Shown here: one piece after another, positions 1 through 46,145 of the stretch
Layout of the letters: each line of letters starts with the position of its first letter
How positions within the stretch are numbered: position 1 is the first letter of the stretch
Assembly: GCA_016214745.1 (NCBI GenBank)
Contig: JACRNW010000011.1
Span: 1 to 46,145 of the forward strand
DNA from: Candidatus Falkowiibacteriota bacterium
GTDB lineage: Bacteria; Patescibacteriota; Patescibacteriia; XYB2-FULL-38-15
DNA: 46,145 nucleotides
Direction of reading: 5' to 3'
Made by a program: the position numbers and the translations under genes
Notes under the pieces: model-generated
Databases searched by the model: none
What the model saw: the letters and a program-made list of their open reading frames with translations, nothing else
What the model was told of the DNA's origin: nothing

Positions 1-1
1 A

Positions 2-514
2 AATTTGGCGCAGAAAATAAAAGCGAAAAAAATAAAAATAATTCTTGTAGCCGGCATCAGAAACGAAGTGAATCAATATTTTAAAAGGTGTATTAGACAT
101 TGTGGTTTAGGGAATCAGCTTGGGAAAAATATTAAAATAATTTTCGGCGAAAGTACCGAGGATTATTTTAGAAGATTTAACAGGGCATTGAGGGAAACTG
201 ATGTTTTGTGGACAAAACCCTCTGAACTTTCTTTTTATACTGCTTTGGGTTTGCCTATTATTATTTCTGAACCAATCGGTTCGCAGGAGGATTTTAACAA
301 GAAGTGGCTCATCACTATTGGCTCAGGCATTGATCCGGAAGATGTGAAATACGTTGATCAGTGGTTTTTTGACTGGATTAATTCCGGCTGGTTCGCCAGG
401 GCCGCGATGCAGGGCTTTATGGAGGGCGGAAAATACGGAGCTTATAATATAGAAAAATTTATTAAACATAAATTATCCGAAGTTAAAGCAGTGAAGATGG
501 TTTTACAATATTAA
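2..514 (+). CDS. C-terminal part of a glycosyltransferase-like protein (5' end outside window)
   Basis: The reading frame is open to the left edge, so this is probably the end of a longer gene; the only start-like codon inside is a TTG at 5. The visible protein has a hydrophobic beta strand (IKIILVAG), then a segment with WTKPSELSFYTALGLPIIIS at about residues 69-88. That segment resembles the nucleotide-sugar-binding half of GT-B glycosyltransferases of the MurG/GT28 type, where a Ser/Pro-Glu-Leu turn is followed by 'ALGxPxI'. The donor and acceptor cannot be judged. The next gene, a membrane-anchored glycosidase-like protein, begins 10 bases downstream on the same strand, so the two may form a small envelope-glycan operon. 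The family call is an inference from fold-like motifs. The C-terminus is complete (TAA). Confidence 0.5.
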   Translation, partial: NLAQKIKAKKIKIILVAGIRNEVNQYFKRCIRHCGLGNQLGKNIKIIFGESTEDYFRRFNRALRETDVLWTKPSELSFYTALGLPIIISEPIGSQEDFNKKWLITIGSGIDPEDVKYVDQWFFDWINSGWFARAAMQGFMEGGKYGAYNIEKFIKHKLSEVKAVKMVLQY

Positions 515-524
515 TTCTTGGTTA

Positions 525-1523
525 ATGTATTTATTTTTTAAAAAGACATTGATTGTTCTTGGCGCGATTATAGCCGTCGTAATTTTATTTCTCGCCGCCT
601 TATGGCTGCCAGTTTTTAATAAAAGTCGTCCGGTTGAATTTGGAGTGAGTTTTAGCAAGTCGTACGCGGATTATTTGGAATTGGATTGGCGGGAAACGTA
701 CCTTGCCATTTTAGATGATCTTGGCGTTAAGTCCGTGCGGCTTCAGTCGGATTGGGATAAGACAGAGATTGCTGAAGGCGATTTTGATTTTTCCGCTCTT
801 GATTGGCAAATGGTTGAAGCGGAGAAGCGGAATGTCAAAGTGCTGCTCGTGGTCGGGAAACGCCAGCCGCGCTGGCCAGAGTGCCATATACCCGAGTGGC
901 TCGTCGGAGTAACGTCTTCGGAGACAGATGAGCGGTTGCTTGAATTCATAAAAACAGTTGTTTTAAGATATAAAGATTCGCCGGCGCTCGAAATGTGGCA
1001 GGTGGAAAATGAACCGCTTCTTAACGCTTTCGGCGAATGCCCGCCGGGAAACATAAATTTTTTAAAGCAGGAAATCGCGCTTGTAAAATCTTTAGATAGC
1101 CATCCCATTTTAATTACCGACAGCGGAGAATTATCAACCTGGCGAAAAACGGCGCATCTTGGTGATTATTTCGGTACGACAATTTATCGCCGCGTGCATA
1201 GTCCTTATTTCGGCCACTTTCGTCATTTTTTTGCGCCCGCTTTTTATCGGTTAAAAGCAAAGTTGGTCGGTTTGCTTCCGGAAAAAGTTATTATTTCCGA
1301 ATTACAGGCTGAACCATGGATGCCTGACGGAAAAGAAAGCCGGGGAACTCTTGCCGATCAAGAGGGCATTATGGGACCCGAGCAGATTAGCAAACAAATT
1401 GAGTTTGCCCGTCAAACTGGCTTCCCGCGCGCTTATTTTTGGGGCGTAGAATGGTGGTATTGGGCAAAAATAGAAGGAGACGATTCCATCTGGAATATTG
1501 GTAAGAATATTTGGCAACCTTGA
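525..1523 (+). CDS. membrane-anchored clan GH-A glycosidase-like protein
   Basis: 332 aa. Residues about 7-30 form one hydrophobic N-terminal anchor, so the rest is probably outside the membrane. The body reads as a TIM barrel of the GH-A type: YADYLELDWRETYLAILDDL early, then WQVENEP (E163 in the NEP motif, the usual acid/base position) and VIISELQAEPW (E259, the usual nucleophile position), and a Trp-rich end (WGVEWWYWAK) typical of the last barrel strand. Both catalytic glutamates seem present, so it is probably active on a beta-linked glycan, but the substrate cannot be named. No ribosome site is obvious before the ATG, as for most core genes here. It follows a glycosyltransferase-like gene by 10 bases. 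Alternative: a catalytically divergent cellulase-like surface protein. Confidence 0.7.
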   Translation: MYLFFKKTLIVLGAIIAVVILFLAALWLPVFNKSRPVEFGVSFSKSYADYLELDWRETYLAILDDLGVKSVRLQSDWDKTEIAEGDFDFSALDWQMVEAEKRNVKVLLVVGKRQPRWPECHIPEWLVGVTSSETDERLLEFIKTVVLRYKDSPALEMWQVENEPLLNAFGECPPGNINFLKQEIALVKSLDSHPILITDSGELSTWRKTAHLGDYFGTTIYRRVHSPYFGHFRHFFAPAFYRLKAKLVGLLPEKVIISELQAEPWMPDGKESRGTLADQEGIMGPEQISKQIEFARQTGFPRAYFWGVEWWYWAKIEGDDSIWNIGKNIWQP

Positions 1524-1530
1524 CCCGCCC

Positions 1531-1558
1531 TTCACTTTTTCCTTAAAAGTGTTATAAT
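1531..1558 (+). promoter_or_regulatory. promoter of the small zinc-ribbon gene
   Basis: A -35 box TTCACT (1531-1536), a 16-base spacer and a perfect -10 TATAAT (1553-1558) lie 44 bases before the ATG at 1602, just after the stop of the glycosidase-like gene. Confidence 0.6.
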
Positions 1559-1601
1559 TAGAGAAAAGTTATACACAGCCTAATTTTTAACTTTTTAGAC
1601 T

Positions 1602-1772
1602 ATGGCCAACGAACCAGTAATAGCTTATTGCGTAAAATGCAAGGCTAAGAAAGAAATGAAAGACGCCAAAGAAGTGGAAATGAAGGGAAAAGGCGGAGTG
1701 GCGCGAAGAGCCATGACCGGCACCTGCCCAACTTGCGGAACAAAGATGTTTAGAATCATGGGCAAGAAGTAG
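1602..1772 (+). CDS. small zinc-ribbon protein (DUF5679-like)
   Basis: 56 aa, starting MANEPVIAYCVKCKAKKEM. It has two CxxC pairs, C10-x2-C13 and C42-x2-C45, around a basic segment (EVEMKGKGGVARRAMTG). This matches the small DUF5679-type zinc-ribbon proteins that are frequent in Patescibacteria and Chloroflexi and resemble the C-terminal zinc domain of topoisomerase I. Its high lysine and arginine content suggests nucleic-acid binding, which is inference. It is a one-gene transcription unit with its own TATAAT promoter and a hairpin terminator 20 bases after the stop. Confidence 0.75.
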   Translation: MANEPVIAYCVKCKAKKEMKDAKEVEMKGKGGVARRAMTGTCPTCGTKMFRIMGKK

Positions 1773-1791
1773 ATTTTGATAGTTTTGAACT

Positions 1792-1826
1792 AAAAATGCC
1801 GAAAATTAATTTTCTCGGCATTTTTT
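1792..1826 (+). terminator. rho-independent terminator of zinc-ribbon gene
   Basis: AAAAATGCCGA (1792-1802) pairs with TCGGCATTTTTT (1815-1826), leaving an A/T-rich loop and a U run. Confidence 0.75.
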
Positions 1827-1895
1827 GGTTGTCGGGCATAAATTGCGAAGCCGCAACTTAATCTTTTTTTAATTTTTGTCTGTTATAGTATTAAG

Positions 1896-2013
1896 TGAGA
1901 GGCAATCTACTGTAAGAAGTCTCGCCCAGGCGAGACTTGCAAATCAAAATTTGCATGCAAAACAGTGGATTGTCTCTCGCCAAGAAAACAGCACACTAGT
2001 GCTGTTTTCTTTT
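1896..2013 (+). ncRNA. small structured RNA candidate, three-way junction plus terminator
   Basis: No reading frame fits here, but the sequence folds cleanly. An extended -10 (TG-T-TATAGT, 1881-1889) precedes it. A 15-bp closing helix pairs 1898-1912 with 1963-1977 (two G-U pairs). It encloses a hairpin 1917-1926/1929-1938 (AAGTCTCGCC/GGCGAGACTT) and a hairpin 1939-1944/1949-1954 (GCAAAT/ATTTGC). A perfect 13-bp terminator helix 1982-1994/1999-2011 with loop ACTA and a T run follows at once. The order promoter, three-way junction, terminator is that of an independent small RNA of about 118 nt. I do not recognise it as 6S, SRP or a known riboswitch. A palindromic repeat that happens to look like an RNA gene is the main alternative. 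Confidence 0.5.
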
Positions 2014-2043
2014 AAAACTCTGCGGTTTTAATATTTCCGCAAA

Positions 2044-2112
2044 TCGGGAAACTCCCGTTTCCCGACCCCTTCCCAGCATCGGAAATTAGAATTTCCGATG
2101 CCAAGACCTCCC
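2044..2112. repeat. two palindromic hairpin sequences between sRNA and boundary element
   Basis: TCGGGAAAC/GTTTCCCGA (about 2044-2066) and GCATCGGAAAT/ATTTCCGATGC (about 2088-2112) are near-perfect short palindromes in otherwise gene-free DNA. Neither is followed by a clear U run, so they look like interspersed palindromic repeats rather than terminators. Confidence 0.5.
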
Positions 2113-2182
2113 GTTATTAGGGAATTTTTTGTTTTTATGATAAAATAAAGCAAAAGATAAATTTTATCTTATTTTTCTTATG

Positions 2183-2310
2183 CCCCGTTAGAAGTTCTTG
2201 GACGAAAAAAATATTAATTTTTTTCGTCGTGGATTTGGACACGGGTGACGCATAAATTTCGTTATTCTTTCCTCTACATTTTTTATAATTAAAACAAACT
2301 TCTAACGGGG
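2183..2310. repeat. boundary element A: 14-bp inverted arms ending at the deoA start
   Basis: The arm CCCCGTTAGAAGTT (2183-2196) is perfectly inverted at 2297-2310 (AACTTCTAACGGGG), one base before the ATG at 2312. The left arm lies in the context ATGCCCCGTTAG, a four-codon ATG-to-stop string. The inside is A/T-rich and holds a TATAAT at about 2284-2289 that could be the -10 of the downstream gene. A second copy with the same arms but a different inside lies at 41490-41614. Confidence 0.75.
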
Positions 2311-2311
2311 T

Positions 2312-3802
2312 ATGCCATTTTTTAAAATAAAAAAATTGGATTTTGAAACCGGCGGGAGGTGGATTATTGTTTTGCGGGAAAAAGAAGCCCAGGCCTACGG
2401 CATCAGAATGGGCGATAAATTAAAATTAAAATGGGACAGTAGAGAAACGGTGGTGACGGCCAATTTTACCCACACCAAAGTCGCTGAGGGCGAAGTCGGA
2501 CTTTTTAAAGAGATCTGGCGGCATTATACCTACAAACCGGGGGAAATGGTGGAATTAACTTTACTTGAGCGGCCAGCGTCCATTGAGTCAATCAAGAAAA
2601 AACTTTTGGGCGGAGAATTGAACTATAAAGAAATGCACGCGGTCGTGAAAGATATTGCCGACTTTGTTTTGGGTGATTTGGAAATAACTTATTTTGTCGC
2701 CTCTGGTTTTGCCAGAAAATTTTCCAACAACGAACTTTATTATCTTACAAAGTCCATTGCCGAAACCGGCGATATGCTGCGCCTTCCGGGCCAAGTGGTA
2801 GATAAACATTCGGTCGGCGGTCTGCCGGGAAATCGGACAACCATGCTCGTGATTCCGATTATCGCGAGTTTGGGTTTAAAAATCCCGAAAACTTCTTCGC
2901 GGGCCATTACTTCGGCCGCCGGGACGGCTGACACGATGGAAGTTTTGGCAACTGTGACTTTTTCCATGAAAAAAATAAAAGAGATCGTGAAAAAAACCGG
3001 CGCTTGCATCGCCTGGGGCGGCGGAACGCACATTGCTCCGGCCGACGATCGGATTATCAGAGTTTCATATCCTTTGTCGCTTGAGCCGTACACAAAAATG
3101 ATAGTTTCCGTGATGGCAAAAAAAGTAGCCATGGGTATAAAACATCTTGTCATTGATCTGCCGGTCGGTCCGACGGCTAAAATTCATCGCGTGGCTGACG
3201 CAAAAAAAATTGAACGGATAATGAAATATTTGGCCAAACGTTTTGGTATAAAAATAAAAGTTGATATTAATGAGGCCTTAAAACCGATTGGCCGCGGCGT
3301 TGGCCCGGCTCTTGAGGCGCGGGACGTTTTGCGCGTGCTTCAGAGAAAAGAACATCTCCCGCTTGACCTTGAAGAAAAAGCTCTGGAGCTGGCCGGCGAA
3401 CTTCTAGATCTCGTAGGATTTTCAAAAAAGGGATATGGTTATGACGCGGCCGCGAAAGCTCTCCGGAGCGGCAAGGCCTGGGAAAAAATGCAGGAAATTA
3501 TTCGGGCCCAGGGCGGTAAGGCCAATATTGATTCGGAAGAAATTGTTTTAAGCGATAAATATTTACAGATTAAGGCGGAAAAAGACGGCCAGATTGATAG
3601 TTTTGACAATAAAGCAATTGTCGCGATTTGCCGAATTTTGGGAGCGCCCTCTTGCAAAATTGCTGGAATATACTTAAATAAGGTGATGGGTGACAGGGTA
3701 AGGCGGGGCGATACGCTATTCACGATGTACGGCGAGGGTAAAGATCGTCTGCAATTAGCGGAAAAAGCGTTATTACAAAATAAAATATTAACCATTAAGT
3801 AA
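2312..3802 (+). CDS. deoA: AMP phosphorylase / thymidine phosphorylase family
   Basis: 496 aa, the usual length of archaeal AMP phosphorylase, which is longer than bacterial thymidine phosphorylase because of an N-terminal domain (about residues 1-85 here). The nucleoside-phosphorylase core carries KHSVGGLPGNRTTMLV (165-180), the phosphate-binding signature. The GN(R/K)TT form is typical of AMP phosphorylases. Expected reaction: AMP + phosphate to adenine + ribose-1,5-bisphosphate. In archaea and many Patescibacteria this feeds ribose-1,5-bisphosphate isomerase and form II/III RuBisCO; neither partner is in this window. The start at 2312 is directly at the edge of the inverted-repeat element, with no Shine-Dalgarno motif. 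The symbol follows common annotation; substrate AMP rather than thymidine is inferred from length and motif. Confidence 0.85.
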   Translation: MPFFKIKKLDFETGGRWIIVLREKEAQAYGIRMGDKLKLKWDSRETVVTANFTHTKVAEGEVGLFKEIWRHYTYKPGEMVELTLLERPASIESIKKKLLGGELNYKEMHAVVKDIADFVLGDLEITYFVASGFARKFSNNELYYLTKSIAETGDMLRLPGQVVDKHSVGGLPGNRTTMLVIPIIASLGLKIPKTSSRAITSAAGTADTMEVLATVTFSMKKIKEIVKKTGACIAWGGGTHIAPADDRIIRVSYPLSLEPYTKMIVSVMAKKVAMGIKHLVIDLPVGPTAKIHRVADAKKIERIMKYLAKRFGIKIKVDINEALKPIGRGVGPALEARDVLRVLQRKEHLPLDLEEKALELAGELLDLVGFSKKGYGYDAAAKALRSGKAWEKMQEIIRAQGGKANIDSEEIVLSDKYLQIKAEKDGQIDSFDNKAIVAICRILGAPSCKIAGIYLNKVMGDRVRRGDTLFTMYGEGKDRLQLAEKALLQNKILTIK

Positions 3803-3904
3803 ACCCCCACACCTTTGTTTTTTTAGTTAAGGTTGGGGGAGATAAATGAAAATAATTAACTATTTTCCGTTTATTTATATAATGGAAAAGAAAGGTGTGG
3901 GGGT
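3803..3904. repeat. boundary element C: ACCCCCACACCTTT inverted arms with internal promoter
   Basis: ACCCCCACACCTTT (3803-3816) begins directly at the TAA of deoA and is perfectly inverted at 3891-3904 (AAAGGTGTGGGGGT), two bases before the next ATG (3907). Inside is a -10 TATAAT (3878-3883). Also inside, at about 3829-3850, is a decayed direct copy of the right arm plus the following start (AAGGTTGGGGGAGATAAATG), so the boundary has been duplicated at least once. Same architecture as element A but unrelated arm sequence. Confidence 0.7.
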
Positions 3905-3906
3905 AA

Positions 3907-4626
3907 ATGAAAATATTTAAAAAAATATTTAAGAGCAATACCCTTTATTATCCGGGCTGTCTTTCCAAATTCGTGGCGAAAGATTTGGTGGAAAATTACC
4001 GGCGGATTTTGCGCGAGGCCGGTTTGGATTTTATTGAGTTAGCCGATCTTGAAGTTTGCTGCGGTTCGCCGGCCTTGAAAGCCGGATACGCCGACGACTT
4101 TAAGAAATTGGCGGAAAAGAATTTACAAGTTTTTAAAGAACATTCGGTGGGGCGGATTGTTACTCATTGTCCGGCTTGTTTTATGATTTTTAAAAAAGAA
4201 TATCCAAAAGTGTTCGGGGAAAAATGGGATATTGAAGTAACGCACGCCACGGAAATTTTGAGTAAAACAAAAATTCAAAATTCAAAATTCAAAATTCAAA
4301 ATTCAGTTGTCACGTATCATGATCCGTGCCACCTCGGCCGACAGATGGGAATTTATGATGAGCCGCGGGAAGTTTTGAAATCACTTGGCTATGAAATTAA
4401 AGAAATGGATTTGTCGCGCAAGGAAAGTTTTTGCTGTGGCGGAGGCGGGGGAGTCCAATCCAATGAATCGGAGTTGGCAAATAAAATTGCCAAAGATAGA
4501 ATTGCCATGGCAAAAAAAACCGGCGCGAAAGTTTTGGTTACGCCCTGCCCGCTTTGCTATATGCATTTAAAGAAAAATGCCGAGGGAGAAGATATTGAAG
4601 TTAAAGAATTATCTCATTTGATGTAG
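3907..4626 (+). CDS. CCG-domain iron-sulfur oxidoreductase subunit (LutA/HdrD-like)
   Basis: 239 aa with two cysteine-rich CCG domains. The first has YPGC (15-18), VCCGSPALKAGY (C51, C52) and THCPAC (87-91). The second has HDPCHLG (138-144), SFCCGGGGG (C176, C177) and TPCPLC (212-217). These cysteines bind an unusual 4Fe-4S centre in HdrB/HdrD and LutA/GlpC-type proteins. Here the partner is surely the LUD/ferredoxin protein 186 bases downstream. The physiological substrate (lactate, glycolate or another 2-hydroxyacid, or a disulfide) cannot be told. Odd feature: codons about 122-133 consist of five tandem copies of a 7-bp unit (4271-4305), giving KIQNSKFKIQNS between the two CCG domains. One unit more or less would shift the frame. 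Confidence 0.8.
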   Translation: MKIFKKIFKSNTLYYPGCLSKFVAKDLVENYRRILREAGLDFIELADLEVCCGSPALKAGYADDFKKLAEKNLQVFKEHSVGRIVTHCPACFMIFKKEYPKVFGEKWDIEVTHATEILSKTKIQNSKFKIQNSVVTYHDPCHLGRQMGIYDEPREVLKSLGYEIKEMDLSRKESFCCGGGGGVQSNESELANKIAKDRIAMAKKTGAKVLVTPCPLCYMHLKKNAEGEDIEVKELSHLM

Positions 4627-4644
4627 ATGGGTTTCGGCTCAGGC

Positions 4645-4769
4645 AATAAATTTTTTGCTGCGGAACTCGCTTGGTCGTCTGAAGCGCCCATCGGGCTCGG
4701 CTCTTTTCAACGGAAGAACGACCAAAGAGCCTCGCCCTAGCTCAAACAGTCCTCGTCAAAAAATTTATT
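4645..4769. repeat. nested inverted-repeat element D between the lutA-like and lutB-like genes
   Basis: AATAAATTTTTTG (4645-4657) is perfectly inverted at 4757-4769. Inside, TTGGTCGT (about 4671-4678) is inverted as ACGACCAA (about 4724-4731). The inside is more GC-rich than the arms. The 186-base gap between the two genes holds nothing else. Confidence 0.6.
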
Positions 4770-4811
4770 ACCCTCGCCGTAAAGCGAATATCGCAAACTA
4801 TAAGTAGATTT

Positions 4812-6092
4812 ATGCAAAAGGAATTTTTGCCAAAAGAAACAAAAGAAAATATTTGGAAAGTGGTGTTTGAGTATAAAGCCAAGCGAGAAAAAACTTTGGC
4901 TGGTTTAGGTTTGGATCCGGAAAAATTCCGCGATGAATTTAGAAAAATGAAAGAAGATGCTTTTCGCGATATGGAAAATTTGCGGCGTCGGGCAATTGCC
5001 AATTTAGAAAAAAATGTAATAAAAGTTTTTGAAGCGCGCGATGTTGCCGAAGCGCAGAAGATTTTGCGGGATTTGACGTCAGCCGATAAGCTCGTGGTCA
5101 AAGCAAAAACTTCCGCGGCCGACGAAATCGGCGTGGACGATGTTTTAAAAGAAAAATTAGTTAGCACCGACCTCGGAGATTTTATTATGAGTCTGGCCGG
5201 AGCGCGCGATATGCATCCGGTTTTTCCGTCGTATCACCTTACGCCAAAACAAATTTCAGAAATTATAAAAAATAAATTCGGCTCCGAAGTAGCGCCCGAT
5301 GCCAAAAGCATTGCCGCTTTCGCGCGTAAGTATTTGAGAGAAAAGTTTTTTGAGGCTTCTACCGGAATTTCCGGAGCTAACGTGATTACGGCCGACGGAC
5401 GCATTGTTCTTTTGGAAAACGAAGGAAATATTTCTCTGATTTCCCGTGTTCCTGACAAACATATTATAATTTCCGGCTGGGAAAAAATTGTCCCGACCGT
5501 GGAAGACGCCATGAAGGTGGTACGGGCTGCGGCGGTGTGGGGCGCCGGGCAGGATTGGCCGGTTTATGTTTCTGTAATTTCCGGGCCGTCAAAGACAGCT
5601 GATGTACAGAACGAATTAGTCATTGGGGCGCAGGGAGCAAAAGAAGTTTATTTAATTTTATTGGATAATGGCCGCAGCAAAATGCTGAAAGACGGCCCCT
5701 CGACTACGCTCGGGACAGGCTTTGAAGAACTTCTTTATTGCATTAATTGCGGCGCCTGCTTGAACTTTTGTCCGGCCTATCACCAGCTTGGAACAAAATA
5801 CGGCGATAAATATTTGGGGAGTAAGGGAATTATTCTTTCCGCTTTTATGACAGAAATTTTACGCGCCAAAGAATCCGGCTGTTATTCCTGCACTCTTTGT
5901 TCGGCCTGCGCGGAAAATTGTCCGGCAAAAATTGATTTGCCAGGCATGATGAAAAAAATCAGGACAAAACTTAACGCAAAAAATTTAGAAACTGACGAAA
6001 ATAAAAAGATGATTGGGAACACGCGCGAGTTTGGCAATCCATTCGGCGAACTCTCTGAGGATGGTACGCCAAAAGAACTTTTTTGCTGTTAA
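4812..6092 (+). CDS. LUD-domain and 4Fe-4S ferredoxin-domain protein (LutB-like)
   Basis: 426 aa. Residues about 60-290 form a LUD domain (VVKAKTSAADEIGVDDVLKE; later ITADGRIVLLENEGNISL and WEKIVPTVEDAM). Two 4Fe-4S motifs follow: C310-x2-C313-x2-C316-x3-C320 (CINCGACLNFC) and C360-x2-C363-x2-C366-x3-C370. The end (NTREFGNPFGE) resembles HdrD/LutB tails. In Bacillus, LutABC oxidises L-lactate; no LutC is visible here, so only an LutAB-type electron-transfer pair is supported. Odd feature: residues about 295-303 (GPSTTLGTG), just between the LUD and ferredoxin parts, are encoded by a GC-rich repeat-like piece (5696-5719) related to dispersed repeats near 15661 and 37540. A bidirectional terminator follows. 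Confidence 0.8.
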   Translation: MQKEFLPKETKENIWKVVFEYKAKREKTLAGLGLDPEKFRDEFRKMKEDAFRDMENLRRRAIANLEKNVIKVFEARDVAEAQKILRDLTSADKLVVKAKTSAADEIGVDDVLKEKLVSTDLGDFIMSLAGARDMHPVFPSYHLTPKQISEIIKNKFGSEVAPDAKSIAAFARKYLREKFFEASTGISGANVITADGRIVLLENEGNISLISRVPDKHIIISGWEKIVPTVEDAMKVVRAAAVWGAGQDWPVYVSVISGPSKTADVQNELVIGAQGAKEVYLILLDNGRSKMLKDGPSTTLGTGFEELLYCINCGACLNFCPAYHQLGTKYGDKYLGSKGIILSAFMTEILRAKESGCYSCTLCSACAENCPAKIDLPGMMKKIRTKLNAKNLETDENKKMIGNTREFGNPFGELSEDGTPKELFCC

Positions 6093-6103
6093 AAAAATAA
6101 TAA

Positions 6104-6135
6104 AAAACAGACCGCCGAATTTGGCGGTCTGTTTT
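6104..6135. terminator. bidirectional terminator between lutB-like and P-type ATPase genes
   Basis: AAAACAGACCGCC (6104-6116) pairs perfectly with GGCGGTCTGTTTT (6123-6135). It has T runs in both directions and separates the convergent genes. Confidence 0.85.
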
Positions 6136-6140
6136 AAATT

Positions 6141-8675
6141 TTAGGCTGGGATTTTTTGGCTGTGATTTGTAAAACGATAATAAATTAATTTAACGCCCTC
6201 TGTGACTGTAAAATAACAGATAACAATGCCAAAAATTAACCAAAGGTGGTTAGTTTGGGGTTTTGCGAAATTAAATATTTTTTGTCCGAATGAGGTGAGT
6301 GGTAAGGTGATAGTGATCGCAACCGTGAGAACGGCAAGGCCGATTAAGAAAGTTGAAGCGCGTTTGGCCGCCAGAAAGAAAAATTTTGTGCGGACCGAGA
6401 AAATTAAGATGATTTCCGTTAAGACGCTGCCGATGAACCAGTTTGTTTGAAGTACCCCGGGCGAGATGCGGTAGAATAGTCCAAAAAAGATAAAATCAAA
6501 AATCGTGCTTACCACTCCCAAAATTGTTGTCAGCAAAACGATTTCTTTGATGTTATAGCTTTTTGGTCTTTTAAGTTCATCTTGATCAACCGTATCTGTG
6601 GCGATAGAAATCATAGGAAAATCGGAAAGTAAATTTAAAAGAAGAATTTGGATCGGCAGCATGGGAAGAAAATCAATTAAAAGCGAAGCCGTGGCCACGG
6701 CAAAAAAATTGCCGAAATTTGAGGACAAAGTCACTTTGATATATTTTGAGATATTGGCAAAGATTTTACGGCCTTCACGGATTCCTTCCACGATGACTTC
6801 CAGACTTTTTTTCAAGAGAATAACGTCGGCTGCATCGCGGGCAATATCAGCGCCGCTTTGCACCACGATGGCCACGTTCGCGATTTTTAAAGCCGGAGCG
6901 TCATTTATACCTTCGCCTAAAAATCCGACTTCATTTTCTTCCTGAAGCAATTTGATGATGTTATATTTTTGTTCCGGAGAAACGCGAGCAAAAACAGAGT
7001 AATTTAGGGCGGCGTTGTGTTTTTCTTCATGCGTCATTGCGTCAAATTCATCGCCGGTAATCACTTCATGAGGAGAATTTATCAAATCTATTTTATAAGC
7101 CACGGCGCCGGCCACCTCAGGGCTGTCGCCAGTTAAAATTTTTATTTTTATCCCCAGATTTTTAGCCTGCGCGATTGTGTGAGACGCGGTTTTTTTAATT
7201 GGATCAACAAAAGAGATAATTCCCAAAAATTGCAAATTATTTTCTTCTTTTTCCAAATCGTAATTATCCTGGGCGGAAATTTTTTTCTTAGCGATAGCTA
7301 AAATCCGGTGACCGAGCGCTCCTTCCGCAGCCATCCAGATTTTCAGAGAATTTTTTTCTGGTTCTTTTAGTTTGGGGCAAAGTTCAAAAATAATTTCGGG
7401 CGCGCCGCGCACGATAAGCTCTGTTTCGCCGTCAGTCTGGACAAGAACGCTGTTCCGCCGTCGCGCCGGGCTGAAGGGAATTTCCGCCAAACGTTTGTGC
7501 TGGTTTATTTTTTCGCGGGCGGCCGGAGAGAGTTTTTCGCAAAGAGCAATATCAAAAGCGTCAGTTGGCTTTTTTTCCTTACCACTTAGAAATGAAGAAG
7601 CAATAGCGGCAGAAAAAAGACAATCTTCTTCATTAGTCGCCTTTATTTTTTCCACGGCAAGTTTATTTTCGGTAAGAGTGCCGGTTTTATCCGTGCAGAG
7701 AACTTCAACACTGCCCAAATCCTCAATGGCTGAAAGTCTTTTGACGATCACTTTACTTTTAGCAAGTTGCAGGGCGCCGCGGGAAAGAGAAATTGTCGTG
7801 ACAGCCGGCAGAGGTTCGGGGATAACGCTAATGGCTAGGGCGATGGAGAAAATAATCAACTCAACGATATTGGCCTTTTCCCCGCGAACGAGAATATTGG
7901 CCAAAAAAACAAGAACAATGGTAATTAAAATCAGACGCAAAATAAATTTGCTAAATCCTAAAATTCCTTTTTCAAAACTACTGACTCGTTTTGTTTCCGC
8001 CGTCAGCTTGGCAATGCCGCCCAGTCCAGTATTTTTTCCAGTCGCGAGAACAACGCCCGCGCCCCGACCGGCCACGACGACTGTTCCGGAAAAACCGATA
8101 TTTTCTGCCTGATAAAATTCTTTGGCCGGCTGTGCTTGTGCGGCGGCGGTTTTATGAACAGGCGCCGATTCGCCGGTTAAAATTTCTTCATCCACCATTA
8201 AATTATTTTCTTCCAAAAAACGGAGATCAGCCGGGATTTTATCGCCGGCTTCCACAATAACAAAATCGCCGGGAACAAGATTTTGACTTTCAATCGTCAA
8301 CTCTTCGTTCGCCCGGCGAACTTTGGCGCGAGATACAATATATTTTTTAAGAAGTTTTAGATTTTTTTCCGAGTGATATTCCTGAAGAAAACTCAGCGTG
8401 GCGTTTATCACCACAAAAATCAAGATCATTATCGCTTCAGTCAGTTCACCCAAAAAGGAAGAGATTAGCGCGGCGACAAAAAGGATATAAATAAAAGGAG
8501 ACTTAATCTGACGAAGAAAAATTTGCCACCAGCGGATTTCTTTAGCTTCAATTTCATTCCGGCCGTACTCATTTAGACGGTGAGCTACTTCTCCATTTTC
8601 TAATCCTTTCTGTGTTACTTTAAATTCATCAAAAATTTCTTCGGCGGTCTTAGTAGTATATAAGGAAAAATTCAT
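6141..8675 (-). CDS. P2-type cation-transporting ATPase
   Basis: 844 aa from the ATG at 8675. Longer versions of this frame would run into tRNA-Pro and are rejected. The order is that of Ca2+/H+/Na+-type pumps: N-terminal cation-ATPase domain (1-50), TM pair (about 58-98), actuator domain with LTGES (166-170), TM4 with IPEPLP (285-290), phosphorylation motif CTDKTGTLTEN (D329), nucleotide domain, then ILTGDSPEVAGAVAYK and a C-terminal membrane block with several helices. The TM4 motif points to the P2A/P2B/MgtA range but the ion cannot be fixed; PEPLP is neither the SERCA PEGLP nor the MgtA PEMLP form. Odd feature: the normally invariant TGDGxNDxPAL motif reads LGEGINDAPALK, with Glu in place of the first Asp. 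It is convergent with the lutB-like gene. Confidence 0.85.
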   Translation of the reverse strand: MNFSLYTTKTAEEIFDEFKVTQKGLENGEVAHRLNEYGRNEIEAKEIRWWQIFLRQIKSPFIYILFVAALISSFLGELTEAIMILIFVVINATLSFLQEYHSEKNLKLLKKYIVSRAKVRRANEELTIESQNLVPGDFVIVEAGDKIPADLRFLEENNLMVDEEILTGESAPVHKTAAAQAQPAKEFYQAENIGFSGTVVVAGRGAGVVLATGKNTGLGGIAKLTAETKRVSSFEKGILGFSKFILRLILITIVLVFLANILVRGEKANIVELIIFSIALAISVIPEPLPAVTTISLSRGALQLAKSKVIVKRLSAIEDLGSVEVLCTDKTGTLTENKLAVEKIKATNEEDCLFSAAIASSFLSGKEKKPTDAFDIALCEKLSPAAREKINQHKRLAEIPFSPARRRNSVLVQTDGETELIVRGAPEIIFELCPKLKEPEKNSLKIWMAAEGALGHRILAIAKKKISAQDNYDLEKEENNLQFLGIISFVDPIKKTASHTIAQAKNLGIKIKILTGDSPEVAGAVAYKIDLINSPHEVITGDEFDAMTHEEKHNAALNYSVFARVSPEQKYNIIKLLQEENEVGFLGEGINDAPALKIANVAIVVQSGADIARDAADVILLKKSLEVIVEGIREGRKIFANISKYIKVTLSSNFGNFFAVATASLLIDFLPMLPIQILLLNLLSDFPMISIATDTVDQDELKRPKSYNIKEIVLLTTILGVVSTIFDFIFFGLFYRISPGVLQTNWFIGSVLTEIILIFSVRTKFFFLAAKRASTFLIGLAVLTVAITITLPLTSFGQKIFNFAKPQTNHLWLIFGIVICYFTVTEGVKLIYYRFTNHSQKIPA

Positions 8676-8711
8676 GGAAATATCTCCGACAAAGAAAATT
8701 AAATTTTCTGG

Positions 8712-8785
8712 TCGGGGTGGAGGGATTCGCACCCTCGATCTCACGGTCCCGAACCGTGCGCCTTAGACTACTGGGCCACACCCCG
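8712..8785 (-). tRNA. tRNA-Pro (CGG)
   Basis: On the minus strand the acceptor stem CGGGGTG/CACCCCG, the anticodon stem-loop CACGG-TTCGGGA-CCGTG with anticodon CGG, and the T arm GAGGG-TGCGAAT-CCCTC are all intact. CCA is not encoded. It lies 36 bases upstream of the P-type ATPase start on the same strand. Confidence 0.93.
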
Positions 8786-8788
8786 TAA

Positions 8789-8826
8789 ATTGAAAATTTC
8801 TAATTTCTAAATTCTAATTTCTAAAC
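8789..8826. repeat. A/T-rich simple repeat (ATTTCTAA units)
   Basis: Imperfect tandem copies of (A)ATTTCTAA, a low-complexity filler between tRNA-Pro and rarA. Comparable A/T-rich strings occur at 14154-14178, 35577-35612 and 36373-36414. Confidence 0.5.
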
Positions 8827-8946
8827 AAATTGGGACGGCTAAAATCTATTGTACAAGATAATTAATAAATTGTAAATTATGAATGGGACGGCCTCTTTTA
8901 ATTTTGTTTTAAAAGTGCTAAAATTATTGGGCAATAAAATAACTTT

Positions 8947-10206
8947 ATGCAAGACCTCTTTGACGGAAAACTTAATAATGATTTGGCAAAAAACGCGCCG
9001 CTCGCGGATCGTTTGCGTCCAGAAAGTTTGGACGAATTTGAGGGACAGGAAGAATTAATCGGCGTCGGGAAAATGTTCCGCAATTTGATTCAAAACGATG
9101 AAATTCCCTCCATGATTTTTTGGGGTCCGCCGGGAAGCGGAAAAACTACTCTTGCGCGGATTATCGCCAAAATGACCAAGTCGGAATTTATCCAGCTTTC
9201 GGCCACGGCTTCGGGTTTGGCCGATTTGCGGAAAATTGTTTCCGCGGCGCAAAGCGGACGAAAGTTTAATAACCGCCGGACAATTTTATTTATTGACGAG
9301 ATTCATCGCTGGAATAAGTCCCAGCAGGATTCTCTTTTGCCGTACGTGGAAAATGGGACAATTACTTTAATCGGCGCCACAACAGAAAACCCGTCATTTG
9401 AAGTGAACTCGGCTCTTCTTTCCCGCTCGCGGGTTTTTGTTTTAAAATCTTTGGCTGCGGAAAATATTAAAAATATTTTGAAGCGGGCGATTTCCGACAA
9501 AGTTCGCGGTTACGGCGCGCTTGACGTGCAGATTCTTGAGAAGACTCTTGACTATCTATCCGGAGTGGCGAACGGCGACGCGCGGATTGCCCTGAATGCT
9601 CTGGAGTTTGCCGTGAAGGCCAGTCGTAAAGAAGGTCAAAAAATGATACAATTAAATCAGGAAACGATTCGCGAAGCTCTGCAGAAAACTCATTTACTTT
9701 ACGATCGGGCCGGAGAAGAACATTACAATATAATTTCCGCGCTCCATAAATCAATGCGCGGTTCTGATGCCGACGCGGCGCTCTATTGGCTCGGAAGAAT
9801 GCTTGAAGCCGGGGAAGATCCTCTCTACGTTGCCCGCCGTTTAGTTCGTTTTGCTTCCGAAGATATTGGTTTGGCTGATCCGCAGGCGCTTGTTCAGGCG
9901 ACGACAGCTTACACAGCTTGTCATTATTTAGGTATGCCGGAATGCAATGTGATTTTGGCGCAAGCCGTGGCGTATTTAGCCCGCGCGCCGAAATCCAACG
10001 CGCTCTATATTGCTTACGGCGAAGTTCAGCGCGATATTCGGGAAACCGAAAACGAGCCCGTACCATTGCATCTTCGGAATGCTCCGACAGATTTGATGAA
10101 AGATTTGGGTTACGGAAAAGGATATAAATATAATCCAAATTTTAAAGAGCCGATTCATCAAGATTATTTGCCGGAAAAATTAAAAGGCAGAAAATATTTA
10201 AAATAA
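8947..10206 (+). CDS. rarA: replication-associated recombination protein A (RarA/MgsA), AAA+ ATPase
   Basis: 419 aa, normal family length. Walker A is [12 protein letters not shown] (60-71), Walker [17 protein letters not shown] (about 115-130), sensor 1 [19 protein letters not shown], then the RarA-specific C-terminal tetramerisation region ([47 protein letters not shown]). The N-terminus MQDLFDGKL contains QDLF, a plausible clamp-binding motif, as in other RarA proteins. It acts at stalled replication forks with the clamp and SSB. The start at 8947 is chosen because the motif follows it directly; there is no Shine-Dalgarno. The stop is 12 bases before the next gene, so co-transcription is likely. 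Confidence 0.95.
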
Positions 10207-10218
10207 TAATTTTTTCAT

Positions 10219-10548
10219 ATGACCGATGAAAGATGGTTAGACACAATCGCTACGCTCAAAGATAAATTTCCAGTTTTGGAAGAGGGAAAAGAAGATTTGT
10301 CGGAAGAGGAAGGAAGGGGTTTCCGCGAGTTTGTGATTTTCAACGGGCCGCTCGGAAAAATGAAAATTGAACGGACAACTAAAGCCGTGGTTACCGGCAA
10401 AAAAACTATCGGTTCAAAAAGAATGGGCAGCCAGGCCTCGGTAGAATATCTTTATTCCGATACGGAAAAAAGCCACAAGTTCAAAGCTTATAAATGGGAT
10501 GAGGCGCAAAATGACTGGGTAGAAATTACTTTAGAAGGAAGTTTATGA
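10219..10548 (+). CDS. conserved hypothetical protein, 109 aa
   Basis: I recognise no named family. The protein is acidic, with no signal peptide or membrane segment. It begins with a helix (RWLDTIATLKDKFPVLEE), followed by an alternating pattern that looks like an antiparallel beta sheet (REFVIFNGPLGKMKIERTT, ASVEYLYSD, HKFKAYKWDEAQNDWVEI). Its stop overlaps the transpeptidase start (ATGA at 10545-10548), so translation is probably coupled, and it sits between rarA and a cell-wall gene. Similar small beta-rich proteins are common in Patescibacteria. No function is proposed. Confidence 0.75.
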   Translation: MTDERWLDTIATLKDKFPVLEEGKEDLSEEEGRGFREFVIFNGPLGKMKIERTTKAVVTGKKTIGSKRMGSQASVEYLYSDTEKSHKFKAYKWDEAQNDWVEITLEGSL

Positions 10549-12380
10549 GTAGATTTAGAGAGAGAAGAAATTTTCGCGAACCGCCAAGCGGCGGCGATCG
10601 CCGTTTAAAACTTATTCGGGTTATTATTTTTTTGTTCGCGGGAGTTATTGCTTTCCGCCTTTTTAGTTTACAAGTTTTGAGCAATGATTTTTATTCAGCG
10701 CTCGCGGCCGGACAGCACGATATTTATAAAGAAATTTTTCCCGAACGGGGAAGAATTTTGATGCAAGAGAGCGGCGGCAGTGAATCTTCAAATGAAAAAT
10801 TATATCCTTTAGCCACTAATCAATCGTTGTATCTCATTTATGTTGATCCCCGGAAAATAAAAAACGCCGATGAGCTGGCGGAAAAGTTAGTTGATATTTT
10901 ATATATGAGAGAAGTGAAAGAAGACGAAGGGTTGACCGCGGAAGAAATTGAAGCCATAGAAAAATCCGAGAAAGAAAAACTGAAAGAAGAATTTTTGGCA
11001 AAATTAAAAAAAGAAAACGATCCCTACGAACCCCTGCGCCACGGAGTAACCGAAGCGTCACTCGCGAAAATTAAAGAACTTGGAGCCGAGGGGATCGGTT
11101 ATATTGAAGAAGAGGCGCGTTATTATCCGGAAAATAATTTGGGCAGTCATTTTTTGGGATTTGTCGGAACGAAAGATAATAAAAAAGTCGGGCAATACGG
11201 GCTTGAAGGTTATTTTGAAAAAGAGCTCGGCGGCGTTCAGGGTTTTCTCGCCTCGGAAAAAGATGTGGGCGGTCGGTGGATTCCGGTTTCCGGACGAGAG
11301 TGGCAAAAAGCCGAGGATGGCGCGGATATTGTTATCACGATTGATCGGAACATTGAATATTTTGCTTGCGGAAAATTAAAAGAGGCCGTGGAAAGGAATG
11401 ATGCCGACGGAGGAACGGTTATTGTCATGGATCCGAAAACCGGAGCGATCATCGCGATGTGTTCTTATCCTGATTTTAATCCGAATGAATACGCCAAAGT
11501 GGAAGACATTAATATTTACAACAATCCGGCGGTTTTTTCTCAGTATGAACCAGGATCAATTTTTAAAGCCATCACGATGGCCGCGGCGCTGGACGTGGGA
11601 AAAATTACGCCGACGACCACTTATGTTGATGAGGGAGAAATAAAAGTTGATGATCGCACGATTAAAAATTCTGATTTGCAAGCGTATGGCACGCAGACCA
11701 TGACCCAAGTTTTGGAGATGTCCCTGAATACCGGAGCGGTTTTTGCCGTCGCGCAAATTGGTCCGGATATTTTTAAAAAATACGTGGAGGATTTTGGATT
11801 TGGGACGGAAACGGGGATTGAGCTTGATTTTGAAAATTCCGGCAGTATCAGCTCTTTGGATAAAAAGGGAAAAATTTGGAGCGCGACCGCCTCTTTTGGC
11901 CAGGGCATTTCCGTCACGCCGATTCAGGTCGTAACCGCGTTTTCGGCAATCGCGAACGGTGGGAAATTAGTTAAGCCGTATATTGTTGACCGGATTATAA
12001 AAAGTGACGGTGAGGTAATTAAAACCGAGCCAAAAGTTGTTCGTCAGGCGATTTCCGGAAGAACGTCGGCGCTTTTGGGAGGGATGCTTGTTTCCGTGAT
12101 AGAAAATGGTCATGGCAAGCGGGCTGGTGTTCCGGGCTATTATGTGGCGGGAAAAACCGGTACGGCGCAAGTCGCAAAAAAAGACGGCAGCGGTTATGAG
12201 AAAGACGTGACTATCGGATCGTTTATCGGTTTCGCGCCCGTGGAAGATCCAAGGTTTGTTATGTTGACAAAGATAGATCATCCAAGATCAACAATTTGGG
12301 CCGAAGCTACAGCCGCGCCGTTATTTGGCGAAATTGCCAAATTTATGCTAAACTATTTAAAGGTACCTCCGAGCAGGTAA
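10545..12380 (+). CDS. penicillin-binding protein 2 / FtsI-type transpeptidase
   Basis: 611 aa. A basic cytoplasmic N-terminus is followed by one membrane anchor (about 23-45), the pedestal region (60-260) and the transpeptidase domain. All three catalytic motifs are present: S338-I-F-K341 (EPGSIFKAITMA), S393-L-N395 (MSLNTGA) and K537-T-G539 (AGKTGTAQVAK). An insertion of charged helix (about 120-160, EDEGLTAEEIEAIEKSEKE) lies in the pedestal. It cross-links peptidoglycan outside the membrane. No separate PASTA domains. The start overlaps the upstream hypothetical gene by 4 bases; murF follows after a mobile-looking insertion, so an ancestral transpeptidase-murF order has probably been interrupted. 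Elongation (PBP2) versus division (FtsI) cannot be decided from the sequence. Confidence 0.92.
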   Translation: MSRFRERRNFREPPSGGDRRLKLIRVIIFLFAGVIAFRLFSLQVLSNDFYSALAAGQHDIYKEIFPERGRILMQESGGSESSNEKLYPLATNQSLYLIYVDPRKIKNADELAEKLVDILYMREVKEDEGLTAEEIEAIEKSEKEKLKEEFLAKLKKENDPYEPLRHGVTEASLAKIKELGAEGIGYIEEEARYYPENNLGSHFLGFVGTKDNKKVGQYGLEGYFEKELGGVQGFLASEKDVGGRWIPVSGREWQKAEDGADIVITIDRNIEYFACGKLKEAVERNDADGGTVIVMDPKTGAIIAMCSYPDFNPNEYAKVEDINIYNNPAVFSQYEPGSIFKAITMAAALDVGKITPTTTYVDEGEIKVDDRTIKNSDLQAYGTQTMTQVLEMSLNTGAVFAVAQIGPDIFKKYVEDFGFGTETGIELDFENSGSISSLDKKGKIWSATASFGQGISVTPIQVVTAFSAIANGGKLVKPYIVDRIIKSDGEVIKTEPKVVRQAISGRTSALLGGMLVSVIENGHGKRAGVPGYYVAGKTGTAQVAKKDGSGYEKDVTIGSFIGFAPVEDPRFVMLTKIDHPRSTIWAEATAAPLFGEIAKFMLNYLKVPPSR

Positions 12381-12381
12381 T

Positions 12382-12859
12382 CTACAAATTACAAATCATT
12401 TACAAATATACAAATAGCAAAATGACGGAGGGTTGTAAAAAAGATGTAAATAAGGTTGTCTACCCGGAATTAAGTTATAAAATAGTCGGTTTAATCTTTG
12501 ATGCGTACAACTCGCTTGGTTATGGTTATCAAGAAAAATATTACGGGCGAGCAATTGAGTTGGCCTTTAAGGAAAACGGAATTAAATTCATCGGTCAGCA
12601 GTTTGTGTCCATAAAAATTAATGGGAACACAATAGGTAGATATTTCTTAGATTTTTTGGTGGAAGATAAAATAATTTTAGAACTGAAAGTGGGTAATTAT
12701 TTTGACAAAACTAACATGGGCCAAGTTTTAGGATATTTAAAAGCTACGGACAAAAAATTAGCAATCATCGCAAACTTTACAAGAACGGGAGTAAAATTTC
12801 GCAGAATTTTAAATATTAATTGAGGATTTGTATATTTGTATTAAATTTGTAATTTGTAG
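12382..12859. mobile_element. GxxExxY element with 36-bp terminal inverted repeats
   Basis: The left end (12382-12417, beginning CTACAAATTACAAATCATTT) and right end (12824-12859, reverse complement beginning CTACAAATTACAAATTTAAT) are imperfect inverted copies that bracket a single GxxExxY gene. The element starts one base after the TAA of the transpeptidase and stops 5 bases before the murF ATG. A 110-bp version with the same two ends and no gene lies at 32792-32901 in the opposite orientation; each end matches at 35 of 36 positions. No clear target-site duplication is seen. Confidence 0.7.
12422..12823 (+). CDS. GxxExxY protein, PD-(D/E)XK nuclease-like
   Basis: 133 aa from the ATG at 12422. 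An in-frame upstream start inside the transpeptidase gene is rejected because it reads through the terminal repeat. The name-giving motif G35-YQ-E38-KY-Y41 is present, followed by RYFLDFLVEDKIILELKV with D77 and E87-x-K89, the layout of a PD-(D/E)XK nuclease core. The family is common in Patescibacteria and many other bacteria, and its biological role is not established. Here it is the only gene between terminal inverted repeats, so it may be the mobilising enzyme or a passenger. Its codon use is A/T-rich like its neighbours, unlike the GC-rich cassettes. Confidence 0.85.
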   Translation: MTEGCKKDVNKVVYPELSYKIVGLIFDAYNSLGYGYQEKYYGRAIELAFKENGIKFIGQQFVSIKINGNTIGRYFLDFLVEDKIILELKVGNYFDKTNMGQVLGYLKATDKKLAIIANFTRTGVKFRRILNIN

Positions 12860-12864
12860 TAGAT

Positions 12865-14154
12865 ATGAAAAAAATAGTTCAAAAAATTTTATATGTTTTG
12901 GCCCGTGCAATTTTAAAAAAATATAAACCGGAAGTGGTGGGTATTACGGGGAGTATGGGTAAAACTTCAACTAAAGAGGCAGTTTTTGCCGTGTTGTCTT
13001 CCAAATTACGCGTGCGCCAGAATTTGAAAAATTATAATAACGAGCTTGGCGTGCCGCTTTCCATTTTGGGAGTTGAATCGGGGCATAAATCTATTTTGAA
13101 GTGGCTCGGCGTGATTTTTCACGGCCTGAAATTAATTTTATTCCGCGACGCCGATTATCCGCAGATTTTAGTTTTGGAAATGGGAGCCGATCATCCGGGC
13201 GACATAAAATATTTAACAGAACTCGCGCCGTGCAAAATCGGCCTCGTAACCGGCATCGGCCCGGCTCATTTGGAATTTTTTGAAAGCATTGAAAAAATTA
13301 TTAAAGAAAAAAGAACGATTGTGAGCCATCTTCGGCCGGAAGGTTTTGCGGTTTTAAATCGTGACGACGAAAAAGTTTTTGAAATGCGGGACAAAACGCG
13401 GGCTAAAGTTTTGACTTACGGTTTTTCCGCCGACGCGGAAGTCCGGGCTCAGGAAGAGGGGATGATTGGCGAAGGCGTGGAAATCAAAGGAATGAATTTT
13501 AAGTTAAGCTACGCCGGCGCAATGGTGCCGATTTTTCTGCCGGGCGTTTTGGGCCGTCAGCATATTTACGCGGCGCTTGCCGGAGCGGCGGTTGGAATTA
13601 TTTACGGCATGAATTTGGTGGAAGTCGCCGAGAGTTTAAAAAGATATCAGGCGCCAAAAGGCCGAATGAATTTGGTCCCTGGCATCAAACGGTCTTTGAT
13701 TATTGATGATACTTATAATGCTTCGCCGATTCCAACCGAGGTAGCGCTTGAAGTGATGAAGTCAATAAAATTGCCCGCGGAAGATGATAAAAAATTCGCG
13801 GTATTGGGAGATATGCTGGAACTTGGAAGTTTTAGCGAAGAAGGGCATAAGCAGGTCGGCCGAGCCGCGGCGGGAAGCGGCGTTGATTATTTGGTGACAG
13901 TCGGCGAACGGTCGCGCGATATTTCCCGAGCGGCGCTTGGAGCCGGAATGAATGAAGACAGAGTCTCCAATTTTCCGACGCCGGAAGAAGCCGGACTTTT
14001 TGTTCAAGGAAAAATGAAACAAGGCGATATAGTTTTAGTAAAGGGTTCGCAGGGGATGAGGATGGAAAAGGTTGTAAAGGAACTTATGGCCGATCCTCTG
14101 CAGGCCTGTGAACTTTTAGTCAGGCAAGACGCGTCGTGGGCGTGCAAGAGATAG
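12865..14154 (+). CDS. murF: UDP-N-acetylmuramoyl-tripeptide--D-alanyl-D-alanine ligase
   Basis: 429 aa. Mur ligase layout: P-loop GITGSMGKTST (26-36), NYNNELGVPLSIL, the central domain with VLEMGADHPGDIKYLTEL, GIGPAHLEFFESIEKIIKEK and the C-terminal domain with KGRMNLVPG, DDTYNASPIPTEVALE, AVLGDMLELG and LVKGSQGMRMEKVV. The DDTYNASP and GDMLELG motifs are characteristic of MurF. It adds D-Ala-D-Ala to UDP-MurNAc-tripeptide in the cytoplasm. The last about 20 residues (QACELLVRQDASWACKR) look like an unrelated tail. It begins 5 bases beyond the right end of the GxxExxY element, and a terminator follows at 14180. Confidence 0.93.
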   Translation: MKKIVQKILYVLARAILKKYKPEVVGITGSMGKTSTKEAVFAVLSSKLRVRQNLKNYNNELGVPLSILGVESGHKSILKWLGVIFHGLKLILFRDADYPQILVLEMGADHPGDIKYLTELAPCKIGLVTGIGPAHLEFFESIEKIIKEKRTIVSHLRPEGFAVLNRDDEKVFEMRDKTRAKVLTYGFSADAEVRAQEEGMIGEGVEIKGMNFKLSYAGAMVPIFLPGVLGRQHIYAALAGAAVGIIYGMNLVEVAESLKRYQAPKGRMNLVPGIKRSLIIDDTYNASPIPTEVALEVMKSIKLPAEDDKKFAVLGDMLELGSFSEEGHKQVGRAAAGSGVDYLVTVGERSRDISRAALGAGMNEDRVSNFPTPEEAGLFVQGKMKQGDIVLVKGSQGMRMEKVVKELMADPLQACELLVRQDASWACKR

Positions 14155-14179
14155 ATTTCAGATTTTAGATTATAAATTT

Positions 14180-14204
14180 AGCGGACCGTTTGTGGTCCGC
14201 TTTT
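14180..14204 (+). terminator. murF terminator
   Basis: AGCGGACC (14180-14187) pairs with GGTCCGCT (14194-14201), followed by a T run. Confidence 0.8.
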
Positions 14205-14211
14205 ATTAATC

Positions 14212-14240
14212 TTGACAAATTTGCTGCTATGGTTTATAAA
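14212..14240 (+). promoter_or_regulatory. strong sigma-70-type promoter for an RNA gene
   Basis: Consensus -35 TTGACA (14212-14217), a 17-base spacer and -10 TATAAA (14235-14240). No reading frame with a ribosome site follows before the terminator at 14369. Confidence 0.8.
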
Positions 14241-14246
14241 TAAAAA

Positions 14247-14403
14247 GCCGCTGACAGACCCGTGGGCGGTATGCCGGCCCGAAAGGCCCGGCGACGGAGG
14301 CTTGTTCGATATACAAGTCGAAGACTGTTGCACAGAGATCGCGCTCTATGTGGCTACATGGGTCATCTCGGCTCTTGGTCTATTAGATTGAGAGCCGCTT
14401 TTT
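14247..14403 (+). ncRNA. structured GC-rich RNA of unknown family, about 157 nt
   Basis: It lies between a consensus promoter and a very strong terminator (CGGCTCTTGGTCT/AGATTGAGAGCCG, 14369-14397, then CTTTTT). Visible helices: an outer helix GACCCGTG (14257-14264) with CATGGGTC (14357-14364); a GC-rich hairpin GCCGGCC...GGCCCGGC near 14274-14293; CTTGT/ACAAG near 14302-14318; and CACAGAG/CTCTATGTG near 14330-14352. This is a multibranched RNA closed by a long-range helix. It lacks the marks of SRP RNA, tmRNA and RNase P that I would expect to see, and I cannot place it as 6S RNA. Its GC content is far above that of the flanking A/T-rich spacers. Confidence 0.6.
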
Positions 14404-14404
14404 A

Positions 14405-14433
14405 TTGATAAATTTTTGCTTTTTTGATATACT
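14405..14433 (+). promoter_or_regulatory. promoter upstream of the tRNA-Glu fragment
   Basis: TTGATA (14405-14410), a 17-base spacer and an extended -10 TGA-TATACT (14425-14433). It directly precedes the truncated tRNA copy at 14457 and is probably the original tRNA-Glu promoter. The intact tRNA at 14781 has no well-spaced promoter of its own. Confidence 0.6.
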
Positions 14434-14456
14434 AAAAATCAGTTTAGGAACCTGCG

Positions 14457-14480
14457 GCCTCATCGTCTAGCCTGATCTAG
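14457..14480 (+). pseudogene. 5' fragment of a tRNA-Glu
   Basis: Positions 14461-14480 match 14786-14805 of the intact tRNA-Glu at 19 of 20 bases (acceptor end and D arm). After that the sequence turns into small hairpins (GACCCTACGGGTC, CACCCGCAGGGTG). The anticodon and T arms are missing, so it cannot be a functional tRNA. Confidence 0.7.
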
Positions 14481-14524
14481 TGACCCTACGGGTCATCACC
14501 CGCAGGGTGAGACGCTTCTTTACT

Positions 14525-14776
14525 ATGTATTATGTTTATTTGCTGAAAAGTTTGGTTAGGCCGTGGCATTACATTGGGTCAACAGATGATTTAAGAATAA
14601 GGTTCGCGGAGCACAATGGCGGGAAGGTAAAATCCACTAAACCGCATCGACCATTTGAGTTAATTTATTATGAGGTTTACGCCAGTAAAACAGCGGTCCG
14701 TGTCAGAGAAGTTGAATTAAAAATAAATAGTCAGCAGCGAGAACTCTTATATAAACGTTTAATAAATTTGTTATAA
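14525..14776 (+). CDS. GIY-YIG domain nuclease-like protein
   Basis: 83 aa from the ATG at 14525 (MYYVYLLKS). Motifs: YYVYLLKS (GIY part), HYIGSTDDLRIRFAEHNGG (YIG part with the catalytic Arg) and FELIYYEVYASKTAVRVREVELK. These are the single-domain URI/UvrC-like GIY-YIG proteins that are abundant in Patescibacteria. The conserved Tyr, Arg and the late Glu region appear present, so a nuclease fold is likely; the target is unknown. It sits between a truncated and a complete tRNA-Glu, and its stop is 4 bases before the intact tRNA, so gene and tRNA are probably on one transcript from the promoter at 14405. An earlier in-frame start inside the hairpin repeat is unlikely. Confidence 0.85.
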   Translation: MYYVYLLKSLVRPWHYIGSTDDLRIRFAEHNGGKVKSTKPHRPFELIYYEVYASKTAVRVREVELKINSQQRELLYKRLINLL

Positions 14777-14780
14777 TTGT

Positions 14781-14854
14781 GCCGCCATCGTCTAGCCTGG
14801 TCTAGGACACATCCCTCTCACGGATGGAACTCGGGTTCGAATCCCGATGGCGGT
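14781..14854 (+). tRNA. tRNA-Glu (CTC)
   Basis: Acceptor GCCGCCA/TGGCGGT (with a G-U first pair), anticodon arm CATCC-CTCTCAC-GGATG with anticodon CTC, and T arm TCGGG-TTCGAAT-CCCGA. CCA is not encoded. Confidence 0.92.
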
Positions 14855-14874
14855 ATTTAAGGTAAAGTTTTATT

Positions 14875-15603
14875 ATGTTCCACGTTTTTTGGCACGATTT
14901 TCTCTACACCCCGCTCTTGAATTTTTTGATTTGGCTTTATAACGGCCCGGCTTTTGGAAATCTGGGCGTGGCCATTATCTATCTGACAATTATTATTCGC
15001 GTTGTTCTTTTGCCTTTCACGGTTGTTTCGGAGCGCAGTAAAATTCTTTACGAAAAGTTGGGCCAAAAAATTGATAAAATCGGACAAGATTTTAAAAATG
15101 ATCCGATTCAGAGAAAAGAGACGATTCGCAAAGTTATGCGGGAACATCGCGTGAGTCCTTGGGCGAAAGTTACGGTGCTCGGCGTTCAGGCCTTGACCTT
15201 GGTTCTTTTGTATCAAGTTTTCATCGGAGGAATTAACGGAAAATTGGGCGACTTGTATTCCTGGGTAGCTCATCCGGATTTTATCAACACTAATTTTTTA
15301 GGTTTTGATTTGGGAGAAGTGAGAAATTTATTTTGGAGCGGCATTGTTGGCGTAGTTCTTTTTTTGGAAATTTTTATTGATTATCGCAGTAAGGAAGGCG
15401 GGATTACTAAATCCGAAGTGGCCTATATGATTTTTTTTCCGGCGGCATGTTTTTTTACCCTTTGGCTTTTGCCGATGGCTAAATCAATTTTTATTTTAAC
15501 TTCAATTTGTTTTTCTTTCCTTGTAATATTTTTTAGGCAAATAATTAAGAAGAAATTTAAAGTTGGAGAGAGCGTGATTGCGGACGGGAAAGTGAAGGCG
15601 TAG
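14875..15603 (+). CDS. yidC: YidC/Oxa1 family membrane protein insertase
   Basis: 242 aa, the short form without the large periplasmic domain of proteobacterial YidC. Hydrophobic segments lie at about 10-24, 33-52, 101-118, 152-170, and two near 180-225. The signature IIYLTIIIRVVLLPF with the conserved Arg (R42) in the first core helix is the hydrophilic-groove arginine. A charged cytoplasmic hairpin follows (SERSKILYEKLGQKIDKIGQDF). It inserts and folds inner-membrane proteins with or without Sec. It starts 21 bases after tRNA-Glu and may share its transcript. A 7-bp terminator hairpin (15633-15651 plus T run) closes the unit. Confidence 0.93.
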   Translation: MFHVFWHDFLYTPLLNFLIWLYNGPAFGNLGVAIIYLTIIIRVVLLPFTVVSERSKILYEKLGQKIDKIGQDFKNDPIQRKETIRKVMREHRVSPWAKVTVLGVQALTLVLLYQVFIGGINGKLGDLYSWVAHPDFINTNFLGFDLGEVRNLFWSGIVGVVLFLEIFIDYRSKEGGITKSEVAYMIFFPAACFFTLWLLPMAKSIFILTSICFSFLVIFFRQIIKKKFKVGESVIADGKVKA

Positions 15604-15632
15604 AAAGCAGATAAACTAAAATATAAATTTTG

Positions 15633-15657
15633 AACCGCGCAATAGCGTGGTTTTTTT
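15633..15657 (+). terminator. yidC terminator
   Basis: AACCGCG (15633-15639) pairs with CGTGGTT (15645-15651) and runs into T7. Confidence 0.7.
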
Positions 15658-15660
15658 AAT

Positions 15661-15719
15661 ACTTCGACTACGCTACGCTTCGCTCAGGAAATAATTATGG
15701 CCTGAGCTTGTCGAAGGTC
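15661..15719. repeat. dispersed repeat (CTTCGACTACGCT ... GGCCTGAGCTTGTCGAAGG)
   Basis: A palindrome-forming pair CTTCGACTACGCT...AGCTTGTCGAAGG. The half TATGGCCTGAGCTTGTCGAA recurs exactly at about 37508-37527, where the two halves are in the opposite order. Confidence 0.7.
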
Positions 15720-15724
15720 GAGTC

Positions 15725-15753
15725 TTGACAAAATTTTAAGAATATGATATAAA
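15725..15753 (+). promoter_or_regulatory. consensus promoter of a GC-rich transcript
   Basis: TTGACA (15725-15730), a 17-base spacer and TATAAA (15748-15753). Confidence 0.8.
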
Positions 15754-15759
15754 GGAAGT

Positions 15760-16234
15760 ACTTGCGGTCGGCGCGTGAAGTTGGAGCTCCGGGTGCGCAC
15801 TCGTCTCCCCTCGCGCCTGCCGCGACCTGCGCTGTTCCAGGCGTCTGCGCAAACTGCGGTCGCTGGATGTCTTCTGCCCAAGGGCGGGGACGGAACAGGT
15901 GCAGAGTCTTTGCCCCACGTGGCGGCTCGGGGGTGGAACCTGAGCCGGGAAATTTACGGTGAGTCGGTGCCACCCGACAAACCAGGCGAACCTGCCACTC
16001 CTGTCTCGACAAGGCGAGAATGTCTTGTCCTAGCAGGTCGTGGAACCCGTGTCCATACCACCATGGCCATAGGCTATCAGGGGCGGCATAATCGGTTTGG
16101 CTGACGGTCCCAACAACAGGGCCCCTTCGGCCAGCCGGTTCCGGACTTCCGAGTGGAGGTCTGCGGTGTCGCAACATTCGCGCCGGACGGAAAGATTGCC
16201 GAGAGGTGGTCAATTCGTCCGGCGCACTTTTTTT
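15760..16234 (+). ncRNA. GC-rich transcript of about 475 nt, probably a large structured RNA
   Basis: A consensus promoter precedes it and a 10-bp terminator stem ends it (GCGCCGGACG 16180-16189 with CGTCCGGCGC 16216-16225, then T run). GC is about 65% in the 60 bases from 15841. Many exact helices can be drawn: GCGACC...GGTCGC around TGCGC/GCGCA (15825-15870), GGCTCGGG/CCTGAGCC (about 15922-15944), ACCTGC/GCAGGT enclosing GACAAG/CTTGTC (15990-16040), GACTTCC-GAGT-GGAGGTC (about 16144-16161). None of the hallmark sequences of RNase P or tmRNA is visible. A GTG frame 15775-16104 (109 codons) exists but lacks a well-placed ribosome site, unlike the other GC-rich cassettes, so an RNA gene is preferred. 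A short orphan protein remains possible. Confidence 0.5.
16180..16234 (+). terminator. terminator of the GC-rich transcript
   Basis: A 10-bp perfect GC stem with an inner helix GATTGCC/GGTGGTC and a tail of seven T. Confidence 0.85.
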
Positions 16235-16244
16235 ATTCCAGACC

Positions 16245-16273
16245 TTGACAAAATTGCTTTTCAGAGTTAGTAT
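16245..16273 (+). promoter_or_regulatory. promoter of the SPFH gene
   Basis: TTGACA (16245-16250), a 17-base spacer and TAGTAT (16268-16273), 47 bases before the ATG at 16320. Confidence 0.65.
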
Positions 16274-16319
16274 TAGCCATAGGGTAGATTTAATTTTTAA
16301 ATCTAAAACAAAACAAAAT

Positions 16320-16901
16320 ATGGCAGATTCCTTAGACAAAATAATGTATTCGTTTGTCGTGGAGGACGTCTTAAAGGGTTTTTTCATCACTGTCCCGCCG
16401 GGTTATGTTGCCTGTGTTTATGATTTGGGCAGGGGAGTCCTGAAAAAAGTTTTGCAGCCGGGATTACACTTAAAAATTCCGTTTTGGCAGAGAGCCAAAT
16501 TGTTTAATACTCAAACGCTGGAATATAATATCAGTAAAGATTTTAATTTAGAAAATATCAGAGCTCTGGGTGATTCGCCGATTGGCTCGGTGACGCTGGA
16601 CAGCAAAAATATCCAGATTGAAGGCACGATTCTTTTACGGCTGGATATGGAACAGATTCCGTACATCTGGCAAAATATCGGTGAGGATTTTGTGGAAAAA
16701 ATCATCCGGCCGACAATTAGAAGCCGGCTCCGCATGATCGCTTCGCTTTATTCCGCCCAGGACATTGTTTCGCTCCAGAGAAATCAAATTGAAGTGGCGA
16801 TCACGAACGAACTGGACAGAATTTTCCATCCGCGGGGAATCCACGTGGAAAACGTTCTCCTCTCGGAGATTGGACATCAGTTTGTTAAAAGTAACGGGTA
16901 A
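16320..16901 (+). CDS. SPFH/band 7 (prohibitin-like) domain protein, C-terminally truncated
   Basis: 193 aa from the ATG at 16320; an earlier in-frame start lies upstream of the promoter and is rejected. Residues 20-185 are a band 7 domain: FFITVPPGYVACVYDLGRGVLKKVLQPGLHLKIPFWQRAKLF, DSKNIQIEGTILLRLD, IIRPTIRSRLRMIASLYSAQDIVS and ELDRIFHPRGIHVENVLLSEI. Prohibitins normally continue after this point with a long coiled coil that makes the ring or cage. Here the frame ends at GHQFVKSNG, exactly where an A/T-rich repeat (GGTAATTAGTAATGGGTAAT, related to 22556-22588) begins. The protein may therefore be a remnant or a non-oligomerising short form. There is no clear N-terminal TM helix beyond the hydrophobic VLKGFFITV stretch. 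Confidence 0.8.
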   Translation: MADSLDKIMYSFVVEDVLKGFFITVPPGYVACVYDLGRGVLKKVLQPGLHLKIPFWQRAKLFNTQTLEYNISKDFNLENIRALGDSPIGSVTLDSKNIQIEGTILLRLDMEQIPYIWQNIGEDFVEKIIRPTIRSRLRMIASLYSAQDIVSLQRNQIEVAITNELDRIFHPRGIHVENVLLSEIGHQFVKSNG

Positions 16902-16920
16902 TTAGTAATGGGTAATTGAT

Positions 16921-16946
16921 AAAAGTAGCCTTGACGGCTGCTTTTT
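16921..16946 (+). terminator. terminator after the SPFH gene
   Basis: AAAAGTAGCC pairs with GGCTGCTTTT around a TTGAC loop. Confidence 0.65.
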
Positions 16947-16973
16947 GGTTTTGTAAAATGGAATTAGCAGTCC

Positions 16974-17002
16974 TTGACATCGATTGCTAACGGTGGTAGA
17001 AT
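16974..17002 (+). promoter_or_regulatory. hrcA promoter
   Basis: TTGACA (16974-16979), a 17-base spacer and TAGAAT (16997-17002). No CIRCE palindrome (TTAGCACTC-N9-GAGTGCTAA) overlaps it. The leader 17023-17070 instead forms three tandem small hairpins: CACCCTAAAGGGTG, GAACTCCCTTTGGAGTTC and AGGATTTATCCT. Confidence 0.7.
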
Positions 17003-17076
17003 GGCGTAATAGTGTTTGATACACCCTAAAGGGTGAACTCCCTTTGGAGTTCAGGATTTATCCTGTAATTTATCGT

Positions 17077-17769
17077 ATGGATTCCAGAAAAACAAAATTG
17101 CTCTTGTCAGTCATTCACGAATATATCAAAAAAGCCACGCCGGTCGCCTCAAAAATGTTGGCCGGGCGGGGCGGTTTTAAAATAAGTTCGGCAACATTAC
17201 GAAATGAAATGGCGGATTTGGAAGAAGAAGGATACTTGGTCCAGCCGCACACTTCCGCCGGCCGGATTCCGACTGAGGCGGGATTTGCCTTTTATCTGGC
17301 CAGTTTATCCGGCAAAGAATCGGCGCTCGACAATAAAGAAAAAAAGGATTTGGAACGGGCGGCGCGAACGGCAGAATTTCCGGAAAAAAGTTTGGCCAAA
17401 GTTTTAGCCGAACTTTCCGAAGAGGCCGTGATTCTGGCTTTCGGAAAAAATGATGTTTACTACACCGGGCTTTCCAATCTTTTCGCCAAGCCGGAATTTC
17501 ACGATCAGGATTTGGTTTATCGGATAGGCGAGGTGGTTGATCATCTGGACGAAATTATAAATGAAATTTTTGAAGAGACAAAAGAGGAAATAAAAGTTTT
17601 AATCGGCAAGAAAAATCCTTTCAGTGCGGATTGCGGCGCCGTGGTTTCAAGATACCGCGGGAAAAATAAGAAAGTCGGACTTGTCGCCGTGCTCGGTCCG
17701 ATTAGAATGGATTACGGAAAAAATATCGCGCTTGTCCGCGAAGTGAAAGATTTGTTAAATAAAATATGA
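17077..17769 (+). CDS. hrcA: heat-inducible transcription repressor HrcA (short form)
   Basis: 230 aa from the ATG at 17077 (MDSRKTKLLLSVIHEYIKKA); the upstream in-frame extension encodes the leader hairpins and is rejected. The N-terminal winged-helix region is typical: ATPVASKMLAGR, ISSATLRNEMADLEEEGYLVQPHTSAGRIPTEAGFAFYL. The GAF-like part is reduced, and the usual end is kept in short form (VVSRYRGKNKKVGLVAVLGPIRMDYGKNIALVREVKDLL). Typical HrcA has about 340 residues, so roughly a third is missing, as in other Patescibacteria. It is expected to repress chaperone genes by binding CIRCE, but I see no CIRCE upstream of hrcA, grpE, hsp20, dnaK or dnaJ here. grpE follows after a repeat. Confidence 0.92.
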   Translation: MDSRKTKLLLSVIHEYIKKATPVASKMLAGRGGFKISSATLRNEMADLEEEGYLVQPHTSAGRIPTEAGFAFYLASLSGKESALDNKEKKDLERAARTAEFPEKSLAKVLAELSEEAVILAFGKNDVYYTGLSNLFAKPEFHDQDLVYRIGEVVDHLDEIINEIFEETKEEIKVLIGKKNPFSADCGAVVSRYRGKNKKVGLVAVLGPIRMDYGKNIALVREVKDLLNKI

Positions 17770-17770
17770 C

Positions 17771-17878
17771 AACGTAGTTGTCATCCTGAGCGAGCCGTAG
17801 CGAGTCGAAGGATCTCCCGCGAATGCGGGTTGCTGGGACAAGCCCAGAGATTCTTCGGCCTTCGGCCTCAGAATGACA
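17771..17878. repeat. palindromic repeat between hrcA and grpE (GTCATCCTGAG ... CTCAGAATGAC)
   Basis: Imperfect inverted ends GTCATCCTGAG and CTCAGAATGAC enclose GAGCGAGCCGTAGCGAGTC-type sequence. Related units lie at 19041-19136 and 22594-22656, so three members surround the chaperone genes. Confidence 0.7.
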
Positions 17879-17888
17879 GTTTAAATTT

Positions 17889-18374
17889 ATGGCAGACGAT
17901 AAGCAAAAACCAGAAGAAAAAAATGATGCGGCGCCCTCGGAACTCGAAGCGTGTAAAAAACAGGCGGAAGAATATTTGAATGGGTGGAAAAGAGCGAAAG
18001 CAGATTATTTAAATCTGAAAAAAGAAAATGAAGCGGCTGGGGCGGAACTGGCGCAATTTGTCGCGGGCGGAATGTTAATGAAATTTTTGCCGATTTACGA
18101 CGGCTTGAAAAAAGCTTGCGCCATGGAAAACAGCGGAGATAAATGGGTTGAAGGAATTTTAAATATCAAAAAACAATTTGAAGAAGTTTTTAAAAAGTTT
18201 GGGGTGGAAGAAATAAAAACTGTCGGAGAAAAATTTAATCCGGAATTTCATGAGGCCGTGAGCCGGCAGAAAAAAGAAGGCGTTGAAGTAGATATGATAA
18301 TTGAAGAAGTTGGCGGCGGATATACAATGCATGGGAAAGTTATTTTGGCGGCCAAGGTGATAGTTAGCGAATAA
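17889..18374 (+). CDS. grpE: nucleotide exchange factor GrpE
   Basis: 161 aa. A charged disordered N-terminus (1-20) and long coiled-coil helix (CKKQAEEYLNGWKRAKADYLNLKKENE) are followed by the four-helix region (FLPIYDGLKKAC...VEGILNIKKQFEEVFKKFGVEEIKTVGEKFNPEFHEAVSRQ) and the beta wing (EEVGGGYTMHGKVILAAKVIVSE). The motif FNPEFHEAV plus GYTMHGKVILAAKV is diagnostic. It is the ADP/ATP exchange partner of the DnaK encoded at 20639. The start follows directly after the palindromic repeat, without Shine-Dalgarno. Confidence 0.95.
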   Translation: MADDKQKPEEKNDAAPSELEACKKQAEEYLNGWKRAKADYLNLKKENEAAGAELAQFVAGGMLMKFLPIYDGLKKACAMENSGDKWVEGILNIKKQFEEVFKKFGVEEIKTVGEKFNPEFHEAVSRQKKEGVEVDMIIEEVGGGYTMHGKVILAAKVIVSE

Positions 18375-18390
18375 TAAAATCTATTTATTT

Positions 18391-18575
18391 TTCTCCCCTT
18401 AAGGTAAGGGGAGATTAAGAGGGGTTATGAATGGTGGATTTTAGTGCCACGGTTCATAACGCCCCCGCCCGCCACGCAAGCCAGCCCCGCCTGCAACGCT
18501 ATGCTTGCATTAGCGGGCAGGTTGCTGGCGTTGCGGGCAGGCCCAGCCCCTCTTATCTTAAGAGGGGTGGTGCTA
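18391..18575. repeat. long dispersed repeat, full copy
   Basis: Starts with TTCTCCCCTTAAGGTAAGGG and ends with AGCCCCTCTTATCTTAAGAG followed by GGGTGG, so the ends are roughly inverted; the middle is rich in GCCCGCC and GCGGGCAGG hairpins. The first 140 bases (18391-18530) recur nearly unchanged at 37353-37491, and a short inverted piece of the family lies at 36455-36495. The middle shares 18 exact bases with an in-frame insert in the SpoU methyltransferase gene. Confidence 0.8.
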
Positions 18576-18617
18576 TTCATAAATTTATCGATTAATTAAA
18601 GAAAGGAGACAGACATT

Positions 18618-19031
18618 ATGCCAATCATAAGATGGAATCCTTGGGAACAATTCGGAGATATGGACAGATTTTTCGAAGAAGGCGCGGGAGGTTTTGTCCC
18701 GGCGTTAGATATTTATCAAACCAAAGACGCGGTAATCGTGGAAACCCCATTAGCCGGAATTGATCCGGAAGATGTGGAAGTTTCCATTGAAAATGATATC
18801 TTGTCCGTCGACGGAAAAACCGAACGGCAAAGCGAGGTTGATGAAAAGAATTTTTACCGCAAAGAAGTCCGCTACGGAAGTTTTCACCGCTCGGTCCGTT
18901 TGCCGGTCGCCGTTCTTGGAGGCAAAGCCGAAGCCAAATCGGAAAACGGAATGTTAAAAATTACAATCCCCAAAGCGCCGGAAGCGAAGAGTAAGGCGAT
19001 TAAGGTGAAGGTTGTAAAAGGAAAAAAGTAA
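18618..19031 (+). CDS. Hsp20 / alpha-crystallin small heat-shock protein
   Basis: 137 aa. N-terminal arm MPIIRWNPWEQFGDMDRFFEE, then the alpha-crystallin domain (about 25-125): FVPALDIYQTKDAVIVETPLAGIDPEDVEVSIENDILSVDGKTE, then FYRKEVRYGSFHRSVRLP and NGMLKITIPKA with the conserved G-x-L, and a lysine-rich tail. Unlike most core genes here it has a good ribosome site (AAAGGAG, about 9 bases before the ATG), suggesting strong expression. It is an ATP-independent holdase that hands clients to the DnaK system encoded around it. No CIRCE is seen upstream. Confidence 0.94.
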   Translation: MPIIRWNPWEQFGDMDRFFEEGAGGFVPALDIYQTKDAVIVETPLAGIDPEDVEVSIENDILSVDGKTERQSEVDEKNFYRKEVRYGSFHRSVRLPVAVLGGKAEAKSENGMLKITIPKAPEAKSKAIKVKVVKGKK

Positions 19032-19040
19032 ATCAAAGGT

Positions 19041-19136
19041 ATGTCATCCCGAGCGAAGTCGAGGGATCCCATCCGCTTGAATATGTCACGGTGTGAGATT
19101 TCTCCACTCGCCTACGGCTCGGTCGAAATGACAAAA
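19041..19136. repeat. palindromic repeat (GTCATCCCGAGCGAAGTCGA ... GTCGAAATGAC)
   Basis: Inverted ends GTCATCCCGAGC...GGTCGAAATGAC enclose a short GC-rich piece; same family as the units at 17771 and 22594. Confidence 0.7.
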
Positions 19137-19145
19137 GAGGAAAAT

Positions 19146-19186
19146 AAAAAAGCGCGCCACCCGGAAGAGTTCCATGGTGACGCGCA
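19146..19186 (-). terminator. terminator of the minus-strand GC-rich cassette
   Basis: On the minus strand GCGCGTCACC pairs with GGGTGGCGCGC and leads into a T6 run. Confidence 0.85.
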
Positions 19187-19218
19187 ATGAACGACGTGGA
19201 GACTGCTGCAGTCCTCCG

Positions 19219-19533
19219 CTACCGGCAGCAGGTCTGCACGAGCGTGTACAGGTTCGCGTCGTGCCACGGCTTGGAGAGCTCGAGCTCGGGCGGCTCCTTG
19301 GCGGTGCGCTTGAGGAAGATGACACCCGTTGCCGCAAAATCGCTTCGCCAGCACGACGGAAGAAATGTCGTTGTTCGATGGAGGCGGAGGTTGTCGTGGT
19401 GGTGCCAATCAACGGCGAAAGAGCCGTCGACCCTCGCATTGCCGACTTCGATCTTGCCGACGATGTTCACGTTGTCAGCGCGGTGTTCGATGATCGTCCG
19501 CCCGGTCAGATCCTTGCTCTGAAGCTCCTGCAT
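19219..19533 (-). CDS. orphan protein of a GC-rich cassette (104 aa)
   Basis: The start ATG at 19533 follows GGAGGAAAAACCG, a full Shine-Dalgarno, which core genes here lack. The protein starts MQELQSKDLTGRTIIEHRAD and has alternating polar/hydrophobic beta-like stretches (NVNIVGKIEVGNARVDGSFAVDWHHHDNLRL), then HRTTTFLPSCWRSDFAATGVIF. No signal peptide, membrane segment or known motif is seen. Codons use far more G and C in third position than the surrounding genes. A 96-base GC-rich leader with hairpins (AGGCTT/AAGCCT, CTCCCC/GGGGAG) lies between promoter and ATG. The unit is independent and opposite in strand to its neighbours. Overlapping plus-strand frames lack these signals. Confidence 0.55.
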   Translation of the reverse strand: MQELQSKDLTGRTIIEHRADNVNIVGKIEVGNARVDGSFAVDWHHHDNLRLHRTTTFLPSCWRSDFAATGVIFLKRTAKEPPELELSKPWHDANLYTLVQTCCR

Positions 19534-19616
19534 CGGTTTTTCCTCCTTCTCGGACGCCAGAACTCCCCGTCCCTCGGGGAGAAAAACGCCCGCAAGCCGT
19601 TCAGGCTTATCAAAAA

Positions 19617-19645
19617 AGCCTATCGCAATAATTTAAAAATGTCAA
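19617..19645 (-). promoter_or_regulatory. promoter of the minus-strand GC-rich cassette
   Basis: On the minus strand TTGACA (19645-19640), a 17-base spacer and TAGGCT (19622-19617). Confidence 0.65.
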
Positions 19646-19723
19646 GAATAATTGTTTGCAGATAAATTGTCCTCCGCCCGAGGCGGAGAACAGAAATTTG
19701 CGGAGAATAAATTCAGATAATTT

Positions 19724-20317
19724 ATGAACGAGGAAGAAAAAGAGTTTTGGGAAAAATTAAAAAGATGGCACCTGGATGACGTAGATATTTGTATTGGAAA
19801 CAATGCTAATTATGCCGCGAGTAAAATGATGTTGACACTGATAGATATTTTGGGTGCTTTCCATGGTGGTATGATACGTTACAAAAGCAAGTATTATGTT
19901 TTGCCTGGCGGAAAAAGAAAACAAAAAAGTAAAACAATAAAAATAGAAGGTAAAAATTATGAACAGACAACAAATAAAGAACAGTTTTTAAGTTTTTTAA
20001 AAAATTATATACATGAATTTTATGAGATCAAGGTAAAACATGGATCTAAAGAGAAGAGGGCAGCCGAAATATTGTATGACCATTTTCGTTGTGGCCTTGT
20101 TCATGAAGGACATTCAAAATTAGGAACGGGTCTGGCAAGAATCAATAATGCTGAGCCGATTATTAATAAAGACGGGTTATTGGTGCTCAATATATTAGCT
20201 TTAAGGGATTTAGTAAGAAGGGCTACATTTAAATTTGAAAAAGATCTTAATAAAGAAAAGATGTTAAAGAGGTGGCGTGAGAGATATAATTTTCTCACTA
20301 AGGAATTCAGATTTTAA
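19724..20317 (+). CDS. hypothetical protein with a HEPN-like RxxxxH motif
   Basis: 197 aa, mostly helical by composition, no signal peptide. The segment ILYDHFRCGLVHEGHS contains R122-x4-H127, the RX4-6H motif of HEPN ribonucleases, at the end of a helix as expected. Before it lies a helix NKEQFLSFLKNYIHEFYEIK and after it NNAEPIINKDGLLVLNILALRDLVRRATFKFEKDL, which would be the next HEPN helices. HEPN proteins act as RNases in toxin-antitoxin, CRISPR and abortive-infection systems. The nearest small gene is a membrane protein 34 bases downstream; no nucleotidyltransferase-type antitoxin is visible. Codon use is A/T-rich, typical of the window. The HEPN assignment rests on the motif and helix order only. 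Confidence 0.6.
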   Translation: MNEEEKEFWEKLKRWHLDDVDICIGNNANYAASKMMLTLIDILGAFHGGMIRYKSKYYVLPGGKRKQKSKTIKIEGKNYEQTTNKEQFLSFLKNYIHEFYEIKVKHGSKEKRAAEILYDHFRCGLVHEGHSKLGTGLARINNAEPIINKDGLLVLNILALRDLVRRATFKFEKDLNKEKMLKRWRERYNFLTKEFRF

Positions 20318-20351
20318 TTTATTTTTTTGCAAATAATTAAACATAAAAAAT

Positions 20352-20621
20352 ATGCCAAACATAAATATTTGGACAATTCTCGGAGTAATAGCAATTATTT
20401 TATTAATAATATTTTGGAAAAAAAGAAGCGCGGTTTGGGGTGGTCTGACAATCGGAATTATTATCGGTGCAATAGTTGCTATTGTCTATCTTATTAGGGG
20501 GAGTGGATTTAATTGGTTTGTTGTTGGTAAGGGTGCGATATTGGGTACGATAGCAGGTTCTATCGCGGAATCATTAGGTATAATTTCTAATTTTCTTAAA
20601 AAGAAAGACAATAAAAAATAA
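20352..20621 (+). CDS. small membrane protein, 89 aa
   Basis: Two or three hydrophobic segments: 6-21 ([16 protein letters not shown]), about 29-48 ([20 protein letters not shown]) and a glycine-rich stretch 55-78 ([20 protein letters not shown]), ending in a lysine-rich tail. The GxxxG-rich third segment suggests helix packing. No family recognised. It follows the HEPN-like gene by 34 bases and precedes dnaK by 17, so it may be co-transcribed with either. Confidence 0.7.
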
Positions 20622-20638
20622 TTAAAAAAATAAAAACT

Positions 20639-22555
20639 ATGAAAATACTCGGTATAGATCTCGGAACAACTAATTCCTGCATGGCCGTCATTGAAGGTGG
20701 CGAGCCGAAAGTGTTGGAAAATAAAGAGGGCGCGAGAACCACGCCTTCGGTTGTTGCTGTTTCAAAAAACGGCGAGCGATTGGTCGGCCAGATTGCCAAA
20801 AGGCAGTCGGTGACAAATCCGGAAAACACGCTTTATTCCATTAAGCGTTTAATCGGCCGCCGTTTTGACGATGCGGAAGTTCAGCGCGACATGAAAGTTT
20901 TACCTTTTAAAATTGTTCAATCGGGTGTGGGCGTGAAAATAAAAATGTCCGACAAAGAATATTCTCCGCAGGAAATTTCCGCCATGGTTTTGCAGAAAAT
21001 GAAAGCCGATGCGGAGGAAAAATTAGGAGAAAAAATTGAGGAAGCCATAATTACCGTGCCGGCTTATTTTGACGACGCGCAACGCCAGGCGACTATAGAG
21101 GCCGGAGAAATCGCGGGATTGAAAGTGCGCAGAATTATTAATGAACCGACAGCCGCGGCTTTGGCTTATGGATTGGATAAAAAGAAAGGCGAGCAAATTG
21201 TTGTTTACGATTTGGGCGGCGGAACTTTTGATGTTTCCGTTTTGGATATTGGCCAGGACACGGTGGAAGTGAAATCCACGAATGGCGACACGCATTTGGG
21301 CGGCGACGATTTTGACCAAAGAATTATTCACTGGATTTTGGATGAGTTTAGAAAAGATCAGGGAATTGATTTATCAAAAGATAATTTGGCGTTGCAGAGA
21401 ATTAAAGAAGCGGCGGAAAAAGCAAAAATAGAGTTATCAACCGCCATGGAAACGGAAATCAATCAGCCGTTTATAACTTCCGACGCGGCCGGGCCGAAAC
21501 ATTTGGTAATGAAAATGACGCGGGCGAAATTGGAAGAACTGGTTGGCGATTTGGTTCAAGCGACTTTGGAGCCGTGTAAAAAAGCATTGGCCGACGCGAA
21601 GATGGATATTAAAGATATTCAGGAAGTGGTGATGGTCGGCGGAATGACGAGAATGCCGTTGGTTTTGCAGACCGTGGAAAACTTTTTTAGAAAAAAACCA
21701 AACTTGTCGGTGAATCCTGATGAAGTCGTGGCGATTGGCGCGGCGGTTCAGGCAGGAGTACTTCAGGGCGAAGTGCGCGATATTTTGTTGCTTGATGTTA
21801 CGCCGTTGACTTTGGGCCTTGAAACTTTGGGCGGCGTTTTGACTCCATTAATAAATCGCAATACTACAATCCCGACTTCCAAGTCGCAGGTATTTTCCAC
21901 CGCGGCGGACGGACAGACTTCGGTTGAGATTCATGTTTTGCAAGGCGAGCGGCCGATGGCAGCGGATAACAAAACTTTGGGACGTTTTATGCTTTCGGGA
22001 ATGCCTCCGGCGCCGCGCGGCGTGCCGCAGGTGGAAGTGACTTTTGACATTGACGCGAACGGAATTTTAAATGTGAAAGCAAAAGACAAAGCCACCGGCA
22101 AAGAACAATCAATTACCATTACCGCCTCAACCGGTTTGTCCAAAGACGAAATTGAGCGAATGAAAAAAGAAGCCGAGGCGCACGCGGCAGATGATTTGAA
22201 GAAAAAAGAATTAATTGATTTACGAAATACGGCCGAGACAATTATTTATACCACGGAAAAAATGTTGAAAGACGCGGGAGATAAAGTTAAGGCCGAAGAC
22301 AAAAAAGCGATTGAAGAAAAGATGGAAGCGTTGAAAAAAGTGAAAGATAGTGAAGATAAGGAAGCGATAAAGAAAGCGGCGGATGATTTAGCGCAGACGG
22401 CGCAGAAAGTCGGCGCGGCCATGTACCAGCAGCAGCAACAGCCGCCGCAAGGTGGTTCACCCGCCGGAGCCGGGACGGAACCAGAGAAAAAAGATGAAAA
22501 GAAAGATGATAAAAAAGGGAAAACCGTAGAAGGGGAGTTTGAAGAAGTAAAGTAA
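20639..22555 (+). CDS. dnaK: molecular chaperone DnaK (Hsp70)
   Basis: 638 aa, standard length. ATPase domain: [19 protein letters not shown] (3-21), [52 protein letters not shown]. Substrate domain: [35 protein letters not shown], followed by the lid and a Gln/Pro/Gly-rich tail ([17 protein letters not shown]) ending [10 protein letters not shown], the co-chaperone-binding end form. The Asp/Glu/Lys-rich C-terminus is typical. It works with GrpE (17889), DnaJ (23567) and Hsp20 (18618), all in this window but not in one tight operon. The start has no Shine-Dalgarno and no CIRCE. Confidence 0.97.
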
Positions 22556-22656
22556 CGAGTAATGAGTAATTGGTAATTAGTAATTAGAAAATTGTCATCC
22601 TCGGACTTGATCCGGGGATCCAGAAAACTGGATTCCCGCTTTCGCGGGAATGACAG
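22553..22656. repeat. A/T repeat plus palindromic repeat between dnaK and the Nudix gene
   Basis: 22553-22588 is a run of AGTAATnAGTAATT-like units similar to 16891-16916. 22594-22656 is a GTCATCCTCGGACTTGATCC...GCGGGAATGAC palindrome. Read as protein it gives the LDSRFRGND string often mis-annotated as coding. Confidence 0.7.
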
Positions 22657-22663
22657 ATATGTT

Positions 22664-23074
22664 ATGCCAGAATTTGTAAAAATTTATGTAGCGGCCGGAG
22701 TTGTCGTGAAACAAGACGGCAAATACCTTTTAGTTCAGGAAAAGAAACCAAGCGCTTACGGTCTTTGGAATCTTCCGGCTGGGCGAGTTGAAGAAGGGGA
22801 TTCGATTGAAAAAACAGCTGTTAAGGAGGCGAAAGAAGAAACCGGGTATGATGTAGAGTTGATTCGCGAACTGGGAGTTTTCCATGAGGATGTGAAAGTG
22901 GCGTGCAAGCACGCGTTTGAAGCAAAGATTATCGGCGGAGAATTGTGTATCCCAGAGGATGAGATACTGGATGTCAAATGGTTCACTTATGATGAGGTGC
23001 AACGAATGACAGATAAATTGCGCACTCCTACGATATTGCAAGCAATTGAGATTGTGGAAAAAAGTAAAGAATGA
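22664..23074 (+). CDS. Nudix hydrolase
   Basis: 136 aa from the ATG at 22664 (MPEFVKIYVAAGVVV). A longer frame from 22592 only adds repeat-encoded residues. The Nudix box is G-RVEEG-D-SIEKTAVKEAKEETGYD, close to GX5EX7REUXEEXGU with Asp for the first Glu and Lys for Arg; the essential EAKEETG is intact. The opening beta strand AAGVVVKQDGKYLLVQEKKPSAYGLWNLPAGR is typical for the family. Pyrophosphohydrolase of a nucleoside diphosphate derivative; the substrate cannot be told. Confidence 0.88.
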   Translation: MPEFVKIYVAAGVVVKQDGKYLLVQEKKPSAYGLWNLPAGRVEEGDSIEKTAVKEAKEETGYDVELIRELGVFHEDVKVACKHAFEAKIIGGELCIPEDEILDVKWFTYDEVQRMTDKLRTPTILQAIEIVEKSKE

Positions 23075-23128
23075 ATTATGAATTAGGAATTTTGAATTTG
23101 AGCGAATTTATAAACGCGAATAAACGCG

Positions 23129-23224
23129 AAACCCCTCACCCCAACCCTCTCCCCGGAGGGGAGAGGGAAATTTCCCATCGGGGGTCTCCTCGCCCCAGTG
23201 GGGAGAGGATTAAGGTGAGGGGGA
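23129..23224. repeat. CCCTCACC/GGTGAGGG repeat
   Basis: CCCCTCACCCCAACCCTCTC (from 23131) is loosely inverted by GAGAGGATTAAGGTGAGGGG (to 23222), with GGGAGAGG/CCTCTCCC and GGGGAGAC-type hairpins inside. Same family as 45966-46055. Confidence 0.7.
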
Positions 23225-23227
23225 ATA

Positions 23228-23563
23228 ATGAACATGACTAAAATAAAAAAAGATAAATATTTTAGAGAACGTGGTGGTAAAGCTAAAATCATAGATTTGA
23301 GTTGTGCGGTTTGCGGACAATATTTATTTACTTATCAAAAAGATGGGCCGGGATGGCTGAAGAGATGTTATTTAAACCGTGTAATTATATCTGGCCAGTT
23401 TTTAAAATTATTTGATAAAAAAATAAAAGATCAAAAAGAAATGAAAAACATGATTTGTCAGTGTGGTACTTTGATTGGTGTCCCGATGTGCCATAAAGAT
23501 AAACGTTTGGCTTACAGATTGGAAAGAGGAAAATTTAAACGGAAAAACAGCAAGTATAAATAA
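23228..23563 (+). CDS. conserved hypothetical protein with cysteine pairs
   Basis: 111 aa, strongly basic. A CAVC pair (26-29, SCAVCGQYLFTYQKDGPGWLKRCY) and a second CQC/C set (ICQCGTLIGVPMCHKDK, about 77-93) suggest a zinc-ribbon-like knot, followed by a lysine/arginine-rich tail (RLERGKFKRKNSKYK) suited to RNA or DNA binding. The pattern GPGWLKRCYLNR recurs in small proteins of Patescibacteria. It precedes dnaJ by 3 bases, so the two are probably translated from one message. The name and function are unknown. Confidence 0.75.
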   Translation: MNMTKIKKDKYFRERGGKAKIIDLSCAVCGQYLFTYQKDGPGWLKRCYLNRVIISGQFLKLFDKKIKDQKEMKNMICQCGTLIGVPMCHKDKRLAYRLERGKFKRKNSKYK

Positions 23564-23566
23564 TTT

Positions 23567-24643
23567 ATGGCCAAGGACTACTATAAAATTTTAGGCGTTT
23601 CGAAAGGCGCGTCGGCGGAAGAAATTAAAAAGGCCTTCCGCGAGTTGGCGCATAAATATCATCCGGATAAAAACGGCGGCAACGCTGATCAGTTTAAAGA
23701 AATCAACGAGGCCTATCAGGTTTTGGGAAATCAGGATAAGCGCCAGCAGTACGACCAATTCGGAACGACTTTTGAAAACGCGCAAGGCCAGGGCGGTTTT
23801 TCCGGTTTTGACGGCTTCCGGGATTTTTCCGGATTTGCCAATGGTTTTGATATGGGAGATTTGGGAGAGATGTTTGGTTTTGGCGATATTTTTGGCGGCG
23901 GGCGGAAAAAAGGGCGAGCAAGCCGCGGGCGGGATATTGAAGTTGAAATGCAAATTGATTTTCGCGAAGCAATTTTTGGCGCGGAAAAAGTTTTAGAAAT
24001 GTACAAACCGAGCATTTGTAAAAATTGCAGCGGAAGCGGCGCAGATCCCAAAAGTAAAGTTGTCTCTTGTCCAAATTGCGGCGGCGCGGGACGGGTACAG
24101 GCGGTGCAAAGAACATTTTTAGGAAATATTCAAACAGTTGTAACTTGCGACAAGTGCGGCGGCGCAGGAAAAATTCCGGAAAAAGAATGTAGTGTTTGCC
24201 GCGGCAAAGGTGTTACTCGCGACAGTCAGAAATTAAAGATAAAAATTCCTGCCGGAATTGACGACGGCGAGACAATAAAACTTTCGGGCGAAGGCGAGGC
24301 GGCGGAGCACGGCGGAAAATCCGGCGATTTATTTCTGACAGTCAAAGTCAAATCGGACAGAGAATTTAAAAGAAAGAAAGACGAGATTTTGAGCAAAGTT
24401 GGCGTGAGTTTTGCGGAGGCCGCGCTCGGCGAAAAAATTGAAGTAGAAACTTTGGATGGAAAAATAAAATTGACGATTCCTCCCGGAACGCAGTCGGGAC
24501 AAATTTTTCGTTTGAAAGGAAAAGGAGTGCCGCATTTAAATAGTTACGGCCGCGGCGATCATTTAATTGAGGTCGCGGTTGTCACACCGACAAATCTCAG
24601 CCGCCGGCAGAAAGAATTATTGGAAGAGCTGGGCGCGAGTTAA
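23567..24643 (+). CDS. dnaJ: chaperone protein DnaJ (Hsp40)
   Basis: 358 aa. J domain 4-68 with HPD at 32-34 ([10 protein letters not shown]), Gly/Phe-rich linker ([35 protein letters not shown]), a zinc region with four CxxCxGxG-type motifs ([32 protein letters not shown]), and the C-terminal beta domains ([41 protein letters not shown]). All key residues are intact. It stimulates DnaK ATPase and delivers clients. A strong terminator follows at 24665. Confidence 0.97.
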
Positions 24644-24664
24644 AATTTTAATATTTTTTAGTTA

Positions 24665-24697
24665 AAATCGTCCGCCAGGTTGGCGGCGATTTTTTTG
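24665..24697 (+). terminator. dnaJ terminator
   Basis: ATCGTCCGCCA pairs with TGGCGGCGAT and ends in seven T. Confidence 0.85.
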
Positions 24698-24707
24698 TTT
24701 TTTACAC

Positions 24708-24737
24708 TTGACAAAATAGAGAAAAACTCTTTAAGTA
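24708..24737 (+). promoter_or_regulatory. promoter of the LysM/coiled-coil cassette
   Basis: TTGACA (24708-24713) with TAAGTA (24732-24737) at 18-base spacing. The -35 is perfect, the -10 weak. Confidence 0.6.
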
Positions 24738-24753
24738 TATGGAGGCTTACCCA

Positions 24754-24822
24754 ATGGCGGGCGGGCTTTGTTCTTTTGAAATTCAACTTCTTGGCCAATT
24801 AGGCCAAGGGAGGGAGCTATGA
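24754..24822 (+). CDS. 22-codon leader ORF overlapping the LysM gene start
   Basis: ATG at 24754 lies 8 bases after GGAGG (24741-24745) and encodes MAGGLCSFEIQLLGQLGQGR plus EL. Its TGA overlaps the ATG of the next gene (ATGA, 24819-24822). The second half of the leader holds a hairpin TTGGCC-AATTA-GGCCAA just before the downstream ribosome site (GGGAGGGAG). This is the layout of a translationally coupled leader peptide; whether the peptide has its own role is unknown. Confidence 0.6.
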   Translation: MAGGLCSFEIQLLGQLGQGREL

Positions 24823-26942
24823 AGAAAGTAAGCGTTCTTTTCGTTCTGGTGTTCGGAGTTTTGTGGGCTTCGTCGGCTTCGGCCGAAAGCCAGACTTATA
24901 CTGTCCAACGCGGCGACCGGCCGGAACGTGTGGCAGCGCAGTTTGGCTTGACCGAGGAAGAGCTTCTCGCGGCCAATCCGCGTTCTTCCTACGGCATGGC
25001 TTGTGACAATCCGTTCAGGATCACACTGCGAAACCGTGAAAGCCAGGCAATCTGCGGCCAGCGGAGGCCCTACCTTATCGTCGGCAAGACGCTCGTCATT
25101 CCCGTGTCTTCGCTGGTGCTTGAGACCGAGAACGCCGAGCTCGGCGACGAAATGGCGGCGCTACGGGCCGAGATGGAAGAGATGCGGCGGGAACGCGAGA
25201 CGGAGAAGTCCGAACTCGCCGAACTGCGGCAGGAGCGCGACAATCTTCGCGACGAGAACAAGACTCTCGTTGCCGCCAAGGCCGAGCTTCAGGGCAAGTA
25301 CAGCGAGTCTCAATCGGACTTCGTAGTGGTGTCTTCCCGGCAGCCGAAGCAGGTTGAAGTCCAAGGGACGAACTACGTCCACATTGCTTTGGCAATCGCT
25401 AGTACGGCTTTCTTGGCCGTCCTCGTGATCATCGTCATCAAGTACCGGAAGGGTAAGAACGAGAAGAAGTTCGATCATCTCGTCCAGTTTGTCCAGCCGA
25501 GCGTCTTGGAGCAAGCCGAGAAGAACAAGCGGCGTGGCGCGGAGTTGGACAAGCAGGCGAAGGAGCTCGAGAGGCAGGCGAGGGAGCAGAACGAGCTGCA
25601 GGCCCGACTGCAAGAGCAGAAGAGCGAACAGGAACGCCGGAACAAGGAGCTTGAAGAACGCGACGCTGGTTTGCGTCGAACTGCAGAGGAGTCGGATCGG
25701 TGTAGCCAGGAATTGCGGGAAAAGAATCGCGAATTGAATGGTCGCGAGGCGAAGCTTTACCTGGACAGGGAAACTCTCGCTACTGGCGAGAGGGTGCTAC
25801 ATCAAGATCGTGGAGCTTTGGCAAGGAGTTGGGAAGAGTATCGCAGAAAAGAACGCGGCTTGGCGGTAAAACAAGCCGAAGTTGAAGCGATGTTGCGGAC
25901 CGCGGAGGAAGACATCCCCAAGCTCGAAAAAGAGAAGGGGGAAGTTACTCAGCGCGTTGATGCGGTCAAGGTTCGCGAGATTGACGCGGCGCGCCGCGAG
26001 GGAGAAGCGACCGCCCGAGAAGAGGCGGCGAAGCAGCGGGAAGACGCGGCCGCGCGGCGGGAAGTAGAAGCGGGGCGTAGGGAAGCCACTGCGTCTGATC
26101 AGGAAAGACTCCTTGCCCAGCGCGATAAGGATGCTGCGGCGAGAGAGGAAGGACTGCATCAGGGAGAAGCCGATCTTAGAACCGCGCAGGGCGATTTCGC
26201 GCAAGAGATGAGTGAGCAGCGCGCCGCCTTTGAACGAGAAAAGGGCGAGGCGCGCAGTTTGCTCGCGAGAGCCAAGCGCAAAGCGGAAATCGTTCGCGTC
26301 CTGGATGAACGTGCAGCGAAGAATGAGGCGGACGCAAAGGCGAATGCCGCCGAGGCTCGTCGACTTGAAACCATGAGGGGTAACCTTCAGGGTTGGGAAG
26401 AACGTCTGACTGATCGAGAACGTCAGCAATCCGGCGGGGAAGATGGACCCACAGCGGTTTTGCCATCACTGCCGGGAGGTGAAGTTGATCCGAGCGGCAA
26501 TACGCACGTTGACGCGCCGGGTTCAGAACCGTCGGCTCCAGCTGACATTTGCATGAGCATCTGCGACGTGTGCGGCAGAGAAATGCCGCTCGACGAACTC
26601 GAAGATCATCGGGTCTCGATGCACGGGGTCGTCTGTGGGGCTTGCGGCCGGAAGTTCCCTGACCGTGGCAAGTTTGATGAGCATCGGCCGGAGTGTCCCA
26701 AGGCCGTGCCTCACGTACGGACCCTTGTCGGGGTTTCAGCGGCGGCTGGGGGGCGGGCATCGGCTGCAGCGCCTCCTCCTGAATCGCCAACGAGCGGGAC
26801 TGGAGGGAGTTCGTCAGCTTCGTGCGGACCCAGTACGATTTACTGCAAGGTTTGCAAGGCTGTTTTTTCCCCTGACGTGTACGCGGCAGAACACGCGGAG
26901 CACGACCAGGGACTGGCTTCGGGGGATTCGGACAAGAAGTAG
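24819..26942 (+). CDS. LysM, single-TM, coiled-coil and zinc-finger envelope protein
   Basis: 707 aa. Signal-like helix 1-22 (LFVLVFGVLWASSASA); LysM-like domain about 26-95 (YTVQRGDRPERVAAQFGLTE); short coiled coil 103-160; one strong TM helix 187-208 (HIALAIASTAFLAVLVIIVI); then about 330 residues of Glu/Arg/Ala-rich coiled coil (220-550), a Pro/Gly/Ser linker, and three zinc-finger-like units near the end (CDVCGREMPLDELEDHRVSMH; CGACGRKFPDRGKFDEHRPE; C676-x2-C679 with HAEH). Predicted topology: LysM outside on peptidoglycan, coiled coil and fingers in the cytoplasm. It is GC-rich, with a full Shine-Dalgarno, its own promoter and terminator, and codon use unlike its neighbours. No known family has this order of parts to my knowledge. 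Confidence 0.75.
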   Translation: MKKVSVLFVLVFGVLWASSASAESQTYTVQRGDRPERVAAQFGLTEEELLAANPRSSYGMACDNPFRITLRNRESQAICGQRRPYLIVGKTLVIPVSSLVLETENAELGDEMAALRAEMEEMRRERETEKSELAELRQERDNLRDENKTLVAAKAELQGKYSESQSDFVVVSSRQPKQVEVQGTNYVHIALAIASTAFLAVLVIIVIKYRKGKNEKKFDHLVQFVQPSVLEQAEKNKRRGAELDKQAKELERQAREQNELQARLQEQKSEQERRNKELEERDAGLRRTAEESDRCSQELREKNRELNGREAKLYLDRETLATGERVLHQDRGALARSWEEYRRKERGLAVKQAEVEAMLRTAEEDIPKLEKEKGEVTQRVDAVKVREIDAARREGEATAREEAAKQREDAAARREVEAGRREATASDQERLLAQRDKDAAAREEGLHQGEADLRTAQGDFAQEMSEQRAAFEREKGEARSLLARAKRKAEIVRVLDERAAKNEADAKANAAEARRLETMRGNLQGWEERLTDRERQQSGGEDGPTAVLPSLPGGEVDPSGNTHVDAPGSEPSAPADICMSICDVCGREMPLDELEDHRVSMHGVVCGACGRKFPDRGKFDEHRPECPKAVPHVRTLVGVSAAAGGRASAAAPPPESPTSGTGGSSSASCGPSTIYCKVCKAVFSPDVYAAEHAEHDQGLASGDSDKK

Positions 26943-26954
26943 TGGGGGGTTCCC

Positions 26955-26993
26955 GCCGGACAAGCGAGCGTATCGCAAGTCCGGCGTTTTTTT
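26955..26993 (+). terminator. terminator of the LysM cassette
   Basis: GCCGGAC (26955-26961) pairs with GTCCGGC (26979-26985) and runs into T7. Confidence 0.85.
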
Positions 26994-26999
26994 ATTTAC

Positions 27000-27027
27000 C
27001 CCCCACACCAATGCATTGGTGTGGGGG
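27000..27027. repeat. perfect 28-bp palindrome
   Basis: CCCCCACACCAATG meets its own inverse with no loop base, and a T run follows. It shares CCCCCACACC with the arms of the element at 3803-3904. It may be a second terminator or a collapsed copy of such an element. Confidence 0.65.
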
Positions 27028-27134
27028 TTTATTTTTTATAAGCCTCCATAAAATATATTGGTAAAATTAGAGACGGGTATTTTTTGTCTTCATTATTTGT
27101 GTTATACTATATTAATAACATCAACATTTCGTTT

Positions 27135-29840
27135 ATGAATATGCGAATGCGACTTTTTCTTATCTGTTTAGTTTTATTCATTTTTAGTTTGGCCGGAGGG
27201 TTGGGTTTGCGAATGGCTTTCGCCGCCTGGACCGAGCCGGGTTCTGCTCCGCCCGACGGCAATGTTCCGGCGCCGATTAATGTCGGCGCGGGCGCGCAGA
27301 TAAAAACCGGTGATTTGACTGTCGGCGGAAATTTTTTAGTGGGCCAGGGCCAAGTGATTGGCGTGCCAGCCGGCGGCAATATGGGTTCAGGAACTCTGAA
27401 CACTGAAAAACTTTGCATTCAAGGAAATTGCCGCGTCAATTGGCCCGAGGCAGTGAACGCTTTTGTTGATGAAGGTAATGTTGGTTTTGGGCCAACCGCG
27501 GTTTTGGGAACAAATGATGCTACGCCATTGGTTTTTGAAACGAGTGATTTTGAAAAAATGAGGATTGACACATCCGGCAACATTGGGATTGGGACAACAA
27601 ACACAGTTTATAAAATGATGGTCGCGGGGGTGGCGCCGAGAATTTATTTTTTGCCAGCGCCCGGCAGCAATCCGGAATTGGATTTTGGCAGTCCGGCCAT
27701 AGATACTCATTGGGCGATTTATCGCGATATGGCGACCGACCAACTTCGTTTTTGGAGAGCTGGGGCAGGAGAAACAAATAGGATGGTAATAAAAAGCGAT
27801 GGAAATGTCGGGGTTGGCACAACTAACCCGGTTTATAAATTTGACGTAGCCGGGCAAATTAACGCGAATACAAATTTAACGCCGGCAATCCAAGGAATAA
27901 GTTCGGCCAACGACGGGCAGGGCGTTTATGGCGCGGCGACAAACGCGGCTGGATCTAATTATGGAGGTTATTTTGAATCAGCCGGTGATTCAGGTGTTGG
28001 GGTTTATGGTCTGTCTTCAAATGCGGCGGGTTCGGGCGCGGGAGGTTTCTTCCAGTCTGACGGCACGGGGGGCGTTGGAGCTTATGGCTTGACCTCTGGT
28101 CAGGGAGGTACCGGACTTTATGGATTAGCGAACGGGGAGAGCGGCGTAGCCGTGTCTGGCGCAGCGACGTCGTTAGCCGGAAGCAATAAGGGAGGCAGCT
28201 TTTTTGCCGGCAATCCCACGGTTGTTACCTCGGGTGATAACAATATTGGAATTATGGCGGCGGGCGGGGGTTCGGCGGGAAAAAATTACGGAGGTTATTT
28301 TAAGGCGCAAGGTGCTGGTTATGGAGTGTATAGCACTGTAACCGATGCTGGCGCCTGGTCTGGATATTTTACGGGCGGGCAAGGCCTTTACGCGGACGCT
28401 GGGGTGGTGGGTGCGGCGACGGGCGGCAATAAAGGAACGGGGACTCTGAACGCCGTTAAACTTTGCATTCAGGGAAATTGTCTTGATGTGTGGCCGAGCG
28501 GAACAACGCCGAGCGGCGTCAACGGACAAATTCAATTTAATGACGGCGGAGTTTTTGGAGGCGACGCCGGGCTCTCTTATGACAAAGCTGCGGACGTTTT
28601 AACGATTGGCGGTAATTTGAAGATAGGCATGGCTGCTCCTGGAAACGATGATTTTCTTTATTTTGATGACGGTTCAAAATATATAAGATGGGCAGATGCT
28701 CAAGCAATGTTTAATTTTAGTAACGGTATTTTAAGTGACGATTTTCTTTCCGGCACACAAATCACGGCGCGAAGCGGGGGATATAATCAAGCCGTGGACG
28801 CGTCAAATACAAAATCTATCAACCTCCGGCACATGGGAACTTACGGGCTTTTATCAACCGAATCGGCAAACCCCGGCGTAGATGCCGGTAATTTGACTTT
28901 AAAGGCAGACCCTGATTATCCGGCTAATTATGTTGAAATTGCGGATGAATTAAAAGTTAATAGCACTCTGACTGTCGTTGGTAACGCAACAGTTTTGGGT
29001 AAAAATATTTGTTTGCAGGATGGAACAAATTGTCCGGTAAGCGGCGGAACATACGTGCAGCTGCAGGCCGCGACTCCGGGCACGCAGCAAGTTGGCCATT
29101 TAAATATTTCCGGCACGGGTATTTTTGGCGGTTTGCAGATTGGCGCCCTAAACGGCGTGTTAAAATCTGCGGGCGGAATAGTCTCCGGCGGAGCAACAAC
29201 GACCGATTTATCCGAAGGCGCGAATTTGTATTACACTGACGCGCGAACCAGAGCCGCAATTTCAGCAGCCGCGGGGCCGGTCAATTACGTTCCGGCAACA
29301 GGCGTGATTAGTTTTTCTTCGCCTCTCGCCCCTCTATACGGCGGTACGGGCAGTACGGATACGCCAGCAGCCGGAGGAGTCGCGTATGGCACTGGAGCAA
29401 AATATTCTTTTACCACGGCTGGAGTGGCCGGACAATTTTTAAAAAGCCAAGGAGCGGGCGCTCCGACCTGGGCAGATATTACAGCCGGGGTCGGCGGAAG
29501 CGGAACAGCGAATTATTTGGCAAAATTTACCGCCGGCACGACGCTCGGAAATTCTCAGATTTCGGATAACGGAACTAATGTCACGATCGGCGGGACTAAT
29601 GTTACTGTTTCGGGAAATCTTGGTATCGGTTGGTCTCCAATTTATAAACTTGATGTTAATGGAAATAGTTATCTTGGCGGCGCCGTCACCATTACGGGCG
29701 ACATAGTAGCCGGTAACAATGTGCCATCGGGTTGCGCTTGGACCGCTTATGCCGCTTCGGTTTCTTGTCCGGCCGGTCAGTTTGTTACGGGCGTCCGATA
29801 CAGCGCCAGCACGCTTTCCGCTTATTGCTGCGAACTATAA
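27135..29840 (+). CDS. large secreted tail-fibre-like surface protein
   Basis: 901 aa from the ATG at 27135; an in-frame earlier start would lie upstream of a TATACT box (27103-27108) and is rejected. A signal peptide (RLFLICLVLFIFSLAGGLGLRMAFA) is followed by WTEPGSAPPDGNVPAPINVG, a common opening of Patescibacterial surface proteins. Then come repeated modules: TGDLTVGGNF, GTLNTEKLCIQGNC and its later copy GTLNAVKLCIQGNC, glycine-rich YGGYFESAGDSGVGVYG-type repeats (about 255-410), and phage-tail-fibre-like strings LSEGANLYYTDARTRAAISA and PLYGGTGSTDTPAAGGVAYG. The end CPAGQFVTGVRYSA...YCCEL is a small cysteine-containing cap. Probably a trimeric fibre for attachment to host or surface; that is inference. 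cysS begins 9 bases later. Confidence 0.8.
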   Translation: MNMRMRLFLICLVLFIFSLAGGLGLRMAFAAWTEPGSAPPDGNVPAPINVGAGAQIKTGDLTVGGNFLVGQGQVIGVPAGGNMGSGTLNTEKLCIQGNCRVNWPEAVNAFVDEGNVGFGPTAVLGTNDATPLVFETSDFEKMRIDTSGNIGIGTTNTVYKMMVAGVAPRIYFLPAPGSNPELDFGSPAIDTHWAIYRDMATDQLRFWRAGAGETNRMVIKSDGNVGVGTTNPVYKFDVAGQINANTNLTPAIQGISSANDGQGVYGAATNAAGSNYGGYFESAGDSGVGVYGLSSNAAGSGAGGFFQSDGTGGVGAYGLTSGQGGTGLYGLANGESGVAVSGAATSLAGSNKGGSFFAGNPTVVTSGDNNIGIMAAGGGSAGKNYGGYFKAQGAGYGVYSTVTDAGAWSGYFTGGQGLYADAGVVGAATGGNKGTGTLNAVKLCIQGNCLDVWPSGTTPSGVNGQIQFNDGGVFGGDAGLSYDKAADVLTIGGNLKIGMAAPGNDDFLYFDDGSKYIRWADAQAMFNFSNGILSDDFLSGTQITARSGGYNQAVDASNTKSINLRHMGTYGLLSTESANPGVDAGNLTLKADPDYPANYVEIADELKVNSTLTVVGNATVLGKNICLQDGTNCPVSGGTYVQLQAATPGTQQVGHLNISGTGIFGGLQIGALNGVLKSAGGIVSGGATTTDLSEGANLYYTDARTRAAISAAAGPVNYVPATGVISFSSPLAPLYGGTGSTDTPAAGGVAYGTGAKYSFTTAGVAGQFLKSQGAGAPTWADITAGVGGSGTANYLAKFTAGTTLGNSQISDNGTNVTIGGTNVTVSGNLGIGWSPIYKLDVNGNSYLGGAVTITGDIVAGNNVPSGCAWTAYAASVSCPAGQFVTGVRYSASTLSAYCCEL

Positions 29841-29849
29841 TTTGAAAAA

Positions 29850-31292
29850 ATGTTCAAACTTTACAATTCGCTTACAAAACAAAAAGAAAATTTCAAGTCT
29901 CTGGCCGAAGAAAAAAACAAGAAAAAGTTGGTGACAATGTATACTTGCGGACCGACGGTTTATGATTATGTTCATATCGGAAACCTTCGGTCTTTTTTAG
30001 TTGCCGATTTGTTGCGGCGTTTTTTGGAATTTAAGGGTTACAAAGTTAAACACGTGATGAATATCACGGACGTCGGACATATGGTGGCTGATGCCGAAAC
30101 CGGAGAAGATAAAATGGAAGCCGCGGCGCGGCGCGAAAAAAAAGATCCCTGGCAGATCGCGGAATTTTTTACCAAAGCATTTTTTGCCGACATCAAGAGA
30201 ATGAATTTTTTGAAGGCCGACAAATATCCGAAAGCCACGGACCACATCAAAGAGATGATCAAAATTATTCTGAAGTTGATAAAAAACGGTTACGCCTATG
30301 AGGCCAATGGTTCGGTTTATTTTGATTTGTCAAAATTTTCCGATTGGGGAAAACTTTCAGGAAACAAACTTGAAGATTTAATCGCCGGCGCACGGGTAGA
30401 AATAAATCCTGAAAAAAAACATCCGTATGATTTTGCTTTATGGATAAAAAATCCGTCGCATATTATGCAATGGAATTCGCCGTGGGGAAAAGGTTATCCG
30501 GGCTGGCATATTGAATGTTCGGCAATGTCCATGAAATATTTGGGAGAGACGATTGACATTCATACCGGCGGCGAAGATAACAAATTTCCGCATCACGAAT
30601 CGGAAATCGCCCAATCGGAAGGCGCGACGGGCTGTCAGTTTGTTCGTTTTTGGCTGCACGTAAAACATTTGATGGTTGACGGCGAAAAAATGAGCAAGTC
30701 AAAAAATAATTTTTATACCCTCGGCCAAATTTTAGAAAAAGGTTATTCGCCGCGGGCGCTCCGGTATCTTTTGATTTCTTCGCATTACCGCGATTCGTTG
30801 AATTTTACTTTTGATGGGCTCGAGGCGGCAGAGACTGCCCTTCAGAGATTAGATGAGACTTGGACAAAAATTAGCGAAGCCGTTTCAGAAAATAAAAACG
30901 GCAAGGGAGAAAGTCTTGTCGCGGCGGCGGAAATAGCCGAAAAGGAGTTTGGAGCGGCGCTTGACGATGATTTAAATATTTCCGGGGCTTTCGCGGCTTT
31001 GTTTAATTTTATTAGGAAAATTAACGCCAAATTGACATCCGGAGTTTCTAAAAAAGAGTTAGTTGTTGCGAAAAAAGCGCTTCTTAAAATGGATGGCGTT
31101 TTGGGATTAGGATTTCAAAAAATAAAAGCGGAAAAAATATCCGAGCAAATAAAAAAACTGCTCGGCGAACGCGAGCAGGCGAGAAAAATTAAAGATTGGA
31201 AACGGGCGGATGAAGTACGCGCGGAAATTGAAAAGCTCGGTTACACGGTCCTAGACACGGCGGAAGGGCAAAAAGTTAAAACTAAAACCTAA
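29850..31292 (+). CDS. cysS: cysteinyl-tRNA synthetase
   Basis: 480 aa. Class I motifs: MYTCGPTVYDYVHIGNLRSF with HIGN at 42-45, GWHIECSAMSMKYLG and GGEDNKFPHHESEIAQSE (zinc and substrate region: C33, C223, H248/H249), and KMSKS at 280-284. The C-terminal helical bundle and the short end domain (ERARKIKDWKRADEVRAEIEKLGYTVLDT-type) are complete. It charges tRNA-Cys in the cytoplasm. It follows the surface-protein gene by 9 bases and is convergent with corA, with only one base between the two stops. Confidence 0.97.
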   Translation: MFKLYNSLTKQKENFKSLAEEKNKKKLVTMYTCGPTVYDYVHIGNLRSFLVADLLRRFLEFKGYKVKHVMNITDVGHMVADAETGEDKMEAAARREKKDPWQIAEFFTKAFFADIKRMNFLKADKYPKATDHIKEMIKIILKLIKNGYAYEANGSVYFDLSKFSDWGKLSGNKLEDLIAGARVEINPEKKHPYDFALWIKNPSHIMQWNSPWGKGYPGWHIECSAMSMKYLGETIDIHTGGEDNKFPHHESEIAQSEGATGCQFVRFWLHVKHLMVDGEKMSKSKNNFYTLGQILEKGYSPRALRYLLISSHYRDSLNFTFDGLEAAETALQRLDETWTKISEAVSENKNGKGESLVAAAEIAEKEFGAALDDDLNISGAFAALFNFIRKINAKLTSGVSKKELVVAKKALLKMDGVLGLGFQKIKAEKISEQIKKLLGEREQARKIKDWKRADEVRAEIEKLGYTVLDTAEGQKVKTKT

Positions 31293-31293
31293 T

Positions 31294-32205
31294 CTACAGC
31301 CATTTTTTCTTTTCAAAAAACCAGAGCAGGCCGAGGGCGCTGAAAAGCATTGAGGTGAGAATTATCCAAAAACCGTAAGGATGATTTGTTAAGGGCATGC
31401 CGAGCGTGTTCATTCCGAAAATCGCGGCCAAGAGCGTCAGCGGGAAAACAATCACGGAAAAGATGGTCAAGGTTTTCATTATTTCATTGATGCGGAAATC
31501 AATCAGAGACGCGTTGGTTTCGTGGAGGGCATCAATCGTGTCTTTGTAATTATCCAGAAGATCCCAAATTTCTTTGGTGTGGCTTACTAAATTTTCAAAA
31601 TAAATTTTCATTTTCTGAGTCGGGAAAAATTTCGGCGCTTCGGCGACGAGAGCTCGGATAACTTGTTTGTGCGGCTGCATTGCCTTTCGGAAATTAACAA
31701 TATTTGTTTTGATGCGAAGAATTTCCGTAATTGTTCCTTTTTCAAATTCGGATCGCAGTTTATTTTCCACGTTATCAATGTCAGTTGAAATGTGGACGAG
31801 CATGGGAAAACAAGACATTAGAAGTTCGTGAAGAATCTTGTGGAGCAGGTCGGTCGGATTCGCGCATTTTTCTTTTTTGCTCTGGCACGCGGAAAAAATT
31901 TCCCGGAGAGGAGCGAGTTCATTAGTATTTACCGTGACGAGTGTTTTTTTGGTAATAAAAAAATCCACTTCCGAAGCGTGGAGAATCCTGGTTTTTTTAT
32001 CAAAAACCGGGAAAAGCAAAATCATAAACAGATAATCCGGCCGGACCACCAATTTGGGCCGCTGAAGCGGCGGTAAACAATCTTTTAAATCAAGTTCGTG
32101 AAAACCGAATTTTTTTCCAAGATATTCAATTTCCTTTTCACCATTTTTAGTAACGTTTATCCAGGAAAATTTTGCAGTTCTAAATTCGCCGATAGTTTTT
32201 AACAT
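31294..32205 (-). CDS. corA: CorA-family divalent cation transporter
   Basis: 303 aa. N-terminal alpha/beta cytoplasmic domain (FRTAKFSWINVTKNGEKEIEYLGKKFGFHELDLKDCL; LFPVFDKKTRILHASEVDFFITKKTLVTVN), long stalk helices (LVSHTKEIWDLLDNYKDTIDALHETNASLIDFRINEIMKTLTIFSVI), and two C-terminal TM helices flanking the selectivity motif G264-M-N266 (FGMNTLGMP). The basic end KKKWL is typical. Pentameric Mg2+ (or Co2+/Ni2+) channel in the inner membrane. Divergent from the gene at 32302. Confidence 0.92.
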   Translation of the reverse strand: MLKTIGEFRTAKFSWINVTKNGEKEIEYLGKKFGFHELDLKDCLPPLQRPKLVVRPDYLFMILLFPVFDKKTRILHASEVDFFITKKTLVTVNTNELAPLREIFSACQSKKEKCANPTDLLHKILHELLMSCFPMLVHISTDIDNVENKLRSEFEKGTITEILRIKTNIVNFRKAMQPHKQVIRALVAEAPKFFPTQKMKIYFENLVSHTKEIWDLLDNYKDTIDALHETNASLIDFRINEIMKTLTIFSVIVFPLTLLAAIFGMNTLGMPLTNHPYGFWIILTSMLFSALGLLWFFEKKKWL

Positions 32206-32256
32206 ATTCCTCCTAAAGTTATCAACAACTTCATTTTAGCATAAATTTTCAAAATG

Positions 32257-32265
32257 TGATACAAT
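32257..32265 (+). promoter_or_regulatory. extended -10 for the 32302 gene
   Basis: TGA-TACAAT (32257-32265), 37 bases before the ATG, with no good -35 box. It lies in the divergent spacer to corA. Confidence 0.45.
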
Positions 32266-32301
32266 TCTTAAATTGAAGTTGCAGTTTTAATCAAAAAATA
32301 A

Positions 32302-32790
32302 ATGGATATAAAAGATAAAATAGAAAAAATCGGCGGACTGGAAGGCGCGGTTCCGGAGCATGAACGTCCGGCAATGCCTGAAAAAAAAGTTGAAGTGGAA
32401 AAACCGCCGATGCCGGAGTGGAAAAAAACCATTCCGACCGAAGAGGAGGCCGGAAAAAAGCCGCTCGTTGCCGCCGTAGTTCATCCGATTACGGAAAAGC
32501 CGGCAAAAAGCGAAACTTTGGTTAAAATTGAAAAAATTTTGGAAGAAGATCTTGAAGCATTTTATTTTTCCATGCCGCCCGAAGCGCGTTTGACTTTTAA
32601 GGCGAAGGGCGAGGAGACGGCTTCAAAAATAGAAAAGATGGTTGAAACGGGAAAAGTCATTGCCCGAAAAATTTTAAAACTGCTGCGCGTTTGGCTGAAA
32701 TTAATTCCCGGAGTGAATAAATTTTTTCTGGAGCAGGAAGCAAAAATTAAAACTGACGAAATAGTTTCTTTGGCGGAAAAGAAAAAATAA
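32302..32790 (+). CDS. conserved hypothetical protein, 162 aa
   Basis: The N-terminal half is low-complexity and Pro/Glu/Lys-rich (VPEHERPAMPEKKVEVEKPPMPEWKKTIP) and probably disordered. The second half is a helical domain (TLVKIEKILEEDLEAFYFSMPPEARLTFKAKGEETASKIEKMV; VIARKILKLLRVWLKLIPGVNKFFLEQEAKIKTDEIVSLAEKKK). The last 50 residues recur in Patescibacterial proteins encoded next to the VirD4/HerA-like ATPase, as here. No TM segment. Function unknown; a soluble partner of the ATPase is the contextual guess. The 110-bp derivative of the GxxExxY element starts one base after its stop. Confidence 0.75.
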   Translation: MDIKDKIEKIGGLEGAVPEHERPAMPEKKVEVEKPPMPEWKKTIPTEEEAGKKPLVAAVVHPITEKPAKSETLVKIEKILEEDLEAFYFSMPPEARLTFKAKGEETASKIEKMVETGKVIARKILKLLRVWLKLIPGVNKFFLEQEAKIKTDEIVSLAEKKK

Positions 32791-32791
32791 T

Positions 32792-32901
32792 CTACAAATT
32801 ACAAATTTAGTACAAATATACAAATCCTTGCTAACACGTTAATTTAATAGAAACACACTCCACCACTATTTGTATATTTGTAAATGATTCGTAATTTGTA
32901 G
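32792..32901. mobile_element. 110-bp geneless derivative of the GxxExxY element
   Basis: The left end (CTACAAATTACAAATTTAGT...) matches the right end of the 12382-12859 element, and the right end (reverse complement CTACAAATTACGAATCATTT...) matches its left end, each at 35 of 36 bases. It is thus an inverted, internally deleted copy of MITE type. Like the full element it starts one base after a TAA stop. Confidence 0.75.
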
Positions 32902-32907
32902 TCATTT

Positions 32908-35577
32908 ATGGAGGATTTGGAGAAAAAAAATTGGCAAAAAATTAAAAGATGGCTTCCGGGGACCACGCTCGCTGCGATTTTTGTTTTTTCTTTATACCAA
33001 ATTGCTATACCGGTGGGGGAGATTCCTCCGGAAGTCGGGAGTTTTGCCGAGAGTCCGATCGGGATTATGATTTTTACTTTAGCCGCGATTTTTTTAGGAT
33101 CGTGGTTTTTAATTTATTTGCTCAGAAGATTTTTGCATCATCGGACAAAAATGTCCACCTCTTTTCAAAATGTTGTTTTGCTCGTGACCGTGCCGAAAGA
33201 ATCTGCGGAAAGAGCCCAAGCTCAGGAAAAGAGAGAGATTACGGTTCAGACGATTCAAGAAGGAATTGCCACGGCCGAAGCGCTTTTTGCTTCAATTGGC
33301 GGATTGAAGGCGCAAAAGGGAATCGGCGCTTGGCTTACCGGGCGGACAGATTATCTTTCTTTTGAAATTATCGCCGACAAAGGGATGATTTCTTTTTACG
33401 TGGCCATGCCCAAATATTTGCAGGAATACGTGGAGCAGCAGATTAGGGCAAATTATCACGAAGCTTTTATTGAAGAAATCAAAGATTACAACATTTTCAC
33501 GCCGACGGGTGATATCCGCGGCGCTTATCTGACATTCCGCCGGCCGCATTTTTTTCCGATAAAAACTTATAAAAAAATGGAGACAGATCCCCTGAACGGT
33601 TTGACGAATGTTCTGTCAAAACTCGAAAAGAATGAAGGTGCGGCGATTCAATTTGTTCTGCGTTCGGCGCGCAAAGAATGGCGGCGGCCGGGAATAAAAA
33701 TCGCCCAGGAAATGCAACAGGGCAAAAAATTTGATGAAGCGATGAGGTCGGTCAGCGGAAATATTTTTATGAAAGTTTTAAGCGAACTCGGGAAGGCGTT
33801 TGCCGGAGGCGGAAAAAAGAAGCCCGAAGATCAGATTGCAAAACCTCAGCCGGAAATTTATCGCCTTTCGCCGATGGAAGAGGAGATGGTTAAAGGCCTT
33901 GAAGAAAAGGCGAGCAAGGCCGGGGTTGACGTAAATATCCGGATAGTTTCGTCTTCGCCGAATAGCGCGCGGGCAAAAATGAATTTGGATAACATCACGA
34001 ACGCTTTTTCCCAATATAATATTTATCAATACGGTAACAGTTTTGTTCGGACGGCGCCGGGCGGACGGGCGCTGAAGAGGCTGGTCAAAAATTTTATTCA
34101 TCGGGGTTTTTATGAAAAGAAAAAAGTAGTTTTAAATTCAGAAGAAGTGGCGAGTTTATTTCATTTTCCATCGCCGTGGACTGAAGCGCCAAACATCCGA
34201 TGGCTCTTGGCGAAAAAAGCGGCGCCGCCGGTTAATATGCCGAAAGAGGGGCTGACTCTCGGGAAATCAACTTATCGCGGCGTGGAAACTTTAGTCAAAA
34301 TTAAAAGGGAAGACCGCCGCCGTCATGTTTATATCATTGGTAAGTCCGGTGTCGGTAAATCCGTTTTGCTCGCCAACATGGCCAAGCAAGATATTCAAAA
34401 TGGTGAAGGCGTGGCTGTGGTTGATCCGCACGGCGATTTGATTGAAGATATTTTGACCGGCGTGCCAAAAGAAAGATTAGACGATGTGATTGTTTTTGAT
34501 CCGTCCGACGCCGAGCGGCCGATTGGTTTGAATATGCTTGAAGCCAAGGATGAGTCGCAAAAAGATTTTGCCGTTCAGGAAATGATCGCGATTTTTTACA
34601 AATTATTTCCGCCGGAAATGATCGGTCCGATGTTTGAACATAATATGAGAAACGTGATGCTGACTCTGATGTCCGATCTCCAAAATCCCGGGACGATTGC
34701 GGAAATTCCGAGAATGTTTTCCGATAATGATTTTCAAAAATCGTGGGTGGCGAAAGTTAAAGATCCGGTGGTCCGCGCTTTTTGGGAAAAAGAAATGGCC
34801 AAGACATCAGAGTTTCATAAATCAGAAATGTTGGGCTATTTGATTTCTAAAGTCGGCCGATTTGTGGAAAATGAAATGATGAGAAATATTATCGGCCAAG
34901 CGCATTCCGGTTTTGATTTCCGTGAGATTATGGATAAGAAGAAAATTTTGCTTGTAAATTTGGCAAAGGGCAGAACGGGCGAAGTGAACAGCGAACTTTT
35001 AGGTTTGATTATAGTTTCAAAACTTCAGATGGCGGCGATGAGCCGGGCCGAACTTCCGGAAGCCGAGCGTCATGATTTTTATTTATATATTGATGAGTTT
35101 CAAAATTTTATCACCGACAGCATCGCCACGATTTTATCCGAGGCGAGAAAATATCGGTTGTGCCTTACGATTGCCCATCAATACGTCGGGCAATTGGTAA
35201 AAAATAATGACACGAAAATTCGCGACGCGGTTTTTGGCAACGCCGGGACGATGGTGGCTTTTAGAATCGGAGTTGATGACGTGGAAACAATTGCCAAAGA
35301 ATTTGCGCCGACGGTTAACGAGTATGATTTATTGAACGTGGAAAAATACACGGCTTATATCAAACTTTTGATTGATAATGCCGCTTCAAAGGCGTTTAAT
35401 ATGCAAACTCTCGCGCCGCAAAAAGGCGACGCGGAATTAGCGCAAGCGTTAAAGCAACTCGCCAGATTAAAGTACGGCCGCGACAAGACAATCGTGGAAG
35501 CGGAAATTTCAGAGCGGACGCAGCTTGGAACTCCGGCGAGCGTGGCCGGGCCGATGGCGGGGGAACGGAGTTTGTAA
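32908..35577 (+). CDS. type IV secretion / HerA-VirD4-like DNA-translocating ATPase
   Basis: 889 aa. Two N-terminal hydrophobic segments (about 19-35 and 50-73) anchor it. A large middle domain (90-450) is followed by the motor: Walker A IGKSGVGKSVLLANM (G478-S485), AVVDPHGDLIEDIL, VIVFDPSDAERPIGLNML, and Walker B LYIDEFQNFI (D729, E730), then ARKYRLCLTIAHQYVGQL and FGNAGTMVAFRIG, all typical of the conjugative coupling or HerA class. Two conserved hypothetical genes flank it. Possible roles are DNA uptake or export, or a conjugation remnant. No relaxase or pilus genes are in the window, so a stand-alone translocase is more likely. Confidence 0.85.
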   Translation: MEDLEKKNWQKIKRWLPGTTLAAIFVFSLYQIAIPVGEIPPEVGSFAESPIGIMIFTLAAIFLGSWFLIYLLRRFLHHRTKMSTSFQNVVLLVTVPKESAERAQAQEKREITVQTIQEGIATAEALFASIGGLKAQKGIGAWLTGRTDYLSFEIIADKGMISFYVAMPKYLQEYVEQQIRANYHEAFIEEIKDYNIFTPTGDIRGAYLTFRRPHFFPIKTYKKMETDPLNGLTNVLSKLEKNEGAAIQFVLRSARKEWRRPGIKIAQEMQQGKKFDEAMRSVSGNIFMKVLSELGKAFAGGGKKKPEDQIAKPQPEIYRLSPMEEEMVKGLEEKASKAGVDVNIRIVSSSPNSARAKMNLDNITNAFSQYNIYQYGNSFVRTAPGGRALKRLVKNFIHRGFYEKKKVVLNSEEVASLFHFPSPWTEAPNIRWLLAKKAAPPVNMPKEGLTLGKSTYRGVETLVKIKREDRRRHVYIIGKSGVGKSVLLANMAKQDIQNGEGVAVVDPHGDLIEDILTGVPKERLDDVIVFDPSDAERPIGLNMLEAKDESQKDFAVQEMIAIFYKLFPPEMIGPMFEHNMRNVMLTLMSDLQNPGTIAEIPRMFSDNDFQKSWVAKVKDPVVRAFWEKEMAKTSEFHKSEMLGYLISKVGRFVENEMMRNIIGQAHSGFDFREIMDKKKILLVNLAKGRTGEVNSELLGLIIVSKLQMAAMSRAELPEAERHDFYLYIDEFQNFITDSIATILSEARKYRLCLTIAHQYVGQLVKNNDTKIRDAVFGNAGTMVAFRIGVDDVETIAKEFAPTVNEYDLLNVEKYTAYIKLLIDNAASKAFNMQTLAPQKGDAELAQALKQLARLKYGRDKTIVEAEISERTQLGTPASVAGPMAGERSL

Positions 35578-35618
35578 ATTTAAAATTTAAAAATGAAAAT
35601 TTAAAAACTAAAAAAAAT

Positions 35619-36374
35619 ATGGACGAACAAAATCAAAATCAAATTAATTTTCCCGAGTTGAACGATTTAATGGAACAGCCGGCAGTTGCGTCGATTGACG
35701 CGGTGCCGACCGAAGTGACGCCAAAAATTCACGAAGCAACGATGAAGACTGAACTTAAAGATTTGGAAATTTCTTTCAATTTTGAAAAAATAGAACTGAT
35801 TAAAAAAATTGTTCAGGAAACGCAGAATAATTTACGCCGCATCAGCTGTCTCTTGGGCGAGGACGCGCCGAAGTTTGAAGAAAAAATTAAACAGAGTTTT
35901 CTGGAGTCTGACATTGCCGCCGCACCTTCCGTCGCGCCGATGTTTCAGGGGTTAAAAACTGTCTCTCAGCCGGATGTCGCCTACGGCGAATCTGGCGAGC
36001 GGATTATGGAAGGAGTTTTTAACGGCCAAAATATGATCGGCGCCGATGGCAAAGAATATCTTGTGCCATCCAACTACGCTTCAAAATCAAAATTAGTGGA
36101 AGGAGATATTTTAAAATTAACTATCAATGCCCGCGGCAATTTTCTTTTCAAACAAATCGGGCCGATGGAGCGGAACCGCGTGATTGGCGCGCTTGAGGAA
36201 TCAGAATCAGGCGGCTGGACAGTCGCGGCCGCTGGGAAAAAGTGGCGGGTTTTAACCGCGCCGGTGACATATTTTAAAGGTGAAGCGGGGGATGAGGCCG
36301 TGGTTTTAATCCCCAAAAATACGCCGTCAAAATGGGCGGCGGTGGAGAATGTGATTAAGCGGGTAGAGGAGTAG
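35619..36374 (+). CDS. conserved hypothetical protein, 251 aa
   Basis: The N-terminus is acidic and disordered, followed by a coiled-coil-like helix (MKTELKDLEISFNFEKIELIKKIVQETQNNLRRISCLLGE, about 42-84). Then comes a beta-rich domain (ERIMEGVFNGQNMIGADGKEYLVPSNYASKSKLVEGDILKLTI; FLFKQIGPMERNRVIGALEE) and a second beta unit (WTVAAAGKKWRVLTAPVTYFKGEAGDEAVVLIPKNTPSKWAAVENVIKR). This two-domain protein is conserved in Patescibacteria. The beta parts look OB-like or Tudor-like, so nucleic-acid binding is possible but unproven. It lies 41 bases after the ATPase gene and ends in a terminator. Confidence 0.75.
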   Translation: MDEQNQNQINFPELNDLMEQPAVASIDAVPTEVTPKIHEATMKTELKDLEISFNFEKIELIKKIVQETQNNLRRISCLLGEDAPKFEEKIKQSFLESDIAAAPSVAPMFQGLKTVSQPDVAYGESGERIMEGVFNGQNMIGADGKEYLVPSNYASKSKLVEGDILKLTINARGNFLFKQIGPMERNRVIGALEESESGGWTVAAAGKKWRVLTAPVTYFKGEAGDEAVVLIPKNTPSKWAAVENVIKRVEE

Positions 36375-36417
36375 ATTTAAGATTAAAGATTTAAGATTTT
36401 ATTAAGATTTTATAAAG

Positions 36418-36450
36418 AAGGTTGTTCTGCCAAGAACAGCCTTTTGTTTT
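36418..36450 (+). terminator. terminator after the 251-aa gene
   Basis: AAGGTTGTTCT pairs with AGAACAGCCTT around GCCA, then a T-rich tail. Confidence 0.75.
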
Positions 36451-36454
36451 TAAT

Positions 36455-36545
36455 TTCCCCTCTTAAGATAAGAGGGGATTAAGGGGAGTCATAAACTTGA
36501 AAAAACAATCTGGAGTCCACCCTTTAGGGTGAGACAGTCTCTGGC
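36455..36545. repeat. repeat fragments upstream of the GC-rich cassette
   Basis: 36455-36495 carries CCCCTCTTAAGATAAGAGGG and AAGGGGAGTCATAA, an inverted piece of the long repeat family at 18391/37353. 36520-36545 has CACCCTTTAGGGTG and CTGGCTAAAGCCAG, like the small hairpins in the hrcA leader and near 14481. Confidence 0.6.
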
Positions 36546-36574
36546 TAAAGCCAGGACTCCGTTGTTAGGGTTGC

Positions 36575-36603
36575 TTGACATTTCGGTGAAATTATTTTAT
36601 ACT
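36575..36603 (+). promoter_or_regulatory. consensus promoter of a GC-rich cassette
   Basis: TTGACA (36575-36580), a 17-base spacer and TATACT (36598-36603). A 120-base leader follows, opening with the hairpin GGCTGGAAA-CGG-TTTCTGGCC. Confidence 0.85.
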
Positions 36604-36728
36604 ACAATGTTGGCTGGAAACGGTTTCTGGCCACGACAAACCGCGCCCATCCGGTTCGGTGGGTATAGACGGCACCCAATGATCCGACAGAAGTCGTGGT
36701 CCTCTTGGAATGCCAAAGGAGGAATGCC

Positions 36729-37262
36729 ATGGCAAAGGTGTCTCAGAGACAGGACAAGACCCAGCGAAGGATCATTGGTCGCCGGAGAATTCTCCGCGAC
36801 ATCGTGGAGGCTCTCAATACCGGCAGAGTGACAGAAGAGCAGCTTCGTAGAGCGCTATTCCAGTCACTCCTCGCCGCCTGCCAGCAGAACTTGGTCAAAC
36901 CCGACTTCAACGGAGAGCACTATCCTCTAGAGCCTGTGACGCTCGACGAGCACGAGTGGGAAGTTGCGGAGTACCATTTCAAGGACGTGATCTCAGATGA
37001 GCGGGCCTTTGCCAAACTTAAGGCAATGGGCTACCGGCTATGCGGCGTGCGCCGGGCCATGGAGTTCATCGCGGTTCATCCCGACCTCCAGCTCGACCAT
37101 CCTCTCGTGGTCACCGCCCGTTGGCAGAGCTCGGACGACCACCGGTATGTACCGATCTTCCACCGGGCTCGCGAAGTTGGGCGCTACCTCTATCTGGACC
37201 GCCTTCCGCGTGACTTCGACCCGAACTTCGGGTGGCTCCTCCTAAGGAAGCGCGTCGCCTAG
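36729..37262 (+). CDS. orphan protein of a GC-rich cassette (177 aa)
   Basis: The ATG at 36729 is chosen because GGAGGAATGCC places a full Shine-Dalgarno at the right distance. The protein is soluble. A basic, helical N-terminus (SQRQDKTQRRIIGRRRILRD, then IVEALNTGRVTEEQLRRALF) is followed by a mixed domain (LDEHEWEVAEYHFKDVISD; LKAMGYRLCGVRRAMEFIAV; LDHPLVVTARW) and a Trp/Arg-rich end (LPRDFDPNFGWLLLRKRVA). Composition and length look like a real protein, but I recognise no family. GC content, codon use and ribosome site differ sharply from the neighbours, and it has its own promoter and terminator. Proteins of this kind occur as orphans in Patescibacterial genomes. Confidence 0.75.
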   Translation: MAKVSQRQDKTQRRIIGRRRILRDIVEALNTGRVTEEQLRRALFQSLLAACQQNLVKPDFNGEHYPLEPVTLDEHEWEVAEYHFKDVISDERAFAKLKAMGYRLCGVRRAMEFIAVHPDLQLDHPLVVTARWQSSDDHRYVPIFHRAREVGRYLYLDRLPRDFDPNFGWLLLRKRVA

Positions 37263-37304
37263 CAGCGGACAGGATGATTCCCGCCTAATTGGCGGACAAG
37301 CTTT

Positions 37305-37351
37305 GACCCTCGGATTTTGTGCTTCGGCATAAAGTTCGGGGGTCGTTTTTA
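37305..37351 (+). terminator. terminator of the 36729 cassette
   Basis: GACCCTCG (37305-37312) pairs with CGGGGGTC (37337-37344) around an inner GTGC-TTCG-GCAT hairpin, then T5. Confidence 0.8.
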
Positions 37352-37352
37352 T

Positions 37353-37560
37353 TTCTCCCCTTAAGGTAAGGGGAGATCAAGAGGGGTTATGAGCGGTGGA
37401 TTTAGTGGCACGGTTCATAACGCCCCCGCCCGCCACGCAAGCCAGCCCCGCCTGCAACGCTATGCTTGCATTAGCGGGCAGGTTGCTGGCGGCAAGTAAA
37501 ACTAGTTATGGCCTGAGCTTGTCGAAGGCCCTTCGACTTCGCTACGCTCCGCTCAGGGAA
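37353..37560. repeat. second copy of the long repeat plus the CTGAGCTTGTCGAAGG repeat
   Basis: 37353-37491 is nearly identical to 18391-18530 but lacks the right half of that repeat. It passes into 37508-37560, which carries GGCCTGAGCTTGTCGAAGG and CCTTCGACTTCGCTACGCTC and is related to 15661-15719. This fills the gap between the GC-rich cassette and dnaX; no gene is seen. Confidence 0.8.
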
Positions 37561-37588
37561 TAAAAATTTTGAATTTTGATTTATTAAA

Positions 37589-39178
37589 ATGTCCACAACT
37601 TTATATAGAAAATATCGGCCGCAGCTTTGGAAGGAAATGACGAACCAGAACCACATTAAGATTGCCATACAAAATGAAATTGAAACCGACAAGGTGGCCC
37701 ATGCTTATCTTTTTTGCGGTCCGCGCGGAATCGGAAAAACAACCGCGGCTCGTCTTTTAGCTAAAGCGGTGAATTGTGAAAGACGCAAAGCGTCCGAGTC
37801 AGAACCGTGCAATAAATGCAGTTCGTGCGAAGAGATTACTTCCGGCCGAGATTTGGATATTGTGGAAATTGACGCCGCGAGCCACACCGGAGTTGATAAT
37901 GTCCGCGAAAATATTGTGACAAACGCCAAGTTTTCGCCGAGCCGCCGGAAATACAAAGTTTTTATCATTGATGAAGTGCACATGCTTTCCACCTCGGCTT
38001 TCAACGCGCTTTTAAAAACGATTGAAGAGCCGCCGCCCAGAGTAATTTTTATCATGGCCACGACCGAAATTCATAAAGTTCCGGCCACGATTATTTCCCG
38101 CTGCCAGAGATTTGATTTTAAAAAAATCTCCCGCCGCGAAGTAGTGGAGCGCTTAAAATATGTTTTAAGTATGGAGCGGGTGGAAGTTGATGAGAATATT
38201 TTGGAAAGTATCGCGCGATCATCCGAGGGATGCGTGCGCGACGCGGAAAGTCTGCTCGGCCAGGTTTTGGCGCTTCGCGACGCGAAAAATAAAATCAGCC
38301 GTGAGCAGGCGGAACTTGTTATTCCAAAATCAGATTTTAATTTAGTCAGTGATTTTGCCGGTTATTTGGCGGTGCGTGATGCGGAAAAAGCTTTGCGGCT
38401 CGTAAATAAACTTGTTGAAGAGGGGATTGATCTTTCGCAGTTTACCGCGGATCTTGTGGAGTTTTTGAGAAAAATTTTACTCGTTGGAGTGAGCGGAAAT
38501 TTGGCGGAGTTCGCTTTTGATTTAGATGAAGATTCGGAAAAAAAGATAACGCAGCTCGCGAAAGAAATTGAGCCGCGCCGGCTGATTAATTGGCTTGAAC
38601 TTTTTATTGAAAAAAAACAGGAATTAAAATTTTCAGATATCGCGCAGTTGCCGCTTGAGATGGCAGTAGTGGAAATTGTCGGAGGATTTTCCGGCGTTCG
38701 CGAAGCCGCCGCGCCGCCACTTTCACCATCGCGGCCGGCTGGCAGCGTAAATTTTTCCGAAGAGCGGCCGAAAATAAAGCCTCTGCCAGGGAAAGAAAGT
38801 GTAAAAAAAAATGATGAAATTCCGGCGGACGCGGCGCCAATTGCGACCAATTTAACTTTAGAACAGGTGAAAGAAAAATGGTTTGATATTTTGCGGTTAG
38901 CCGCCGACCGAAGTCCGGCTTTAGTTTTTATTCTGCGCATTGGCCAGCCGATGGTTATTGAAAACGGAGTATTGCAGATTGGTTTTAAGTATCGTTTCCA
39001 CAAAGAAAGAATCAACGAGAGTAAAAATAATTTGGTTTTAAGAAATTTGATTAAAGAAGCGACGGGCGGGGATGTAAAAGTAAACGGCGTCGTAGCTGAT
39101 TTGCCGGAGCCGCCCGGGCCGCCGCCCCTTGAAGTTAATAAAGTTTTGGAAGAGTTTGGGGGAACGGTGGTCAGTTAG
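37589..39178 (+). CDS. dnaX: DNA polymerase III subunit gamma/tau
   Basis: 529 aa. Opens MSTTLYRKYRPQLWKEMTNQ. AAA+ motor: Walker A GPRGIGKTTAAR (44-55), zinc cysteines C63, C74, C77, C80, IVEIDAASHTGVDNVREN, Walker B VFIIDEVHMLS, sensor TTEIHKVPATIISRCQRFDF. Domain III follows, and then a Pro-rich linker and a C-terminal domain (LEQVKEKWFDILRLAADRSPALVFIL) as in tau-type proteins. Clamp loader subunit of the replisome. There is no obvious slippery A-run frameshift site. tRNA-Gln follows after 19 bases. Confidence 0.96.
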   Translation: MSTTLYRKYRPQLWKEMTNQNHIKIAIQNEIETDKVAHAYLFCGPRGIGKTTAARLLAKAVNCERRKASESEPCNKCSSCEEITSGRDLDIVEIDAASHTGVDNVRENIVTNAKFSPSRRKYKVFIIDEVHMLSTSAFNALLKTIEEPPPRVIFIMATTEIHKVPATIISRCQRFDFKKISRREVVERLKYVLSMERVEVDENILESIARSSEGCVRDAESLLGQVLALRDAKNKISREQAELVIPKSDFNLVSDFAGYLAVRDAEKALRLVNKLVEEGIDLSQFTADLVEFLRKILLVGVSGNLAEFAFDLDEDSEKKITQLAKEIEPRRLINWLELFIEKKQELKFSDIAQLPLEMAVVEIVGGFSGVREAAAPPLSPSRPAGSVNFSEERPKIKPLPGKESVKKNDEIPADAAPIATNLTLEQVKEKWFDILRLAADRSPALVFILRIGQPMVIENGVLQIGFKYRFHKERINESKNNLVLRNLIKEATGGDVKVNGVVADLPEPPGPPPLEVNKVLEEFGGTVVS

Positions 39179-39197
39179 AAATAGCAAAAATAATTAT

Positions 39198-39271
39198 TCG
39201 GGGATCGTCTAATGGCAGGACGCCAGGTTCTGGCCCTGGTAATCTTGGTTCGAATCCAAGTCCCCGAGCCA
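39198..39271 (+). tRNA. tRNA-Gln (CTG) with encoded CCA
   Basis: Acceptor TCGGGGA/TCCCCGA, discriminator G, encoded CCA (39269-39271). Anticodon arm CCAGG-TTCTGGC-CCTGG with anticodon CTG; T arm CTTGG-TTCGAAT-CCAAG. Confidence 0.94.
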
Positions 39272-39309
39272 AAACAAAAAATTCAACACAAAGTTGAATT
39301 TTTTGTTTT
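39271..39309 (+). terminator. tRNA-Gln terminator
   Basis: A perfect 17-bp stem (39271-39287 with 39293-39309), loop ACAAA, beginning on the last base of the tRNA and ending in a T-rich tail. Confidence 0.85.
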
Positions 39310-39375
39310 GTTTGAGAATTAGGAAGGAACTATGTCCCCGCCAGTCCGTTATGGCCGCCTTCGCACCGAGGAGTT

Positions 39376-39395
39376 TTCGAATCCAAGTCCCCGAG
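39376..39395 (+). repeat. 20-bp direct repeat of the tRNA-Gln 3' end (att-like)
   Basis: TTCGAATCCAAGTCCCCGAG is identical to 39249-39268 of the tRNA. The 127-base offset and the position just before a GC-rich cassette are like attachment sites left by integration at tRNA genes. No integrase is present. Confidence 0.6.
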
Positions 39396-39413
39396 AAGTG
39401 AAGCTGATTTTTT

Positions 39414-39449
39414 GTAAAAAAATCCCGCCGGTCATGTCCCGTCGGGAAT
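39414..39449 (-). terminator. terminator of the minus-strand GC-rich cassette
   Basis: On the minus strand ATTCCCGACGG pairs with CCGGCGGGAT (one bulge, one mismatch) and runs into T7. Confidence 0.75.
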
Positions 39450-39467
39450 TTGCGTTTTTTCTCCTGG

Positions 39468-39887
39468 TTATTTCCTGGCCATCTTCTCCACGGCTTCGCG
39501 AAGCAGGGCACAGAAGAGCGTGCGTTGATGGCGCAAGGTGCGTTCAACGTCATTGCAGACGACAACGTAGTCACGGCTTTCCGCTCCGCCGTGCTTGAAA
39601 ACGGTCGGGACGATCAGAGTGGAACTCTGGAAAACCACGAGTGGCCGTCCGTGCCTACCCAGAGCGAGGCTGGTGGATTTCGGAGGTTCCGCACAGGCTC
39701 CTTGCTCTAGACCGGAGAACAGACGGGCAAAGCCTTTCGTGCCGTGCCACAAGAAGAGACCTACATCGAGACCGCCGGTTCGCAGTGCTTCATAACCCCC
39801 GAATTCCCCCATGAAGCAGCTCAACTTTGCCTCGAGTCCTTGATGTAGGCCGAGAGTCGCAAGAACGGGAGCCAGTAGTTCCTCCAC
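39468..39887 (-). CDS. orphan protein of a GC-rich cassette (139 aa)
   Basis: The GTG start at 39887 follows GGAGGAAGAAG, a strong ribosome site. The protein begins MEELLAPVLATLGLHQGLEA; later parts include GFARLFSGLEQGACAEPPKS, VVFQSSTLIVPTVFKHGGAE and a helical end (VERTLRHQRTLFCALLREAV). The middle GRHGRPLVVFQSSTLIVPTV looks like beta strands of a soluble alpha/beta domain. No signal peptide or known motif. It is GC-rich, monocistronic, opposite in strand to dnaX and the next gene, and adjacent to a duplicated tRNA end, which makes acquisition by transfer plausible. Confidence 0.6.
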   Translation of the reverse strand: MEELLAPVLATLGLHQGLEAKLSCFMGEFGGYEALRTGGLDVGLFLWHGTKGFARLFSGLEQGACAEPPKSTSLALGRHGRPLVVFQSSTLIVPTVFKHGGAESRDYVVVCNDVERTLRHQRTLFCALLREAVEKMARK

Positions 39888-39929
39888 CTTCTTCCTCCTT
39901 TTTTCTCCCCCCCAGCCGGAACTATAAAT

Positions 39930-39958
39930 ATGTTATCGGCGGATAGGATTTTTGTCAA
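39930..39958 (-). promoter_or_regulatory. promoter of the minus-strand GC-rich cassette
   Basis: On the minus strand TTGACA (39958-39953), a 17-base spacer and TAACAT (39935-39930). Confidence 0.7.
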
Positions 39959-40043
39959 TTTAATCATTTTTTTAGCCCTTCCTTCTTTGCCATTTTTATG
40001 ATAAGTTTAAGAAACAAAAACGACTGAAATTTAATTTAAAAAT

Positions 40044-40808
40044 ATGTCTCAATATTATAACGCCCGCCGAACGAGAAATGTTTTTGACCCAAAATCACGG
40101 GAACCTTTTAGATTAAGCCGTTCACGGCTGGAATTATTTACCGAATGCCCGCGATGTTTTTATCTTGACCGCCGATTGGGAATAGATCGGCCGCCGGGAT
40201 TTCCTTTTACTTTGAACTCCGCGGTTGACGCGTTGCTCAAAAAAGAATTTGATATTCATCGGGCAAAACACGAAGCGCACCCACTGATGAAAAAATATAA
40301 AATTTCGGCAGTTCCTTTCGCGCATGAAAAAATGGACGCCTGGCGAGATTCGCTTCGGGGCGGAGTGACGTATTTGCACGAGCCGACGAATTTTTTAGTA
40401 ACGGGCGGCGTTGATGATATTTGGGTAAATGGGGATAAAGAATTAATTGTCGTTGATTACAAAGCGACAAGTACGACCAAGGAAATTACTTTGGATGAAG
40501 ATTATCGCGCGGGTTACAAACGGCAGATGGAAATTTATCAGTGGCTTTTGCGCCGGAACGGCTTCAAAGTTTCGGACACGGGCTATTTTGTTTACGTGAA
40601 CGGAAAAACCGACCGCGCCGCGTTTGACGGAAAATTGGAGTTTGACGTGGATATTTTGTCGTACAAAGGAAATGACGATTGGGTAGAAAGGAAAATAATT
40701 GAAGCCCATAAATGTTTGAAGGCAGAAAAAATTCCCGAGGCGGCAGCTGATTGCGACTATTGTAATTATCGCCGGGCGGCGCGGAGCATGGAAAAAGAAA
40801 ATTTTTAA
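40044..40808 (+). CDS. PD-(D/E)XK nuclease with four conserved cysteines (RecB/Cas4-like)
   Basis: 254 aa. Nuclease core: GGVDDIWV (D124/D125), ELIVVDYKATS (D138-Y-K140) and Q161-MEI-Y165, the QxxxY motif of RecB-type nucleases. The cysteines C35-x2-C38 (FTECPRCFYLDRRLGI) and C237-x2-C240 (DCDYCNYRR) bracket the core in the way iron-sulfur cluster ligands do in AddB and Cas4. No CRISPR array or other cas gene is in the window, so a stand-alone repair or DNA-processing nuclease is more likely than Cas4. This family is common in Patescibacteria. The next gene starts 3 bases after its stop. Confidence 0.85.
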   Translation: MSQYYNARRTRNVFDPKSREPFRLSRSRLELFTECPRCFYLDRRLGIDRPPGFPFTLNSAVDALLKKEFDIHRAKHEAHPLMKKYKISAVPFAHEKMDAWRDSLRGGVTYLHEPTNFLVTGGVDDIWVNGDKELIVVDYKATSTTKEITLDEDYRAGYKRQMEIYQWLLRRNGFKVSDTGYFVYVNGKTDRAAFDGKLEFDVDILSYKGNDDWVERKIIEAHKCLKAEKIPEAAADCDYCNYRRAARSMEKENF

Positions 40809-40811
40809 CTT

Positions 40812-41498
40812 ATGGAAGAGGGCAGAAAAAATTATAAATATTTGGATATTATTACCGCGTTTTTCGTGGCCGTTCTTTTAATTTCCAATATTGCTTCCAC
40901 AAAAATTTTAGATTTCGGATTTTTTACTTTTGACGGCGGAACGCTGCTTTTTCCTTTGAGTTATATTTTTGGCGACATTTTGACCGAAGTTTACGGATAT
41001 CGCCGTTCGCGAAGAGTTATTTGGCTCGGATTTGGCGCGGCAATTCTTGCTTCAGTAGTTTTTATCATCGTCGGAAAATTACCGCCGGCGATTGGCTGGG
41101 AAAACCAGGAGGCCTACGATAAAATTTTAGGACTTACGCCGCGGCTTGTGGTCGCGAGTTTGATTGCGTATTTTTCCGGAGAATTTTCCAATTCATTTAT
41201 TTTGGCAAAAATAAAAATTTGGATGAGAGGCAGGAGGCTCTGGGTACGGACAATAGGTTCCACTTTAGTCGGCGAAGGAGTTGATACAATACTTTTTATC
41301 TTGATTGCTTTTTGGGGAATTTTGCCAGGAAGTTTAATTTTAACTTTGATTATTTCAAATTATTTATTCAAAACCGGCGTGGAAGTTTTATTCACGCCAG
41401 CGACTTACAAAATTGTTAAGTGGCTGAAACGGGCGGAGTCGGAAGATTATTTTGATTACGAAACAAATTTTAATCCGTTTAAATTTATGCCCCGTTAG
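40812..41498 (+). CDS. VUT-family transporter (YhhQ-like queuosine precursor transporter)
   Basis: 228 aa with about six TM helices. Family marks: VLLISNIASTKILDFGFFTFDGGTLLFPLSYIFGDILTEVYGYRRSRRVIWLGF near the start and FSNSFILAKIKIWMRGRRLWVRTIGSTLVGEGVDTILFILIAF in the second half. YhhQ imports queuosine precursors (preQ0/preQ1 or queuine), which would fit an organism that scavenges. The last residues MPR and the TAG stop are supplied by the left arm of the inverted-repeat element at 41490, so the native C-terminus may have been replaced. Confidence 0.88.
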   Translation: MEEGRKNYKYLDIITAFFVAVLLISNIASTKILDFGFFTFDGGTLLFPLSYIFGDILTEVYGYRRSRRVIWLGFGAAILASVVFIIVGKLPPAIGWENQEAYDKILGLTPRLVVASLIAYFSGEFSNSFILAKIKIWMRGRRLWVRTIGSTLVGEGVDTILFILIAFWGILPGSLILTLIISNYLFKTGVEVLFTPATYKIVKWLKRAESEDYFDYETNFNPFKFMPR

Positions 41499-41614
41499 AA
41501 GTCCTTGACAAAAAATTTTTTTAAAATTTTTCTGTCAGTGAAAACGGGGTTTGCAAAAAAGGAGTTTGCCACTCGGGAATTATTTGTCCCGAGAAAAACA
41601 GACTTCTAACGGGG
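41490..41614. repeat. boundary element B: same arms as the element at 2183
   Basis: CCCCGTTAGAAGTC (41490-41503) is perfectly inverted at 41601-41614, one base before the ATG of the HAD gene. The left arm contains the stop codon of the VUT gene. The inside differs from the 2183 copy except for the CTTGACA/CTTGGAC stretch next to the left arm (a possible -35) and its A/T richness. It also holds a hairpin ACTCGGGA/TCCCGAG (about 41571-41593). Confidence 0.75.
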
Positions 41615-41615
41615 T

Positions 41616-42305
41616 ATGAAAAAAGTCGCGATATTTGATATTGACGGGACAATTTTTCGCTCCAGTTTATTAATTGAATTGGTTGAGGCAATGATTGCCG
41701 AGGGTTTGTTTCCGGCGAATTTGAGAAAAGTTTATGCGAGGGATTATAAAAATTGGCTGGACCGAAAAGATATTTACGACAAATACATAAGTGGAGTGGT
41801 CCAGGCTTATAACAAAAATATTAAAGGTGTTAGCCGCGATAAATTTTTAAAAGTGGCAAAAAAAGTTATTGCTTTTCATCATAATCGCGTTTATCGTTTT
41901 ACCCGAGATTTAGTTCGCGATTTAAAAAAGAAAAATTATTATTTACTCGCCATATCTCATTCGCCGCGGGAAATCGTTGAAAGTTTTGGGAAAAAAATTG
42001 GCTTCAATAAAGTTTATGGGCGGATTTACAGCACGGATCGCCGTGGAAAATTTACCGGTGAGATGCTTTTCCTTGATTTGATTTCCGACAAGGCAAAAAT
42101 TTTGGCGCGGGCAATGGAAAAAGAAAATTTAACACTTCGCGGTTCGGTCGGAGTCGGGGATACGGAAAGCGACATTAGATTTCTAAAAATGGTAGACCGG
42201 CCGATTTGTTTTAATCCAAATAAAAAACTTTACGATTACGCGCGGCGGGCTGGCTGGGAAATTGTGGTGGAAAGGAAAGACGTGATATATAAATTCAATA
42301 ATTGA
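41616..42305 (+). CDS. HAD-superfamily phosphatase (SerB-like, HAD-IB)
   Basis: 229 aa. Motif I AIFDIDGTIFRSS (nucleophile D8, acid/base D10), a helical cap (LLIELVEAMIAEGLFPANLRKVYARDYKNW; KDIYDKYISGVVQAYNKNI), motif II LLAISHSPREIVESFGKKIGF, a motif III lysine in DKAKIL, and motif IV GVGDTESDIRFLKMV. Phosphoserine-phosphatase-like by class, but the substrate is open because the cap is variable. Starts at the edge of the inverted-repeat element. Confidence 0.88.
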   Translation: MKKVAIFDIDGTIFRSSLLIELVEAMIAEGLFPANLRKVYARDYKNWLDRKDIYDKYISGVVQAYNKNIKGVSRDKFLKVAKKVIAFHHNRVYRFTRDLVRDLKKKNYYLLAISHSPREIVESFGKKIGFNKVYGRIYSTDRRGKFTGEMLFLDLISDKAKILARAMEKENLTLRGSVGVGDTESDIRFLKMVDRPICFNPNKKLYDYARRAGWEIVVERKDVIYKFNN

Positions 42306-42329
42306 TAATTTAAAATTAATTGCGAAATT

Positions 42330-42923
42330 ATGAACAAAACAATTTTAATTATTTTGACGATTGTGGTTGCGCTGGGTTTGGTAATTTTTGGAATACGACT
42401 TTGGAGCGGCGAGGATAATTGGATTTGTGATGATGGAAAATGGATTAAACACGGGAATCCTTCGGCGGCAAAACCAAATGAAGGTTGCGGTATCCTGCTG
42501 GTAAATCAGCCGGCAAACACGAACACGGAAGAAACGATGACTGTGAAAGTATTTTTTGGGAACAGCATTTTTGATCCGGAAGTTTTGGATTGCCAGAAAA
42601 ATTTTTCAGTGGAAAGAACAATTTTGAAAACTGAAGCTGTGGGACGAGCCACATTGGAAGAACTTCTTGCCGGACCGACTGACGCCGAAAAAGCAGAAGG
42701 ATATTTTACGAGTATTAATCCGGGAGTGAAGATCCAGAGTTTGGTTGTGGCGAACGGTGTAGCTAATGTTGATTTTGACGAACAATTGGAATTTCAGGTT
42801 GGCGGATCGTGCCGGGTCGCGGCAATCGCTTCAGAAATCAGAGAAACATTAAAGCAATTTCCGACCGTGAAAGATGTAGTGATTTCCATTAATGGACGGA
42901 CTGAAGATATTTTGCAGCCATAA
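42330..42923 (+). CDS. membrane-anchored GerMN-domain protein
   Basis: 197 aa. N-terminal TM anchor (about 4-22, [20 protein letters not shown]), a short extracellular segment with two cysteines ([20 protein letters not shown]), then a GerMN domain (about 70-195): [70 protein letters not shown] and [18 protein letters not shown]. GerMN domains occur in envelope proteins of both spore formers and non-spore formers; the function here is unknown. It directly precedes truB (start 3 bases after the stop). Confidence 0.85.
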
Positions 42924-42925
42924 AA

Positions 42926-43567
42926 ATGGAGAAAAAAATAAAAAATGGAATTATCGCAGTTTGGAAGCCAAAGGGCCCGACGTCTTTTGACATGATTTAT
43001 AAATTGCGGGGGCTAACCGGCATCAAAAGAATCGGCCACGCCGGAACACTTGACCCGCTGGCCAGAGGAGTTTTGGTGGTCGGAATCGGCCGTGAGGCGA
43101 CATGAATATTGCGTGAAATTGTGGAGTCGGAAAAAGAATATTTAGCCACCGTGCGGTTTGGCGCGGAAAGTACGACCGACGATGAGGCCGGAGAAAAGAC
43201 AATCACGGAAATTCGGAAAAAACCAGTTCGCGGTGATATAGAAAAAATTCTGGCGGGATTTCGCGGAAAATTTTTTCAGCAGCCGCCAAATTTTAGCGCG
43301 ATAAAAATCGGCGGCGTGCGAGCCTATAAAATGGCAAGACGCGGGGAGGAACCAAAATTGAAAAAACGGCCGGTGGAAGTTAAAGCGATAAAAATTTTGA
43401 AATATCGGTGGCCTGATTTAAAAATCAAAATAGTAAGCGGCTCGGGATTTTATGTGAGGGCATTGGCGCGCGATTTGGGAAAAAAATTAAAAGTCGGCGG
43501 ATATTTGACGGAACTCGAACGGACTCGGGTCGGACAGTTTAAAAAAAGTAGCGCTATTCGAATATAG
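42926..43567 (+). pseudogene. truB: tRNA pseudouridine-55 synthase TruB, interrupted by an in-frame TGA
   Basis: The frame begins [20 protein letters not shown] and continues with the catalytic motif [17 protein letters not shown] (catalytic Asp D43). It then hits TGA at codon 60 (43103-43105) in GREAT-stop-ILREIVESEKEYLATVRFG, and runs on in the same frame to a normal end (RTRVGQFKKSSAIRI). Both sides align well with TruB (EAT-K/R-...-Y in homologues), so one substitution (for example AGA to TGA) splits an otherwise intact gene. A TTG at 43109 could restart, but that product would lack the active site. Either a real nonsense mutation or a sequencing or assembly error. TGA is a normal stop elsewhere in the window. 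Confidence 0.85.
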
Positions 43568-43707
43568 TTAAGTTTATCCTGCGCTCCGTCCTCGCGGTTA
43601 CCCTTCGCGCCATTTTATCCTCGCCGTCTCCTTGTTCCAGCGGGAGACAAAGTCGGCGGCTCGGAATGGCGCTTGACCACTCGGGCGGTGCTCGTAAAAA
43701 CTTAACT
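43566..43707. repeat. nested inverted-repeat element E between truB and rlmN
   Basis: AGTTAAGTTT (43566-43575), overlapping the truB stop, is inverted at 43698-43707. Inside, GCGCCATT (about 43607) is inverted as AATGGCGC (about 43666) and GTCTCC/GGAGAC forms a third level. Same nesting as the element at 4645-4769, with unrelated arms. Confidence 0.65.
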
Positions 43708-43724
43708 AAGAATTAATTTTATTT

Positions 43725-44726
43725 ATGAATTTGTATAGTTTAGAAAAAATTCTTGCTGACGAACCGGCTTTTCGCCTAAAACAGGCGCGGGAGGCGGTTT
43801 TTTCTAAATTGATTGAAAATTGGGATGAAGCAACTAATTTGTCGGCGGCGTTACGTGGAAAATTAAATGAAGAATGTCCGCTTAAAATTGATTTTAAAAA
43901 ATTTATTTCCGATGACGGCGCGACAATAAAATTTTTAATTACGCTCACGGATGATTTTAAAATTGAATCGGTCTTAATGCGCCATGAAGAACGAAATACG
44001 GTTTGTGTTTCCTCTGAAGTCGGATGTCCCTTGGCTTGCGCGTTTTGCGCCACGGGGAAGATGGGGTTTAAGAGAAATCTTTTGCCCGGAGAAATTATTG
44101 AACAAGTTTTATGTTCAGCTCGTTTTTTAAAAAAAGAAAAACAAAAAGTAGATAGCGTGGTTTTTATGGGCATGGGCGAGCCGTTTTTAAATTATGAAAA
44201 TGTATTATCCGCCATCAAAATTTTAAATGATAAAGACGGATTCGGCATCGGCGCCCGGCATATTTCCATTTCCACGGCCGGAGTCGTTGAAGGTATTAGA
44301 AAATTAGCCAAAGAATCAATGCAAGTTAATTTGGCCATTTCTCTTCACGCGCCGAATGACAAATTGCGAAATGAAATTATGCCGGTTGGAAAAAAATATA
44401 GCATTAAAAAAATTATGTCAGCAGTCGGAGAATATCTTGAGGCGACCGACCGAAAAGTGATGTTTGAATATTTAATGATTAAAAATTTCAATGACAAACC
44501 GGAATACGCGAGAGAACTTGCGGCGCTTCTCGCCGAACTTCCGCGGAATCTTTATTTTGTGAATCTAATTTTATATAATCCGACAGGCGGCTTTGAACCA
44601 TCCAAAAAAGAAGCGGTCCAAAAATTTAAAGAAATTTTGCAGCGGGCGCACGTTTCCGTAACCGAGCGTTATCGTTTTGGTCGCGGAGTGAAAGGGGCTT
44701 GCGGGCAGTTGGCGGGCGGGAAGTAA
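43725..44726 (+). CDS. rlmN: dual-specificity RNA methyltransferase RlmN
   Basis: 333 aa. The radical-SAM motif is C101-x3-C105-x2-C108 in CPLACAFCATGKMGF, with VVFMGMGEPFLNYENVLSAI, HISISTAGVVEGIRKLA and NLAISLHAPNDKLRNEIMP as in all RlmN proteins. C326 in KGACGQL is the second catalytic cysteine. It methylates A2503 of 23S rRNA and, in many bacteria, A37 of tRNAs. The start at 43725 gives a normal N-terminus (MNLYSLEKILADEPAFRLKQ). It heads a run of three RNA methyltransferase genes with 2-3-base gaps. Confidence 0.96.
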   Translation: MNLYSLEKILADEPAFRLKQAREAVFSKLIENWDEATNLSAALRGKLNEECPLKIDFKKFISDDGATIKFLITLTDDFKIESVLMRHEERNTVCVSSEVGCPLACAFCATGKMGFKRNLLPGEIIEQVLCSARFLKKEKQKVDSVVFMGMGEPFLNYENVLSAIKILNDKDGFGIGARHISISTAGVVEGIRKLAKESMQVNLAISLHAPNDKLRNEIMPVGKKYSIKKIMSAVGEYLEATDRKVMFEYLMIKNFNDKPEYARELAALLAELPRNLYFVNLILYNPTGGFEPSKKEAVQKFKEILQRAHVSVTERYRFGRGVKGACGQLAGGK

Positions 44727-44728
44727 AT

Positions 44729-45238
44729 ATGGTTGTCATTTTGCACAATGTCAGAAGCACGCATAATGTCGGTTCAATCTTTCGGACGGCCGATGCCGCC
44801 GGATGCGAAAAAATTTATTTATGTGGCATAACGCCGGCGCCTATTGATCGGTTCGGGCGCGAGAACGAAAAAATTAGTAAGGTTGCTTTGGGCGCGGAAA
44901 AGTGGATTGCGTGGGAAAAATTTGGCCAAACGGCAAAGTTAATTGATAAACTAAAAAAACCTGCCCGCAACGCCAGCGCTATCGTGGCAGGCGGGGACGG
45001 TTATAAAATTTTGGCGATTGAACAATCGCGTCGTTCAATTCCATATCAAAAAATAAAATTGACAAAAAAAGATTCGGCAAAAATAGCGCTTGTGGTCGGT
45101 AATGAAATAAAAGGTTTGCCGCCGGCAATCTTGCGCCGGGCGGATAAAATTTTGGAAATTCCAATGCGCGGCAAGAAAGAATCATTGAATGTCGCCGTGG
45201 CTTTTGGAATCGTGGCCTTTGATTTAATCAATAAATAA
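44729..45238 (+). CDS. SpoU/TrmH-family RNA 2'-O-methyltransferase
   Basis: 169 aa from the ATG at 44729, 2 bases after the rlmN stop. SPOUT motifs: VILHNVRSTHNVGSIFRTADAAG (motif 1), IALVVGNEIKGLPPAIL (motif 2) and IPMRGKKESLNVAVAFGIVAFDL (motif 3, knot). A SAM-dependent 2'-O-ribose methyltransferase of rRNA or tRNA; the target is not defined. Odd feature: residues about 78-89 (PARNASAIVAGG) are encoded by a GC-rich repeat piece (44960-44995) of which 18 bases are the exact reverse complement of 18524-18541 in the long dispersed repeat. The insertion is in frame and sits in a surface loop before motif 2. Confidence 0.88.
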   Translation: MVVILHNVRSTHNVGSIFRTADAAGCEKIYLCGITPAPIDRFGRENEKISKVALGAEKWIAWEKFGQTAKLIDKLKKPARNASAIVAGGDGYKILAIEQSRRSIPYQKIKLTKKDSAKIALVVGNEIKGLPPAILRRADKILEIPMRGKKESLNVAVAFGIVAFDLINK

Positions 45239-45241
45239 TTT

Positions 45242-45955
45242 ATGAAAGTGCATAGGTTTATCGGCAATTTTGATTTTGATAAAAAAATTTCGGGAATTAC
45301 CAATAAGGAAATTTATAACCAAATAAAAAATGTCTTGCGGCTTCGGGCGGGAGAGGAAATTATTTTGGGCGACGGGAAGGGCAGGGAAGCGCGTGCGGAG
45401 ATTATGAATTTCGGGAAACAAAGCGTGGGAGTGAATATTTTAAAAGTGGAAGCAAACCAAAACGAGCCGGAAATGAAGCCGATTCTTTACGTGGCGATTT
45501 TAAAAAAAGAAAATTTTGAATTTATCGCTGAAAAAGCGGTGGAGGCCGGCGTGGCGGAAATTATTCCGGTCGTAACCGCGAAAACTATAAAAACAAATTT
45601 GCGAATGGATAGATTGGAAAAAATTGTCCGTGAAGCGGCGGAGCAGTCTGGCCGGGGAATTTTGCCAGTCGTGGGGAAGATTTTAAAATTTGGGGAAGCG
45701 CTAGCGCACGCCGAAAAAAATGATTCAAACTTATTTTTTGAAATTAACGCGCCGCGCTTTGAACAAAGAAAATTGGCCGCTGATTTTGGCAAAAGAGTGG
45801 GAATTTGGATTGGACCGGAGGGCGGTTGGGATGAAGAGGAAATAAAAGCGGTGCAAGAGAAAAATTTTCAGATTGTCAGTTTAGGAAAATTAACTTTGCG
45901 GGCCGAGACCGCGGCAATTGTTGCTTCGTACCTTATTGCTTCAGCCAAAAATTAA
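45242..45955 (+). CDS. rsmE: 16S rRNA (uracil-1498-N3)-methyltransferase RsmE
   Basis: 237 aa. N-terminal PUA-like part (MKVHRFIGNFDFDKKISGITN; IKNVLRLRAGEEIILGDGKGR), then the SPOUT domain: YVAILKKENFEFIAEKAVEAGVAEIIPVVTAKTIK, LEKIVREAAEQSGRGILPVV, GIWIGPEGGWDEEEIKAV and SLGKLTLRAETAAIVASYLI. The LRAETA and GPEGG motifs are diagnostic. It modifies U1498 in the decoding region. Third of three consecutive RNA methyltransferase genes. Confidence 0.95.
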   Translation: MKVHRFIGNFDFDKKISGITNKEIYNQIKNVLRLRAGEEIILGDGKGREARAEIMNFGKQSVGVNILKVEANQNEPEMKPILYVAILKKENFEFIAEKAVEAGVAEIIPVVTAKTIKTNLRMDRLEKIVREAAEQSGRGILPVVGKILKFGEALAHAEKNDSNLFFEINAPRFEQRKLAADFGKRVGIWIGPEGGWDEEEIKAVQEKNFQIVSLGKLTLRAETAAIVASYLIASAKN

Positions 45956-45965
45956 CTATCAAATT

Positions 45966-46055
45966 TCCTCTCCCCTTGAGGGAGAGGATTAAGGTGAGGG
46001 GTGATAAATCGTTAGACGAATCACCCTCCCTAAACCCCTCCCGTCAAGGGAGGGG
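45966..46055. repeat. CCTCTCCC/GGTGAGGG repeat, second copy
   Basis: CCTCTCCCCTTGAGGGAGAGG and AAGGTGAGGGGTGAT lie left, and AATCACCCTCCC and ACCCCTCCCGTCAAGGGAGG right. The halves are inverted around AAATCGTTAGACGAAT. Same family as 23129-23224. Confidence 0.75.
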
Positions 46056-46063
46056 TAAAAGAT

Positions 46064-46145
46064 ATGGTTAAGATTTTTATTAAAGCAAAACCAAGGGCGC
46101 ATGAAGATTTAGTGGAGAAAGTTGATGATAATAATTTTAATGTGT
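46064..46145 (+). CDS. DUF167 (YggU) family protein, N-terminal part
   Basis: The frame starts MVKIFIKAKPRAHEDLVEKV and is open at the right edge (27 codons visible). The opening VKxxxKPxAxEDxVEKxDDNxFxV is that of the small DUF167/YggU proteins (usually about 75-100 aa). The start is set by the ATG right after the repeat. Confidence 0.65.
   Translation, partial: MVKIFIKAKPRAHEDLVEKVDDNNFNV

Follow-up and report, generated by a model that had tools for sequence, protein, structure and literature searches.

The window analysed here is a 46,145-nucleotide stretch of DNA in which positions 12382–12859 contain a GxxExxY gene flanked by inverted ends of 34 nt each. The left arm (12382–12415, forward strand) consists of a C followed by TACAAAT at positions 12383, 12390, 12401, and 12409 with spacers of 0, 4, and 1 nt (C-TACAAAT-TACAAAT-4nt-TACAAAT-1nt-TACAAAT), and the right arm (12826–12859, reverse strand) mirrors it with four copies of ATTTGTA, the reverse complement of TACAAAT, spacers of 1, 4, and 0 nt and a final G. 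The first-pass annotation described 36-bp terminal inverted repeats; the inverted ends are real, but they measure 34 nt and are 88% complementary. The GxxExxY gene (12422–12823, forward strand, 133 amino acids plus stop, likely start ATG at 12422) is the only open reading frame inside the element, and no strand-transfer transposase is encoded. Upstream lies a host gene for a PBP transpeptidase (PF00905, 10545–12380, forward strand) whose stop codon (12378–12380) is 1 nt before the left arm, and downstream lies a murF-type Mur ligase host gene (12865–14154, forward strand) with its ATG at 12865, 5 nt past the right arm, which agrees with the initial placement between the transpeptidase stop and the murF start. 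The 15-mer end sequence CTACAAATTACAAAT (two or fewer mismatches) occurs four times in the window compared with 0.16 expected, a number reached in 0/100 shuffles. These matches are both ends of the 12382–12859 element and both ends of a geneless copy at 32792–32901, and the geneless derivative suspected elsewhere in the window thus carries the same two arms. The gene and its two arrays almost certainly form one unit.

The encoded protein matches TIGR04256 with 95.4 bits (cut-off 35, model positions 1–115 of 116) and PF13366 (PDDEXK_3) with 90.1 bits (cut-off 22, model positions 2–116 of 117). The catalytic residues are E28, D67, E77xK79, and Q91xxxY95 in domain numbering, and the E, D, ExK, and QxxxY motifs are retained in 91–93 of 92–94 copies (D67 in 93/94, E77 in 91/94, and K79 in 93/94). 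An AlphaFold2 model of the protein (pLDDT 88.9) has Cas4 SSO0001 and lambda exonuclease as its nearest folds in Foldseek (E 1e-4), and a PDB sequence search with the protein returned no significant match. Profile scores, modelled fold, and catalytic residues all bear out the original assignment as PD-(D/E)XK-like: the protein is, as judged from its model, a member of this superfamily with an intact active site and predicted nuclease activity. The fold and the D…ExK…QxxxY motif are common to GxxExxY and the Cas4, lambda exonuclease, and RecB-type nucleases, from which GxxExxY differs in being a minimal single domain that is tied to its own flanking arrays.

Geneless copies and empty sites

The genome that contains the window (G000, 923 kb in 19 contigs) carries 43 matches to the end sequence (one or no mismatch) compared with a single match for the reversed pattern. 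The matches resolve into 19 two-ended intervals: 17 are geneless (66 or 103–112 bp), one bears the gene, and the remaining one overlaps and duplicates a nested copy; an extra geneless pair (C10:27497–27562, 66 bp) brings the geneless total to about 18. Most copies are therefore geneless, yet the ends are common to them. The copy at 32792–32901 (110 bp, unstranded, MITE-like) consists of both arms, with one heptamer altered to TACGAAT, a 42-nt core, and a CATT-type arm on the right. It folds into a DNA hairpin (z −5.0), and geneless copies generally fold into hairpins better than shuffles. The 17 geneless copies are located mostly between co-directional genes, often 0–6 nt from a gene end, and in either orientation. 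Single-ended remnants are also found, and a lone arm of the window's element lies between two ATP synthase genes (L003:1501–1534, C4:33681) with no second arm found there.

In G000, the flanks read AAT before the element's CTAC and TA after its GTAG. No target-site duplication was found in the 19 intervals (one of which is the nested duplicate), and there was no excess of flank identity at lengths 2–8. Some insertion sequence families likewise lack target-site duplications. Filled and empty sites could be compared with the sister genome G001, where a geneless copy and a gene-bearing element are both missing cleanly: at the gap orthologous to 32792–32901 the stop-to-ATG spacing is 6 nt, and at the site of a second GxxExxY element of G000 (C13, L032, TACGAAT heptamers) the host genes overlap as ATGA. 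The many copies with common inverted ends and the empty orthologous sites are those of insertion sequences and MITEs; the family departs from both in showing no target-site duplication and from insertion sequences in encoding no strand-transfer transposase.

The pbp–murF site itself is occupied in both G000 and G001 (L031 and L033), with TACAAAT heptamers in the former and TACGAAT heptamers in the latter. The two GxxExxY proteins are 55% identical compared with 88% for the flanking MurF, which may reflect fast evolution or replacement. In several relatives pbp and murF are 16–45 nt apart, showing that the operon predates the insert, in line with the early idea that an ancestral cell-wall operon had been split without harm. 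The pbp–murF gap of other relatives (L262:2776–3042 and L279:2492–2653) holds unrelated palindromic or heptamer repeats, and the junction therefore tolerates insertions.

Heptamer arrays around GxxExxY genes

Genes of the TIGR04256 family are distributed patchily (64/240 genomes of the class), often in several copies per genome and including broken copies. An unsupervised search for inverted 7-mers within 130 nt of the gene identified arrays that beat all 60 shuffles at 65 of 94 GxxExxY domains, compared with 3/126 fake-gene controls, which lie mostly in coding DNA, and 0/18 Y1 genes, which are the fairer control. An earlier run with 50 shuffles identified 67/94 domains, and inverted arrays beat direct arrays 82 to 8. 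The association of GxxExxY genes with inverted ends that was predicted from the window is thus consistent, although significant arrays are absent at 29/94 genes, in a set of mostly metagenome assemblies and a gene sample skewed to high-scoring matches. Nearly all of 30 named loci from a genome collection, scanned with a four-sequence protein alignment and overlapping the 94-domain set (L239 is the G001 element), carry arrays, including loci in Scalindua (Planctomycetota) and Asticcacaulis (Alphaproteobacteria). By eye, arrays were also seen at plasmid-borne genes of Bacteroides, Bernardetia, Sphingomonas (between fabD and fabG), and Prevotella.

The heptamer consensus is usually YRCNNAW but varies between elements, even inside one genome. 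The conserved left and right ends anticipated by the first-pass annotation are accordingly replaced in relatives by arrays that vary with the protein lineage; a single terminal inverted repeat sequence across relatives was rejected, and a search with CTACAAATTACAAAT alone would miss most cases there. Arrays in the YRCNNAW register are present at 76/94 domains, where 587 heptamers point the expected way and 71 the other way, under a register chosen by hand and a score that counts against heptamers on the other strand. Agreement between the two arms is 90% for heptamer letters and 46% for spacers (379/392 and 12/70, respectively, for the G000 copies). Agreement at the heptamers and not at the spacers is the pattern that protein sites, rather than a paired stem, would be expected to show. 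An RNA stem was rejected as the conserved feature, the spacers not being complementary.

The same data bear on the very unlikely alternative that the protein binds the arrays near the start codon, as DNA or as mRNA, so as to regulate the transcript or to process it, much as RNase III acts on the stems of 23S intervening sequences (IVS), with mobility being incidental. Many left arrays do stop beside the start codon of the gene, the elements lie inside operons, and hairpin folding of the geneless copies exceeds that of shuffles. However, arms that match at heptamers and not at spacers are unlike a selected RNA stem, and the geneless copies retain both arms with no gene to regulate and without keeping orientation.

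The heptamer follows the protein lineage. Heptamer distance correlates with protein-tree distance (Mantel r 0.58), a value as high being reached in 0/2000 permutations within host families (mean 0.37, maximum 0.52), and on the tree of 76 proteins with registered arrays heptamer position 5 needs 8 changes compared with 21 when shuffled. Elements of the same genome carry different heptamers, each in line with its own protein. Part of this co-segregation is expected without recognition because gene and arms are physically linked. Linkage leaves unexplained why the roughly eight heptamers of the two arms remain similar to one another when the spacers do not, and why the heptamer differences within a genome match each element's own protein. 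Residues that co-vary with heptamer positions 1 and 5 lie near the N-terminal helix (V2, V3, S8, and V12), a lead only, given that shared ancestry was not removed.

Arrays located away from GxxExxY genes follow the resident heptamer as well. Triple TACGAAT arrays were found in 41/230 genomes, with a reversed control of zero in every listed genome. Genomes with a GxxExxY gene are enriched in them (odds ratio 9.8, p 7e-10); the gene-flanking arrays inflate this figure, but nearly all array-bearing genomes with the gene also have arrays at off-gene places. The better evidence is a gradient: off-gene TACGAAT arrays are present in 10/13 genomes with the exact resident heptamer, in 5/12 with a near variant, and in 3/13 with other heptamers (exact compared with other, p 0.017), and the arrays occur in 13/168 gene-free genomes. 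An exception is G126, which has the most TACGAAT arrays (24) and yet carries three GxxExxY genes with CAC/CGC heptamers. Overall, the GxxExxY protein probably recognises its own heptamers, and the joint change of enzyme and heptamer in relatives suggests that the enzyme recognises the ends of its own element. G126 (L144–L154) and G111 (L155–L160) both contain numerous TACGAAT arrays but no GxxExxY gene that matches them, and the array spacing is genome-specific.

Movement of the element and related systems

The anatomy of the element, its generality, the intact catalytic residues, the co-segregation of protein and heptamer, the matched orphan copies, and the presence/absence pattern between sister species are observed, whereas protein–DNA binding, cutting, and a transfer step are inferred. 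The reading that is slightly favoured is a small selfish element in which the nuclease would bind the arrays at the element's ends and cut there, with movement completed by host repair; that GxxExxY is the mobility enzyme of the element has about an even chance. Several GxxExxY molecules would bind the heptamers at both DNA ends and pull the ends together, the PD-(D/E)XK site would cut at or close to the array ends, and host repair would finish the process, either excising the element or copying it to another site. MITE-like families would arise because the protein also acts in trans on those geneless copies whose heptamer is the same.

Recurrence of the same junctions across host families makes a homing-type process the main rival. 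In it the nuclease would cut the uninterrupted junction of conserved genes (such as where rpsG, pbp, or atpD ends), recombination between flanking homologies would copy the element in, and the heptamers would serve to shield the occupied allele from cutting or to regulate the gene. The rpsG–fusA junction is filled in host families f27, f24, f8, and f60, the pbp–murF junction in f1 and f9, and a tsaE-like junction in f9 and f58. The insertions are clean, without duplications, and the GxxExxY genes are co-directional with their neighbours (74:3 upstream and 77:6 downstream), an orientation that also fits reliance on host transcription. Homing is nevertheless unlikely: the roughly 18 geneless copies of one genome lie at unrelated junctions, and recurrent sites may result from common descent or from how few places a compact genome tolerates. 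Elements at common junctions include L052, L056, L061, L063, L072, and L097 (rpsG–fusA) and L031, L033, and L070 (pbp–murF).

Small palindromic intergenic multicopy repeats have been attributed to a gene among them in the case of REP/REPIN sequences and the RAYT (Y1, HUH) transposase (PMC3733652). The window's family is similarly multicopy, palindromic, intergenic, and free of target-site duplications, and its ends happen to be CTAC…GTAG; unlike REP/RAYT it is without an HUH domain, and its ends consist of three to five heptamers rather than a GTAG-tagged hairpin. It is quite unlikely that GxxExxY is mere cargo and that the arrays terminate a MITE-like family whose mover is something else, either a Y1/RAYT transposase or a function of the host. 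Geneless copies do outnumber gene-bearing ones, Y1-domain genes are present in G000, and four-helix-bundle genes sit in similar ends. Against this, arrays are independent of Y1 given GxxExxY (p 0.76 and 0.38), the association of GxxExxY with arrays holds in genomes with and without Y1 (p 7e-6 and 0.003), and no Y1 locus is flanked by arrays (0/20 and 0/18). A single shared mover does not fit because the elements of one genome differ in heptamer. The Y1/RAYT transposase was rejected as the mover for lack of arrays at Y1 genes and of an independent association.

Other known systems resemble the element in part. Transposons such as Tn7 (TnsB) and En/Spm carry multiple protein-binding sites at each end, mirrored at the other end, but these systems use DDE transposases and sites longer than heptamers; the window's element shares the mirrored site arrays and differs in that its sole protein is a PD-(D/E)XK nuclease. 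TAACTGA heptamer arrays of the Beggiatoaceae, Cyanobacteria, and Bacteroidetes are intergenic and often located just 5' of start codons, with their spread unexplained; these arrays are direct and have no linked gene, and translational regulation was proposed for them (PMC4679880). Both are intergenic heptamers, those of the window being inverted and gene-linked. Searches of the open-access literature found no description of the array ends reported here and nothing relevant on the repeats or PF13366, and among 5.39 million open papers GxxExxY proteins turned up in two passing mentions only.

A further parallel is offered by four-helix-bundle genes (TIGR02436, S23/IVP), which are present in 99/144 genomes of the class. 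Inverted 7-mer arrays beat 60 shuffles at 22/28 of these genes, with motifs of a different class (TTAGCTT, TCAGGTG, GTGAGTA, and AAGAATT). Since these genes share the architecture without a nuclease, the nuclease is not required for it, which weakens a purely nuclease-driven mechanism; the arrays may serve for recognition only, with the DNA chemistry coming from elsewhere. In Coxiella, heptameric repeats (GACAGAT) precede the open reading frame of the 23S rRNA IVS (PMC4990558). Like such sequences, which contain an S23p/four-helix-bundle reading frame, the window's element is about 0.4 kb long, has one small open reading frame and inverted ends, and is of a kind regarded as selfish; unlike them, it encodes an unrelated protein, a nuclease, has heptamers on both arms, and is located between the protein genes pbp and murF rather than inside an rRNA gene.

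A tentative, somewhat less probable generalization is a minimal type of mobile element across several phyla, in which one small protein (a nuclease or an S23-type four-helix bundle) would recognise element-specific heptamer arrays as inverted ends, protein and heptamer would diversify as self/non-self codes, and the element would move without a classical transposase and seed geneless copies, the rRNA IVS being of the same kind. GxxExxY is a widespread orphan family, for which the link to cognate heptamer arrays offers a directly testable role. It also explains one type of short interspersed repeat and makes many natural protein–site pairs available for decoding recognition. Through the four-helix-bundle parallel, the long-standing question about the spread of rRNA intervening sequences becomes open to test. 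The four-helix-bundle loci surveyed are L196–L225, of which L225 lies in the window's own genome (G000, C9:38675).

Follow-up and report, generated by a model that had tools for sequence, protein, structure and literature searches.

The 46,145-nt stretch of DNA analysed here (the window) carries, between a presumed YidC-like gene and an SPFH/Band 7 gene, a GC-rich unit of 475 nt on the forward strand, with a GC content of 64% in its body against 43% for the genome. The locus is composed of the following features, all on the + strand.

14246–14403, +: GC-rich unit of 158 nt with a TTGACA-17-TATAAA promoter and a strong terminator
14875–15603, +: upstream neighbour of 242 aa with relatives in the class, a presumed YidC-like protein
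15725–15753, +: promoter of the candidate, with −35 TTGACA at 15725–15730, a 17-nt spacer and −10 TATAAA at 15748–15753
15760–16234, +: candidate GC-rich non-coding transcript of 475 nt, the start at about 15760 being predicted
15764–15823, +: predicted domain 1, the 5' helix GCGGUCGGCGCG.../...CGCGCCUGCCGC, on which the MFE and centroid folds agree
15775–16104, +: open frame of 109 codons, judged non-coding from its coding score, Pfam and tblastn
15824–15907, +: predicted domain 2, a three-way junction with the closing helix GACCUGCGCUGUUCC/GGAACAGGUGCAGAGUC
15911–16083, +: predicted domain 3, multibranched, with a less certain junction (mean pair probability 0.79)
16088–16163, +: predicted domain 4, the two hairpins AAUCGGUUUGGCUG.../...CAGCCGGUU and CGGACUUCC/GGAGGUCUG
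16180–16234, +: intrinsic terminator with a 12-bp stem, an inner hairpin and T7, from sequence reading and folding
16244–16272, +: promoter of the downstream gene, TTGACA-17-TAGTAT, from a promoter scan
16320–16901, +: downstream neighbour, an SPFH/Band 7 protein (Pfam Band_7, 9e-26)

Both ends of the unit carry signals of the textbook quality that an earlier note on this DNA had claimed for them. The promoter, of the sigma-70 type, was recovered at an 11/12 consensus match by a genome-wide scan, having been overlooked by a simpler scan that demanded T as the last −10 base, and the terminator stem (16180–16191 paired with 16214–16225) comprises 12 pairs, one of them G-U, followed by T7 at 16228–16234. 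Judged by these sequence signals, the unit possesses an independent promoter and terminator. Since a promoter of its own, at 16244, precedes the SPFH/Band 7 gene, the candidate is a separate unit, and this promoter together with the candidate's own terminator argues against an mRNA leader. The 12-bp direct repeat CTTGACAAAATT flanks the candidate, with copies at 15724 and 16243; it was rejected as an insertion scar because each copy is a −35 region and no such repeat was seen in the other cassettes read. It is improbable that the unit is GC-rich DNA of foreign origin that is transcribed but has no function: its divergent GC content and its occurrence in a single genome would fit such an origin, but the promoter and terminator are clean and sit exactly at the GC boundaries, and the predicted fold is strand-specific.

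The view that 15760–16234 holds no convincing protein is borne out by the coding analysis. A codon model was trained on the four GC-rich protein genes of the window, each left out in turn for scoring; these genes score +0.02 to +0.10 nats per codon in their true frames, whereas the frame at 15775–16104 scores −0.09 and lacks the lowered GC content at second codon positions that is present in the four genes. No coding signal was found in the candidate in six frames or in 40-codon sliding windows on both strands, the best value being slightly negative, and in this respect the candidate behaves as expected of a structured non-coding RNA. A frame as long as 109 codons appears in 16% of shuffles, and its translation has no Pfam match, while tblastn against 84,980 genomes and IMG/VR found no relative. 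Each of the window's four protein cassettes has the Shine-Dalgarno sequence GGGAGGG or AAGGAGG, in agreement with the earlier note, whose companion statement that the 109-codon frame lacks a ribosome site holds for the start at 15775 but not entirely for the in-frame GTG at 15794 (103 codons), which is preceded at a distance of seven bases by a weak GGAG, the sole ribosome-site-like feature of the frame. A real small protein, of 103 aa from GTG 15794 or of 109 aa from GTG 15775, could draw on this GGAG and on the open frame itself, but the negative score, the flat GC content by codon position, the ease with which shuffles yield such a length, the lack of relatives and the location of the GGAG inside a predicted helix make it a poor prospect.

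The body was also described as rich in exact helices, and folding upholds this. The whole transcript has an MFE of −232.4 kcal/mol (z −4.16 against shuffles; antisense z −0.93). Without the terminator, the MFE of the body is −195.9 compared with −172.0 ± 6.3 for dinucleotide shuffles, 0 of 100 of which are as low (z about −3.8); across runs of 60 and 100 shuffles z ranges from −3.0 to −3.8 with no shuffle as low, and the antisense body gives z +0.41. Stability above that of shuffles, on the sense strand only, is what a structured non-coding RNA would be expected to show. The MFE and centroid folds are largely concordant, with a mean probability of 0.86 for the MFE pairs; domain 2 folded alone reaches a mean pair probability of 0.93, and the region 16050–16180, which covers domain 4, has z −3.8. 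Unpaired A is not enriched in the candidate relative to shuffles. Because z-scores of −3 to −10 also occur among the GC-rich coding stretches and repeats of this genome, the z-score alone cannot tell a structured RNA from an mRNA. The candidate is, however, among the three lowest of 25 GC-rich genome units for both energy per base and positional entropy, and what sets it apart is low entropy together with strand asymmetry and the lack of coding signal.

The candidate matches no known RNA family. The Rfam/Infernal check, including the RNase P and tmRNA models, returned no family at or above its gathering score in Rfam 15 for the candidate, OLE, ROOL and GOLLD included; the whole window yielded three tRNAs only, and the candidate with its flanks gave just two matches at E up to 5, both far below the gathering score. 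Neither the RNase P RNA covariance model (RF00010) nor the tmRNA model (RF00023) with the ARAGORN tag reading frame matches the candidate. The suggestion that it could be a highly divergent housekeeping RNA (RNase P, tmRNA, 6S or SRP) fares badly. Its size falls within the RNase P and tmRNA range, and, like these RNAs, it is predicted to be structured; the difference is that both are already present elsewhere in the same genome, above cut-off (RNase P RNA at G000:C9:29249–29666, tmRNA at G000:C10:113235–113617), so that the housekeeping reading is rejected for these two. The small bacterial SRP RNA model found no match in the genome, which could leave room for such a role, and no SRP match lies in the 475-nt candidate; the non-detection does not point to the candidate. 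Together with the absence of the candidate from the sister species, the family and the class, this renders a housekeeping RNA the least probable of the alternatives, and very improbable in itself.

Large structured bacterial non-coding RNAs of unclear function, such as OLE, ROOL and GOLLD, provide the closest comparison (PMC12286853). Like these, the candidate appears as a stand-alone unit of several hundred nucleotides with many predicted helices and no protein (PMC12286853); unlike them, it is known from one copy, and so lacks covariation support, and it has no sequence or covariance match to them in Rfam 15. It likewise resembles the candidates of the GC-IGR pipeline, which picks long GC-rich intergenic stretches in more AT-rich genomes and then needs homologues (PMC11109978), in being a long GC-rich block between genes of a more AT-rich genome, but differs from them in that no homologue was found (PMC11109978).

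The source genome (G000; 0.92 Mb, 19 contigs) is accompanied in our collection by one genus mate (G001, the sister species) and one family mate (G002). BLAST with the candidate found no homologue in 95 relatives, in 380 genomes of the class and 379 of the phylum, or in phages and plasmids. A 343-position covariance model of the candidate found none over the 380 class genomes (379 besides its own), and with laxer filters it found no further copy in the readable part of its own genome, where contig C8 includes about 75 kb of N and a few ends of contigs were left out, or in 0.18 Mb of G002. The candidate is absent from the sister species and from the class genomes searched. Of the class and phylum BLAST matches of 19–33 nt, the three best in the class lie inside ordinary-looking genes and were judged to be chance, as were the 11-bit covariance-model matches in G146 and G196; for a 19-mer exact match in a Planococcus record, about 2 are expected by chance in 257 Gb. 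In G002 and in four more distant class members (G015, G018, G019 and G030), the yidC-like and SPFH genes form a syntenic pair without the candidate RNA, the gap being about 70 bp in G002 (read directly) and about 220 bp or less between matched ends in the other four. These short gaps imply either a local gain of the candidate in the source genome or its loss in all five. In the sister species the pair is either gone or missing from the assembly.

Against its 43% GC background, the source genome contains several dozen GC-rich units of one gene each, equipped with a TTGACA-type promoter and a terminator; two cassette scans covering most of the genome listed 48 and 55 units, which overlap and include some chance entries. 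Nearly all units with good promoters carry an ORF with a Shine-Dalgarno sequence (5–7-nt matches), whereas the candidate does not. Because the GC-rich stretches here are mostly protein cassettes, GC content alone is a weak cue to a non-coding RNA in this genome. The protein cassette at 36729–37259, the sole one tested, has distant relatives scattered patchily over the class, a distribution that fits individual cassettes being gained and lost.

This abundance of protein cassettes underlies the main rival to a structured RNA gene, namely that the candidate is a GC-rich protein cassette, decayed or very atypical, which has lost its ribosome site and frame but kept its promoter and terminator, the fold being a by-product of GC content. 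Units in which strong ribosome sites precede short frames only (L109:12001–12301 and the L068 units) lend it some plausibility. We consider it unlikely, as coding signal is absent from every window of every frame, a ribosome site of the usual strength is lacking, and composition-matched shuffles are less stable than the candidate on the sense strand only. In one of these short-frame units, L068:15542–15830 (−), conserved in the sister species as L145:369–665 (−) with 72% identity over 308 nt, a strong ribosome site precedes a very short frame starting MGIRYGP; this unit may encode a small protein, or it may combine a peptide with an RNA. Separately, a dispersed repeat of about 150 bp with CCCCTTAAGGTAAGGGG-type inverted-repeat ends, identified by eye, occurs at 18397–18566 and 37353–37496 of the window and at L106:8268–8450.

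The clearest GC-rich units of the genome without a credible ORF are the candidate, the unit at 14246–14403 of the window, and two further loci, to which an orphan of the sister species can be added.

L087:5093–5469 (G000:C2): non-coding unit of 377 nt, with a homologue in the sister species at L178:3327–3652 (G001:C43)
L106:7900–8223 (G000:C13): non-coding, GC-rich, z −4.35
L175:2573–2990 (G001:C40): orphan unit with a putative non-coding transcript about 430 nt long, predicted to fold into a near-continuous long helix, z −8.1; longest frame 14 codons

L087 and L178 share 81% identity over their first 122 nt (E about 3e-25) and the same promoter-terminator layout, and their consensus structure contains 5 compensatory pairs in which both sides have changed, although two sequences offer little for covariation. 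Sequence comparison of this pair shows that a GC-rich non-coding unit of this type can be a conserved RNA. The pair resembles the candidate in being GC-rich and structured, with a TTGACA-17 promoter, a terminator and no credible ORF, but shares no sequence similarity with it. Neither L087/L178 nor L175 matches Rfam; the unit at 14246–14403 contains no ORF over 29 codons and matches neither Rfam nor, by BLAST, the sequence searched from G001 and G002. Homology of the candidate to the L087, L106, L109, L111 and L175 cassettes was searched for and none was found. The motif TGGGGAGTCC lies near the 5' end of both L087 and L106, at a nearly equal distance from the start; it was rejected as a family signature, the promoter-plus-motif combination occurring only in these two among 380 class genomes and the candidate lacking the motif. 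L170, listed by a scan as non-coding, resembles on reading a protein cassette whose frame extends beyond the called terminator, and it was set aside.

A non-coding, structured and independently transcribed RNA is, on the modelled fold and coding scores, the best reading of the candidate, which we believe is probably an accessory gene, restricted to this lineage, whose product is a structured non-coding RNA about 475 nt long. In this reading, a single RNA would be transcribed from about 15760 to 16234, adopt the predicted four-domain fold and in this form act in trans, most likely in protein binding or as a scaffold for RNA assembly. The gene would share its format, and perhaps its route of gain and loss, with the several dozen GC-rich one-gene cassettes of the genome. 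Its status as a new RNA class is unproven, given a single sequence with no homologue and no covariation; the candidate is best regarded as belonging to a small group of accessory cassettes for structured RNAs. More tentatively, the genus may carry fast-turnover RNA-only cassettes, that is, large structured RNA genes with their own promoter and terminator that are singly gained and lost in the GC-rich format of the orphan protein cassettes, with the candidate, L087/L178, L106:7900–8223, the unit at 14246–14403 and L175 as members.

If real, the candidate would be a large structured RNA that belongs to none of the curated families; in a small, streamlined genome of 0.92 Mb, a dedicated accessory RNA gene of 475 nt would be unexpected. 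Non-coding cassettes of this GC-rich kind recur in two species of the genus and provide a concrete set for testing whether such orphan RNA genes form a new group.

Follow-up and report, generated by a model that had tools for sequence, protein, structure and literature searches.

What kind of protein joins a peptidoglycan-binding LysM domain, a single membrane span, a long helical rod and a series of zinc-finger-like units in one chain, and what might such a protein do in a member of the Patescibacteria? The question is raised by a gene of Candidatus Falkowiibacteriota bacterium (assembly GCA_016214745.1, contig JACRNW010000011.1), located in the stretch of 46,145 nucleotides that was analysed as a whole and is referred to below as the window. 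The gene, on the + strand at positions 24819..26942, encodes a protein of 707 amino acids in which a signal peptide, a LysM domain, an ectodomain helix, a transmembrane (TM) helix, a cytoplasmic helical rod and a zinc-finger-like tail follow one another, as supported by the list of open reading frames (ORFs), an ortholog and a distant homolog. An earlier note on this DNA had described one GC-rich gene with the order LysM, TM helix, rod and fingers, and the ORF, its coordinates and its domain order all proved to be as claimed. The GC content of the ORF is 59.5% and its GC3 is 0.64, compared with a mean GC3 of 0.44 for the 22 other genes of the window, and the surrounding region has mostly 40-50% GC. 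An assembly artefact was rejected, because the gene is found at the same place in an independent genome. A further stretch of raised GC (56%) lies at 36500-37500 around a 188-aa ORF.

Upstream of the gene, a candidate promoter (24708..24739, + strand), consisting of TTGACA, a 17-nt spacer and TTAAGTATA, was read directly from the sequence and is kept in the alignment with the ortholog from the same genus; it is not among the hits of a consensus scan. On the 3' side of the stop codon, two hairpins with T-runs (26954..27027, + strand), both kept in the same-genus genome, are candidate terminators. The gene is also flanked by a 12-bp inverted repeat, TATGGAGGCTTA (24738-24749 and 27039-27050), which has no other exact copy in the genome. 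A mobile element with terminal repeats was considered and rejected, because this repeat is not kept in the ortholog and is thus due to chance or decayed.

The outer half of the protein begins with a Sec-type signal peptide (residues 1-22; 24819..24884, + strand), recognized by hydropathy and by an A-x-A cleavage motif (A-S-A here); the hydrophobic core and the A-x-A site are present in all three homologs identified. It is followed by the LysM domain (about residues 25-95; 24891..25103, + strand), assigned by profile PF01476, AlphaFold, Foldseek and alignment. PF01476 scores 23.3 bits with the whole protein and 28.0 bits with the N-terminal piece, in both cases above the Pfam cut-off of 20.9, with the domain starting at residue 27, so that the LysM end proposed in the earlier note is borne out by a profile search. 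The match ends at position 33 of the 43 profile positions, because about 25 extra residues, among them C62 and C79, come before the closing stretch YLIVGKTLVIP. In the AlphaFold model, which was built from three sequences, the domain has a pLDDT of 83.6 and the insert forms four strands, and Foldseek matches the domain to LysM chains with a probability of 1.00 and a best E-value of 0.035. Both cysteines of the insert are kept in the alignment of all three homologs, and they may form a C62-C79 disulphide. An ectodomain helix (residues 98-173; 25110..25337, + strand), partly heptad by heptad analysis and also present in the AlphaFold model, leads to the membrane, which is crossed by a single TM helix (residues about 184-211; 25368..25451, + strand; model helix 187-210). 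This helix, likewise proposed before, is predicted by one hydropathy peak (KD 2.99 at about 184-211), and the basic patch KYRKGKNEKK comes directly after it. By rule, the signal peptide, the TM helix and the basic patch together predict an N-out/C-in topology.

The region that would then lie inside the cell includes a helical rod (residues 225-533; 25491..26417, + strand), delimited by charge and heptad analysis and by AlphaFold and interrupted at an EDIP motif (364-367) that reads EDVP in the same-genus ortholog, so that EDxP is kept. The AlphaFold prediction, made for the monomer with a three-sequence alignment, places helices at 225-362 and 366-533, 306 residues in total. The rod is neutral in charge (76 K or R and 76 D or E) and contains 50 attractive i,i+4 charge pairs (34.6+/-4.7 in shuffled sequences) and 13 repulsive ones (33.7+/-4.8 in shuffled sequences), the pattern that a stable charged helix should show. 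The heptad signal is patchy, with 36% of 42-residue windows at P<0.05 and none at about 369-450, a region that bears a closer resemblance to a charged single alpha-helix. Of the coiled coil of about 330 residues suggested earlier, a long helical rod of about 310 residues stands, but heptads account for only part of it, and the most fitting description is a mixture of coiled coil and charged helix. With 0.15 nm per residue, its fully extended length would be about 45 nm.

This arrangement could be read as that of a cell-wall sensor, in which the LysM domain with its cysteine insert recognizes fragments of the wall or of foreign glycans, and the rod and fingers relay this state to a partner in the cytoplasm, in the manner of LysM receptors. 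The topology is that of a type-I receptor, a plain anchor would not require an insert as elaborate as this one with its two conserved cysteines, and there is a weak likeness to the LysM of plant LYK proteins, below the cut-off (PF23473, 19.9 bits against 29.3). However, Pfam and NCBIfam searches revealed no output domain such as a kinase or cyclase, and a rod of such length is odd for this role; we regard the sensor reading as unlikely.

The last 130 residues of the protein contain three C-x2-C-x11/12-H-x2-4-[HC] motifs: finger 1 (C582-x2-C585-x11-H597-x4-H602; 26562..26624, + strand), supported by motif, profile and model and degenerate in the same-genus ortholog, and finger 2 (C606-x2-C609-x12-H622-x3-C626; 26634..26696, + strand) and finger 3 (C676-x2-C679-x12-H692-x2-H695; 26844..26903, + strand), both supported by motif and model and kept in that ortholog. 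None of 5000 shuffles of the whole protein, and none of 5000 shuffles of its last 170 residues, had as many such motifs. Cys2-His/Cys2 ligands at finger spacing thus occur in units that are modelled, at low confidence (AlphaFold pLDDT about 50-68), with the beta-beta-alpha fold of C2H2-type fingers. In Pfam, no single finger exceeds its cut-off, the best matches being zf_UBZ (24.7 against 25.6) and zf-C2H2_4 (20.3 against 27). The three zinc-finger-like units of the earlier note therefore remain below threshold by profile, but they are upheld by ligand conservation, by the chance tests and by the predicted fold. A profile of the tail matched no other protein of the class.

The same note had suggested a tether from the wall to a cytoplasmic or nucleoid structure; in the nucleoid version, the fingers would hold the chromosome to the envelope by binding DNA. 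The C2H2-like spacing of the ligands is compatible with such a wall-to-nucleoid tether, and the Foldseek matches include DNA-binding C2H2 fingers, with weak E-values. Against it stands the charge of the fingers and tail, which is mostly neutral or acidic: the net charges of fingers 1, 2 and 3 are -4, +2 and -2, and that of the tail is -10 (14 K or R, 24 D or E). The ortholog lacks an intact finger 1, and no Ros/MucR family appeared among Pfam or NCBIfam matches up to an E-value of 1. Ros/MucR and other bacterial C2H2-type proteins have Cys2His2-like ligands in common with the tail, but they are small soluble DNA-binding proteins, whereas this tail is not basic and matches none of their families. 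The nucleoid idea is not supported, being weakened by the acidic charge of finger 1, of finger 3 and of the whole tail, and we consider it very unlikely.

Comparative genomics identified two relatives. The same-genus genome (contig JAHIRI010000069.1, Patescibacteria group bacterium isolate MM_PC_MetaG.mb.12; G001 below) encodes an ortholog (L011:462-2585), also of 707 aa and with 46% identity, in a syntenic position 5' of the same surface-protein gene and cysS. Identity is 57% from the LysM domain to the juxtamembrane stretch and 40% over the tail, in which fingers 2 and 3 retain every ligand whereas finger 1 does not. When a profile of the two orthologs was used to search 380 genomes of the class, one further true relative was found, in a genome of another order (G056). 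This homolog, of 872 aa counted from the first ATG, is 29% identical over 250 aa (E 2e-12) and has a variable rod, yet its parts come in the same order: a signal peptide, a LysM domain with the two cysteines, a coil, a TM helix, a long rod and three C-terminal Cys/His knuckles, one with strict and two with looser spacing. The order of parts sought in other genomes is thus common to three homologs, and roughly 720 genomes of the class or phylum yielded no homolog of this architecture beyond these two relatives. The remaining significant matches, from class and phylum alike, cover almost only the LysM core, with a few exceptions that are coil-only. Of those inspected individually, two LysM hits whose ending is of the M23 type appear to be ordinary peptidases, a LysM ORF in G231 belongs to a different protein, and the match in G361 is a non-LysM protein. 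A scan of the genome collection with the 707-aa protein alone found nothing, and a scan with the alignment profile recovered the same-genus ortholog and generic LysM proteins. In the collection of papers searched, nothing related was found on LysM together with zinc fingers in Patescibacteria. A 388-aa protein encoded at L002:478-1644 (G000:C11) has a signal peptide, an ectodomain, a TM helix and a basic patch followed by a C-terminal LysM domain, which is predicted by rule to be on the cytoplasmic side.

The LysM gene and the gene of a neighboring 900-aa secreted or surface-type protein without a Pfam family (27138..29840, + strand) form an island of two genes flanked by dnaJ and cysS. The sister genus (G002) has neither island gene, cysS there coming directly after dnaJ. 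The G001 ortholog of the surface protein has 702 aa and a different C-terminus. Missing from the sister genus and from almost the entire class, the LysM gene does not encode a core part of the envelope. Its codon usage is also far from that of the host: lysine is encoded by AAG at 36 of 41 positions (113 of 558 in the host; Fisher P 1.3e-18), phenylalanine by TTC at 8 of 13 (35 of 266 in the host) and leucine by TTA at 0 of 55 (24% in the host). The G001 ortholog has the same bias (AAG 32/37, TTA 0%), and only 40% of fourfold sites are identical between the two; the neighboring genes of both genomes have host codon usage. The usage typical of highly expressed genes was rejected as an explanation, since EF-Tu and DnaK lack the bias. 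A simple recent transfer does not explain the non-host codon usage of both diverged orthologs. In G056, a GC-rich genome, the copy of the gene resembles the genome that carries it. The gene may plausibly have arrived long ago from a GC-rich relative; in that case, either something has held the codon usage from drifting or the gene has been re-imported.

These features could be those of a gene that evolves fast, is specific to its lineage and belongs to a variable island; it would be linked to the neighboring surface protein, in interactions with a host cell, a partner cell or a phage, and would have no structural role in the cell body. The island itself, its absence from the sister genus, the foreign codon usage and an identity to G001 of 46%, as opposed to 73-89% for the neighbors, favor such a reading. 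Yet the rod and fingers are inside the cell by topology, the LysM domain, TM helix and juxtamembrane stretch are well conserved, and no phage, viral or defence-family match is of substance. A phage origin was rejected, as the phage records and viral contigs gave no match apart from a single LysM-only hit and the PHROG hits are weak matches to LysM or coil; a defence protein was rejected, as the PADLOC matches are coil-only and MukB-like. Kinship to SMC/Rad50 was also rejected, as the NCBIfam matches are coil-only and far under the cut-off. This reading appears improbable to us.

To the reading of the protein as a peptidoglycan-anchored, single-pass envelope scaffold that works in the manner of FimV/HubP we give about an even chance. 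The LysM domain with its cysteine insert would grip glycan strands outside the cell, the ectodomain helix would bridge the gap to the membrane, the rod would point inward, and the neutral-to-acidic zinc knuckles would bind a protein client. The wall would thereby set the position of a cytoplasmic assembly, for example at a pole, an attachment site or a division site. A tether from wall to cytoplasm, as the earlier note had proposed, is what the predicted topology implies, and the three homologs have the same order of parts. Genes for a PBP transpeptidase and a Mur ligase lie in the same window, pointing to a peptidoglycan wall that the protein can bind.

In FimV/HubP, a LysM domain combined with a TM helix and a long cytoplasmic region of low conservation constitutes a working design, and in Pseudomonas putida FimV the deletion of LysM abolishes both sacculus binding and polar anchoring (PMC12918733). 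The likeness to FimV/HubP/TspA extends to the signal peptide, the LysM domain outside the membrane, the one TM helix, the long, poorly conserved cytoplasmic part and a C-terminal interaction module (PMC12918733). Here too, LysM is placed by rule outside the inner membrane, with a single TM helix and a cytoplasmic C-terminus. However, the cytoplasmic part of FimV/HubP/TspA is acidic and largely unstructured, whereas the rod described here is helical and charge-balanced and is followed by an acidic tail; the FimV/TPR C-terminal domain is theirs, while the zinc-finger-like end and the LysM cysteine insert belong to this Patescibacterium protein. No FimV model of NCBIfam or Pfam matches up to an E-value of 1. 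The protein may thus work like FimV/HubP yet is not a member, because no FimV/TPR model matches.

Other known systems are more distant. MapZ/LocZ spans the membrane once, with a cytoplasmic N-terminus, and binds peptidoglycan on the outer side and a division protein on the inner side; wall binding outside by a single-pass protein is shared, but the topology is opposite and the wall-binding fold is different, and Pfam and NCBIfam searches gave no match to the MapZ family. The LysM-M23 peptidases of Patescibacteria, a common LysM protein of these genomes, have LysM in common with the rod protein but carry a peptidase and neither rod nor fingers, whereas no enzymatic domain was found in the 707-aa protein by Pfam and NCBIfam searches.

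A broader proposal, which we advance tentatively and consider rather unlikely, is that these proteins represent an undescribed Patescibacteria family of wall-anchored organizers of cell sites, marking the attachment pole or the division site in cells of ultra-small size, in which a disulphide-bearing LysM domain and a zinc-finger tip for client binding would make up a FimV/HubP analog of independent origin. Many Patescibacteria are epibionts with very small cells and genomes, and little is known of how they place the machinery for attachment and division. A protein whose every part can be interpreted, from the wall binder through the membrane span and rod to the zinc-finger tip, offers a concrete handle on the structure to which the wall is attached. 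The protein looks like a new and rare form of the wall-anchored scaffolds with which other bacteria mark envelope sites and, if this is true, the FimV/HubP design would have been reached with quite different inner parts.

Follow-up and report, generated by a model that had tools for sequence, protein, structure and literature searches.

The gene-less 110-bp palindrome at positions 32792-32901 belongs to a family that is real, recently mobile and MITE-like, and the ends that it shares with an element carrying a GxxExxY gene point to bacterial mobile elements of a so far undescribed group, in which the nuclease encoded by that gene may be the mover. The window, i.e. the whole analysed stretch of 46,145 nucleotides, is contig C5 of the Candidatus Falkowiibacteriota genome G000 (923 kb, 95% complete) and is about 87% coding, a rough estimate from long open reading frames (ORFs). 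The palindrome occupies a 117-bp junction between an ORF ending with TAA at 32790 and a VirD4/TraG-like gene starting at 32908, and no ORF lies within it. Its left 36 bases match the right end of the GxxExxY element (read inwards from 12859) at 35 of 36 positions and the left end at 30 of 36; its right 36 bases match the left end of that element at 35 of 36 positions and the right end at 29 of 36. The sequence CTACAAATT is found four times in the window, always at ends of these two elements; 0.5 occurrences were expected, and no shuffle reached four. The first-pass annotation had given the coordinates, the 35/36 match at both ends and the lack of a gene, all of which proved exact in end alignments and an ORF check. 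Its remark that both copies begin one base after a TAA stop also holds, with the stops at 12378-12380 for the GxxExxY element and at 32788-32790 for the 110-bp element. Table 1 shows the features of both elements.

Table 1. Positions of the gene-bearing element, the gene-less element and their parts in the window.
Feature	Position	Strand	Length	Basis
Gene-bearing element with GxxExxY gene	12382-12859		478 bp	
Left (A-type) arm of gene-bearing element	12382..12415	+		
GxxExxY gene, predicted PD-(D/E)XK nuclease, candidate mobilising enzyme	12422..12823	+	133 aa	profiles, fold
Right (B-type) arm of gene-bearing element	12826..12859	-		
TAA stop of upstream gene and one T preceding the gene-less element	32788..32791	+		
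Gene-less palindrome	32792-32901		110 bp	ends and inverted arms compared
Left arm, B-type end: CTACAAATTACAAAT-TTAG-TACAAATATACAAAT, four TACAAAT iterons	32792..32825	+		
Interior of gene-less element, starting CCTTGCTAACACGTTAATTTA	32826..32867	+		
Right arm, A-type end: CTACAAATTACGAAT-CATT-TACAAATATACAAAT on the minus strand	32868..32901	-		
Six bases from the element to the ATG of the downstream gene	32902..32907	+		

Each arm is 34 bp long and follows the plan C-TACAAAT-TACAAAT-NNNN-TACAAAT-A-TACAAAT, which amounts to four iterons of about 7 bp (TACRAAT). The four-base spacer distinguishes the ends, being CATT at the A end and TTNG or TCGG at the B end. Across the genome, this pattern is matched 40 times, whereas its reversed control is never matched. 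The arm-pattern search, together with a query by the 110-bp element and a local scan, resolved 21 two-armed elements: 15 of 103-112 bp, four of 66 bp in which the two arms meet directly, one of 93 bp, and one of 478 bp, which bears the GxxExxY gene, the other 20 being gene-less. There are also at least two solo arms (C4:33681 and C9:59593). The description of the element as MITE-like and mobilised in trans is well supported as far as behaviour is concerned (many copies, no gene, and ends common to the gene-bearing element), with the nuclease as its putative mobiliser. In the 15 long copies the arms are near-invariant and the interior has diverged, a pattern which, on alignment of the copies, argues for selection on the ends or templated copying.

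The interior of the 110-bp element is unlike the resident GxxExxY gene, and sharing is limited to the 36-bp ends; the ‘deleted derivative’ of the first-pass annotation is therefore no simple deletion of the resident copy. What the interior resembles is the gene start of a GxxExxY element in genome G144 (L360): its first 20 bases, CTTGCTAACACGTTAATTTA, agree at 19 of 20 positions with CTTGCTAACAAGTTAATTTA, the start of that frame (E = 2e-4, in a small set), and there the matching stretch adjoins the arm directly, as it does in the 110-bp element. This single match is only suggestive of an interior left over from a deletion in another subtype of GxxExxY element.

Comparison with relatives indicates the age of the insertions. 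The arms are absent from G001, the only same-genus genome in the set, and from G002, the only same-family genome; of the 57 relatives covered by the search, G024 was alone in having any arm at no more than two mismatches. Fused flanking peptides served to locate the orthologous gene pairs of G001 and G002, and the junctions were then compared. At none of the 21 sites was the same element found in either genome, with a few comparisons being ambiguous (e.g. C13:18125 in G001). The site of the 110-bp element is an empty junction in G001 (TAG-AATTTT-ATG), and most of the other orthologous junctions are short and empty in at least one relative. Since the same element is missing at the orthologous sites, most of which are plain empty junctions, the insertions in G000 are recent; copies fixed at orthologous positions, which had been named in advance as the observation that would speak against mobility, did not occur. 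Some orthologous junctions in G001 are filled by unrelated iteron palindromes, e.g. at the C8:109873 and C16:16914 sites, so that junction turnover must be fast and involve different element families, many of which may have their hot spots in gene junctions. Unrelated iteron palindromes or other repeats are seen in orthologous junctions at L156, L171 and L175 in G001 and at L159, L162 and L182 in G002. The site of the GxxExxY element itself, a PBP/Mur-ligase junction, holds in G001 (L150, C60:2000-4200) a different GxxExxY element with TACGAAT iterons, whose protein is by eye about half identical to that of the window, with flanks at 82-87% DNA identity. The arrangement suggests either a replacement or an independent arrival at the same junction.

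Most copies with assignable neighbour genes lie in a gene junction, 1-6 bases after the stop and 3-7 bases before the start, and a few have larger gaps to the neighbouring genes; some automatic ORF ends overlap the arms via TTG codons in the arm and were taken as artefacts. A target preference for TAAT had been proposed, and the motif is indeed enriched, standing directly left of the element in 6 of 21 copies and directly right in 6 of 21, against a background of about 1%. Most copies are without it, the TAA need not be a stop codon, and the flanks beyond TAAT are merely AT-rich. Orienting the copies by element end or by transcription made the target motif no sharper. On the contig plus strand, the flanking base is T on both sides in most copies (17/21 left and 16/21 right), as at 32791 and 32902 in the window. 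No target-site duplication was detected, in that left and right flanks were no more alike than permuted ones at 2-10 bp (p = 0.07 at 1 bp), G001 and G002 being too diverged to rule out a duplication of 1-4 bp at single sites. The 110-bp element had also been called an inverted copy; this is borne out by the crosswise match of the ends, and no special meaning attaches to the opposite orientation, as copies run both ways relative to transcription (13 against 7).

The GxxExxY protein is a lone nuclease with a predicted PD-(D/E)XK fold. Its only profile matches are PDDEXK_3 (PF13366, 1.4e-25) and TIGR04256 (2.4e-27), and E38, D77 and E87-x-K89 are conserved in four close relatives. The structural model (mean pLDDT 82.5, from a shallow alignment) resembles lambda exonuclease (Foldseek 3e-5) and SSO0001 (Z 9.0). 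Profiles, model and fold matches revealed no known transposase or strand-transfer domain, and neither a sequence search of solved structures nor a phage search returned a match. We know of no established function for GxxExxY or S23 proteins, the latter being considered below. G000 has a second, distant GxxExxY gene, at C13:35678-35995 (L081), with TACGAAT-type arms.

The association between arms and GxxExxY extends across the class, in which 55 of 191 genomes have PF13366. On both sides of 55 of the 73 GxxExxY genes sampled there are iteron arms of a single class; the corresponding figures are 3 of 80 for control ORFs and 4 of 73 for reversed flanks. The iterons differ among elements (TACRAAT, TACAGAT, CACTGAA, GCGGAT, TACTAAT and others), and a plan of two pairs with few bases between is common to all types. 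On the protein tree the iteron class is clustered, with 16 changes against 22.8 when shuffled (0 of 200 as low), near relatives contributing to this clustering. The fixed four-iteron pattern occurs in 26 of the 191 genomes, and GxxExxY is found in 20 of these 26 as opposed to 35 of the other 165 (Fisher p = 5e-8; p = 2e-7 on omitting G122, whose sole arm flanks its gene), leaving six arm-bearing genomes without a GxxExxY match. When named genomes were scanned with nothing but the arm sequence, at least 93 contigs were hit, most from Patescibacteria; where the mate arm was found, there was mostly no gene between the arms. Three of these contigs, from other lineages (L212, L247 and L272), have GxxExxY genes, all of them inside such arms and encoding proteins 53-65% identical to that of the window. 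The proposition that the four proteins with this arm form one GxxExxY clade was rejected (AU test, p = 0.019). The same arm is also seen in a few contigs labelled Bacteroidetes/Sphingobacteriaceae and Caldithrix (L194, L220, L239 and L248), which could reflect transfer or mis-binning.

Gene-less families were also compared with the GxxExxY arms of their own genomes. Among 11 such families, the arms of the own genome rank first of 41 genomes in four (combined p = 0.004), only part of the GxxExxY genes of these genomes being sampled. The match holds in G000, G086 and G141, where two gene-less families each have a different local GxxExxY element as their match, and fails in G144, G189, G173, G050 and G126. 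The link between arms and GxxExxY is statistically strong, and from it we infer a causal role of the nuclease.

A parallel set of elements is built around S23 genes. PF05635 (S23) genes are present in 56 of 77 class genomes. Of the genes inspected, many are bounded by arms that follow this plan in another dialect (TAAG-, TAG- and AGCAAGACC-type), the S23 locus scan having failed to pick up the ORF at about half of its loci. In G000, the TAGAA dialect (TAGAANN x4) comprises S23 genes and the gene-less palindromes C8:90979-91077 and C16:32116-32197; further loci of this dialect are at C10:18947 and C11:28843. Within the window, a TAGAA-dialect arm at 8798-8823 (-) adjoins tRNA-Pro. An intergenic inverted repeat at 23132-23222, with GC-rich arms of 35 nt (CCCCTCACCCC...), is unrelated to the TACAAAT family. 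The S23 protein, a four-helix bundle, is to our knowledge not an enzyme. S23 is the ORF of rRNA intervening sequences (IVSs), and these sequences have been proposed to be of mobile origin (PMC4990558).

The 110-bp element is probably a non-autonomous mobile palindrome, formed by two four-iteron arms round a short remnant and moved in trans by a GxxExxY protein. The nuclease would bind the iterons as its cognate ends and would cut or nick there, possibly on a hairpin of single-stranded DNA; host repair or replication would then complete the insertion, and a GxxExxY protein reading the same iterons would mobilise the gene-less copies in trans. A broader proposal, advanced only tentatively, is that Patescibacteria have two large classes of iteron-armed palindromic mobile elements, one defined by the GxxExxY nuclease and the other by S23, that both classes include gene-less satellites and move without a known recombinase, and that iteron dialects co-evolve with the protein. 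As S23 genes lie in arms of the same plan and S23 is not a known enzyme, both GxxExxY and S23 could be passengers, picked up by palindromes that another enzyme moves, be it a Y1 transposase of the RAYT kind or the host's replication and repair enzymes acting on hairpins. This is unlikely, and it is the alternative that most deserves weight: two unrelated gene families have a common arm plan, some genomes have arms without a GxxExxY match, the undetected target duplication is as in hairpin-based transposition, and G000 has two Y1 transposase genes. RAYT genes typically have REPs or long TIRs on either side (PMC3733652); the two Y1 genes, however, have neither these arms nor a comparable hairpin beside them, which counts against mobilisation by RAYT/Y1. 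In addition, the arms carry CTAC on the 5' side, the reverse of REP polarity, each arm consists of direct iterons with no hairpin, and the iteron type follows the cargo protein.

Two further readings invoke the hairpin itself. Spread in the manner of IVSs, in which a long hairpin is either tolerated in transcripts or taken out of them and is propagated via RNA and reverse transcription, would accord with the strong hairpin fold of the 110-bp element (z = -4.6), with the probable co-transcription of the gene junctions that hold it, and with the presence here of S23 genes, known from rRNA intervening sequences (PMC4990558), in same-plan elements. Such spread is nevertheless very improbable: arm changes are never compensated (0 pairs changed on both sides in 15 copies, hence no covariation), conservation tracks the iterons and not the pairing, the 110-bp element has no Rfam match, and no element seen has a reverse transcriptase. 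Less credible still is an immobile cis-regulatory or transcript-stabilising hairpin under selection. Its placement between stop and start codons and its fold would suit such a role, but orthologous junctions are empty in relatives though the genes are conserved, the many copies stand in unrelated junctions, and the 110-bp element is without terminator-like features.

A search of the literature on GxxExxY, PF13366, and MITEs or palindromes in CPR genomes found no description of these elements. Among the class genomes searched, more than a quarter have GxxExxY and more than two thirds have S23, and iteron-armed elements with gene-less satellites give both proteins a testable function in end recognition and mobility. 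This bears on a long-standing question, namely whether the S23 ORF in rRNA intervening sequences has a role in mobility. If mobilisation by GxxExxY is true, a lone PD-(D/E)XK nuclease would join the short list of enzymes driving transposition, and the rapid turnover of gene junctions in genomes as compact as these would in large part be explained.

The 110-bp family works like a MITE or a REPIN and fails defining tests of both, having no detectable duplication and no known transposase on the one hand, and the wrong polarity and no flanked RAYT on the other. As in MITEs, the copies are short, gene-less and numerous, have terminal inverted repeats common to a gene-bearing element and differ in presence between relatives; unlike MITEs, they lack a detected target-site duplication, their partner encodes a PD-(D/E)XK nuclease rather than a known transposase, and their ends are four-iteron arrays whose sequence varies from element to element. 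REPs and REPINs are likewise intergenic palindromes dispersed in the genome, presumably mobilised in trans by an enzyme of their own (RAYT) with co-evolving ends. The terminal letters GTAG that they have in common with the 110-bp element are probably a coincidence. Here the order is 5'-CTAC...GTAG-3', the arms are direct iterons without hairpins of their own, the local Y1 genes are without arms, and the enzyme associated with the element is another nuclease. The 23S rRNA IVS, of about 430 nt, has terminal inverted repeats round one small ORF and is suspected to be selfish or mobile (PMC4990558). The S23 genes reported here lie in same-plan arms, but these elements stand between protein genes and have gene-less copies, and the 110-bp element is linked to GxxExxY, not to S23. 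CPR bacteria also harbour intron-like insertion sequences in rRNA genes with LAGLIDADG homing endonucleases (PMC11270868). These, too, are selfish insertions linked to a nuclease in the same bacterial radiation, whereas the elements described here are palindromes in gene junctions, associated with a PD-(D/E)XK protein rather than LAGLIDADG.
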